Shown piece after piece: positions 1 to 35,829 of a DNA stretch of 35,829 bases. The translations under genes and the position numbers were made by a program. The notes under the pieces were generated by a model. It was given only the letters and a program-made list of their open reading frames with translations. It searched no databases and was not told the DNA's origin. The stretch is from a virus, in the IMG/VR virus record IMGVR_UViG_3300009620_000018, positions 1-35,829 of that record. The stretch is one strand, 5' to 3'. How positions within the stretch are numbered: position 1 is the stretch's first letter; each line of letters opens with the position of its first letter.

Positions 1-7
1 ACCATAT

Positions 8-121
8 CTATTCTTCCTGCATATCTACAAGCATTCCTACAAGAGCCTCAGTGACTTCGTGAAGTCCCTCGATTTGCTCTGCACGCTGCTCACAGATTTC
101 GCATTTTCCTTCTTCGCTCAT
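8..121 (-). CDS. 37-aa acidic small protein of the late operon
   Basis: Short acidic ORF starting MSEEGKCEICEQ, with one CxxC pair near the N-terminus followed by a helical, Glu-rich stretch. Its ATG overlaps the stop of the upstream membrane-protein gene as ATGA, the coupling used throughout this operon, which is the main reason to accept it. Function unknown. The single CxxC could take part in an intermolecular metal site, but that is inference. Confidence 0.5.
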   Translation of the reverse strand: MSEEGKCEICEQRAEQIEGLHEVTEALVGMLVDMQEE

Positions 122-429
122 TCTGTTTCCTCCTTTGGTTCATCTTCATTCCCATTTCGGAATGTTCCTTTCCGCGTTTGTTCTATCTGACTGTTCTGCT
201 GAGCAGTCCATAATTCCAGTACCTTATATATAATAACTAATGCGGGCGAGCCAATTATTAGTAGAACCGATTTATATGATTCTATGTCCGCTACCATCGT
301 AGGGTCTCTGAATGACATAATAACCAAGAATATAGCAAGTCCTACCCACGCTAATACTACGGGAGCAGCAATAATGCCCATCATAAAATTAACGAATTTG
401 TCTTCGCCGTTATCGCCGTTAGATACCAT
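118..429 (-). CDS. Small membrane protein with two predicted transmembrane helices
   Basis: The 103-aa product has hydrophobic segments at about residues 15-40 and 53-71, separated by a short charged loop, and a strongly charged Glu/Lys-rich C-terminal tail. Two helices plus a charged tail fit a holin-like or other virion/host-membrane protein, but I see no family signature, so holin is only a possibility. The start codon overlaps the preceding stop as TAATG and its own stop overlaps the next ATG, so it is translated as part of the late operon. Confidence 0.65.
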   Translation of the reverse strand: MVSNGDNGEDKFVNFMMGIIAAPVVLAWVGLAIFLVIMSFRDPTMVADIESYKSVLLIIGSPALVIIYKVLELWTAQQNSQIEQTRKGTFRNGNEDEPKEETE

Positions 430-524
430 TATGCCTCCACCCTTATGCCGAAAGAGGTCTCCCCTATCTTGTCGGCTGCTTTTCCTACGGTCTCAAATAG
501 ACCATCATCTTCGTCTTTATTCAT
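429..524 (-). CDS. 31-aa small protein
   Basis: Tiny ORF (MNKDEDDGLF...FGIRVEA) with a probable amphipathic helix in its middle. It is supported by operon geometry: its ATG lies 8 nt inside the end of the upstream gene and its TAA overlaps the next ATG (TAATG). No family recognised. Confidence 0.45.
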   Translation of the reverse strand: MNKDEDDGLFETVGKAADKIGETSFGIRVEA

Positions 525-750
525 CGTTCCACTCCCAGTTTTCTTTACAGTCACATTTTTCACCACACTTTATATTGTCTGCATTTAAGAAATATTTAAG
601 CAACGTAACGGTCTCTCTAAGAGATTCATTTCTTGTAATGTTCCCAACTTCTTTCTCCACATCCAGGACAATATGCTGGGCAACCTTAATGGGCATATAT
701 TGCAGCAATACTGCTACTATGTTAGCCGCTTCCTCCCTCGTTGCTGCCAT
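517..750 (-). CDS. 77-aa protein with a C-terminal cysteine cluster
   Basis: The N-terminal ~50 residues are predicted helical (EEAANIVAVLLQYMPIKVAQ). The C-terminus carries CGEKCDC, a compact cluster that could bind a metal. The start overlaps the upstream SAP-like ORF by 29 nt, and an AGAGG ribosome-binding-like sequence precedes the ATG. No known family recognised; it belongs by position to the virion/late operon. Confidence 0.5.
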   Translation of the reverse strand: MAATREEAANIVAVLLQYMPIKVAQHIVLDVEKEVGNITRNESLRETVTLLKYFLNADNIKCGEKCDCKENWEWNDE

Positions 751-898
751 CCATTGCCTCTAGTTCTTCTATCTCGGAAGGATCTGGGATGCCTAGTTCG
801 GCGATTAGGTCTACTTTGTCAAGCAAATCCTCCCTATTTCCTTCTGATGGTAGCCCGTAGACTACCATTATTTCTCTTAATTCCTTTTCTGAAATCAT
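722..898 (-). CDS. 58-aa SAP-domain-like small protein
   Basis: The segment ELREIMVVYGLPSEGNREDL, continued by a Leu-rich helix, resembles a SAP motif: helix, a GLP-x-x-GN turn, then a second helix. SAP motifs bind AT-rich DNA. In phages, SAP-like or Rho-N-like modules occur in small proteins of the head operon, so a role in packaging or as a head-associated DNA-binding peptide is plausible. The tail is acidic and Gly/Ser-rich. The match is by eye only; start chosen at the first ATG with a long frame. Confidence 0.5.
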   Translation of the reverse strand: MISEKELREIMVVYGLPSEGNREDLLDKVDLIAELGIPDPSEIEELEAMDGSNEGGSG

Positions 899-925
899 AT
901 TACAGCTAGCCTCATTTTTCCTCCT

Positions 926-1393
926 TTAAGTTGATGCTACAAATACTTCTAAGTCACAACTTGCCGTATCGGCTTTAGCCGTAACATTTACTAAATCAGC
1001 CAATGTAGGTGTGACTGGACCATTTAGAGCATCCATTGTGTCTACTACACCACCAGATAAATCCCCATTGTATATGAAGGACTGACCTTTGTCAAGTTTG
1101 ACCGCAAATTCCGCATTGGCTTCATCCTTGAATATAAGTACGATGTGATTTGTATCATCCAGGTTTGTAAACCGTATATACATCGCAGTACTTTCTACAA
1201 AAGTACCTGACGATACGGCCGTTCCAAACGCAATCACTTCCACTTCCGATGTTGGTACAGTCAGAATACGTTTGTTAACCTCCGCTATACTCCCTATTGA
1301 CAAAGTATTTGTCGCCCCTTGGTCAACGCCGCTCAAGGATATCGATTCAGTAAGAGTAACTGTCATAGTTGCAGCAGTTATTGTACTGGTCAT
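926..1393 (-). CDS. Putative virion structural protein, beta-rich
   Basis: The 155-aa product is Thr/Ser/Val/Ala-rich and poor in charged residues, with repeated short beta-strand patterns. The opening segment TVTLTESISLSGVDQGATNT resembles small structural proteins of marine tailed phages encoded just after the portal, and the middle (YIRFTNLDDTNHIVLIF) looks like a jelly-roll or Ig-like sheet. Position two genes downstream of the portal fits a head decoration, head-tail or minor tail protein. The ATG overlaps the stop of the upstream micro-ORF (ATGA). Structural role is fairly safe; exact identity unknown. Confidence 0.6.
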   Translation of the reverse strand: MTSTITAATMTVTLTESISLSGVDQGATNTLSIGSIAEVNKRILTVPTSEVEVIAFGTAVSSGTFVESTAMYIRFTNLDDTNHIVLIFKDEANAEFAVKLDKGQSFIYNGDLSGGVVDTMDALNGPVTPTLADLVNVTAKADTASCDLEVFVAST

Positions 1394-1485
1394 TTCTTTT
1401 TACCTCGCTTTTTCTTCTCTTCTTTCTTGGCCATACGCCTTCCGGCCTTGGTATAGGGAAAAAGCTTGCCATTTACCTTTGGCAT
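1390..1485 (-). CDS. 31-aa basic phage-type micro-protein (MPKV...FPYTKAG)
   Basis: The sequence begins MPKVNGKLFPYTKAGRRMAK and ends in a run of Lys/Arg. Very similar micro-proteins (MPKVG-x-x-FPYTxxG...) occur in structural operons of marine tailed phages, from memory of the family. The gene sits exactly between portal and structural protein, overlapping both (TAATG at its start, ATGA at its end). The strong positive charge suggests nucleic acid or acidic-protein contact; no function is established. Confidence 0.65.
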   Translation of the reverse strand: MPKVNGKLFPYTKAGRRMAKKEEKKKRGKKK

Positions 1486-2921
1486 TATTGTTCCTCCTCC
1501 CTACTTCGTAGATCTGAAGAGTCATCATTGCTTGTATCTACCTTAGAATCAGGGCTTCCGCCGGACGCCGGAGGCCTTCCGAACGGTGTTATCGCCGGTC
1601 CAAGGTCTTCCTGGTAAGTTTCTCCACTATCTATAATCGAAAACTCTTCAAGAAGGCGCTCTCTCGAGACGAGATTCTTTTCAAACATACTAATCCAGAT
1701 TTCTGGATCGTAAAACTTTCTAAATACAAGCCGACACGGAGATTCACTTATATCAGGGAATATCTGTGTCTCAAAGAACCGAGCAACTGCACGTTGATAA
1801 CGGGAAATTTGTCTCTCAGCCCTGACTTCCTGGCGTGATATGATGGATTTGTTTGCTCCGCTCTGTTCAATAATCCCTATTGAGAACAAAAAGTTCATCA
1901 GGAGAGAAGAAATTACTGGTTCCAGGTGCTTCATTACTTCCAGAAGTCTGCTATCGCGGCTGCCCGAACCCAACGTGCCCATATAGCCGACCTGGTGGTG
2001 GTCATCCATAGCAACCACACCCGTAGTTGCCGTGGCTATCTTGTCATATACCTTGGAAAGATTCTCTAGAGCCGCCTCTTTCTCAGCATCTGTGTCTAGC
2101 CCACTTAAATCCGCCAGGATTAATTTAAGATTTGCCGCATTATGTTTGACAGCGGCCAGAATATCGCGGTCAATCATCTTCATCGCTTTCAATATATGAA
2201 AGCAGGATTTACCAAAGCCGATTCCGTACGGTGTTCTGGCGTCTCGCCTTATCCTGCACAGCGCAATCATCTCATTTCTATATTCGTCAGGATCCGAAAT
2301 CCGCCATTCGGCCATATTAATCAGGAACCTTGGGTCTGATCTCACAGATACCTGCAGCCAGCGGATATCTTCGGACTCATTAATGAATCCGCCAGTTCCC
2401 ATCGTCTTCGTAGAAGGAATTCCGGCCGTGCTATCGGTCGAGCTGGGCGCCCATCCCTCTATCTTGGATAGAGATTTGTTGCCTCTGGCCTTCGTGGGGC
2501 TCTCCAGCCCCTGTAAGCGTATCAGCCGGCCGTTCATAGCCTTAATTTGTCGAAGTTCGCCATCGACCCAGTACTTTTTCAGAGCTCCCGTTCCTTCCCG
2601 TACTACATTAAGGCCCATCATTTCTATCTCATCGTAGGCGAGAGGGTCCACGTTGCTAAAAAATTCTTTTACTTGCTCTGCGCCCTCTCCAACGAAGTCA
2701 TAATCTGTGAATAACTCACCCACTAGATAGTCAACAAGGAAAGAATACCATTCATTTTCTTCATACTCGACAAGTCGGTCATTATAGAATTTTGGTTCTT
2801 CCTTGTTGCGGTAGTCCTTGGTCTTAGTCTGGTAGACATCAAAGTCCTCATCTGAAGTAAAAACGCTACTCCTGTCAGAGAACCATCCGCCAAAAAAAGG
2901 TGTTGTTCTATCTTCTGTCAT
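1485..2921 (-). CDS. Portal protein
   Basis: The portal is a dodecameric ring at one capsid vertex through which the terminase pumps DNA. This 478-aa product has the size and layout of tailed-virus portals: an N-terminal segment, a central region with YGIGFGKSCFHILKAMKMID followed by a helix of the type seen in the portal stem, and an acidic, low-complexity C-terminus rich in Ser, Asp and Glu. It lies downstream of the large terminase with only one small gene between, the classical order. A TATA box and GGAG precede the ATG, so it may also be expressed from its own promoter. Assignment is by size, order and overall pattern rather than a single catalytic motif. Confidence 0.8.
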   Translation of the reverse strand: MTEDRTTPFFGGWFSDRSSVFTSDEDFDVYQTKTKDYRNKEEPKFYNDRLVEYEENEWYSFLVDYLVGELFTDYDFVGEGAEQVKEFFSNVDPLAYDEIEMMGLNVVREGTGALKKYWVDGELRQIKAMNGRLIRLQGLESPTKARGNKSLSKIEGWAPSSTDSTAGIPSTKTMGTGGFINESEDIRWLQVSVRSDPRFLINMAEWRISDPDEYRNEMIALCRIRRDARTPYGIGFGKSCFHILKAMKMIDRDILAAVKHNAANLKLILADLSGLDTDAEKEAALENLSKVYDKIATATTGVVAMDDHHQVGYMGTLGSGSRDSRLLEVMKHLEPVISSLLMNFLFSIGIIEQSGANKSIISRQEVRAERQISRYQRAVARFFETQIFPDISESPCRLVFRKFYDPEIWISMFEKNLVSRERLLEEFSIIDSGETYQEDLGPAITPFGRPPASGGSPDSKVDTSNDDSSDLRSREEEQ

Positions 2922-2929
2922 TTTTATCT

Positions 2930-2985
2930 CCGCAAAAGAAAACTAAGGCCAAGGCCTACCAGTATTTATATTTGGAACGTTTATT
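2930..2985 (-). promoter_or_regulatory. Internal promoter upstream of the portal gene
   Basis: Read on the minus strand, the short gap holds AAATATAAATACT (complement of 2961-2973), a good archaeal TATA box, and GGAG just before the portal ATG. Predicted transcription start is about 2941, giving a leader near 20 nt. Upstream of the TATA lies GGAACGTTTATTGTTCC (plus-strand orientation), a small inverted repeat containing the GAACGTTT word seen near other promoters here. Confidence 0.5.
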
Positions 2986-3280
2986 GTTCCGCCTCTTCGA
3001 TGTATGTTAACACTGGTACTTCCAACCACGGCCTTCGTTTATCTACAAATAGTATCTGTCCCTCAATTCCAACATATGTTACAGTATATCCATACTTGTG
3101 CGCATAGAACTCTAAAGCCCAATGTGCATCTCCGAAATATTCGAAGCCCTTTATAATTCGATGCAAGGTACCGATCGGAATATTAAGTTCCTTCTCTAAT
3201 ATCCGGTAGCTTTGATGCTTTCCCTGGTTTCTGAAACACCAGTTTAATATCGTGATGCAGTCATTCTCCAGGTTTCCCAT
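2981..3280 (-). CDS. Winged-helix-like DNA-binding protein between terminase and portal
   Basis: 99 aa. Residues ~24-50 (SYRILEKELNIPIGTLHRII) read as a helix-turn-helix, followed by a GFEYFGD turn and beta-rich C-terminal strands (YGYTVTYVGIEGQILFVD) compatible with a winged helix. It starts 4 nt after the large terminase stop. A DNA-binding protein next to the terminase could be the small terminase subunit that recognises the packaging site, or a late-gene regulator; the sequence alone does not decide. Confidence 0.6.
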   Translation of the reverse strand: MGNLENDCITILNWCFRNQGKHQSYRILEKELNIPIGTLHRIIKGFEYFGDAHWALEFYAHKYGYTVTYVGIEGQILFVDKRRPWLEVPVLTYIEEAEQ

Positions 3281-3283
3281 ACT

Positions 3284-4984
3284 TTAGATCCCCCATACCT
3301 TGAAGCCCAGATAGGGGCGCGTGTATTCTTTAGAGAGCGCGATCATTGCGAGCGCCATACTATCCAGAAGATCGATCTTGCCCCCAACTGGCTCTTTAAA
3401 CTTCAGATAGTTCGCAGTACCCTGGACCTTCTGAACTATTACTCCATCGTGCTCTAGCCGGAACTTCGTCCAGAACGGCTCGGTGGTCGGCACCTTTAAT
3501 CTCCCGTCCATTATAAGCTGGCGGTAGTTCTGCATCAACTCGTGCTTGTATGGTCCGCTCATCCACACACCAAGCACTTCCTTTTTCTGGGCCGTCTCAT
3601 TGCTGTATATGCGTGCGCGGGGTATAATGTCCTTTCCTTTACATAGCTGGGCGGTAATTTGTATGCCCACGGCAGTGGCGTCTGGGAACACGCTCGTAAT
3701 ATGCCCGTTAAACGCCTTGTAGACCTCTTTAATGCGCAGAATAATAGGATCGTAATCCCTGCTACCAGAATCAGGAGGTGTGGGCGGTATCTCCTCCCAA
3801 TAGGCCAACCTGGCAATATCCGAATTTATCTCGAAAACGGTTATCTGGGTCGGATTCATCAACAGACCGTAGTCTATACCCATCACATACTTGCGACCAG
3901 ACTCTGCCTCTAACTTAAAGCTCCAGTCTCCAGTCCCACAGGCCTCAATAAACAAAGTTGGGAAGAACTTGCCGGCAGATTTGGGAAATTGGCCCATATT
4001 CTCTGCCACGAAATCTTCATTCAACATACAGCACTTATCGCACTTCCAGCCGTCTATCTCCGCATCCGGCCCATAACTATGCAAACCACATATACCTTTC
4101 TTCAAAACCCACTGACAGGGAATGTGCAGACGCTTGAACCTGTTCCTGGCATACTGACTTGTAATACATCCCTGGTCTATAGCTTCCCAGATATTCATAT
4201 GGTGAGTACCATAGTTGGCTGGATCGTCCGTGTACGCTTTCCACTCTAACTCTAATTCAGGATTCGCAAGCGTCTTTGGAGTTCCGACCATTATCATCTT
4301 CTTCTTCGAGTAGGCATCCGCCATCATATCATCAATAACGGTCGTTCGAACTTCTTTAGTGACTAACTCTATCTCATCCACTACGAATAAACTGCCCTTG
4401 TTGCCCCGCTTTGTGTCCGCCTTCTGGCTCTGTGCCAAATTAGACGCTACAACCTCCGATTCATTCTTTGCGAACCTGATGTATTCTCTCCCGTACGTTC
4501 CCCGCTTTCCTATAGGAGCACTTGGTTGTACATATTCCTGCATCAGGTAGTCGGAACGTTTCAGCGCCTTCCAGATGTCCTCCATAATAAAAAGCTGATC
4601 TTGTGTAGGAGCAAAGATTACCGCACGCGTGGAAGGATCTTTACACATCGACCATAAGATATACGCACTCAATAGAGCACTCTTTCCGATCTTCCTGGCT
4701 TCAATGAAAAGATTTACATCGTTCTCTTCGAAGATGTCGGCCGCGTCCGACTGCCAGGGGCTTGGGAACATTGGCTTTCTATTATCAAGACGTACATAGG
4801 CTACACAGAACAGGTTGAAACTCTCCAGAACTCTGGAATGAAATTCCTCATCGCTCTTTGAAGTATCTGCAACGTGTATAAATTCCTGGAAAATCTGGTA
4901 ATTGTGGTTGAACCGCTGCTCTGTGTTGGATTCTTCTTCGACGTTCTTTTTCGCCTCTAGAATAACCTCACTGAGATTAAACAA
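3284..4984 (-). CDS. terL: Terminase large subunit (packaging ATPase and nuclease)
   Basis: The motor that threads viral DNA through the portal and cuts it to length. In the 566 residues I see the ATPase motifs in order: Walker A-like ARKIGKS (~96-102), Walker B LFVVDEIE (~199-206) and coupling motif VGTP (~233-236). The RNase H-fold nuclease follows with candidate acidic residues D371 (MGIDYG), D435 (FPDAT) and D541 (DLLDSMALAM). Between the domains, residues ~290-319 hold five cysteines (C290, C299, C315, C318, C319), a probable zinc-binding insertion. Length is typical for TerL. It is the third gene of the operon starting near 5.82 kb. Confidence 0.93.
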   Translation of the reverse strand: MFNLSEVILEAKKNVEEESNTEQRFNHNYQIFQEFIHVADTSKSDEEFHSRVLESFNLFCVAYVRLDNRKPMFPSPWQSDAADIFEENDVNLFIEARKIGKSALLSAYILWSMCKDPSTRAVIFAPTQDQLFIMEDIWKALKRSDYLMQEYVQPSAPIGKRGTYGREYIRFAKNESEVVASNLAQSQKADTKRGNKGSLFVVDEIELVTKEVRTTVIDDMMADAYSKKKMIMVGTPKTLANPELELEWKAYTDDPANYGTHHMNIWEAIDQGCITSQYARNRFKRLHIPCQWVLKKGICGLHSYGPDAEIDGWKCDKCCMLNEDFVAENMGQFPKSAGKFFPTLFIEACGTGDWSFKLEAESGRKYVMGIDYGLLMNPTQITVFEINSDIARLAYWEEIPPTPPDSGSRDYDPIILRIKEVYKAFNGHITSVFPDATAVGIQITAQLCKGKDIIPRARIYSNETAQKKEVLGVWMSGPYKHELMQNYRQLIMDGRLKVPTTEPFWTKFRLEHDGVIVQKVQGTANYLKFKEPVGGKIDLLDSMALAMIALSKEYTRPYLGFKVWGI

Positions 4985-4989
4985 CTTAC

Positions 4990-5358
4990 TTACCTGGTTT
5001 CTTTGGCTAATTCCCGAATGTGTTTCTTGACTTCCTTCCGAACTTCTTCCGCTGTGTGGTCATATGCGGACAGGATAATCTGTCCCAGGATCTCATCCTT
5101 GACATACTTTTCAGCTGCCTCATCCAACTTACTCCTCATCAGGGGAGTCAAGTTGTTCTCATATAGAGAGGCGATCTCATCCTGGTGCCTCCCGAGAAAT
5201 TTTGCAATCTGAAACCTGAAGTGCGGGTAGTATAGCCACCCTACCGCAAGGGCCGAAATGCCCAGGACGGCGACCATCAGGCCGGTTTCTGTCTGGAGAA
5301 GCTCCGAAAGAGAACCTAACATCTCATTCGTTGCTCCTTCTGTTGTGTTATTTGTCAT
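4990..5358 (-). CDS. Membrane-anchored protein upstream of the terminase
   Basis: 122 aa. One hydrophobic segment at about residues 26-46 (GLMVAVLGISALAVGWLYYP) follows a short polar N-terminus; the rest is charged and helical, suggesting one membrane anchor with a cytoplasmic coiled or helical domain. It lies between the operon's first gene and terL with 1-5 nt gaps, so it is co-expressed with packaging functions. No family recognised. Confidence 0.6.
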   Translation of the reverse strand: MTNNTTEGATNEMLGSLSELLQTETGLMVAVLGISALAVGWLYYPHFRFQIAKFLGRHQDEIASLYENNLTPLMRSKLDEAAEKYVKDEILGQIILSAYDHTAEEVRKEVKKHIRELAKETR

Positions 5359-5359
5359 T

Positions 5360-5821
5360 TTATTCTATCTCCTCAAATTCTGTATCAATCGTTTCCTTAC
5401 CACGTTTCCATTCCATCTTAATGTCTCCTTCCTCTCCACGTAATTCAAGGAGGACCTCTTTGGCCTGGCTCACAGTGTCACTAAGCACATCCTTTGAACG
5501 TGAACGATGTAACCAGTTCAAGATATATTCGTTCATCTTTCGCATCCTGTCGTTAGTACTTTCAAACTGAGCCAGCTCTTCCATCGACTTCTCATATGCC
5601 CAGCCGTCGTACTTCTCTAGCTGCATCAGGATTGCGGCAGCTCTGCTAAGTTCAATGACATTGAGGGATAAAGAAGCGTCGTCGTTAAGTTCCTTCAAAT
5701 AGAATTCGTAACGTTCGAAGTCTTCTGGACTCTCCCTTATCTTATCTACAAGATTGGAGGGAGAAGTGGTAGTCAGTATATTGATCTTACTGTATTTCAA
5801 TAGTCCGTGTTGTTCGGCCAT
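5360..5821 (-). CDS. First gene of the late operon; candidate small terminase
   Basis: 153 aa from the ATG at 5821 (MAEQHGLLKYSK). An in-frame ATG six codons upstream (5839) is less likely because the TATA box at about 5847-5855 puts the transcription start near 5826, after that codon. The product is almost entirely helical and charged (SLNVIELSRAAAILMQLEKY) with an acidic C-terminus. First position in a packaging operon and size fit a small terminase subunit, but I cannot see a clear DNA-binding motif. The winged-helix protein at 2981-3280 is the rival candidate. Confidence 0.6.
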   Translation of the reverse strand: MAEQHGLLKYSKINILTTTSPSNLVDKIRESPEDFERYEFYLKELNDDASLSLNVIELSRAAAILMQLEKYDGWAYEKSMEELAQFESTNDRMRKMNEYILNWLHRSRSKDVLSDTVSQAKEVLLELRGEEGDIKMEWKRGKETIDTEFEEIE

Positions 5822-5860
5822 ATCTGTCACTATATGCATTTGGAACTATTTAAATGTATG
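5822..5860 (-). promoter_or_regulatory. TATA promoter of the late (packaging) operon
   Basis: On the minus strand the sequence reads ATTTAAATAG (complement of about 5846-5855). Archaeal transcription starts roughly 25 nt downstream of the box centre, here about 5826, leaving a leader of only ~5 nt before the ATG at 5821. Upstream, 5880-5938 carries TGTAAAC/GTTTACA half-sites and GAACGTTTA words. Confidence 0.6.
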
Positions 5861-6051
5861 GGTGAGATATTGTATTGTAAATGTTTGTGATGTAAACTTT
5901 TGTATTGTAGACGTTTACAGAATGGCCTGAACGTTTAGTGGGTATATGTTCCCTTGGTGGGCAATGTTAGCTATTCAAAAGAAGTTTGAAAAAATGACTT
6001 CTGCCTCAACACACTAGGGAAAGGGCGCAGTTATCGTCGGTAGCACCGATT
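5861..6051. other. Intergenic control region with ACGTTTA repeats
   Basis: No convincing gene. It contains an inverted pair TGTAAAC...GTTTACA (5891-5897 and 5912-5918), the word GTAGACGTTTACAGAAT (5907-5923) and TGAACGTTTAG (5928-5938). The last two resemble the repeats at 10.2-10.4 kb. Because the late operon leaves to the left and the RNA-like zone to the right, this is a divergent control region and a possible operator or origin. Confidence 0.4.
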
Positions 6052-6796
6052 TAGTCATCCTTCGGATGACTACATTGAGAAATCGGAAAAATGGTCATCC
6101 CCTTCGGGGATGGCGGAAAAGCGTCGCTTCCCGTCGCTTCCTTCGGAAGCGTGTGGCCGGATGTCGGCAAATCTGGTTTTATATACCCCACTCCTCGGCG
6201 ACCCCGCCTGCGCCCCTCTTCATTCCGAAGGAATCAGGTGGGGGGGAAAAGTTTTAAATCGGCCCCTGCCGTTAGGGGGGCCAGTTCCAAGTCGCCGAAG
6301 CAGCGACCCCCCGAAAGGTTGTCGGCTTGGGACCGGGGGGCGCGAGCGTGTGGTTCCGTAGGAACCACACGCAGTCGGGCGGGAGTCCTTCGCGAGTCGA
6401 GCCACGAGAGTCCTCCTCGACCAAATTGCTACTACTTCGTAGTAGCCCACTAAAAACCTACGACTCTCCCCCCTACGGGGGGAGTTTTACTTGGGAAACA
6501 TTATGATTACCCCTCCCCAGCCTTCGGCTGCTCTGGGTCGCCACAACTTTGCCCAGCCCCTACGGGGCTGCTGGACGAGAGACGACGCAACCAGCCGGCA
6601 AGCAACCGGTGCTCTACTCCTACGGAGTAGCCGGGGGTTGTATGGGGAGATAATCGGGCAACCTGATGCCACCCCGTAAGGGGTGGCTAATGGGGCCCAA
6701 TGCCCCTGCCAGCGATGAAGGATAAGTCCACCCTGTGGGGTGGCACCAGAGCGGGGGGTTTTTTAGGGGGGATGCGTTTATGTCTTCGGACATAAA
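6052..6796 (+). repeat. Array of compact hairpins with TTC/TAC/GTA/GAA loops
   Basis: At least 13 short perfect or near-perfect hairpins: 6052-6072, 6096-6112, 6135-6151, 6222-6234, 6348-6370, 6428-6446, 6466-6484, 6518-6530, 6554-6570, 6614-6630, 6668-6687, 6728-6743 and 6777-6796. Stems are 5-10 bp, the arms differ between copies, and most loops are TTC or TAC (or their complements GAA, GTA) closed by CG pairs. This is a family defined by shape and loop, not by a copied sequence. Only the last one overlaps a gene. A structured transcript is the simplest reading. Confidence 0.7.
6174..6262 (+). promoter_or_regulatory. Two archaeal TATA boxes in the hairpin zone
   Basis: GTTTTATATACC (~6176-6187) and GTTTTAAATC (~6251-6260) are strong archaeal TATA-box matches inside otherwise GC-rich DNA. 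Starts would fall near 6207 and 6280. The second coincides with the foot of an extended stem in which CCAGTTCCAAG (6281-6291) can pair with CTTGGGACCGG (~6327-6337), so it may drive a structured RNA. Confidence 0.45.
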
Positions 6797-7250
6797 ACCC
6801 ATCACAGTCCTCTTGGATATCCGAACTCTCCTTGAGAGAGTCGTGGTCCTCCTGACGGCTAACGGTCTTGCTGCGAAGCAGGCGCCGCCGGTCGCCGGGG
6901 CGGCTTCGGAGTCCGACGGGGCTGCCCTGTTCTCTGCCGAACCGGTTCAGTCTTTCCAGACTGCGCCGGCCCCGGCGGTAGCAACTGCCGTTCCGACTAA
7001 GGAACAGGCCGAGCAGAGCCGAAAGGTGGCGCTCACCAATGCGCAGTTCGCAATCGCTGGTGCTTTCATCGGTGGAGAAGCGCCACAGTGGCGCTGTCTT
7101 GTCGCCGGATGCCGAACTCACGGCACCGGGAAGACTTTTTCATCGCTTAGCCGATGGCAGTCTGACAAGAATTGGGGCGGCCTTCTCGGGCACATCGGAC
7201 GATGGCACAAATCTTCTGTGCCGGGCTTCCGAGAGACTGTGAAGCCCTGA
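6780..7250 (+). CDS. Ala/Pro-rich protein with a C-terminal C2H2-like finger
   Basis: 156 aa from the ATG at 6780 (MSSDIKPITVLLDIRTLLER). An N-terminal helical region is followed by a low-complexity Ala/Pro/Glu linker (~40-80). The C-terminal part has CLVAGC and, about 30 residues on, GHIGRWH, giving a C-x4-C ... H-x4-H arrangement like a zinc finger. Ordered N-terminus, flexible linker and small finger suggest a DNA- or RNA-binding protein. A start further upstream (6735) would run through hairpin-array sequence and is less likely. The chosen ATG is buried in a perfect hairpin (6777-6796), suggesting translational control. Confidence 0.55.
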   Translation: MSSDIKPITVLLDIRTLLERVVVLLTANGLAAKQAPPVAGAASESDGAALFSAEPVQSFQTAPAPAVATAVPTKEQAEQSRKVALTNAQFAIAGAFIGGEAPQWRCLVAGCRTHGTGKTFSSLSRWQSDKNWGGLLGHIGRWHKSSVPGFRETVKP

Positions 7251-7511
7251 GTAGGCTGGGACAATGATGGCAACGGCCGGAGTCCTAGTCTACCGGGGAG
7301 CTTCCAAACCGGTTTCCTTTGAGTCCCACCACAATGACGCCGAACAATGGTGTAGCAACCTAGTAGGCCAGTGGCTTAGGCGACTCCGATGACAAGGACC
7401 TGCCTAAGCAGCAAGACCTGACTCAAGGGAAACCAAGACCCAATGACGGGGAGCCGAGACAGAACCGGCTCCCCAGAGGGACTTTACGATTATTGACTTA
7501 TTGGTTCAAAA
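7251..7511 (+). other. Gene-free spacer holding the structured RNA candidate
   Basis: Apart from the stems listed for 7311-7474, the spacer contains the repeated words CAATGA(T/C)G (7262, 7332, 7441) and no reading frame with coding character. The last 35 nt are AT-richer and lead into the zinc-ribbon ORF at 7512. Confidence 0.4.
7311..7474 (+). ncRNA. Candidate structured RNA (multi-stem)
   Basis: No ORF covers this gap. Outer stem: 7311-7325 pairs with 7420-7434 over 15 bp, including one G-U. Inside it, CACCA (7327-7331) pairs with TGGTG (7348-7352), and GCTTAGGC (7374-7381) pairs with GCCTAAGC (7402-7409), giving a three-way-junction shape. A 9-bp hairpin follows: GGGGAGCCG (7448-7456) with CGGCTCCCC (7466-7474). 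Found by eye only; a conserved structured RNA or a regulatory leader of the next small gene are both possible. It is not a tRNA. Confidence 0.55.
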
Positions 7512-7643
7512 ATGAAAGAGCCAAAACAGTGCGAAATGTGCGACAAGGACCTATCCGAGGTCAACCGCATTCGGTACCTGACCAGCAGACACCACTGCTG
7601 TGGAACCTGCTGGGACCGGATGACCTTGGAAAAGGTGGACTGA
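7512..7643 (+). CDS. 43-aa zinc-ribbon micro-protein
   Basis: MKEPKQCEMCDKDLSEV is followed by HHCCGTCW: two CxxC-type knuckles separated by ~22 residues, the classic spacing of a small zinc ribbon. The basic middle (RIRYLTSRHH) could contact nucleic acid. It is flanked by the candidate RNA upstream and a GGGGTC-hairpin element downstream. Function unknown; zinc binding is inferred from the cysteine pattern. Confidence 0.55.
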   Translation: MKEPKQCEMCDKDLSEVNRIRYLTSRHHCCGTCWDRMTLEKVD

Positions 7644-7658
7644 GCACAGCACACAGAT

Positions 7659-7714
7659 AGCCCGACATATGCAAACCGGGGGTCAAGGGGTGGGCTGAAA
7701 AAGCCCCTTCCCCC
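7659..7714 (+). terminator. 3' element A: conserved word plus hairpin after the zinc-ribbon gene
   Basis: ACATATGCAAACCGGGGGTC (7665-7684) is followed by a hairpin with inner stem GGGCT/AGCCC around a GAAAA loop (7692-7706) and outer GGGG/CCCC (7687-7690, 7710-7713). A close copy of the word follows the next gene too (8183-8201). It may be a transcript 3' end or RNA-processing signal; there is no long T-run here. Confidence 0.5.
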
Positions 7715-7741
7715 ACCTTACAGTAACCGTATCATTGAGCT

Positions 7742-7788
7742 GATGGGATAGCTAACCCATCCGTGCTAGTGGCGATGCACTAGAGGAG
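7742..7788 (+). promoter_or_regulatory. Two hairpins and ribosome-binding site before the 7800 gene
   Basis: GATGGG/CCCATC (7742-7747, 7756-7761) and CTAGTG/CACTAG (7766-7771, 7778-7783) are stacked directly before GAGGAG (7783-7788), 11 nt ahead of the ATG at 7800. Folding of the second hairpin abuts the Shine-Dalgarno sequence and could modulate initiation. Confidence 0.4.
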
Positions 7789-7799
7789 AAACACAACCA

Positions 7800-8162
7800 A
7801 TGGTTGTACACGACATCCGCAAAATGTGGATAACAGCAGCCGGATACCTGACCAGCCGGCAGAAGTACATCGGAGACTGGTCCGGAGACAAGGTGGTCCG
7901 TGCCGTACAGGACCACAACTATTCGCAGGAGATACAGACAATGCTGCGAATGACCTACGGCATAAAGGCAGTGTTCTGCGTAGAGGACCGCAACATATAC
8001 CGCCTATACGCTGGGGGAAAGCGCCAGTTTGTGGACACCGTATACCAGAACATCTTCTGGTACCCACTGAACTTCGGTGCAAAGAAGGAGAGGCTCGGCG
8101 ACCACCTTCGCCGGGGTGGCTTCACCTTGAAGGAGAAGGACTTCGAGGACGACAAGACCTAG
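7800..8162 (+). CDS. Hypothetical basic protein, 120 aa
   Basis: The product is mixed alpha/beta and basic, with an aromatic-rich centre (IYRLYAGGKRQFVDTVYQNI) and a Lys/Glu-rich end. No catalytic motif or metal site seen. GAGGAG upstream of the ATG supports the start. It is bracketed by hairpin elements (7742-7783 upstream; 3' element B downstream), so it appears to be a single-gene cassette. Other frames here are open by chance because of high GC, but this one has the ribosome-binding site. Confidence 0.55.
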   Translation: MVVHDIRKMWITAAGYLTSRQKYIGDWSGDKVVRAVQDHNYSQEIQTMLRMTYGIKAVFCVEDRNIYRLYAGGKRQFVDTVYQNIFWYPLNFGAKKERLGDHLRRGGFTLKEKDFEDDKT

Positions 8163-8177
8163 GCAAGTCTAAAAACT

Positions 8178-8276
8178 GCCCCACATACGCCAACCGGGGT
8201 CCACCACTGCGGGGCTTAAACAGAAGCAGTGGTGCCCCACCATCAAGTCTTTTTATTTTCTTTATGTTTTTTATCC
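8178..8276 (+). terminator. 3' element B: conserved word, strong hairpin and T-runs
   Basis: ACATACGCCAACCGGGGTC (8183-8201) matches element A at 7665 with two substitutions and one gap. It runs into a hairpin with 9-bp stem CACCACTGC/GCAGTGGTG (8202-8210, 8226-8234) extended by GGGG/CCCC (8196-8199, 8235-8238). T-rich DNA follows (8248-8276), the usual form of an archaeal or intrinsic terminator. Confidence 0.6.
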
Positions 8277-8513
8277 GTAAGTGCTTGTCCCGCGCGCTCA
8301 CTACGTAATTCGCGCACGCGAACTCGCGAACATTCACGTATTCGCGTATTCGTGAACCAGAACCGGACCCGCATCGCGCATCACGAAACCCGCATCCCGC
8401 GTCGCGCTCCACGTATCGCGCATCCCGCGCCGCGCCGTGTTGTTCGTGAACGTGGGCAAAAGTTCGGCAACCGCCGAATGGGGTGCGAGGATTTCGTTCA
8501 CATACACACGCCC
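8277..8513. other. Low-complexity CGCGAA/CGCATC spacer
   Basis: No credible gene. The DNA is built from short related words (TTCGCG, TTCGTGAAC, CGCATCGCGCATC, CCCGCGTCGCGC) and contains a 6-bp hairpin TTCGGC-AACC-GCCGAA near 8463-8478. This is where the TTCRYGAA-rich half of the window begins. Open frames here translate to Arg/Ser/His repeats and are rejected as coding. Confidence 0.5.
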
Positions 8514-8563
8514 GCGTTCGACCTCGTCGTCAGAACCATAGTTTTAAATACTTCCTCGCGTGT
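8514..8563 (+). promoter_or_regulatory. Twin promoter, copy 1
   Basis: Upstream box GCGTTCGACCTCGTCGTC (8514-8531), TATA box TTTTAAATAC (8542-8551) and downstream box TTCCTCGCGTGT (8552-8563). The same two boxes with identical 20-nt spacing recur at 10588-10637. Predicted start is near 8572, with GGTGAG just before the ATG at 8581. Confidence 0.75.
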
Positions 8564-8580
8564 ATGTAGCCGGTGAGAAA

Positions 8581-9375
8581 ATGACTACCTCCCCACACGA
8601 ACAGGTCGCCCTCGTAATCGCAGGGGTCCTCACGGCGCTCACAAACGCCGTGGCTACCCTTCGCGAACTCGAGGCAGCGGCAAGCAAGCCCATCGTGGAC
8701 GCGTCCGTAAAGGTCGCGAACACGGTGACTCCCTCGCACCTTGCACAGGTCGCGAAGGACAACCTGCCCATCCGTTTGCAGGGCAAATCGCGAAACCGGT
8801 TCATAATCGCGATGCAAGCCCTGCTTTCGGGAGGGACCATCGCGGACGCCGAAGCCGCGTGCGGTGTGAAAACCGTTCGCGAATGGTGTGCGAAGATGGG
8901 CGGCGTTGACGCCGCACGGGCGTGGGCCGCGAACAATTTCGGTTCGCTCCCACAAATCCCCACGCAGGCAATCGCGACAGCGGTGCCTTCCGTGAACGAC
9001 CCACGACCCGAGCCCATCCCCCTCGCGACAGCGGGCGGGAGCGACAGCATACACGAAGCAATTCGTGTAGCCTCCGCATACTGCACGAAGCGGTCCGCGG
9101 ACGGTAAGGGCTTCCGTATCCGGCACGATGTGTTCGCATACGGGAAAACGACCGAGGACGGCCTTTACGCACTCATACGTGGCGTGAAGAAAGACGGGTC
9201 GTTCACAAACATCCACGCAATCACAATACACGAAGACCGCTTCGTGAGCGTGAAGCAGGGAACCGCCGGATGGAAGGACACCATCGTGTCGCTTGCGACA
9301 CAAATGCCGCCCACCACCGTGTTCGGGGGCGGCGCGACCACGAAGAACGACCCCGTCGGGTCGTTCTTCGCATAG
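8581..9375 (+). CDS. Hypothetical 264-aa protein with a helix-turn-helix-like segment
   Basis: Start at 8581, placed by the TATA box and GGTGAG; an upstream in-frame start at 8560 lies before the predicted transcript start. The N-terminal ~90 residues are helical and Ala-rich. Residues ~78-105 (ALLSGGTIADAEAACGVKTV...) read as a helix-turn-helix. A Pro-rich linker (~120-150) precedes an alpha/beta C-terminal domain (~160-260) with no motif I know. Almost every Arg codon is CGN, matching the TTCRYGAA-rich region. It shares its promoter type with the 10650 gene, so the two are probably co-regulated; a regulatory or replication-initiation role is possible but unproven. Confidence 0.6.
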   Translation: MTTSPHEQVALVIAGVLTALTNAVATLRELEAAASKPIVDASVKVANTVTPSHLAQVAKDNLPIRLQGKSRNRFIIAMQALLSGGTIADAEAACGVKTVREWCAKMGGVDAARAWAANNFGSLPQIPTQAIATAVPSVNDPRPEPIPLATAGGSDSIHEAIRVASAYCTKRSADGKGFRIRHDVFAYGKTTEDGLYALIRGVKKDGSFTNIHAITIHEDRFVSVKQGTAGWKDTIVSLATQMPPTTVFGGGATTKNDPVGSFFA

Positions 9376-9392
9376 GCAGGACACGAACCGGT

Positions 9393-9408
9393 CGCCCCTT
9401 CGGGGGCG
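9393..9408 (+). repeat. TTCG tetraloop hairpin between two genes
   Basis: CGCCCC-TTCG-GGGGCG, a 6-bp stem with a TTCG loop, lies 18 nt after the stop of the 8581 gene and 12 nt before the zinc-finger ORF. It matches the style of the 6.0-6.8 kb hairpins. Confidence 0.5.
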
Positions 9409-9420
9409 GCCACCACGTGT

Positions 9421-9564
9421 ATGAACCTGCTCGAATGTTCGCAATGCGACGCACGTTTCTTTTGCGAACGAACACACCAGCGGCACGAACAGTCGTGCCG
9501 CCGCACAACCCGCGAAAGCGGTTCGCGTATTCCCCGTCGTGGTCGTGATGAACGACGCGAATGA
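9421..9564 (+). CDS. 47-aa C2H2/C2HC zinc-finger micro-protein
   Basis: Residues 5-26 read CSQCDARFFCERTHQRHEQSC near the start: a C-x2-C pair, an aromatic core, then H-x-x-H/C ligands, a classical single finger. The tail is Arg-rich (RRTTRESGSRIPRRGRDERRE), suitable for nucleic acid binding. It was found by reading the gap after the 8581 gene. Small single fingers are common in archaeal viruses. Coding status rests on the clean finger pattern. Confidence 0.55.
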   Translation: MNLLECSQCDARFFCERTHQRHEQSCRRTTRESGSRIPRRGRDERRE

Positions 9565-9676
9565 GGACTGTGATACGCGAATTGCCGCGAAAGGATGCGC
9601 AAAATCGTGTATTCAGGAACAAAGGTTCGTGAACAATGAAGCGGACGTTTGTGAACATAATTCGCGAATGCTATGA
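9548..9676 (+). CDS. Possible 42-aa cysteine-containing micro-protein
   Basis: It starts MNDANEDCDTRIAAKGC and overlaps the end of the zinc-finger ORF by 17 nt. Four cysteines (CD...GC...SC...VCEH) and an acidic N-terminus could form a metal site, but the DNA is also dense in TTCRYGAA words that create chance frames. It ends just before the terminator at 9696, which mildly supports it. Confidence 0.3.
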   Translation: MNDANEDCDTRIAAKGCAKSCIQEQRFVNNEADVCEHNSRML

Positions 9677-9695
9677 TACGAGCAGAACGCGAAGC

Positions 9696-9745
9696 GGTTC
9701 ACGAATGTTCGCGGAGTTCGCGAACCTTTTTTTTATTTTTTTTTT
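9696..9745 (+). terminator. Hairpin terminator with long T-run
   Basis: GGTTCACGAA (9696-9705) pairs with TTCGCGAACC (9717-9726), 9 of 10 positions, followed at once by eight T, one A and ten T (9727-9745). It ends the 8581-9676 transcription unit. The stem is itself made of TTCRYGAA words. Confidence 0.75.
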
Positions 9746-9749
9746 CGAT

Positions 9750-10084
9750 TTCGCGAATTCACGAAGTCGAACACGCGCTAACGCGCACGAACAATCGCGC
9801 AGCCGCGAATTCACGAATAGGGGTAAAACATCGCGAATTCACGAAGCGCGCGAACATCCGCGTATCCGCGAACATACACGACCCGCGCGCACTTTCACGA
9901 ATTCCCGCGCACATCCTTATATACTCCCCATATAAAACTTTCCACTTCACGAATTCACGAACCTGTGGGTCGCCTGTCGGTGAACTTTCGCGAAAAACCG
10001 CTGCCGAGATGTTCACGAATGCAGGACGCGCGTTCCCGCGTTCGCGAATACACGCGTTCCCGCGCGCGCTTTCACGAATTCGCG
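9750..10084. repeat. Array of near-palindromes TTCRCGAATTCRCGAA
   Basis: Six clear copies of a motif centred on GAATTC with CACGAA/CGCGAA arms: 9750-9765, ~9803-9817, ~9831-9846, 9894-9904 (short), 9945-9961 and 10071-10084. Many single TTCGCGAA or TTCACGAA words lie between. All six reading frames show Arg/Glu/Ser/Phe periodic translations, so this is not coding. Arrays of this kind serve as replication origins, partition sites or operator clusters. Confidence 0.65.
9913..9940 (+). promoter_or_regulatory. TATA-like elements inside the repeat array
   Basis: CCTTATATACTCC (~9914-9926) and CATATAAAAC (~9930-9939) resemble archaeal TATA boxes. No convincing gene follows for 700 nt, so they may drive an untranslated RNA or mark an easily melted segment of an origin. 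Confidence 0.35.
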
Positions 10085-10587
10085 CATTCGCGCACTCACG
10101 AACATTGTGAAGGATTTGGGAACGTTGGGAAGGAAATGGCTTCTCCAAATGTTCGTAAATTCTCCCGATGTTCGTGTGTTTTACTCGGAAGTTCGTAAAG
10201 AGTAAGTGAGAATTTGGGTGTTTGTGAACGTTTGGAGAAGCCTTTGGCGAACATTTAGGTTCACATTCTGTGAACGTTTAGAGAACTTCGTAGAACGTAT
10301 ATGTATATAGGAAGTATATAGGAACGTATACGTATATGAACATCGAAGATAGATAAGTTCTTTGTGAACGTTTATAGAATATTCCCTATATGTGTATGGA
10401 ACATTTGCGTATAAGATTGTCCGAAGGAACATTTGCATAGGTGTATGGAACATTGTGAACCGATACGTGCCTGTTCCTATATGTTTGTATTCTTTCCGCA
10501 AATATTTGTATTCTTTTTCACAAAGAGGCCGCTTGTGGTCGCCGCTGGAGGGGGCAAGCGAGAAGCGGCTTCACGACGTATGCGGGC
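10085..10587. repeat. AT-richer spacer with GAACGT direct repeats
   Basis: Three 20-nt copies of a motif TGTGAACGTTTRKAGAA lie at 10221-10240, 10267-10286 and 10361-10380, with an inverted relative at about 10139-10158. GAACGT also occurs at 10293 and 10322. Further on, GTGTATGGAACATT is repeated (10392-10405, 10441-10454). No coding frame has gene-like character. Repeats plus AT-richness make this a candidate origin or operator region. Confidence 0.55.
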
Positions 10588-10637
10588 GCGTTCGACCTCA
10601 TCGTCTAATCCAAAGGCTTATAACCTTCCTCGCGTGT
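10588..10637 (+). promoter_or_regulatory. Twin promoter, copy 2
   Basis: Upstream box GCGTTCGACCTCATCGTC (10588-10605) has 17 of 18 bases identical to copy 1. The TATA box is CTTATAAC (10617-10624) and the downstream box TTCCTCGCGTGT (10626-10637) is identical. The spacer between boxes is 20 nt in both copies while its sequence differs, so the boxes are under selection. Confidence 0.75.
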
Positions 10638-10649
10638 GAAGTGCTACCG

Positions 10650-11375
10650 ATGAGCCACGACGAAATGGCTGAAATCGAAGCAAGCGACCCTTCGTGTGTC
10701 GCGGCGTGTGAGCCTGTGCCTGCACCCTGCGATGCTGCGAAGGCGATACGTTCGGGGACTGCTGCGCCGGTTGTTCCCGTCCTAAAGAAAACTGTTCGTG
10801 AGCGCAAGTGGCGCAAGCACACAATTCTCGATGCGACGTGGGAACACCCTGTTCGCCCTTTTTCGGGTATTGTCGCAGAACGTATGAAACTCACTCCCGA
10901 ACAGATTTTGGAGTGGCGAACCGCGTGGTGTGCATACCGTGAGCGGATGAACAACATTCGTGAGGATGAGTGTCCGTTTATCGCAAAGCACTTCCTGATT
11001 GACTCGTGGGGTGATGTGGTTCGTGAGAACGGACGCTTTATCACGAACACGGAGTGGGGGTGCTACACCAAGTGGCTTCACGAAGCATATAATGCAAAGA
11101 CCACCCGGCGAAAACTCGTGAACGGACTTGCGCTTCGCAAAATGAAGCGCAGTGAGCCTGCATACAAACACAAAATGCAGCGCTTCGCTGACCGCACCAC
11201 TCGTGAAAACGTGATGTTCGGACACATCACGGGGGACCGTTGGGGAAACCCACTTCGCCTCGCTTCGCAGGAGATTGCGAAGGCACGTGATGGAATGGCG
11301 AAGGTTCAGGAAACCGAGCGTGTATCGGGAGTTCTGGATGCGCTTCGTGAGAAGGGATGGGATGTTCGTGATTAG
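10650..11375 (+). CDS. Hypothetical 241-aa basic protein under the twin promoter
   Basis: Start at 10650 (MSHDEMAEIEASDPS), placed by the promoter; the longer frame from 10392 would begin inside promoter and repeat DNA. A short acidic, Ala/Pro-rich N-terminus (~1-45) is followed by a basic helical body rich in Arg, Lys and Trp (ERKWRKHTILDATW; ALRKMKRSEPAYKHKMQRF). No catalytic motif seen. The charge suggests nucleic acid binding. It shares promoter architecture with the 8581 gene. Function unknown. Confidence 0.6.
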   Translation: MSHDEMAEIEASDPSCVAACEPVPAPCDAAKAIRSGTAAPVVPVLKKTVRERKWRKHTILDATWEHPVRPFSGIVAERMKLTPEQILEWRTAWCAYRERMNNIREDECPFIAKHFLIDSWGDVVRENGRFITNTEWGCYTKWLHEAYNAKTTRRKLVNGLALRKMKRSEPAYKHKMQRFADRTTRENVMFGHITGDRWGNPLRLASQEIAKARDGMAKVQETERVSGVLDALREKGWDVRD

Positions 11376-11403
11376 TGAAACTTGCGAACATTTCCCGTTC
11401 CAA

Positions 11404-11470
11404 CGCGAATATCCCGAAGAGGGGGCTGGCCCTATGGTTATCCCCCCATCGGAGATGGGGGAGATAACCT
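11404..11470 (+). promoter_or_regulatory. Hairpin element, copy 1 (upstream of the 11505 gene)
   Basis: CGCGAATATCCCGAAGA (11404-11420) precedes a long hairpin with arms 11436-11450 (GGTTATCCCCCCATC) and 11454-11469 around a GGA loop. Copy 2 at 12117-12185 has the same lead sequence and fold but different paired bases. Confidence 0.6.
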
Positions 11471-11504
11471 TACGCTTCAAAACCGCACTTTGGAGAACGA
11501 AAAT

Positions 11505-11756
11505 ATGAACGCGAACATAAGACCCGATGGGGAAGATTTCGTAGTGGAAGCCTGCTACGACTATGTTCCCGAGCCTGCCTTCACGCTTTGCGTGGAGTTC
11601 TCGAGCGGTTCTCGTATTCACGAGAACTACCTCGACGACGAGTGGAAATACGTGGACGCTGCCGCGAAACTATCCGCTCTCGACCCCGATGCTCGCAAAG
11701 TATTCGTGGTCGGCGTTAGTGAATACACCAGCGGATTTCAGGAGTCGTATCTGTGA
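11505..11756 (+). CDS. Hypothetical acidic 83-aa protein
   Basis: From MNANIRPDGEDFVVEACYDY; acidic, with several aromatic residues and a likely beta-strand core (AFTLCVEFSSGSRIH) followed by a helix (KYVDAAAKLSALD) and a strand (KVFVVGVSEY). It looks like a compact alpha/beta domain. GGAG lies 12 nt upstream of the ATG, and the next gene's GTG overlaps its stop. No family recognised. Confidence 0.6.
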   Translation: MNANIRPDGEDFVVEACYDYVPEPAFTLCVEFSSGSRIHENYLDDEWKYVDAAAKLSALDPDARKVFVVGVSEYTSGFQESYL

Positions 11757-11947
11757 GCGTGAACGGCTGGATTGAACACGCGAACCGGCACTCTCCACAC
11801 ATCCGCAAGTGGGAAAACCCGAAGCGCCGCGCGATGTCGTATCGCCGGTTTCGCTGCGCGAAGTGCAACGAACCGGGACAGTTCGAGAAAGGCGACACCT
11901 GCGGTTCCTGCGCCAACCCCCGCTCGCGATGGAGCCTGCCGCGATGA
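11753..11947 (+). CDS. 64-aa zinc-ribbon protein
   Basis: Starts at GTG overlapping the upstream stop (GTGA). CAKC and CGSC knuckles separated by 13 residues form a zinc ribbon, preceded by a basic stretch (RKWENPKRRAMSYRRF) and followed by a basic tail. Likely a nucleic-acid- or protein-binding adaptor; target unknown. Its stop overlaps the next ATG (ATGA). Confidence 0.6.
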   Translation: MSVNGWIEHANRHSPHIRKWENPKRRAMSYRRFRCAKCNEPGQFEKGDTCGSCANPRSRWSLPR

Positions 11948-12237
11948 GGGACTTCGCTAATGACTCGCGATATTTCCTGAACCACGCGAAGCCACCCGAT
12001 TGGGAACAGTCGGCACATTGCTTGTGTGGTCGCGACTGCACCTGCTGGCTTCACGATAACGGCTGCTTGTGTAATACGTGCCTTGACGAACAAGCGGGCC
12101 TCGCAATGTGCGCTACTCGCGAATATCCCGAAGATGAGGCTCTATCCCATTGGTTCACTCCCCATCGAAGATGGGGAAGTGAACCTATGCTAACACTTTG
12201 GTTGGCTATTATTCGTATATTCAGGAAACAAATATGA
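11944..12237 (+). CDS. 97-aa cysteine-rich protein
   Basis: Residues ~26-47 carry CLCGRDCTCWL...CLCNTC, eight cysteines and one nearby histidine, enough for one or two zinc sites. The C-terminal third is encoded by DNA that also contains hairpin element copy 2, so that part may be shaped by the RNA signal rather than protein function. Its ends overlap both neighbours as ATGA. It directly precedes the first amidoligase and is translationally coupled to it. Confidence 0.5.
   Translation: MRDFANDSRYFLNHAKPPDWEQSAHCLCGRDCTCWLHDNGCLCNTCLDEQAGLAMCATREYPEDEALSHWFTPHRRWGSEPMLTLWLAIIRIFRKQI
12117..12185 (+). promoter_or_regulatory. Hairpin element, copy 2 (upstream of the first amidoligase)
   Basis: TCGCGAATATCCCGAAGA (12117-12134), then GGTTCACTCCCCATC (12152-12166), loop GAA, and GATGGGGAAGTGAACC (12170-12185). 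Compared with copy 1, the GGTTA/TAACC ends became GGTTCA/TGAACC and one CC/GG pair became T/A, so pairing is kept by paired changes. It lies ~50 nt before the amidoligase ATG; copy 1 lies ~36 nt before its gene. Confidence 0.6.
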
Positions 12238-13472
12238 ACAAAAACGAAACAAAAGACATATGTGAACATTGTGAAGAAGCACCCGTTACGGAAATTGTGC
12301 ATTTGGGATGGCGAGAACTAACGCCGGCTCTACTATGCGAACCCTGCATCGGAAACCTACGGGAATGTGAATACTCCGGCACGCTACACACTTTGGATAG
12401 CGAAATGCACGAACTTGACGACGGTATGATTGTTTGTGATGGAGTTCGTGAAAGCGAGTGCTCAATTTGCGATTGGACCGACGACCTTTGCCTTACTTCG
12501 CAAATGCTGGTTCTATGCGACGGCGAACTGATTTCACGAAATTGCCGTGATGATACGGCAATTTGCTACGAGTCGGGAGAACGCTACCACATTGACGAAA
12601 TGGTGTATAACGAAGAATATGGGGAGTGGTTTCACATAGACTGCGCGCCCGCAGAAGCGGAGCGCTGGTATCGCAGGTTTTCGCATATCATTAGCAATAA
12701 CTTCGCAAAGTTTCCCGTTAGAAACTTTGTGGGAATTGAGTTCGAGGCCGAGGACGGGGAAACGATTTTGCAGGACACGTGGACACAAAAATACATCGCG
12801 GAAGCGAAAGAAGATGGTTCACTATCCTGCGGCACGGAATACACGACTCACCCGATGCGGGGCGACGACATCGCGAACACCGTGGATGAAATGTGCGAAC
12901 GGTTCGAGAATGGGGGCTTCACACTTGGCTCGAATGTCGGGTGGCATTTCCATTACGAAGCACAAAAATTCGGGACGAAGGCACAGAAAAATATATGGAC
13001 AGCAATCGGGAAGTTTCAGGATGCCTTTATGGGAAACAGCCACCAGCCGGGCTGGGCATACTTCGCGGATATGATACGTGGATACTCGGAAGCGTGGAGC
13101 AACCCATATCGTGATTGGGTTCGTGCTTGGGCAAACACACAAGCACAATACACATATGCTGACCACTATCGCAGATACCAGCCGTCCAGCGCCAGCAGCC
13201 CACGTGCATTCGCAAACTTTACACCAATGCGTCGCGATGAAGGCCGCAGAATTGAGATACGGATGTATTATCCCTGCCGTGTCCTGCGCGAGTGCAAAGA
13301 CTACGCGGAATTAGCCGAAGATTACAAATCGTTCATACGATTTTGGGACGAGTTAATTCGCAAAGCCGCATACAGGTTTAATGATTTGCGGTTTCCCGAT
13401 GAGATGGACGGCTTCGCAAGGCAGTTTTCCGTCCCAACACGGGAATGGCTTATGAACAAGGAGAAAAAATAA
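12234..13472 (+). CDS. Amidoligase-2 family enzyme with N-terminal zinc domain
   Basis: 412 aa from the ATG at 12234, which overlaps the upstream stop (ATGA). The C-terminal two thirds match amidoligase-2, circularly permuted glutamine-synthetase-like ATP-dependent carboxylate-amine ligases. I see GIEFE (~167-171), EDGSLSCGTEY (~193-203), a C-x-H-x-H-like WHFHYE (~237-242) and a late RRIEIR strand, the expected metal/ATP and substrate positions in order. The first ~140 residues hold repeated Cys/His pairs (CEHC, CEPC, CSIC, C...C), probably a zinc-binding domain for target recognition. A class II glutaminase abuts it downstream. Substrate unknown; peptide, cell-surface or protein modification are options. 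Confidence 0.8.
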   Translation: MNKNETKDICEHCEEAPVTEIVHLGWRELTPALLCEPCIGNLRECEYSGTLHTLDSEMHELDDGMIVCDGVRESECSICDWTDDLCLTSQMLVLCDGELISRNCRDDTAICYESGERYHIDEMVYNEEYGEWFHIDCAPAEAERWYRRFSHIISNNFAKFPVRNFVGIEFEAEDGETILQDTWTQKYIAEAKEDGSLSCGTEYTTHPMRGDDIANTVDEMCERFENGGFTLGSNVGWHFHYEAQKFGTKAQKNIWTAIGKFQDAFMGNSHQPGWAYFADMIRGYSEAWSNPYRDWVRAWANTQAQYTYADHYRRYQPSSASSPRAFANFTPMRRDEGRRIEIRMYYPCRVLRECKDYAELAEDYKSFIRFWDELIRKAAYRFNDLRFPDEMDGFARQFSVPTREWLMNKEKK

Positions 13473-14735
13473 ATGTGCGAAATACAATTCGTAATAGGCA
13501 AAGACCTAAACAAATACACAATTGACGAATTCCTAAACTTGCTACATTCAGGAAGTTACGGAAACGCAGATGCAACGGGAATATTTGGCGAAGGTGGCGT
13601 GCTCCTGAAGTGGAACACGGCATTTTACAAACTCCCGTTTGAGAGAAGCCAACAAGTTTGGAAACAACTCGCGAATTCAGAAACGCGATGGCTAATCGGA
13701 CACAACCGGCTCGCTACGCAAGGTAGCGAAACGCTGAAGAAGAACAACCACCCGTTCAGGAATGATACCTGCTCGGTGGTTCACAATGGGATTATCACGA
13801 ACGATGATATTCTCAAAGAGAAATACAAATTGAACTATCCCGAACAAACGGACAGCGCGATAATACCACACCTGATTTCGCACTATTTCACGGATGATAC
13901 GGACGAAGTGCAGGCGATTAAACTCGCGATGGAGAAAATCACAGGCAGTTATTCGATATTTGTATTTATGCACGCTTCACAAAACCTGTATTACTTGCGA
14001 AACACCGGCTCTCTATTCGAGTTTATGCGTGCGGAGCGCTCGAATGGCGAAGTGCTGATATACGGAAGCACGAAATCAACGAGTTTGAGCGGTATCGGCG
14101 CGGCCACGATGAACGGCGTGTTTGCGATGGATTCATTGCGAAGCAGAACTAAATTTACGCCTTCTTCGGGAAGGATATACCAGATAGTGGTTCCCGAAAT
14201 GAACATAAAGGAAGTAGCATCATTTACACCAAAGATTGGGAATTACACATACACGGCATATGGCCCAGCGCAAAGCGGGCAGGGCAATATTTGGGCAGAA
14301 GCGACCGACACAACGAAAATCTCGAAGCGCCAGCGCAAACGACAGGAACAAGCGCAAGTTCGTGAAGCACTAAAAGAGAGCGATGTTGATATTCAGGAAT
14401 ATTGGGATATAATTATGGACGAAATGGATTATCTTTCGGGATTGTATGCGCAGAATGATAACATAGATGCCGCATTTCAGGAAGCAGCCGTAAGTTTTCA
14501 CGATAAATCACAAACAGTAGTGGTTGAGAACATATCGGAAGTGCTGGCTGACCAATTCGACCTGTATCTACGTGCTCGCAAATGGTATCCACAAAACACG
14601 ATACTCACACCCAGCACGAAGGGAACCTGCAATTTCACGGTTCAATACAAAGAAGTGCTGACTTTCGTTGAAAATAACCACTCACTCAAGCGCGACCTCG
14701 CGAAACTCACGGAAGGTGAGAAGATTACATATTAG
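13473..14735 (+). CDS. Class II glutamine amidotransferase (Ntn hydrolase)
   Basis: 420 aa; the ATG directly follows the amidoligase stop. Cys2, exposed by removal of Met1, is the expected nucleophile. GHNRLATQG (76-84, Arg79), NHPF (92-95), HNGII (104-108) and TDSAI (126-130) match the glutamine-binding and oxyanion positions of GlmS/PurF-type domains, so it should release ammonia from glutamine. The usual synthase partners are absent: no phosphoribosyltransferase, sugar isomerase or SGGxDS PP-loop is visible in the C-terminal ~200 residues, which are helical and of unknown function. The natural acceptor of the ammonia is therefore the amidoligase beside it, or the C-terminal domain. Confidence 0.87.
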   Translation: MCEIQFVIGKDLNKYTIDEFLNLLHSGSYGNADATGIFGEGGVLLKWNTAFYKLPFERSQQVWKQLANSETRWLIGHNRLATQGSETLKKNNHPFRNDTCSVVHNGIITNDDILKEKYKLNYPEQTDSAIIPHLISHYFTDDTDEVQAIKLAMEKITGSYSIFVFMHASQNLYYLRNTGSLFEFMRAERSNGEVLIYGSTKSTSLSGIGAATMNGVFAMDSLRSRTKFTPSSGRIYQIVVPEMNIKEVASFTPKIGNYTYTAYGPAQSGQGNIWAEATDTTKISKRQRKRQEQAQVREALKESDVDIQEYWDIIMDEMDYLSGLYAQNDNIDAAFQEAAVSFHDKSQTVVVENISEVLADQFDLYLRARKWYPQNTILTPSTKGTCNFTVQYKEVLTFVENNHSLKRDLAKLTEGEKITY

Positions 14736-14743
14736 GAGAATAT

Positions 14744-15202
14744 ATGGGACATTTAACTTACGATGAATGGGTCGCTAATGGCGACGCCGGAATGTGCGAA
14801 CTGTGTGAACAGTTAATGAACGATGAGATTAAAGTTTTGGGATGCTGTATTGGCGAAGGGAGTAAAGCAAACCTTATTCCACAATGGGCATTTAGCGACG
14901 GTAAGGTTCACGCGCAGGTAAACATACGATGGAAAACCTTTGATACACGAATTAAATTGTGCGATACACGCCTCTTTACGCACAAGGATGGGGCGCCGAA
15001 GGTGCAGGGTAGGCGGCTCGCGAACGAGCCGATAGAAGTCGCGTATGAGAGCGTTCCGGATACCTGCGATGTATGCGGTGAACACCGTATTCGCGAAACG
15101 ATACACAAAGTAGCCCCGAAAGATGACTTAAATCCACTCCGCTCGGCAACGTGGATGCAAGTGAATTTTTCCTGCTACAAATGCGAAGGAATTAAAATAT
15201 GA
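14744..15202 (+). CDS. 152-aa zinc-binding protein
   Basis: It has an N-terminal CELCEQ with a later CC pair (GCC), then a beta-rich middle (FSDGKVHAQVNIRWKTFDTR), and a C-terminal CDVCGEH...CYKCEG pair of knuckles. This suggests two zinc sites around a small beta-domain. AGGAG lies 6 nt before the ATG. Coupled by ATGA overlap to the next ORF. Encoded between the glutaminase and the second amidoligase, so it may be a carrier, adaptor or substrate of that system (inference). Confidence 0.65.
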   Translation: MGHLTYDEWVANGDAGMCELCEQLMNDEIKVLGCCIGEGSKANLIPQWAFSDGKVHAQVNIRWKTFDTRIKLCDTRLFTHKDGAPKVQGRRLANEPIEVAYESVPDTCDVCGEHRIRETIHKVAPKDDLNPLRSATWMQVNFSCYKCEGIKI

Positions 15203-15333
15203 ACAACGACTATATGAAATGCGGATGTGTTACGATAAAAAACGAAATTACAATTCTCTCTCTTTGCGAAGAACACGAATGGATGCTATGTGCGGAGTGG
15301 GAACTAATTGACGAACAGGAGAACGATGATTAA
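15199..15333 (+). CDS. 44-aa cysteine/histidine micro-protein
   Basis: MNNDYMKCGCVTIK...LCEEHEWMLC: a CGC knuckle and a CxxH pair, an acidic protein probably folding around one zinc. The ATG overlaps the previous stop (ATGA). Accepted on operon geometry plus metal pattern. Confidence 0.5.
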   Translation: MNNDYMKCGCVTIKNEITILSLCEEHEWMLCAEWELIDEQENDD

Positions 15334-15356
15334 AGCAGATGAACCAGATTGCACGA

Positions 15357-15384
15357 AGAGGGGAGTCCAGTTTGTGGACTTCAC
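15357..15384 (+). promoter_or_regulatory. Hairpin before the 15411 gene
   Basis: AGTCCA and TGGACT arms around a GTTTG loop, preceded by CGAAGAGGGG, the same lead word seen in hairpin element copy 1. It sits ~30 nt before the ATG at 15411. Possibly a third, shorter member of that element family. Confidence 0.35.
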
Positions 15385-15410
15385 CGAACTCTCACAAAAA
15401 CGGAGAAACG

Positions 15411-15638
15411 ATGAACGAATGTGAAACAGAACGAAACGAAGTCGGCTTCGGCTCGCGACCTAACGAACTCGTGTTGCAGGAGCGTATGGATGGCTACGGC
15501 GGTCGCGAAAGTATTACCTGCGATAAGTGTGGGGACACGAAAGTTCGCGATGTGCTGGTAAATTTTGACCGGATTAGATTGCGAATGAAGCACATATACT
15601 GTCCACATTGTGTGGATGAGTGTGGATGCAACGGATAG
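15411..15638 (+). CDS. 75-aa zinc-ribbon protein
   Basis: Start at 15411 with GGAG 6-9 nt upstream. The N-terminal part is polar; the C-terminal half carries CDKCGD and CPHCVDECGC, a zinc ribbon with an extra Cys pair. The distance between knuckles (~27 residues) includes a beta-hairpin-like basic segment (FDRIRLRMKHIY). Function unknown. Confidence 0.6.
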   Translation: MNECETERNEVGFGSRPNELVLQERMDGYGGRESITCDKCGDTKVRDVLVNFDRIRLRMKHIYCPHCVDECGCNG

Positions 15639-15649
15639 GAGATACAAAT

Positions 15650-16435
15650 ATGCAAACATATATACTAACAAGCAAACTTCGCGAAAGTAGGAGTTTACCT
15701 AAAGAGAAGATTAGCGTAGCATCAGATACGCTTTCGTCCGATTTGTTGAATACCCTACTCGCGAAGGGACTCGGTAATGCGAACATTGTAAGTGGGGTTT
15801 TCGCTTTTGCAGATAGGCCCGCTATACGATACAGGAACATTTTACCAACACGAAGAAGAAGGACGCTCGCGGCAGATAGGGGCTTCGCAAATCTAATTTA
15901 CGATTGGATTATGAACGGGGTTGGAGATGCATTTGTGTGCTTCTCACGACGCAGTTCGGCATCATTTCGCGAAATACAGCCCTACAAAGTTAGCGAAGAT
16001 ACATACTTCTTTTTCGACGGGAGATATGGGACAGGAGATTTGTGGACTGCGATTCGCGATGCCCGCACTCAAAAGCAGAATATCCCGCAGGTAATTCACG
16101 ACAAATTTTGTGAAGTGGGAAGTTATAGCGCTGGCGGGCTGCACTTATTCAGGGGAACACTCGAAGAATGGTTGAACGGAGAATGTGAAGATGAATTCCC
16201 GTTTTCAAATTCGGTTCTATATGCTGCACCCGAAGATTTACGACTGCCGCGCCCTTACAGGATTTGGGTATGGAAAAATGGCGGTCAACTTTACGATGAA
16301 TACTTTAAGAGTGGTTATAATTCGGGAACTGCACGTGTATTTCTGGACCGAGTAGCACCGAGATTTCTTAACGATGTCGAAGATGAATTTGATACTTGGG
16401 AAGGCGTCGATGGGATTAGGAGATGGCGTTTATGA
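15650..16435 (+). CDS. Hypothetical 261-aa protein in the amidoligase cluster
   Basis: Start at 15650 behind GGAGAT. Mixed alpha/beta with many aromatics (TYFFFDGRYGTGDLW, PYRIWVWKNGGQLYDEY). No nucleotide-binding or metal motif seen. A patch of basic residues (PTRRRRTL, ~66-73) may bind nucleic acid. It lies between the zinc proteins and the second amidoligase and overlaps the next gene as ATGA. It could be an acceptor protein of the amide ligation, but nothing in the sequence proves it. Confidence 0.55.
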   Translation: MQTYILTSKLRESRSLPKEKISVASDTLSSDLLNTLLAKGLGNANIVSGVFAFADRPAIRYRNILPTRRRRTLAADRGFANLIYDWIMNGVGDAFVCFSRRSSASFREIQPYKVSEDTYFFFDGRYGTGDLWTAIRDARTQKQNIPQVIHDKFCEVGSYSAGGLHLFRGTLEEWLNGECEDEFPFSNSVLYAAPEDLRLPRPYRIWVWKNGGQLYDEYFKSGYNSGTARVFLDRVAPRFLNDVEDEFDTWEGVDGIRRWRL

Positions 16436-16617
16436 ACAGATACATATTTGTCCCAACCATAATCAAGGGGAAATCACGCCGCAGATATATGTGTTATGCA
16501 AATGACGACGAAGAAGCGTGGGAACTTTTGCGAAATGATATAGCGCGACACCAAAATTGGTTTCTTCAGGATGTGGACACGATTTACGGAGATGCATACG
16601 ATGCCGGAACGGAGTGA
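16432..16617 (+). CDS. Hypothetical 61-aa protein
   Basis: Start chosen at 16432, where ATG overlaps the upstream stop and GGAG lies ~9 nt before it; an ATG at 16423 is possible. A strand-rich N-terminus (RYIFVPTIIKGKSRRRYMCY) followed by an acidic helix (DDEEAWELLRNDIARHQ). Its end overlaps the second amidoligase by 17 nt, so the two are coupled. Confidence 0.5.
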   Translation: MNRYIFVPTIIKGKSRRRYMCYANDDEEAWELLRNDIARHQNWFLQDVDTIYGDAYDAGTE

Positions 16618-17797
16618 TTTATACACGGAATTTTGGGACTCAAGTAGGTGGCTTTTGGAAAATGCGTTAAATGCACAGCACTCAAATATGCGACATTCGC
16701 AGGAAGTAGCACAAAGATATTGGGATGATAACTTGAGAAATGTGGATGTTGAACTGATTTTGCGCTGCGAAGAGTGGATTGATAGCGAAGATTTTTGGGG
16801 GGATATATCTCGCGAAAGGGTGCGACCTGCCGGCGGTCAGCCCCCACGCTGGGAGTCCGAATTCAGGAAGGTGGAGAGCAGCGAGTTTGATGAAAATCCT
16901 TACAAATACTTTGTGGGCGTGGAAATGGAAGTGAACGATAGCCAAGTCAAGCGACACATTCGTGAAAGGGAACTCACTTCTGATAATAAAGAAGCGTGCT
17001 TTCCCGATACATCTAAATCGACTTGGGATTGTGTTCACGATGGTTCCCTGAACTGCGGTAGTGAATTCAGATTACGCGAAGTGTATCAGGGGGACCGGCT
17101 ATTTAAAGAAGTCAGGGACTTCTGTATGCTCCTTCAGGGGAGGGCCTATAAAATAGACGATACCTGTTCTGTTCACATACACATTGATGCGATAGATATG
17201 AATTTAAATTCCCTAAAGAACCTGATAAAACTACATCGCAGATACGAAGAATTCCTGTATGACTCCGTGTCCCCGTTGCGAATTAATGAACGATTTTGTC
17301 GGCCAACGAAGTCCACCCGTCCTTCACTCACTCGAAATCCAGCACGGAAATATTCGTTCACACCGCTGGGAAATGCGATGACTACTACCAACCTTCGCGA
17401 CTTTAAACTCGCTTATTATGACTGCGGCTCATCCCGACAGGCTCAGGCATATACGGAGCGAGAATTGCGCAAATATTACGACGGCAGGTATTGGGGGCTT
17501 AATGTCCATAGCATATTCCTGAACGGGACGGTCGAAGTGCGCCATCTTCACGGAACACTTGACCCAAATGAGATTAATTCGTGGGCATTGATAAACTTGG
17601 CGATGGTTCACAAGTCAATTACAGGCCTCACACGAAGGGAACGTCGCACATTGGAATACAATAACAAGCCCACATTACGAGAATTTATGAATCTCTTTCC
17701 GAATGATATACAAATACTATTTGAAACGGGATATGATAAAGAACGAATGTATCGCCAAATTGGTAAAAACCACAAGGAGGACTATGTGGAAATTTGA
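16601..17797 (+). CDS. Second amidoligase-2 family enzyme
   Basis: 398 aa from the ATG at 16601; in-frame ATGs at 16571 and 16592 are possible. The core shows all amidoligase-2 landmarks: GVEME (106-110), VHDGSLNCGSEFR (145-157), CSVHIHID (189-196) and, late, WGLNVHSIFLNGTVEVRHLH (298-317) leading into a helix. These correspond to the metal-, ATP- and substrate-binding strands of this GS-like ligase family. Unlike the first copy it lacks a cysteine-rich N-terminus, having a helical one instead, so the two ligases probably act on different partners or successive steps. It is last in a nearly gapless run starting at 11505. Confidence 0.85.
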   Translation: MPERSDLYTEFWDSSRWLLENALNAQHSNMRHSQEVAQRYWDDNLRNVDVELILRCEEWIDSEDFWGDISRERVRPAGGQPPRWESEFRKVESSEFDENPYKYFVGVEMEVNDSQVKRHIRERELTSDNKEACFPDTSKSTWDCVHDGSLNCGSEFRLREVYQGDRLFKEVRDFCMLLQGRAYKIDDTCSVHIHIDAIDMNLNSLKNLIKLHRRYEEFLYDSVSPLRINERFCRPTKSTRPSLTRNPARKYSFTPLGNAMTTTNLRDFKLAYYDCGSSRQAQAYTERELRKYYDGRYWGLNVHSIFLNGTVEVRHLHGTLDPNEINSWALINLAMVHKSITGLTRRERRTLEYNNKPTLREFMNLFPNDIQILFETGYDKERMYRQIGKNHKEDYVEI

Positions 17798-17799
17798 GA

Positions 17800-17830
17800 T
17801 GGATACATTTATATACCACGGAGTGCATAT
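17800..17830 (+). promoter_or_regulatory. TATA box for the 17831 operon
   Basis: CATTTATATACC (~17806-17817) lies 14-25 nt before the ATG at 17831, a spacing typical of leaderless or very short-leader archaeal transcripts. No strong ribosome-binding site separates them. Confidence 0.5.
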
Positions 17831-18334
17831 ATGAACATAACTACGAACTATTGGAAAACAGATAAATTGATACCGACAGAAATTAGAGATAAAATTCGCG
17901 ATGCGGCCATTCGTGTTTTTTCAAATCTATTTTTCTCGCCATATAATAGACCATCGGCAAGTTTTGATAGGAAGGGGCTAACACTAAAAATTCCCCGCGA
18001 CTACATACTACAATCGGATGGTTATGATTTGGATGAAGCAGATGAAGAAGAACGCGAAGAGTTGTGGACTGAAATATCTTCAGGAAAGAGCGTTAGACAA
18101 ATTATACAGGAAATTATACACGAAGATATGCAACAAATAACGAACACAGTAACAACCGAAATTATGGATGACTATATGAATTATATGGGAATATTAGATT
18201 TAGCGAATACTATTGTTCGCGAATCAAACAACGATAACCCCGTAACACGCCATACATTCCTATATGCACGCGGAAGAAACAATATGAAATACGATGACGA
18301 CATTTGGGAGAAAATACACGATGAAAACAAATAA
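17831..18334 (+). CDS. Hypothetical acidic helical protein, 167 aa
   Basis: Helical and acidic, with a run DLDEADEEEREELW (~75-88) and several amphipathic helices. The N-terminal part (KLIPTEIRDKIRDAAIRVFS) could be a dimerisation or helix-turn-helix segment. Begins a new transcript after the amidoligase cluster. No family recognised. Confidence 0.6.
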   Translation: MNITTNYWKTDKLIPTEIRDKIRDAAIRVFSNLFFSPYNRPSASFDRKGLTLKIPRDYILQSDGYDLDEADEEEREELWTEISSGKSVRQIIQEIIHEDMQQITNTVTTEIMDDYMNYMGILDLANTIVRESNNDNPVTRHTFLYARGRNNMKYDDDIWEKIHDENK

Positions 18335-18671
18335 AATATTACGAAGATTCATTAACGAGATAGATAAAGGCGAAGGAAAGGAGTATCTGGACATTCGCAC
18401 TATCTTTGATACCCGACAAAAAAATGTTTATGCGAAACTTGAGAGCACGATTACTGCACTCTTTTCAAACCAAAACATTTACGAAGGATTAAATGAAGTT
18501 ATAAACGAACACGAACTCACACAAAATGAGCAAGTATTCGTATTAATGATACTTAAAATGTATGAAGTCGCCTTCTCCACCTTTCACGATTCAGATATCG
18601 GAGAAATGCTGGAGCAGATGGCGACAATGAGCACCGCGCCACCTTTGGGCGATAGTCCGGAAGTGGCGTAA
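18321..18671 (+). CDS. Hypothetical 116-aa helical protein
   Basis: Start at 18321, overlapping the previous gene by 14 nt. Entirely helical prediction (ILRRFINEIDKGEGKEYLDI; QVFVLMILKMYEVAFSTFH) with a low-complexity Pro/Ser end. Likely partner of the 17831 product because of translational coupling. It stops directly before a strong inverted repeat. Confidence 0.55.
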   Translation: MKTNKILRRFINEIDKGEGKEYLDIRTIFDTRQKNVYAKLESTITALFSNQNIYEGLNEVINEHELTQNEQVFVLMILKMYEVAFSTFHDSDIGEMLEQMATMSTAPPLGDSPEVA

Positions 18672-18711
18672 GTATTTCACATAAACATTACAAATGGTTT
18701 ATGTGAAATAC
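18672..18711 (+). terminator. Perfect 15-bp inverted repeat after the 18321 gene
   Basis: GTATTTCACATAAAC (18672-18686) and GTTTATGTGAAATAC (18697-18711) are perfect complements around a 10-nt loop, starting right at the stop codon. There is no T-run, so it may be an RNA-processing or mRNA-end-protecting hairpin, or a symmetric protein-binding site. Confidence 0.6.
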
Positions 18712-18906
18712 ATACAACGCCCCGATGACGGGGGAGCCGAAGTATCCGATATTAAATCGCGATTTCAATTTATGAAATATTACTATAAAAAGACAGCGAT
18801 TTATAGGTGAAAAGGATTTCCCCCCGAGGGACGACCCGAAACGCGCTAAAATGCGCGTCATTTGTGAACAAACAATAAAAATAAACACAAAAAGGAGATG
18901 AAGATT
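18712..18906 (+). promoter_or_regulatory. Spacer with small hairpins, TATA-like box and strong Shine-Dalgarno
   Basis: It contains CCCC-GATGAC-GGGG (~18720-18733), whose ATGACGGGGGAGCCGA resembles 7444-7458 in the candidate RNA, and GCGC-TAAAAT-GCGC near 18853. A TATA-like AATAAAAATAAA (~18877-18888) is followed by AAGGAGATG (18892-18900). The Shine-Dalgarno supports the start at 18907. Confidence 0.45.
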
Positions 18907-19254
18907 ATGCCTTACACACGAAGAAACACTAATAAGAGCACGACTCGCAGCACCAGCCGCAGCAGCGGCAACGAGAAGCGGGATGTTAAATATGATATAC
19001 TCGCACAGGAAATCGTTGAGTGGGAACCCAATAACTTTGTTGAGGTTTCTCACAAAGCGTGGGCTGCCGCAGCATCCGCTCGCGGAGCAAAATCCGATGG
19101 AGAGTTTTACTCGATTACACGCGGATATTACGCAACCGGCACAGGCGATGTTGAGGAAGGAACCCCGATTTACACAAAGTCGATTACGATTCCGACCGAA
19201 GATGAAGTCGTGGATAATCTGCTTACGGCACTTGATAAAGTCGTGAGCGGTTAG
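18907..19254 (+). CDS. Hypothetical 115-aa protein with basic Ser/Thr/Arg tail
   Basis: The start at 18907 is preferred over 18898 because GGAG is directly against the latter. The first ~25 residues (TRRNTNKSTTRSTSRSSG) are a disordered basic tail. A helical/beta domain follows (VKYDILAQEIVEWEPNNFVE...) with an acidic C-terminal helix. It has the strongest ribosome-binding site in the region and its own promoter, suggesting abundant expression, as for a DNA-coating or virion-associated protein. That role is inference. Confidence 0.55.
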   Translation: MPYTRRNTNKSTTRSTSRSSGNEKRDVKYDILAQEIVEWEPNNFVEVSHKAWAAAASARGAKSDGEFYSITRGYYATGTGDVEEGTPIYTKSITIPTEDEVVDNLLTALDKVVSG

Positions 19255-19255
19255 A

Positions 19256-19417
19256 ATGAACACGGACTTTAGCGAACAGCCCGCAGGCATTATAGAGTCG
19301 TATGAAAATTTACGCACTATAATGCGTATGCACTCGCCAATGTCCCATTGGGAAGAGATGCGTGATGCACTCGACGAACTGGGAAAGAACATTTATGGTT
19401 CGTCCCGCAATCGTTAA
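19256..19417 (+). CDS. 53-aa small helical protein
   Basis: MNTDFSEQPAGIIESYENLR... two predicted helices with Met/His-rich turn. It begins 2 nt after the upstream stop and overlaps the following membrane ORF. No motif recognised. Confidence 0.45.
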   Translation: MNTDFSEQPAGIIESYENLRTIMRMHSPMSHWEEMRDALDELGKNIYGSSRNR

Positions 19418-19511
19418 TTCCTTACGGGACTTCCTGAATACACGGTGGGGAGTTTTAATACCTATCGCCCTGTATTGGGGAGCAGTAATGCTGTTCGCTA
19501 GTGGGTTATGA
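19395..19511 (+). CDS. 38-aa single-pass membrane micro-protein
   Basis: A short polar N-terminus (MVRPAIVNSLRDFLNTRW) then one hydrophobic helix (VLIPIALYWGAVMLFASGL) to the end. Overlaps the 53-aa ORF by 23 nt. Small one-helix proteins are common in archaeal viruses; function unknown. Confidence 0.45.
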   Translation: MVRPAIVNSLRDFLNTRWGVLIPIALYWGAVMLFASGL

Positions 19512-19526
19512 ATATACAGGAATAAA

Positions 19527-19778
19527 ATGCGTTATCACATTATGTTTTCCGACAAGTTAGTTCTGAAGGACGGCGGAGTAGTAAAATACGATGATGTCGT
19601 TCTTCACGAACCAGAACACGAATACGATATAGGAACACGTGAGAAGATGGGTTATATGAAAAACCCCACGATGGATGATGAATGTTTAGAAGATTTTATG
19701 CAGGATAAATTTGTGGTCATTTTAGAAGCAGGCGAAAGCGTGTATAAATTTGGCGAACAACAAGTGGCCGATAGATGA
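19527..19778 (+). CDS. Hypothetical acidic 83-aa protein
   Basis: Acidic, beta-rich start (YHIMFSDKLVLKDGGVVKYDD) and an acidic helix (DDECLEDFMQDKFVVILE). CAGGA precedes the ATG. Its stop overlaps the next ATG (ATGA-type). No family recognised. Confidence 0.5.
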   Translation: MRYHIMFSDKLVLKDGGVVKYDDVVLHEPEHEYDIGTREKMGYMKNPTMDDECLEDFMQDKFVVILEAGESVYKFGEQQVADR

Positions 19779-20422
19779 ATAATCCTGAACACACCCTGAA
19801 CATCATCCGCGACCCGGTTATTACCAAAAGTGGTTTTAGCGGAGTTCATATAGAAAACGGGGTGGCTTTGTTCACATTTGTGAACGAGGCTTTAGTAAAG
19901 TTCGCAACAACGGGGAGTCCAAGTGGCTCCCCAACCTTTACTTTATATACTTATGATTGCGAACGTGTATCGAATATGGCCCGCGAATACGATTTAGATT
20001 TGTCGGCGGGCTTAAATTTTTTTTGCGATGATAGATTTGTGAATGTTGTGCAAACCTTTTTTTTGAAACATTTTATTACAGATGATAATATTCACGAATT
20101 CGTGTTTCGTATTACCGCGAACCCCCTGCACAATTACCCCGGCACTTTCTTTCGCATTTCTATTGCACTACACGACGTTGATTTGGAGCGCTACGCGCAC
20201 TCGCCCGCTCAGACAGAAATGCTAATTGGAGAAATCAATGGAGAATGGGAACCAGAAGAACTCGAGTTTGCTCGCGAAATACGGGAAATGGTTCCCCTTC
20301 TGCCGAAACCGCTGGCGCGCGACCAGTTTCTCGCAACATACTGCGATAGATTTGGTAAGGATAAAAAACATCGAGCCGCATCTCTGTGGCTCCGAAAACA
20401 AGAAGTAGGTATTTATGGCTAA
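19775..20422 (+). CDS. Hypothetical 215-aa protein
   Basis: Alpha/beta protein with strands such as NGVALFTFVNEALVKFAT and TFFRISIALHDVDLERYA. The C-terminal ~40 residues (LLPKPLARDQFLATYCDRFG...AASLWLRK) look like a helix-turn-helix of the kind in wHTH proteins. Start coupled to the previous gene. It is the last gene with the TTCRYGAA-rich signature (TTCACGAATTCGTG near 20093-20106), and its stop overlaps the next gene. Function unknown. Confidence 0.55.
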   Translation: MNNPEHTLNIIRDPVITKSGFSGVHIENGVALFTFVNEALVKFATTGSPSGSPTFTLYTYDCERVSNMAREYDLDLSAGLNFFCDDRFVNVVQTFFLKHFITDDNIHEFVFRITANPLHNYPGTFFRISIALHDVDLERYAHSPAQTEMLIGEINGEWEPEELEFAREIREMVPLLPKPLARDQFLATYCDRFGKDKKHRAASLWLRKQEVGIYG

Positions 20423-20882
20423 TGTAAACATAACAGAAGATTTATCGTGGGGAACCGCGAAAGAACAAGAAGCAATGAAGGCATTCGAAACTAATGCACC
20501 TGCCGGTAAATGGCAACCATTTACGAAGATGGGAAAGTATTCACACTTCGATTTTTGTGCAATTGGAACTAGCAGAAAACACAAACTGGCATTTGCTGAA
20601 ATAAAATCACGAAGATGTAAGAAAGACACTTACCCAGATACGATAGTCCCTTCAGTAAAAATACAGAAAGGACTAGAATTACTGAATCTGCGACATAAGG
20701 TTTATGTAATTCTCAACTTTGAAGACGAAATCTGCTTCGTAGATTTGCAGGACGCGCGGATGAAGTTCGGCTTCAACGCGCGCACCGACCGGGGCGCTCT
20801 GGAATTAGGCCATTATGCATTCATCCCGCTGGACCAATTTGTGACCTTGGGGGAAAAGAAAAATGACATCAAAGAAAATTAA
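20415..20882 (+). CDS. PD-(D/E)XK-type nuclease candidate
   Basis: 155 aa. Residues ~44-66 show FDFCAIG, a basic turn, then LAFAEIKSR: an Asp on one strand and E-x-K on the next, the metal-binding core of PD-(D/E)XK nucleases. A later helix and strand pair (YVILNFEDEICFVDL) complete the fold. Family members include Hjc-like resolvases, restriction-type enzymes and phage exonucleases; its place at the head of the replication operon favours DNA repair or recombination. The following gene overlaps it by 20 nt. Confidence 0.65.
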   Translation: MANVNITEDLSWGTAKEQEAMKAFETNAPAGKWQPFTKMGKYSHFDFCAIGTSRKHKLAFAEIKSRRCKKDTYPDTIVPSVKIQKGLELLNLRHKVYVILNFEDEICFVDLQDARMKFGFNARTDRGALELGHYAFIPLDQFVTLGEKKNDIKEN

Positions 20883-21204
20883 ACAAATAGAAGAACAAAT
20901 TAAGTATATGAGTCAATGGATTGACGAACACGATATGCCACTAGGGAATTCGAACCTACTGGAGAATATGAACTTCCTGGTAGATAACGTGCGTCATTAC
21001 AGGAGATACATAGAAGAGATTAGAGAAGAAAATGAAAGACATCGCAATACATTGGGTTTAACAGGTAGATTCCTGGAAGAAAACGACCTAATGAGTAAGT
21101 GGGATGATTTCTTTAAAAATGAAACAGAACAAGAAGAACACGACCCAAACGCTGCTGAGCGAGAGAAGTTGGAAGCAATGGCTACCGAAGAGGGGAGTAT
21201 ATAA
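20863..21204 (+). CDS. Coiled-coil protein, 113 aa
   Basis: Charged and helical throughout, with heptad-like stretches (KKIKQIEEQIKYMSQWIDE; YRRYIEEIREENERHRNTL) indicating a coiled coil, and an acidic C-terminus. Coupled to the nuclease upstream. Possibly a scaffold or nuclease partner; unproven. Confidence 0.6.
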   Translation: MTSKKIKQIEEQIKYMSQWIDEHDMPLGNSNLLENMNFLVDNVRHYRRYIEEIREENERHRNTLGLTGRFLEENDLMSKWDDFFKNETEQEEHDPNAAEREKLEAMATEEGSI

Positions 21205-21250
21205 AGGAAATACCTATATTGGGACAAAGGAGATAGAGACTAGTATATAA
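21196..21250 (+). promoter_or_regulatory. Promoter region before the AAA+ gene
   Basis: AGTATATAAAGG (~21195-21206) is a good archaeal TATA box, giving a start near 21227. AAGGAG follows at ~21227-21232, but 18 nt from the ATG at 21251. A second TATATAA lies immediately before that ATG. The start of the helicase gene is therefore less certain than most. Confidence 0.45.
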
Positions 21251-22585
21251 ATGGTAAATCTACACGACTTACACAAGTATTATGAGAGTTGTTGGGTTCT
21301 CGGTAAACGAGATTCAATCATTGAGAATAATGAAACGCGCATACTTTCGGCCCTTCTATGGGGAATATCAGGAACATCCGTTTGTATACGTGGTGAATCC
21401 GGTAGCGCAAAGACGAAGATACTTAATGCAACGTCTACTTTGTTCTTTGGAGATGCAGGGCTGAGTGGGAGAAGTCCAGATATGCTGCTGTTAAATTCCT
21501 CGTCGGCGAAGGGGCAAATTACTCCAGATAATGCTGCATATATTGGACAGACTTCGCGCTGTGTAATTCCCGAATTACAGAATATTCTTACTTCGCCTCA
21601 CCTGGAGGCAATGATTAAACTCTGGATGGAAGGAAGACCATACATATATTCGCGCAGTGAGTTTGGCAAACGTATGATACGGTTGATACTGGAACCGAAA
21701 CCGATTCTCACGAACCTTGCCGATGGAAATGAGTTTTTACCTGAACTTCCAGTAGAAATGCAGCGCAGAGTAGTTAGCCTCCCAACGTTCTCTAGTAAGG
21801 CCCTGAATGAAAAAGTCCACCATATGAAAGCCAAGGGCAGATACTTACCTGAGAATGAACTCAATCAACTTACCCGCAGGGAGGTCACACAACTGAGACA
21901 AACCTGCCGCCAGGCAATGGACATCAAACAGCGCGTCATCAACCCAGGTGCTGATATAGTTAGAAAGACAATTCCAACAAAATATACAATGTCAAATACA
22001 TTCATCGATTACTACTTCGATGTAGTAGAAGCAATAACCAAATTCCACCACCACGGAAGAGTAACGGATGGGAAATATATCTTTTCTACACCAGAGGACA
22101 ATTACTTGGCCTTTGTGTTGGCAGGCGATATCTTTCGGGATATGTCCATCGGCATTCAACCATTGGGAAAACAAATAATTGAATTTGTTCCCAAGGCAGA
22201 AGTATGGGGCGACCTTGTCAGCGACAAGGAGACGGACTCTGTTCACATAGATGAAATCATAGATTTCCTCTCAGAAGAAGGATTTGCCAGGGCGAAGAAA
22301 CTTGTGAAGATTGTTCTGGGAAGATTGGTGGACACGAACTTCCTTCGTAAAATACCGCGGAGGGAAAGATATTATAGAACCAAAGACATCAGTTTCGAGC
22401 AAAGGGTTGACTGGAAGGAACTGGTTACTGGTTGTGTGCAGAATGTTAAGGAGCATTATCCTCATCTACAGAGTGAATACTCCAAAATGTCCCTGCACAG
22501 ATATACGGATCCCTTTACAGGGAAGCGTAAAGACATACCAATGGTAGTCAAAGTTTATGGAGGTAATACAGACAATGAAACCTGA
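21251..22585 (+). CDS. MCM/MoxR-like AAA+ ATPase, probable replicative helicase
   Basis: 444 aa. Walker A GESGSAKT (48-55) has the MCM-like GxxGxAK(S/T) form. The Walker B position reads CVIPELQN, and PILTNL (~157-162) sits where sensor 1 is expected; a basic stretch ELPVEMQRRVV follows like a sensor/arginine-finger helix. The C-terminal ~100 residues hold a probable winged helix (IDEIIDFLSEEGFARAKKLV). It is shorter than cellular MCMs and lacks their N-terminal zinc domain. Next to a Cas4-like nuclease, PolB and primase, the replicative helicase role is the natural reading; a MoxR-type remodeller is the alternative. Confidence 0.7.
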   Translation: MVNLHDLHKYYESCWVLGKRDSIIENNETRILSALLWGISGTSVCIRGESGSAKTKILNATSTLFFGDAGLSGRSPDMLLLNSSSAKGQITPDNAAYIGQTSRCVIPELQNILTSPHLEAMIKLWMEGRPYIYSRSEFGKRMIRLILEPKPILTNLADGNEFLPELPVEMQRRVVSLPTFSSKALNEKVHHMKAKGRYLPENELNQLTRREVTQLRQTCRQAMDIKQRVINPGADIVRKTIPTKYTMSNTFIDYYFDVVEAITKFHHHGRVTDGKYIFSTPEDNYLAFVLAGDIFRDMSIGIQPLGKQIIEFVPKAEVWGDLVSDKETDSVHIDEIIDFLSEEGFARAKKLVKIVLGRLVDTNFLRKIPRRERYYRTKDISFEQRVDWKELVTGCVQNVKEHYPHLQSEYSKMSLHRYTDPFTGKRKDIPMVVKVYGGNTDNET

Positions 22586-23462
22586 AGAATATGAAGAGCT
22601 TAGAGAGCTCTATGATAAAAAATTAGTTAAAGTAAATCAAAGAGAGATTAGCTATCTTCTAAAGTATATAAATGAGCCGAGGCGGCTGGAGAGTAATCGA
22701 ACGCGCAGAGTATTTTACGCTTCCGATGCCACCAGATGTGGCCGTGCGTTGGGTTGGGCAGTCACGGGTGTGCCAAAGAGCAATCCCGAATATAGCGTCC
22801 AAACCCTCAATATTTTCGCACTAGGAGACGCGGTTCACGAAATTATGGAAGATAGATACAAGAATATACCTGGATGGAAGTTCTATGCAGAACACCCAGG
22901 TGAAATTAACATCTCCCAGGAAGGAAAGCCCGATTTTCTACTCAATTATAGAGTAGATGGAGTCTTACTCAGGGAAGATTGGGCCAAAAAAGATCTATTT
23001 GGACTTAAAACAGACAAATTTATCTGTGAATTTAAAACAATTGCGGACTTTCCCTACAAAACTGGTCGAAATCGGCAGAAAGAAGTGTATTGGTATGGAG
23101 CAGAAGATGTGCCAAAACCAGACCATTTCGCGCAACTCCAGATTGGAATGGCCGGGGAAGGAGCAGAATATGGAATTCTGCATTATCACAATAAGAACAA
23201 TGGGAATGAATCTCTACACGTTCTCGAATTTGACAAAGAATATGTAGATCGTCTAGTAGACAGACTATGGAATATCCAGATAAAAGCAAACGAGGGAGAG
23301 ATAATGGAACGCCCGTATAGGGCGTATCCGAATAGAAATAGAACCCAGCTAATGAAAACAAAAACGATCGCAGGAGAAGTATTCAAAACAGATTGGATGT
23401 GCTCCTACTGTGACTGGAGAGACAAATGCTGGGGGCTAAATGATTTTAGGGAGGACGAATGA
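22575..23462 (+). CDS. Cas4/RecB-like iron-sulfur nuclease
   Basis: 295 aa from the ATG at 22575, behind GGAGG and overlapping the helicase stop. PD-(D/E)XK core: GDAVHEIM (His88), RVDGVL (Asp128), CEFKT (Glu152, Lys154) and a downstream QLQI (Gln187), the RecB/Cas4 pattern. Cys55 (TRCGRA) plus C276, C279 and C285 (CSYCDWRDKC) match the four cysteines that hold the 4Fe-4S cluster in Cas4 and AddB. There are no CRISPR repeats or cas1 nearby, so a replication/recombination role (end resection, flap removal) is more likely than spacer acquisition. Confidence 0.85.
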   Translation: MKPEEYEELRELYDKKLVKVNQREISYLLKYINEPRRLESNRTRRVFYASDATRCGRALGWAVTGVPKSNPEYSVQTLNIFALGDAVHEIMEDRYKNIPGWKFYAEHPGEINISQEGKPDFLLNYRVDGVLLREDWAKKDLFGLKTDKFICEFKTIADFPYKTGRNRQKEVYWYGAEDVPKPDHFAQLQIGMAGEGAEYGILHYHNKNNGNESLHVLEFDKEYVDRLVDRLWNIQIKANEGEIMERPYRAYPNRNRTQLMKTKTIAGEVFKTDWMCSYCDWRDKCWGLNDFREDE

Positions 23463-23560
23463 AATTACTGCGCGACATAAAGAGTTTTTTCTGCAATCCC
23501 TACACAATATTTACACGAAGAAAAAAACAAAGAGACAGAAAAGAGGAGGACTTATTTTAA
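23459..23560 (+). CDS. 33-aa basic micro-protein
   Basis: MKLLRDIKSFFCNPYTIFTR then a Lys/Arg-rich end. ATG overlaps the nuclease stop (ATGA) and the TAA overlaps the next ATG (TAATG). Accepted on geometry only. Confidence 0.4.
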   Translation: MKLLRDIKSFFCNPYTIFTRRKKQRDRKEEDLF

Positions 23561-23733
23561 TGAAAACTATAGATAATGAGGATGCAATTCCCACAGAGGA
23601 ATTGTATTTGGATGCAATACAAGAAATATGTGAAATTATATACTATCAATCTACATTGAATGACCAGGATCGCTGGTTAGAAGATATGATGGTTCGTGGT
23701 GTTTGGACACCACCCGAGGAAACAGATGAATAA
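23560..23733 (+). CDS. 57-aa acidic protein
   Basis: Start at 23560 behind AGGAGG. Acidic helical protein (ELYLDAIQEICEIIYYQS) with a C-terminal WTPPEE. The longer frame from 23440 would overlap the nuclease needlessly. Function unknown. Confidence 0.5.
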   Translation: MKTIDNEDAIPTEELYLDAIQEICEIIYYQSTLNDQDRWLEDMMVRGVWTPPEETDE

Positions 23734-23875
23734 ACTAGATGAATGCTGGCTGATATATCGTCTTTTAGGTGCGGGAACGCCCTGGGTGTATATCACTGCT
23801 CTTCCCGACGAGGAACACGAATTCCTACTTGAAAAAGCGAAGATGATGCTCGAGATGGAGACTTGGGAGGAATAA
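23726..23875 (+). CDS. 49-aa small protein
   Basis: MNKLDECWLIYRLLGAGTPW... ends in an acidic helix (EKAKMMLEMETWEE). Overlaps the upstream gene by 8 nt and the next by 1 nt (TAATG). No motif. Confidence 0.45.
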   Translation: MNKLDECWLIYRLLGAGTPWVYITALPDEEHEFLLEKAKMMLEMETWEE

Positions 23876-23964
23876 TGAACAGAACAATGGGCATTGAAAT
23901 GTTCATACTCTTTGTATTTGCAGTAGGGTGCACCCTAATCTTTGTCGCTTCAGTGGGGTGCTAA
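23875..23964 (+). CDS. 29-aa membrane peptide
   Basis: One hydrophobic helix (MFILFVFAVGCTLIFVASVG) after a short polar start. Both ends overlap neighbours by one base (TAATG). Possible small membrane peptide; function unknown. Confidence 0.4.
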   Translation: MNRTMGIEMFILFVFAVGCTLIFVASVGC

Positions 23965-24164
23965 TGAGAAAGCACAACGACGGCCGCTCGATGCCGATTA
24001 AATCTAAACAAAGACCCCCCAAGTGGATTAAAATAAAGCATTATAATCCTTCATTAGGATATCAATGGCCTGTATGCCCCCACTGTAATAACCATCTGAA
24101 GAAAGAAGACCCTGTGACTTATTACTGTGCTGAATGTGAGAATTATACATTTGAGTTGGAGTAA
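23964..24164 (+). CDS. 66-aa zinc-ribbon protein
   Basis: The basic N-terminus (RKHNDGRSMPIKSKQRPPKW) is followed by CPHC and CAEC knuckles 15 residues apart, a rubredoxin-like or zinc-ribbon fold, with the sequence YYCAECENYTFELE typical of transcription-factor-type ribbons. Start chosen by TAATG coupling. Likely nucleic-acid binding. Confidence 0.65.
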   Translation: MRKHNDGRSMPIKSKQRPPKWIKIKHYNPSLGYQWPVCPHCNNHLKKEDPVTYYCAECENYTFELE

Positions 24165-24170
24165 GAATGA

Positions 24171-24355
24171 GTAAGGACGACCGAGTAGAAATAAAACTGA
24201 AGATTACAGAGGACCATATGGATGCAATCGAAGATATGTTTCTCTGTGATTTAACCAACGAAGAGCACAAAAAAATTAGGCCACTTCTCCTGGATGTGTG
24301 GGAGCAACTCTGTGAAGGAATGGGACACGGTGAGACAAGTGGAGAGGAGAACTAA
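24171..24355 (+). CDS. 62-aa acidic protein
   Basis: Acidic, helical (IKLKITEDHMDAIEDMFLCD) with a Gly/Glu-rich tail. Initiation lies at the ATG/GTG cluster near 24167-24171, just after the zinc-ribbon stop; I cannot place it to the base with certainty. Its stop overlaps the next ATG. No family recognised. Confidence 0.5.
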
Positions 24356-24564
24356 TGGGGGCACCGCACGCGGACTGGCAGGATAAACTCAAAAAGAGGA
24401 ATTCTACGAATGTAAAACGAACCGATGGAAGAATTGAAAGAATGTGTGAACACGGTATTGGACATACGATCTTTGTTCCATTGGAACACAAGGACGAAAC
24501 TGCCTGGTGGACACACGGATGTGATGGCTGTTGTCTTAATTGGGCAACCGAAGGAGAAAAATGA
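24355..24564 (+). CDS. 69-aa Cys/His-rich protein
   Basis: CEHGIGH (~31-37) and HGCDGCC (~54-60) provide a plausible zinc site; the N-terminus is basic. TAATG coupling at the start and ATGA at the end. Another of the metal-binding micro-proteins of this operon. Confidence 0.55.
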   Translation: MGAPHADWQDKLKKRNSTNVKRTDGRIERMCEHGIGHTIFVPLEHKDETAWWTHGCDGCCLNWATEGEK

Positions 24565-24782
24565 AACTAAGTGAATACCTGTTTAACAGGATAGAAGAAT
24601 GCGATGAATATCCACAGAGTCGGTTCGGTGAGGAGGCTCTAGACGAGTGGATTACTGAGTGGTATATGTCTGAGTTTAAGGATGTGCGCGGCAATGGTTT
24701 AAATCCCAGAAGTCCACCGCTCTGGCTCTCGGACTACACTGTGAGAAAGCGCAGATACAGTGACGTAATATTACCGGAGTAA
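24561..24782 (+). CDS. 73-aa hypothetical protein
   Basis: MKLSEYLFNRIEECDEYPQS... aromatic-rich and acidic at first, basic at the end (YTVRKRRYSDV). Overlaps the upstream stop (ATGA) and sits behind AAGGAG. No motif. Confidence 0.5.
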   Translation: MKLSEYLFNRIEECDEYPQSRFGEEALDEWITEWYMSEFKDVRGNGLNPRSPPLWLSDYTVRKRRYSDVILPE

Positions 24783-24784
24783 AT

Positions 24785-24913
24785 ATGAAAAAATGTGCAG
24801 TCTGTAACAAGAAAGCGGTCGGCCGCTCGGATGGGGGCGTATTCTATCGTAATGGTAAAGTTGTTCACATTAACTGTATGTGGGAGCTAATGGAGAATGT
24901 CACGGAAAAGTAA
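24785..24913 (+). CDS. 42-aa zinc micro-protein
   Basis: MKKCAVCNKKAVGRSDGGVF...VVHINCMWEL: a CxxC pair and an H-x2-C pair around a short beta-hairpin, the pattern of a minimal treble-clef or LIM-like site. Overlaps the next ORF by 17 nt. Confidence 0.55.
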   Translation: MKKCAVCNKKAVGRSDGGVFYRNGKVVHINCMWELMENVTEK

Positions 24914-25064
24914 AGAACCTGTCTTTTGTTCCGTATGCAGACGCCGCATTGGACCACATAAAACAAGTATGTGTAAAAAATGCCGGCGGTTGACCCCCTA
25001 CGGGACAGATATAGAAGTTGTTACTCAACAGGAATTCGAGCTGAACGGAGAATTATGGCACTAA
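24897..25064 (+). CDS. 55-aa basic zinc-ribbon protein
   Basis: CSVCRRRIGPHKTSMCKKCR: two CxxC knuckles 11 residues apart within a strongly basic stretch, followed by an acidic tail. Overlaps the start of the polymerase gene by 10 nt, so polymerase translation is probably coupled to it. A polymerase accessory or small DNA-binding factor is possible. Confidence 0.6.
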   Translation: MSRKSKEPVFCSVCRRRIGPHKTSMCKKCRRLTPYGTDIEVVTQQEFELNGELWH

Positions 25065-27316
25065 CTGACGTATATATACTGGGAATAAACTACTTTATTC
25101 ATCCTGTCGATGGAAATCCCATCGTCAGGCTGTATGGGAAAACAGAAGACAACGAAGTAATGACTTTCTACGATGATACATTTAAGCCTTATTTTTATCT
25201 AAAGAATCCCGGCAAGTTTGATTACAGGATGATTGGAACATCTGGTGCCCAGATAGTTGGAAATGTTACTTTGGAGCACGAGGGCAAGAAAATCAGGTGC
25301 GCAAAGGTTGAGACACGGAAACCCGCGGACGTGGCCAGATTGCGAGATAGGCTCGAAGGCAGGAACAAGAAGGTGTTCTCTGCGGATATTCTGTTCCCCC
25401 TGAGGTATGCATATGATAAAGATATAAAGGTATTCTCTGAGATAGAATATGACGAAGATTATAATATAATTGAAATCAATGAAGGGAAATACTTTGAACC
25501 GCAACTTAGTGTTCTTACTTATGATATCGAGGCCAGCCTGAGAACCAGGGAAGTATATTGTATCAGTGCGAATATCAACGGAGAAAAGACAATTACCTTT
25601 GACGACGAGCACGGGGAGAAAGCGATGCTAGATGAATTTTGCGCGTGGGTTATGGAAGAGAACCCAGACATTATAACTGGATACAACATCTTCGGCTTCG
25701 ACTTTCCGATGCTGGAAGAATGTGCAAAGAGAAACGGAACTGAAATTCAACTTGGTCGAGCGGGGGAGACTCCCTGGACCAGGAAGGACAACAAGCGGCG
25801 GATAAATGTCTGGAATCTATCGGGCAGAATACTTGTAGATACTTGGCAGCAGGTCAAGCAGGAACTTCAACCTATACAGGAGAGTCTGGCTTATGTGGGA
25901 GAATTGCTCAAGGTTGGATCAAAGGACGACGTTGACGCTTCTCGCATTGAGGACGAATGGAAGAACCGCAGGCAGGATGTAATTAAGTATTGTGAAAAAG
26001 ACACTCTGGTGACTTGGGGCGTATTTGAACACGAAAAGGTGGCGTCTCTACCGAAAGCAATTGCACTATCTATTGCAACCAACCTTCCGCTAGAGCACTG
26101 TTTCAGTCCAGTCACCACTCGGCTTGCTGACTCAATTCTAATTCGTAAATTCGACCGGGCAGGCTTCGCTGTTCCTCAGAATACGTGGGGAGAAAAGGCA
26201 AAAAAGATTAAGGGAGCAACGGTATTTAATGTATATAAACCAGGCGTCTATAGCAACGTGGCGATTCTTGATTTTAAATCAATGTATCCAAGTGTCATTA
26301 TAAAGAACAACATTTGTCCATCCACTTACACAAAGATACGTATGCGTGGAGATTACTGTGTTCGTTCACCGCTTGGTGCTTTATTCCGCCAGAAGAAGAA
26401 AGGTATCTTACCGGAAGTTCTGGAAAAATTATGGAAGTGGCGCGACGAAGTGAAGGCAAAAGTAAAGGAGAATGGAGATTACAATGACCGCTTGCAGTAT
26501 TCAATCAAAGTTCTTATGAATTCTTTCTATGGTGTGATGGCAAGCAGTTTCTATAGGTTCACTAATCCAAAGATTGGAGGAAGCGTAACAGCTTTCGCTC
26601 GACGGGGCATACAAAATGCATACGATAAGTTAGGGGAGTTAGGATATACAGTCATTTATGGAGATACCGATTCAGTGTTCGTTCAATTAAAAAATGACGA
26701 TCCACACGAACTTGCTAAAATCCTTTCGGAGGAGGGATTGGAGATGGAAGTAGAGAAGATACTGAAGACATTCTTTACTCACGGTGCAAAGAAGAGATAC
26801 GCCGCATTGGTGGAATGGCCAAAAGAAGAATTTTATGTAAAGGGATACGAACTCCGACGCGGCGATTCTTTTGTTCTGCAACGGAATGCAATGAGGGGTG
26901 CTCTGGATAGAATTCTGGAGAATGACCCAGACAAGGCCTTTAAATACGTATCGAGGATAGTAAAAATGATAAGGGAAGGAGAAACAGACAAAGAAGATTT
27001 AGTAATTACAAAGAATGTAAGAGCACCAAGAGATTATGTAAACCCCGATTCAATGCCGGGAGTTCAGGCCGCCCTGAAGTTAAAGGCAAGGGGATACCCC
27101 TGGTTACCAGGAACGAAGATAAGTTGGGTGGTGACCAGTGCGAAGAAGAGTCCAATGGAAGTAGAACCATATATAGACAATGTAGAGTTCACAGCCAGGG
27201 AAGATAGAGAATATTATGCGAATAGAGTGATACACACTTTGAGCGATATCGCGGCCGTATTTGATTGGGACGACATCGGACTTTCTTCAGGGACAAAGCA
27301 GGAGAAACTGTTCTAA
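25055..27316 (+). CDS. polB: Family B DNA polymerase with proofreading exonuclease
   Basis: 753 aa from the ATG at 25055, preceded by GGAG; the longer frame from 24980 overlaps the zinc ORF. Exonuclease motifs: TYDIEAS (Exo I, D157/E159), NIFGFD (Exo II, ~211-216) and YCEKD (Exo III, ~312-316). Polymerase motifs: DFKSMYPSVI (A, 406-415), KVLMNSFYG (B, ~485-493) and YGDTDSVFV (C, 535-543), plus a KKRYA thumb motif. All catalytic aspartates are present, so it should be active. Size and motif spacing are like archaeal replicative PolB, not the protein-primed type: no TPR insertions are evident. It replicates the viral genome with the helicase and primase encoded around it. Confidence 0.95.
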   Translation: MALTDVYILGINYFIHPVDGNPIVRLYGKTEDNEVMTFYDDTFKPYFYLKNPGKFDYRMIGTSGAQIVGNVTLEHEGKKIRCAKVETRKPADVARLRDRLEGRNKKVFSADILFPLRYAYDKDIKVFSEIEYDEDYNIIEINEGKYFEPQLSVLTYDIEASLRTREVYCISANINGEKTITFDDEHGEKAMLDEFCAWVMEENPDIITGYNIFGFDFPMLEECAKRNGTEIQLGRAGETPWTRKDNKRRINVWNLSGRILVDTWQQVKQELQPIQESLAYVGELLKVGSKDDVDASRIEDEWKNRRQDVIKYCEKDTLVTWGVFEHEKVASLPKAIALSIATNLPLEHCFSPVTTRLADSILIRKFDRAGFAVPQNTWGEKAKKIKGATVFNVYKPGVYSNVAILDFKSMYPSVIIKNNICPSTYTKIRMRGDYCVRSPLGALFRQKKKGILPEVLEKLWKWRDEVKAKVKENGDYNDRLQYSIKVLMNSFYGVMASSFYRFTNPKIGGSVTAFARRGIQNAYDKLGELGYTVIYGDTDSVFVQLKNDDPHELAKILSEEGLEMEVEKILKTFFTHGAKKRYAALVEWPKEEFYVKGYELRRGDSFVLQRNAMRGALDRILENDPDKAFKYVSRIVKMIREGETDKEDLVITKNVRAPRDYVNPDSMPGVQAALKLKARGYPWLPGTKISWVVTSAKKSPMEVEPYIDNVEFTAREDREYYANRVIHTLSDIAAVFDWDDIGLSSGTKQEKLF

Positions 27317-27333
27317 ATACAGGAGATGCTACA

Positions 27334-27768
27334 TTGGGAAGAAAACGAGGAAAGAAAAAGACAGCCCCACCTAAGAATAGAACCAGGTATGAAGGAGAAT
27401 TGGTCAAATTTCTTTCGCTAGAGAGAAGAGACTATCTCGTTATGACTTCTGGTAGAACGCAGGGATGGGACGTTCATTGCGTGAAGAAGCGTGGGAAGAA
27501 ATTTGTGCCCATTGAAGTTAAGACTTCGAGCACAACAAAAAATATCAACTTGGCCTATGTGCCAAGAGTTAAGAAACAATATGAGAGATACAATGACATA
27601 TGTAAAAAATATAAAATTGTTACTTGGTATGCATTCAGACATATCTCTCGTGGAAAACAAAAGAAAGAGTCGAAATGGAGATTTGTTCCAATTTCGAACA
27701 TTAATCAGATGGTCCTGAGTTTTCAGGACGGTCTGTCATTAAAAGAATTTGCAAAGGTGATACTATGA
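27334..27768 (+). CDS. hjc: Hjc-type Holliday-junction resolvase
   Basis: 144 aa assuming a TTG start at 27334, which has GGAG 8 nt upstream and follows the polB stop; no in-frame ATG is nearby except one inside polB. The catalytic pattern of archaeal Hjc is visible: an early Glu (RYEGELVKFL), GWDV (Asp46) and IEVKT (Glu61, Lys63), in a basic protein of the right size. It resolves four-way junctions made during replication and recombination, needed before packaging. The start overlaps the next gene's ATG only at its end (ATGA). Confidence 0.8.
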   Translation: MGRKRGKKKTAPPKNRTRYEGELVKFLSLERRDYLVMTSGRTQGWDVHCVKKRGKKFVPIEVKTSSTTKNINLAYVPRVKKQYERYNDICKKYKIVTWYAFRHISRGKQKKESKWRFVPISNINQMVLSFQDGLSLKEFAKVIL

Positions 27769-28058
27769 GAAATAGATGTTATTTTTCTAAAGCCGGCTTC
27801 GAGGATATGCGGCTTAAGATTGAGGAATATGTAATATCTCGGGGAACTGTAACCCGAGATGAGATAATAAGAAACTTTAAATATAGAGGATTACCTATGA
27901 ATAGCCGTCAATTGGGATACTTGATAGGTTATAGTGAACGAAGGGGAGTTTTAACTAGCTTTACCTGGCACGTAGGAACAGAAAAATATCCCACAATATA
28001 TTATATTACTACAGTAAAAAGATTTAATAAATTTATAGGAGGAATAAATGGAAGATGA
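27765..28058 (+). CDS. Winged-helix-like DNA-binding protein
   Basis: 97 aa. TVTRDEIIRNFKYRGLPMNS-type sequence (~28-47), then RQLGYLIGYSERRGVLTSF, gives a helix-turn-helix with a recognition helix, and the end has two strands that could be the wing. Basic overall. Coupled to the resolvase upstream (ATGA). Likely a transcription regulator of the replication genes or a DNA-architecture factor. Confidence 0.6.
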   Translation: MRNRCYFSKAGFEDMRLKIEEYVISRGTVTRDEIIRNFKYRGLPMNSRQLGYLIGYSERRGVLTSFTWHVGTEKYPTIYYITTVKRFNKFIGGINGR

Positions 28059-28317
28059 AGAAACGCCAATAACGGCAGATGCAATTGACCATACCAATAT
28101 ACAGGGAGATGTCGCAACTAATAAGCGCCACTTCGTGGAGATATCATTTGACGGATTTCGGTTGTGTGAAACTACCACCGAAGATATATCCCTGGATGAT
28201 TTCAATGACAAGGTTATGGGTCTGTGGAGGAGCCTGGATGAAATGCTCCTCGAGTCTATGGAACGCAGAAAGAAGAAAATGCGCGCCGAACCTGGCCATA
28301 TGAGAGAATATCAATAA
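28048..28317 (+). CDS. Hypothetical 89-aa acidic protein
   Basis: Acidic start (MEDEETPITADAIDH), a strand-rich middle (RHFVEISFDGFRLCETT) and a long charged helix (LWRSLDEMLLESMERRKKKM). GGAGGA lies just ahead of the ATG. Its stop shares a base with the reductase ATG (TAATG), so it may be needed in proportion to that enzyme. No family recognised. Confidence 0.55.
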   Translation: MEDEETPITADAIDHTNIQGDVATNKRHFVEISFDGFRLCETTTEDISLDDFNDKVMGLWRSLDEMLLESMERRKKKMRAEPGHMREYQ

Positions 28318-30182
28318 TGGATTTCCCAAATGAATGTGCGGAATTCGTATATACCAGGACTTATTCAAGGTGGATTGAGGAAAAGGGAAGAAGAGAAACT
28401 TGGCCAGAGACAGTCGAGCGATACATTAAGTTTGTTAATCTGGAAGTTAATAACATTCCAAAGAAAACGATAAGAAAGATACGGAAGTATCTATTAACCT
28501 TTGATGTAATGCCAAGTATGCGTCTCCTCTGGGCAGCCGGCGGAGCTGCATACAAGGACAATACTTGTATCTATAATTGTGCATACAGTAACATAGATTC
28601 AGTAGAATCTTTTGCGGAATGTCTATATATTTTGATGAGTGGCTGCGGATTTGGTTTCGGAGTATCCCAGAAACACGTCGATAAACTACCTGTAGTGGCG
28701 GAGAACAGCGGAAACTCGCTTGCCGAGTATATTATCCCAGATTCGAAAGAAGGGTGGTCAGATTCGCTTAAAATGCTACTAGATGCACTTTACCGTGGAA
28801 TGGATATTCCTTTCGACTATACACAAATTAGAGCGGAAGGTGAGAGACTGGTTACAATGGGCGGTCGAGCAAGTGGCCCGGCACCATTGATTCGAGTTCA
28901 CCAGTTCATCAGGGAGGTGTTAAACCAGGCACAGGGACGAAAGTTAACCACACTAGAATGCCACGACATCTGCAACCAGATAGCGGAGTGCGTAGTGTCC
29001 GGTGGAGTCAGGAGAAGTTCTCAAATTTCTTTGTCTGACCTTGACGACAAACTTATGCGCGACGCAAAGGTCTGGCCCTTTCCCCTCAGGCGAGCAATGG
29101 CCAACAACTCGGCATACTATTATGAACGTCCGCCAGCGGCAGAATTCCTGCGCGAGTGGGCGCAGATCGCCTCTTCGGGAACGGGGGAGAGAGGTATCTT
29201 CAATATCGGAGATGCGCAGCGAGTAGCGCCAAAGAGACGCTCGTCTCATTTGATTGAGGGAACAAATCCCTGTGGCGAGATAATGCTCAGAGACAAACAG
29301 TTCTGTAATCTCTCGGAAGTTGTTGTAAAGCCGACCGACGACCTGGATACTCTTTTGGACAAGGTGGAGACGGCGACCTGGATGGGAGTAATTCAGTCCA
29401 CGTTCACCAACTTCCCTTACTTACGAAAAAAATGGGAGACTAACTGCAAAGTAGAGAGACTTCTCGGAGTATCGTTAACTGGTCAATTGGACAATTGGGA
29501 TGTCCTGGATGCCACAGCACTGAAAGCCCTTAAGGCTCGCGCTTTGCGCATCGCCCGACGCGCATCAAGGGAACTTGATGTGCAGGAACCAAAGGCAGTG
29601 ACCTGTGTTAAGCCAAGCGGAACCGTAAGCCAACTAGTTAATTCAGCCTCAGGCATACATCCGCGCTATTCCAGATATTATTTACGGAGATACAGAATCT
29701 CTTCGACTGACCCATTATACAAGATGATGAAAAGACAAGGTGTAGCATTTCACCCAGAGGTTGGGCAAAGCTCTAGTGATGCCTCAACTTTCGTCTGTGA
29801 ATTTCCGGTGAAGTCGCCAGAGGGAAGTCTAACCCGCGAAGAGTTTAATGCAATAAGCCAGCTGGAATGGTATAAGACTGTCCAGACAAACTGGTGTGAA
29901 CATAATGCGAGTATGACAGTGTATGTAAAAAACAATGAGTGGTTTGAGGTAGGGAATTGGGTATACAAGAACTGGTCAATAGTCAACGGACTGTCATTCC
30001 TGCCTTACAATGGCGGCAAATATAGACTGGCACCATACGAAGAGATAGACGAACAAAAATACATAGAGAAGATAAAATCTATGAAGAAAATAGACTATAC
30101 TAAGTTAAGCGACTATGAGCGAGAGGATAATACCAGTGGCTCAAAGGCGCTTGCTTGTGTAGGAGACAATTGTGAAATATGA
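28317..30182 (+). CDS. nrdJ: Adenosylcobalamin-dependent (class II) ribonucleotide reductase
   Basis: Makes deoxynucleotides for viral replication using coenzyme B12. In the 621 residues I see the active-site signature NPCGEIMLRDKQFC: thiyl Cys319, Glu321 and Cys330, with the same 11-residue Cys spacing as C408/C419 of Lactobacillus RTPR. The N-terminal redox Cys lies in IYNCAY (C88), and the C-terminal pair CVGDNC (C614, C619) has the C-x4-C form of the RTPR tail that relays reducing power. It is therefore the monomeric RTPR type, somewhat shorter than the ~740-aa model enzyme. The host must supply B12. It sits between polB/hjc and the primase. Confidence 0.92.
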   Translation: MDFPNECAEFVYTRTYSRWIEEKGRRETWPETVERYIKFVNLEVNNIPKKTIRKIRKYLLTFDVMPSMRLLWAAGGAAYKDNTCIYNCAYSNIDSVESFAECLYILMSGCGFGFGVSQKHVDKLPVVAENSGNSLAEYIIPDSKEGWSDSLKMLLDALYRGMDIPFDYTQIRAEGERLVTMGGRASGPAPLIRVHQFIREVLNQAQGRKLTTLECHDICNQIAECVVSGGVRRSSQISLSDLDDKLMRDAKVWPFPLRRAMANNSAYYYERPPAAEFLREWAQIASSGTGERGIFNIGDAQRVAPKRRSSHLIEGTNPCGEIMLRDKQFCNLSEVVVKPTDDLDTLLDKVETATWMGVIQSTFTNFPYLRKKWETNCKVERLLGVSLTGQLDNWDVLDATALKALKARALRIARRASRELDVQEPKAVTCVKPSGTVSQLVNSASGIHPRYSRYYLRRYRISSTDPLYKMMKRQGVAFHPEVGQSSSDASTFVCEFPVKSPEGSLTREEFNAISQLEWYKTVQTNWCEHNASMTVYVKNNEWFEVGNWVYKNWSIVNGLSFLPYNGGKYRLAPYEEIDEQKYIEKIKSMKKIDYTKLSDYEREDNTSGSKALACVGDNCEI

Positions 30183-30448
30183 AAAGAAGTGAACTAATAG
30201 AAAGACTAAAGGTAGTCCGAGAACTGCTAGTAGAAGATGAGCACAATGCAGCAATCCCAGATTTGGTTGAGGCAATGGACTTGGTCTTGGATTTGGTCGA
30301 TCTTCCAGTGATTCCCAAGCAGAAGAGGAAGCCGAGTTTTACTGTGCACAAAGCACCAAAACCTACGCCCGACGAACTGAGACTAGAGTTGGAACAATCT
30401 ATCAACGAGCTCTTTGAGGAATTATTTAAATGGTCACAGAAACGATGA
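30179..30448 (+). CDS. Hypothetical 89-aa helical protein
   Basis: Two long helices (ELIERLKVVRELLVEDEHNA; ELRLELEQSINELFEELFKW) linked by a basic Pro/Lys segment. Starts on the reductase stop (ATGA). May be a coiled-coil partner; no motif. Confidence 0.5.
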   Translation: MKRSELIERLKVVRELLVEDEHNAAIPDLVEAMDLVLDLVDLPVIPKQKRKPSFTVHKAPKPTPDELRLELEQSINELFEELFKWSQKR

Positions 30449-30582
30449 TATATGTGAACGGCGAGTTATACTTACACGGTGACTCGGATGAGAATGTTAT
30501 CTACTACGTAAATGGAATGGAGATGAAAAAGGATGGTAGAAATAAAACTTCTGAACAAGAGGTTCTGTCGGAAAGCGAATAA
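30430..30582 (+). CDS. 50-aa small acidic protein overlapping the primase start
   Basis: MVTETMIYVNGELYLHGDSD... beta-rich then acidic. It overlaps the upstream gene by 19 nt and the primase ORF by 50 nt. That long overlap is unusual for this operon and lowers confidence. Confidence 0.35.
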   Translation: MVTETMIYVNGELYLHGDSDENVIYYVNGMEMKKDGRNKTSEQEVLSESE

Positions 30583-31714
30583 CCTGCGTTATATACATAA
30601 AATCGAGGACGAGGATGGCACCAGGATGGTGTTTTCAAACGATTCCGTGCCGTCTCCAGAAGAAGGATCCTGGCTGCGCTCTGTAAAATTCGAAGATGAG
30701 AAATCGTATCTACTTGTTCTGGACATAGATAGCAAAGAGTTCACAGAAAGAATTTTTGAAGGCTCCAAGGGGATATACAGAACGATTATAAACTTCCTGC
30801 ATAAGAAGCCTCTCTTCAAGGTCTCTGGTTCGAAGGGAGTTCAACTTATTCTTAAAGTGAACTTTGGGAAGGTCCTCGACGAACATATAGTAAACAAACA
30901 TCTATGTAATCTAGCATATACTATCTGGAGAATATCTACTCCAGACGTTCGGGCTACTATACACTTTGACGAAGTCCCAGGAATAGATTGTGCAATGTTC
31001 TCCAGAGGAAGAATGTTACGTTCTTTCTGTAGACATCTTGTTACTGGAAACTTCTCAGTTCCCATAGACGTTGAAGACAGTTTCGAAGACGTTCACAGAA
31101 GGATGAACCTAGAGGTTCCTCTAATAGACTTTAAGAAATTTCCGGAGATAGACTTTGATGAAAGTCTGGTTATCTATGAATATGAGAAAATCGCAGAGCG
31201 CCAGAAGATGTTTATTACAGATGCGGAGATGAAGAAGTTAAAAAATACTACGGCAAAGGGATTCCGACCAGACAATGTCTACGGAAGGATGCCTATGGTT
31301 CTTCGCACTATAGTTCGTTCCTCTAAAGTTCCCCACGATATGAAGTGGCCCCTTGTAGTTTACTTGAGGATATTTGAACTGATGGAACCATCAGAAATTC
31401 TGGATTGGTTACTCAAACACTCTGGTTGGGAGAATTTATCTAACGTCAATACTTCTCTATATCAGATAACCTGGACCTGTAATTGGTGTGATACGTCGAG
31501 CAGAAAATTAGTTGATTCTGATAGATTTATAGTGAGGCGCCTGCCACTTCCCGACAGAGTTTGCGAGGAATTAATAGATTACTGGACAGAGCACCTGGAA
31601 GGCAGGAGCGCGTTCAAATATATAACTCGAAAGTTCTTTAACTACTACAGAAAGTTTATTGAGAATCCGCCTGCTTCAGCCGGTAAGTCCGAAGAGTTAC
31701 GAATCGAGCTGTGA
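30533..31714 (+). CDS. Archaeo-eukaryotic primase small subunit-like protein
   Basis: 393 aa. LLVLDIDSKE (60-69) supplies the metal-binding D-x-D (D64, D66). SGSKGVQL (98-105) is the nucleotide-binding motif II, usually SG-x-x-G-x-H, but with Gln in place of His. DCAMFSRGRMLRSF (152-165) corresponds to motif III. The C-terminal half contains CNWC, perhaps a metal-binding or PriL-like region. It would lay down primers for PolB. The overlap with the preceding ORF and GGAG upstream support the ATG at 30533. The His-to-Gln change may weaken activity. Its 3' end overlaps the convergent gene by 59 nt. Confidence 0.75.
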   Translation: MVEIKLLNKRFCRKANNLRYIHKIEDEDGTRMVFSNDSVPSPEEGSWLRSVKFEDEKSYLLVLDIDSKEFTERIFEGSKGIYRTIINFLHKKPLFKVSGSKGVQLILKVNFGKVLDEHIVNKHLCNLAYTIWRISTPDVRATIHFDEVPGIDCAMFSRGRMLRSFCRHLVTGNFSVPIDVEDSFEDVHRRMNLEVPLIDFKKFPEIDFDESLVIYEYEKIAERQKMFITDAEMKKLKNTTAKGFRPDNVYGRMPMVLRTIVRSSKVPHDMKWPLVVYLRIFELMEPSEILDWLLKHSGWENLSNVNTSLYQITWTCNWCDTSSRKLVDSDRFIVRRLPLPDRVCEELIDYWTEHLEGRSAFKYITRKFFNYYRKFIENPPASAGKSEELRIEL

Positions 31715-32021
31715 AATAGTTCCAGGTATTGCCTACTTTAGTTTTCACATTCATTTGATTCAGGTGAGCTGCTATCTGTCCGTATGTCCATCCTGCGGCT
31801 CTCCAGCTGACCATTTGTTCGCAGATATCCCATTCCTCTTCCGTTGCGCCGAATCTGTCTGAGCGGGACGCGCGAAGTTGTTCTGCGTCCGTTCCCCTGC
31901 TCGTTGATCCACATTTAAGAACCCCCCTGAAGGGGTCTCCGTGCTGTATCTTCGCTGGGCCCTTTAAACCCAGCCCGTCAATCTTTTCATTCCATTCATC
32001 TGACCATATTCCTTTTGTCAT
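31656..32021 (-). CDS. Protein with recombinase-type helix-turn-helix
   Basis: 121 aa. Residues ~75-108 (AAGWTYGQIAAHLNQMNVKT...) resemble the C-terminal helix-turn-helix of serine recombinases and resolvases (G-x-s-x-x-x-IA-x-x-LN-x-x-g-x-x-T), but there is no resolvase catalytic domain, so it is a DNA-binding remnant or stand-alone regulator. The N-terminal half is polar and basic. Convergent with the primase, overlapping its 3' end by 59 nt. Confidence 0.55.
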   Translation of the reverse strand: MTKGIWSDEWNEKIDGLGLKGPAKIQHGDPFRGVLKCGSTSRGTDAEQLRASRSDRFGATEEEWDICEQMVSWRAAGWTYGQIAAHLNQMNVKTKVGNTWNYFTARFVTLRTYRLKQADSQ

Positions 32022-32022
32022 T

Positions 32023-32265
32023 TTACCACTCTTCCTTTTCCCATTTTTTGTCTATAAATCTTTCATACTCTTCTGCGGCTCGCGCAGATTTGTAAACGAT
32101 CAAGAACATACTCATCAGACACAGCAAGTTTATAATAAATGCCAACCTGAATATGTGAACTTCATCGTAATTGCTGACGCCCTGGCCAGCATTAATACCA
32201 TCCATTATCCAGAGAGATATCGAGCCCGTTATCACCAGGAGAAAGGAAGGAACGCTAAAGTTCAT
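32023..32265 (-). CDS. Small membrane protein, two helices
   Basis: 80 aa with hydrophobic segments at ~5-20 and ~41-59 and a charged C-terminus ending KKWEKEEW. Encoded between tail genes and the regulator, coupled to the upstream membrane gene (ATGA). Two such proteins side by side suggest a lysis or membrane-remodelling pair, e.g. holin-like; not provable from sequence. Confidence 0.55.
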   Translation of the reverse strand: MNFSVPSFLLVITGSISLWIMDGINAGQGVSNYDEVHIFRLAFIINLLCLMSMFLIVYKSARAAEEYERFIDKKWEKEEW

Positions 32266-32606
32266 CCCCCCTCCTGAATCAGCGCGAGAAGATTGCCTGC
32301 CAGCACACCAATTGCTAATAGATTGAAGCCATTCAAGAACCGCAGCTGGAGCTTCCTCGTGGATTTAGATGCAAAGTATAACCAGAACTCGACCGATATC
32401 ACTACTAACATCACGATTATCTTCAATCCAACAAAGTAGAAATCGGACGTCTGGATAAGTGGAAGTATAATTGTATTTCTCTCTCCACTCCACCCATACT
32501 TGTCTACTAGCAGGGCGGTAACCATTGCATCGACCATCTGGATTACAAAGGTTACGGCAAGTGTGGCAAATAGTTTTAAGCTACCATTCTTCAATTTCAA
32601 GATCAT
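32262..32606 (-). CDS. Membrane protein, three helices
   Basis: 114 aa with three hydrophobic segments (~12-34, ~58-80, ~93-110); the first includes FVIQMVDAMVTALLVDKYGW followed by GERNT, reminiscent of the DUF5658-type 'D-x-x-T...G...E-x-N' pattern. Coupled to both neighbours. Possible holin or other membrane factor. Confidence 0.55.
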   Translation of the reverse strand: MILKLKNGSLKLFATLAVTFVIQMVDAMVTALLVDKYGWSGERNTIILPLIQTSDFYFVGLKIIVMLVVISVEFWLYFASKSTRKLQLRFLNGFNLLAIGVLAGNLLALIQEGG

Positions 32607-32688
32607 CGTTCTTGAGTATCCCCCACATTTTAAATGTCTCTATAGCTAGCCGCAACGGACAATAGATAATTAACATAATGGCTGCCAT
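32581..32688 (-). CDS. 35-aa micro-protein
   Basis: MAAIMLIIYCPLRLAIETFK... a short hydrophobic helix then an acidic end. Overlaps the following membrane gene by 26 nt. No clear ribosome-binding site; accepted with caution. Confidence 0.35.
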   Translation of the reverse strand: MAAIMLIIYCPLRLAIETFKMWGILKNDDLEIEEW

Positions 32689-32730
32689 TTCGACGAGCGA
32701 CACGTTTCTTCAGTAGATAGATGGGGAACG

Positions 32731-33780
32731 TTAAATCAATTTGATTTTCCTCTCCAGGTAATCCCCTACCCTGGGTATGCGTTTATCCAGTCCCAAAGAG
32801 CAGCTTACGCCGCTCCTGGAAACCTTAATGCTCTTTGAGGTTACTCTATGGTTTCCACGTAGAGTTTTATCTGGGACATTTAAATACACGATATTTTCCA
32901 GACCAATGTCGAATCCTCGACTGACCTCTAAATTTATCTCCTTACTTTCTACATAGTTTTTCATCACTTCAATTCTAGCCAAGTCGGAGAGCTCGGCATT
33001 GTTAACTTTTTCTGAACGAAGTGTTGTTCCAACATTCCCCATTGGAGAATTTCCATAGGTGAACTCTCCCCAGGCACCATCCTTACCGGTGACTATCGCC
33101 CTGGACCTGGGGATCTGGTAGTTGTAACTCATCGACATTATCCCATCCATAAAGGAAAGACTCAGCGTCCTGTCCGAGTCTACGGAACGTTTGTTTCCTA
33201 CTATAATCTTATCTCCCTGCATTCTGCAGGATATTTCCAGCGGATCTTCTGGAGATGCATCATCCACTTTATTCTTTACTACTTCCAGGAAGACATCATA
33301 TGGAGCACTGCCATCTGTCCTGAAGCCAGTCATCGAGATTGGAGGAGTAGACTCAGCCAATGCACTTATATCGATCACAGTCTTAGCAGTGTTGAGCTTA
33401 TTCAAGATAACATCAGCCAAAAACTGGACCGCCGTATACCCGTCATAATTGTTGGTGTCAGTTATAACAATCGGCATCGCTTCTTTACCAGAAAGAAATA
33501 CGCGCGGATCATAAGCCGTAATTTTTATCTCCCTGTCCGATGGCTGTATCTCTCTAACATATCCGACAAATATGGGCGAACCTTCAGCCAGTCCCTCATT
33601 CAGGAAAAACTCAACCTTTGCATTGAACAGATGAGCATCCTGATAGTCGGGATCTGTAATTGTTACAATAACGCTGTTAATTTCATTGGCCCCTCGCTCC
33701 CTGTATGTGATTGATTCAAACTCAGTTATTTCCTTCTCTGCTATAATTAATCTGGGTTTACTATATGTATTTTGGCTCAT
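32731..33780 (-). CDS. Tail/baseplate hub-like protein (phage late control D type)
   Basis: 349 aa; start at 33780 (MSQNTYSKPRL) with AGGGGG ~9 nt upstream, a GTG at 33792 being the alternative. Beta-rich throughout, with segments such as INSVIVTITDPDYQDAHLF and SDREIKITAYDPRVFLSGKE that resemble the gpD/gp27-like tail hub fold, where two barrel domains encircle the tail end. A Cys-poor, Asp/Asn-rich composition also fits a virion protein. Directly downstream of a larger tail-like protein with a 20-nt overlap. Family call is by pattern; tail structural role is fairly secure. Confidence 0.6.
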   Translation of the reverse strand: MSQNTYSKPRLIIAEKEITEFESITYRERGANEINSVIVTITDPDYQDAHLFNAKVEFFLNEGLAEGSPIFVGYVREIQPSDREIKITAYDPRVFLSGKEAMPIVITDTNNYDGYTAVQFLADVILNKLNTAKTVIDISALAESTPPISMTGFRTDGSAPYDVFLEVVKNKVDDASPEDPLEISCRMQGDKIIVGNKRSVDSDRTLSLSFMDGIMSMSYNYQIPRSRAIVTGKDGAWGEFTYGNSPMGNVGTTLRSEKVNNAELSDLARIEVMKNYVESKEINLEVSRGFDIGLENIVYLNVPDKTLRGNHRVTSKSIKVSRSGVSCSLGLDKRIPRVGDYLERKIKLI

Positions 33781-35829
33781 TCTCCAACACACCCCCTAGC
33801 GAAAGGAAGCCGTCACTTATCCAGGTTCCATCGGAGTTGAATTCGGCCACAGCCTCAATCTGCATTTCAACTCCCCACTTCTCAGATACCCGTCCTGTCG
33901 GAACGTCTTCTGAAAGATTAGTTATCTTTCCAAAGAACCTGACATACTCTCCATTGGGTCGCGTTAAGTCAAGATATACAGGGGTTCCTTCCTGCTGGTA
34001 TTTCTTCACTAATTCATAGTCGTCATAGCCTGTGTGAGCAGCAGTGCTGTAGTCACCAAAGGAGATTCCACCGAATCTGATGCTTCCACCCTCAGCTCCA
34101 ATCTTCCGTATCTCGGAGCGTCCGATTCTGTCATCAATGCGTATGTATCGTCCTTTGCGATTGAACGACAGGGACTGTGCGATTATAATATCGTTCAGTC
34201 CAACGTGCATTGAGTCCGTAACTTTGATAACTTCGGAATGATCGTTATCATAGGGGAAGATAGTAGCAATATCTGGCGGAGTTGAACTACTGACGTCTTC
34301 ACAAGCCACACCTACCAGGATTGCGAATGCGTCGAATGTCCAGTCTGTTATCGTGGCGTCCTGCTTTACACTGTCGGGCCAAACGAGCGTGGATGTATTA
34401 TACTTGACCTTAACCCAGTTATCCGGCGCTTCGAATACAACTGGTCCATTTATATACAAAGAACTATCAGCCACGGGGGTTCTTGTATAGTCCTCGAAAG
34501 GTAAGGCACGGAACTTGATTTCATCTCTACGAGCATCGTAAGCGGGATAGAACAGACTCAGTCTGCACTTCCCCCCTTTCTGTGCATTAATATCATTATC
34601 AAATTTATTTCTACTTGAGAAGAATATTCGGTCAAATGTACGTTGGCTATTGGCTATCAGGAAATAGTTAAGTGGACCACTTGTAAGTGCCTGTTCGAGG
34701 AAAGTTCCCATTGATGTACTGGAGTCCTTGTTATTTGAACTCTTCTCTACCCAGTCATCCCCACTGTCGCTCGTGAACCAGATGCGATGTTCCTTCTCTA
34801 CTTCGGTGGGCAGTATCTTTGTGCTATTATCTGCCTGGGAATAGTTACCGAAACTTTCTATCTCTGAGTATGCGAACTTGTCGTTCGTAGCATCTGTCCT
34901 ATCGTCCTTGACCTGGCAGCGAAGCAGCCTGTAGGAGTCAACGAATCTAAAGGTTCCAGTTGACCGGTTGTCAGTATAGTCCCTGAAGCCAGTCCACTTG
35001 GTATTGTCCTGAAAGGGATCGTGAGTATATTCTATCTGAGTTCTATAGTCTGTCAGACGATTGATATTATATGTGGTTCCATCCACTGTAGTAGAGTAGT
35101 CAAGAGTATCCGTTGCTCTGTCCAGGTCGCTCGCCTGCTGACCCCAGTCGTGCTTTCCTTCATCCAGGAGAAGGTTTCCCGCAGTTTCTGGAATAGTTAG
35201 ATTTGGTCCACGAGTTCTGCTCTCAGAAAGATCGGCAGTCAGGAAGAATCCGCGCTCATTCAGTTTCAGGTAGGGCCAGCCCGTGCTCACATTACAGACA
35301 GATTTATCAAAACCGGTTGATCTCACCGACCATTCGCCTTTGGTTCCTTCGTCGCCAGGGAAGCCACCACTGATATCCTTGTTAATGTGGAAGCCATTCT
35401 TAATGGTAAGGGAAGGAGTTCCTCCAGCTACAGGTGTAATCGCAGTTGTTACTTCAAAGTTGGTTGCATCATTGACATTAGTTATTGTATGGTCTCCATC
35501 CATTGCACCACCGGAACTTCCAGCAATAGTAATTACTTCGCCATTTGGAATTCCGTGGTTTGTACCTGTAGTCACCTTTACCGTCGCGCCAAGATCAGTA
35601 AAAGTAGAAATTGTAAACTTGGATTCTGCTGTCCAGATTCCATTATAATTTGTTGTGTCGGTAACTATAAGAGTATCGTTATCAGTCACACCGTGGGAAG
35701 GTGACTTGAGATATACTTTATCTGTCAAGGAAGCACTTGGAGTAATCTGTCCAGTTAACTTTGGGTTCGTAGCATCCTGAACACTGGCAATGAACGCCCA
35801 TCGAAGATATACTCTTTCTTGTGGATGCA
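33761..35829 (-). CDS. Large tail/baseplate-type structural protein, cut by the window edge
   Basis: At least 688 residues; the frame stays open past the first in-frame TTG at 35728 to the right edge (HPQERVYLRWAFIASVQDAT...), so the N-terminus lies outside. The visible N-terminal part has two tandem modules of the FCCH-like type found in phage structural proteins: SHGVTDNDTLIV...NYNGIW and NHGIPNGEVITIAG...DGDHTI. The long remainder is beta-rich and Asp/Ser/Thr-rich, ending in a strand-rich domain (GTPVYLDLTRPNGEYVRFFG). Probably a baseplate or tail-fibre protein. Confidence 0.65.
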   Translation of the reverse strand, partial: HPQERVYLRWAFIASVQDATNPKLTGQITPSASLTDKVYLKSPSHGVTDNDTLIVTDTTNYNGIWTAESKFTISTFTDLGATVKVTTGTNHGIPNGEVITIAGSSGGAMDGDHTITNVNDATNFEVTTAITPVAGGTPSLTIKNGFHINKDISGGFPGDEGTKGEWSVRSTGFDKSVCNVSTGWPYLKLNERGFFLTADLSESRTRGPNLTIPETAGNLLLDEGKHDWGQQASDLDRATDTLDYSTTVDGTTYNINRLTDYRTQIEYTHDPFQDNTKWTGFRDYTDNRSTGTFRFVDSYRLLRCQVKDDRTDATNDKFAYSEIESFGNYSQADNSTKILPTEVEKEHRIWFTSDSGDDWVEKSSNNKDSSTSMGTFLEQALTSGPLNYFLIANSQRTFDRIFFSSRNKFDNDINAQKGGKCRLSLFYPAYDARRDEIKFRALPFEDYTRTPVADSSLYINGPVVFEAPDNWVKVKYNTSTLVWPDSVKQDATITDWTFDAFAILVGVACEDVSSSTPPDIATIFPYDNDHSEVIKVTDSMHVGLNDIIIAQSLSFNRKGRYIRIDDRIGRSEIRKIGAEGGSIRFGGISFGDYSTAAHTGYDDYELVKKYQQEGTPVYLDLTRPNGEYVRFFGKITNLSEDVPTGRVSEKWGVEMQIEAVAEFNSDGTWISDGFLSLGGVLENEPKYI

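Follow-up and report, generated by a model that had tools for sequence, protein, structure and literature searches.

The locus raises the question of whether two predicted amidoligases, a class II glutamine amidotransferase (GATase, or glutaminase) and a set of small Cys-rich proteins together form an amide-ligation system in an archaeal virus, as a preliminary description of the sequence had proposed, and which of these genes constitute its core. The window, that is the whole stretch of DNA analysed, is a complete IMG/VR virus record of 35,829 bp, and was compared with six IMG/VR relatives (L005/L014, L012, L013, L015, L016 and L017), some of which are fragmentary. One further contig, identical over the region, was kept apart from these six. 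Where seven viruses or records are referred to below, these comprise the window plus the six relatives.

Ligase 1 and the glutaminase

Ligase 1 (12234–13472, plus strand) is an ORF of 412 aa that combines a Cys-rich N-terminal region (residues 1–140) with a GS-like Amidoligase_2 domain (residues 160–412, approximately). The former harbours a CxxC..CxxC pair that is invariant in the seven viruses aligned, and the motifs GxExE, DGSL..GTE, HxH and ExR likewise display no variation across this set. The window's own protein returned no match in a Pfam scan, with a PHROG search giving an E-value of 0.0054 for the amidoligase family PHROG_7631; one of its relatives, however, matches PF12224 (1.1e-5; 26.8 bits and 1.1e-7 when calculated per genome, which is above the cut-off). 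Similarity to the second ligase of the window is also evident, both for ligase 1 itself (5e-8) and for its family members in five of the six relatives (2e-5 to 2e-12, the best being 1.9e-12). Comparison of the two ligases with three phage amidoligases shows nine residues in common (E, D, S, E, HxH, N and ExR), all of which ligase 1 retains. A search of cultured phages with ligase 1 produced zero matches.

Structural comparison of ligase 1 was made with a model of low confidence (pLDDT 48), for which plain Foldseek returned no significant match. In a second-look structure alignment of residues 160–412 of this model, YbdK and glutamine synthetases occupied the top 13 rows (Z 6.7–5.1), outranking unrelated folds, although sequence identity to members of this superfamily is only 9–16 %. 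Ligase 1 is assigned by its sequence to Amidoligase_2, as a divergent member that has retained the catalytic motifs; with the PF12224 match of ligase 2 (see below), this bears out the original observation of amidoligase-2 motifs in two genes.

The glutaminase gene (13473–14735, plus strand) encodes 420 aa and begins immediately after the ligase 1 stop codon, with a gap of 0 nt, precisely as first described. Its product, which has Cys2 as the nucleophile, is recognized by GATase_6 and GATase_7 (7.9e-10 and 5.5e-8; PF13522/PF13537) and by PHROG_4736 (1.3e-20), and the family profile matches the glutaminase domain of Escherichia coli GlmS (1xff) at 2.4e-10. Cys2, R79, N105-G106 and D127 are unvarying across the seven viruses and are found at the corresponding GlmS positions, so that the virus protein shares with this class II, Ntn-fold domain its Cys2, R, N-G and D set. 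In L012 and L013 the gene has a TTG start, positioned behind a strong Shine–Dalgarno sequence, which again yields Met-Cys. Unlike GlmS, the virus protein possesses no attached isomerase, nor was any other synthase domain recognized by Pfam and PHROG scans; instead, it has an additional C-terminal region of ~180 aa with no known relative and an unassigned fold. The product is, as judged from these residues, a complete class II glutaminase with intact Cys2 and glutamine-binding positions, in agreement with the earlier reading of a complete enzyme devoid of a synthase domain. Because it stands alone in this respect, an enzyme that accepts its ammonia is needed.

Conserved gene order and the 261-aa partner

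Ligase 1 is located immediately 5′ of the glutaminase gene in all seven viruses, with gaps of −8, 12 or 13 nt in the relatives. In the five relatives with contigs of sufficient length, the order is ligase 1, GATase, a gene encoding 225–249 aa, and a Cys-rich protein of 177–184 aa. The window deviates from this arrangement, as three Cys-rich ORFs separate the glutaminase from the 261-aa gene: a 152-aa CxxC protein with nine Cys (14744–15202), a 44-aa ORF with four (15199–15333) and a 99-aa CxxC..CxxC ORF with seven (15339–15638), all on the plus strand. Small Cys-rich proteins are accordingly present, with the initial count of five or so being generous. Using phmmer, none of these neighbours had a significant homologue in the six relatives. 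The 152-aa protein may nevertheless be the counterpart of the relatives' 177–184-aa protein, to which it displays 27 % identity in a forced alignment (not significant by phmmer).

The 261-aa gene (15650–16435, plus strand) has homologues directly after the GATase gene in the five relatives (phmmer, 1.8e-6 to 2.6e-8), such that a partner of 225–261 aa is present in all six viruses whose contig reaches far enough, the window included. The family has no match in Pfam or PHROG. By eye, the motifs TGLFAF, VHxR, HxGGYG and SYxSFVW of the 261-aa protein are in register with the glutaminase, but none of the six members has Cys2, the residue at this position being Q, K, R or T. For a low-confidence model of this protein (pLDDT 42), Foldseek placed class II GATases (GlmS and PurF) first, with probabilities of 0.60–0.28 and E-values of 0.07–0.4, and VIA-align gave Z 4.0–3.0 against the same class; in BFVD, the model produced one weak, unnamed match, and a phage GlmS-like protein ranked fifth. 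Neither profile–profile comparison of the family with the glutaminase (hhalign) nor a search of the family with a 33-member GATase profile (hmmsearch) was significant. A shuffle test gave a z of about 2 against the GATases of the same viruses; against the wider family z was about 1, as it was for an unrelated control family. The 261-aa family may, on the strength of a low-confidence model, be considered a candidate glutaminase-like protein that lacks the catalytic Cys.

Ligase 2 (16571–17797, plus strand) is an ORF of 408 aa; the start at 16601 originally given for this gene is an internal ATG, so that the gene stands and its 5′ boundary moves. It is a clear member of PF12224 Amidoligase_2 (56.6 bits, 4.5e-15, against a curated cut-off of 22 bits) and is also matched by PHROG_2443 (5.7e-22). 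Homologue searches found it in none (0/6) of the related contigs, and it is thus an optional addition, found in this genome alone amongst the seven viruses compared. Two ligases as a conserved unit are ruled out by this distribution. From the trio that had been expected to recur in related contigs, ligase 1 and the glutaminase always occur together, whilst the second ligase never does. As none of the six relatives has ligase 2, the core contains one ligase, and the conserved unit is ligase 1, the glutaminase and the 261-aa partner.

Beyond this lineage the association is looser. PF12224 scores above its cut-off in 11 of 36 records with a related GATase and, amongst the more distant viruses, in about 8/29; outside the window's relatives it lies near the GATase only in L020, L022 and L024, as judged from coordinates. 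In many of the more distant viruses the related GATase instead has a class II ribonucleotide reductase a few kb away at most, and no amidoligase nearby.

Promoter-like elements and the probable host

An inverted repeat with GGTT..AACC ends, predicted to form a hairpin, is situated just upstream of ligase 1 (12148–12189, plus strand). Its folding z is −6.45 in the window and −5.63, −6.44 and −4.28 in three relatives, where the hairpin has equal position and shape but differs in sequence. Scans of the window for tRNAs and Rfam families returned nothing.

A BRE/TATA-like element (10607–10624, plus strand) precedes the gene that heads the rightward operon (ATG at 10650), and CAAAG followed by a YTTATWA-like element occurs at about −30 to −33 of this operon head in 6/6 viruses. 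A TATA-like element similarly precedes the head of the leftward operon (5847–5854, minus strand), reading TTTAAATA in the window and CTTATATA in 4/4 relatives examined. Such elements are found ahead of 11/11 operon heads, with the strict pattern YTTAWA at −50 to −18 present for 9/11 heads versus 4 % of all ATGs, a comparison in which the pattern was picked after the sequences had been seen and the heads, coming from related viruses, are not independent events. These BRE/TATA-like elements support, rather than prove, an archaeal host, which is probable on this promoter evidence; the assignment to an archaeal virus made at the outset is therefore likely to be correct. With regard to other genes, the best matches of the DNA polymerase B include haloarchaeal tailed viruses and also bacterial ones, and the virus ribonucleotide reductase is nearest to those of bacterial phages. 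Cellular genome contigs searched for provirus or host-genome copies of ligase 1 and the terminase yielded none. In one relative, the counterpart of the window region codes for a primase–polymerase-like protein.

Relationship to phage cassettes and possible function

Pairs of an amidoligase and a class II GATase are common in bacterial podoviruses, including phiEco32 and the LUZ24-like, tf and RIO-1-like phages, and are also present in Aeromonas LAh_9, Arthrobacter Shrooms and marine OM43 phages, with >30 genomes of the OM43 type reported to contain them. The locus is not, then, the new amide-ligation system it was first taken for: the gene pair is already known from phages, and what is new is the probably archaeal setting, the Cys-rich arm of the ligase and the conserved 261-aa partner. 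In podoviruses the pair usually resides within a cassette, together with genes for ATP-grasp, gamma-glutamyl cyclotransferase and PF14395 ligase proteins, which has been interpreted as modifying peptidoglycan so as to prevent superinfection (PMC5498523, PMC10580990). Biochemical proof of that interpretation was not found in the literature searched.

The phiEco32-, LUZ24- and RIO-1-like cassettes resemble the window in having an Amidoligase_2 ligase directly 5′ of a class II GATase and a location amongst replication genes, and some have more than one GS-like ligase; the ligase-then-GATase order is shared by MW202615, phiEco32, Shrooms and LAh_9. They differ in possessing the gamma-glutamyl cyclotransferase (GGACT, PF06094) and the phiEco32-type COOH-NH2 ligase (PF14395), each of which is found in 0/7 of our records (some being fragments), as well as an ATP-grasp protein, none of which was recognized amongst the window proteins scanned. 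Conversely, the window's lineage has the Cys-rich extension on ligase 1, the 225–261-aa partner and an apparently archaeal host. The Shrooms and OM43 phages have a similarly reduced pair, with no cyclotransferase visible in the Shrooms neighbourhood shown, but infect bacteria, and the Shrooms ligase is about 22 % identical to ligase 2.

Our preferred reading, to which as a whole we give a probability of roughly 0.55, is that ligase 1 and the glutaminase form a two-subunit amidating enzyme, with the 261-aa protein as a subunit or adaptor and a target other than murein. The glutaminase would hydrolyse glutamine via Cys2 and the freed ammonia would pass to the GS-like ligase 1, which would use ATP to turn a carboxylate into an acyl phosphate prior to its amidation. 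The 261-aa product would act as a third subunit or adaptor, possibly as a dead copy of the glutaminase that regulates or docks the complex, whilst zinc binding and the choice of substrate are probable roles of the Cys-rich region in ligase 1. The most likely substrate would not be murein, given the apparently archaeal host, but a small molecule or a carboxylate borne by a protein of either host or virus. The protein families, catalytic residues, conserved adjacency and promoter-like elements are read from the DNA itself; what we infer is that a complex forms and channels ammonia, that its reaction is amidation, and what it acts on. Counting against an amidating enzyme are the low confidence of both models (pLDDT 42 and 48) and the occurrence of PF12224 in only about 8/29 of the distant GATase viruses, along with the ability of GS-like amidoligases to use amino acids in place of ammonia. 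The failure of the genome searches to yield a host match and the non-significant sequence similarity between the partner and glutaminases likewise weigh against parts of this reading.

The most obvious alternative is that the window derives from a bacterial virus and carries the known podovirus cassette, with ligases introducing amide links of an unusual kind into the side chains of murein, nitrogen being supplied or removed by the GATase, and superinfecting phages being excluded. The equal gene pair of phiEco32, LUZ24, tf and RIO-1-like phages, for which exactly this has been proposed, speaks for such an explanation, as does the possession of the pair by further phages that have a relative of ligase 2. 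We nonetheless consider it unlikely, as the promoter elements are archaeal in type, the accessory cyclotransferase and PF14395 ligase of the cassette were recovered from none of the seven records, and no ATP-grasp protein was seen amongst the window proteins scanned. Most archaea have no murein, and pseudomurein is confined to two methanogen orders. If the host is archaeal, as it appears to be, murein is probably not the target, and the cell-wall peptide put forward amongst the original candidates becomes improbable.

Two further explanations may be considered. In one, the ligase would tag a protein by conjugating a peptide or single amino acid to it, and its Ntn-fold partner, instead of donating ammonia, would act as an amidase or peptidase to trim this tag or take it off. 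Papers citing Iyer et al. (2009) describe a frequent linkage of GS-like ligases with peptidases of the Ntn fold, and Cys2 would serve as the nucleophile in either chemistry; the virus GATase, however, retains the GlmS-class glutamine-binding set (R, N-G and D), pointing to glutamine as its substrate and leaving a tag-removing role quite improbable. In the other, which we regard as the least probable, the ammonia would feed a host enzyme in nitrogen or nucleotide metabolism, for example for archaeosine, with the adjacency of the ligase being incidental. This would accommodate the distant GATase genes that neighbour ribonucleotide reductase in place of an amidoligase, and a phage with an amidoligase, a GATase and a cyclotransferase has been reported to aid host nitrogen use (PMC10945688). 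Within the window's lineage, however, the GATase never occurs apart from ligase 1, and no deazaguanine-type enzyme was recognized amongst the window proteins scanned.

A bolder form of the amidating-enzyme reading, which we put forward tentatively and regard as possible but doubtful, is that archaeal tailed viruses have a dedicated three-part complex, composed of a zinc-arm ligase, a free glutaminase and its dead copy, that acts on a target other than murein. If true, the widespread ligase–glutaminase pair of phages would serve a purpose unrelated to peptidoglycan in general. The cassette has long been read as an anti-superinfection modification of peptidoglycan, and the stripped-down version described herein, from viruses with probably archaeal hosts, calls that reading into question for the core pair. 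As a minimal system of two or three genes, it also provides a setting in which the reaction and its target may be found.

Hairpins 5′ of the amidoligase gene

Strong RNA hairpins, each ended by GGTT..AACC, are found 5′ of ligase 1, the first Amidoligase_2 gene, both in the window (12148-12189) and in five related viruses that carry ligase 1 directly before the glutaminase gene (L005:6627-6670, L012:7933-7976, L013:6506-6549, L015:6632-6675 and L016:4455-4498). The shape and location of these structures are alike in the window and its relatives, whilst their sequences are not. A second copy in the window, at 11433-11472, lies 700 nt further upstream and comes after a shared 24-nt repeat.

The GC-rich region and its repeats

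The divergent operons are separated by approximately 4.7 kb (window 5900-10590) with a GC content of 0.55-0.60, compared with about 0.44 elsewhere. No clear gene is present within this stretch, which harbours short, degenerate, TTCGCGAATTCACGAA-like repeats. A repeat of 51 nt occurs twice in the window (8513-8563 and 10587-10637; 80 % identity). The TATA-like element that precedes the rightward operon falls inside one copy, whereas the remaining copy may represent an additional promoter within the GC-rich region.

Other genes of the window and of its relatives

In many more distant viruses (L021, L025-L030, L036, L039, L041 and L042), no more than a few kb separate the gene for a class II ribonucleotide reductase from one for a glutaminase related to that of the window. 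Separately, a related virus possesses a gene (L062:604-1209; the same gene as L005:15624-16229) for an enzyme of isoprenoid metabolism, squalene/phytoene synthase (PF00494, 2.3e-24).

With regard to the window itself, positions 21251-22585 encode a 444-aa protein bearing a Walker A-like motif, GESGSAKT, with 64-65 % identity among relatives. Neither Pfam nor PHROGs (E-value up to 0.01) yields a match to it, and the same holds for cultured phages and for the PDB. The protein probably belongs to the replication set as an ATPase.
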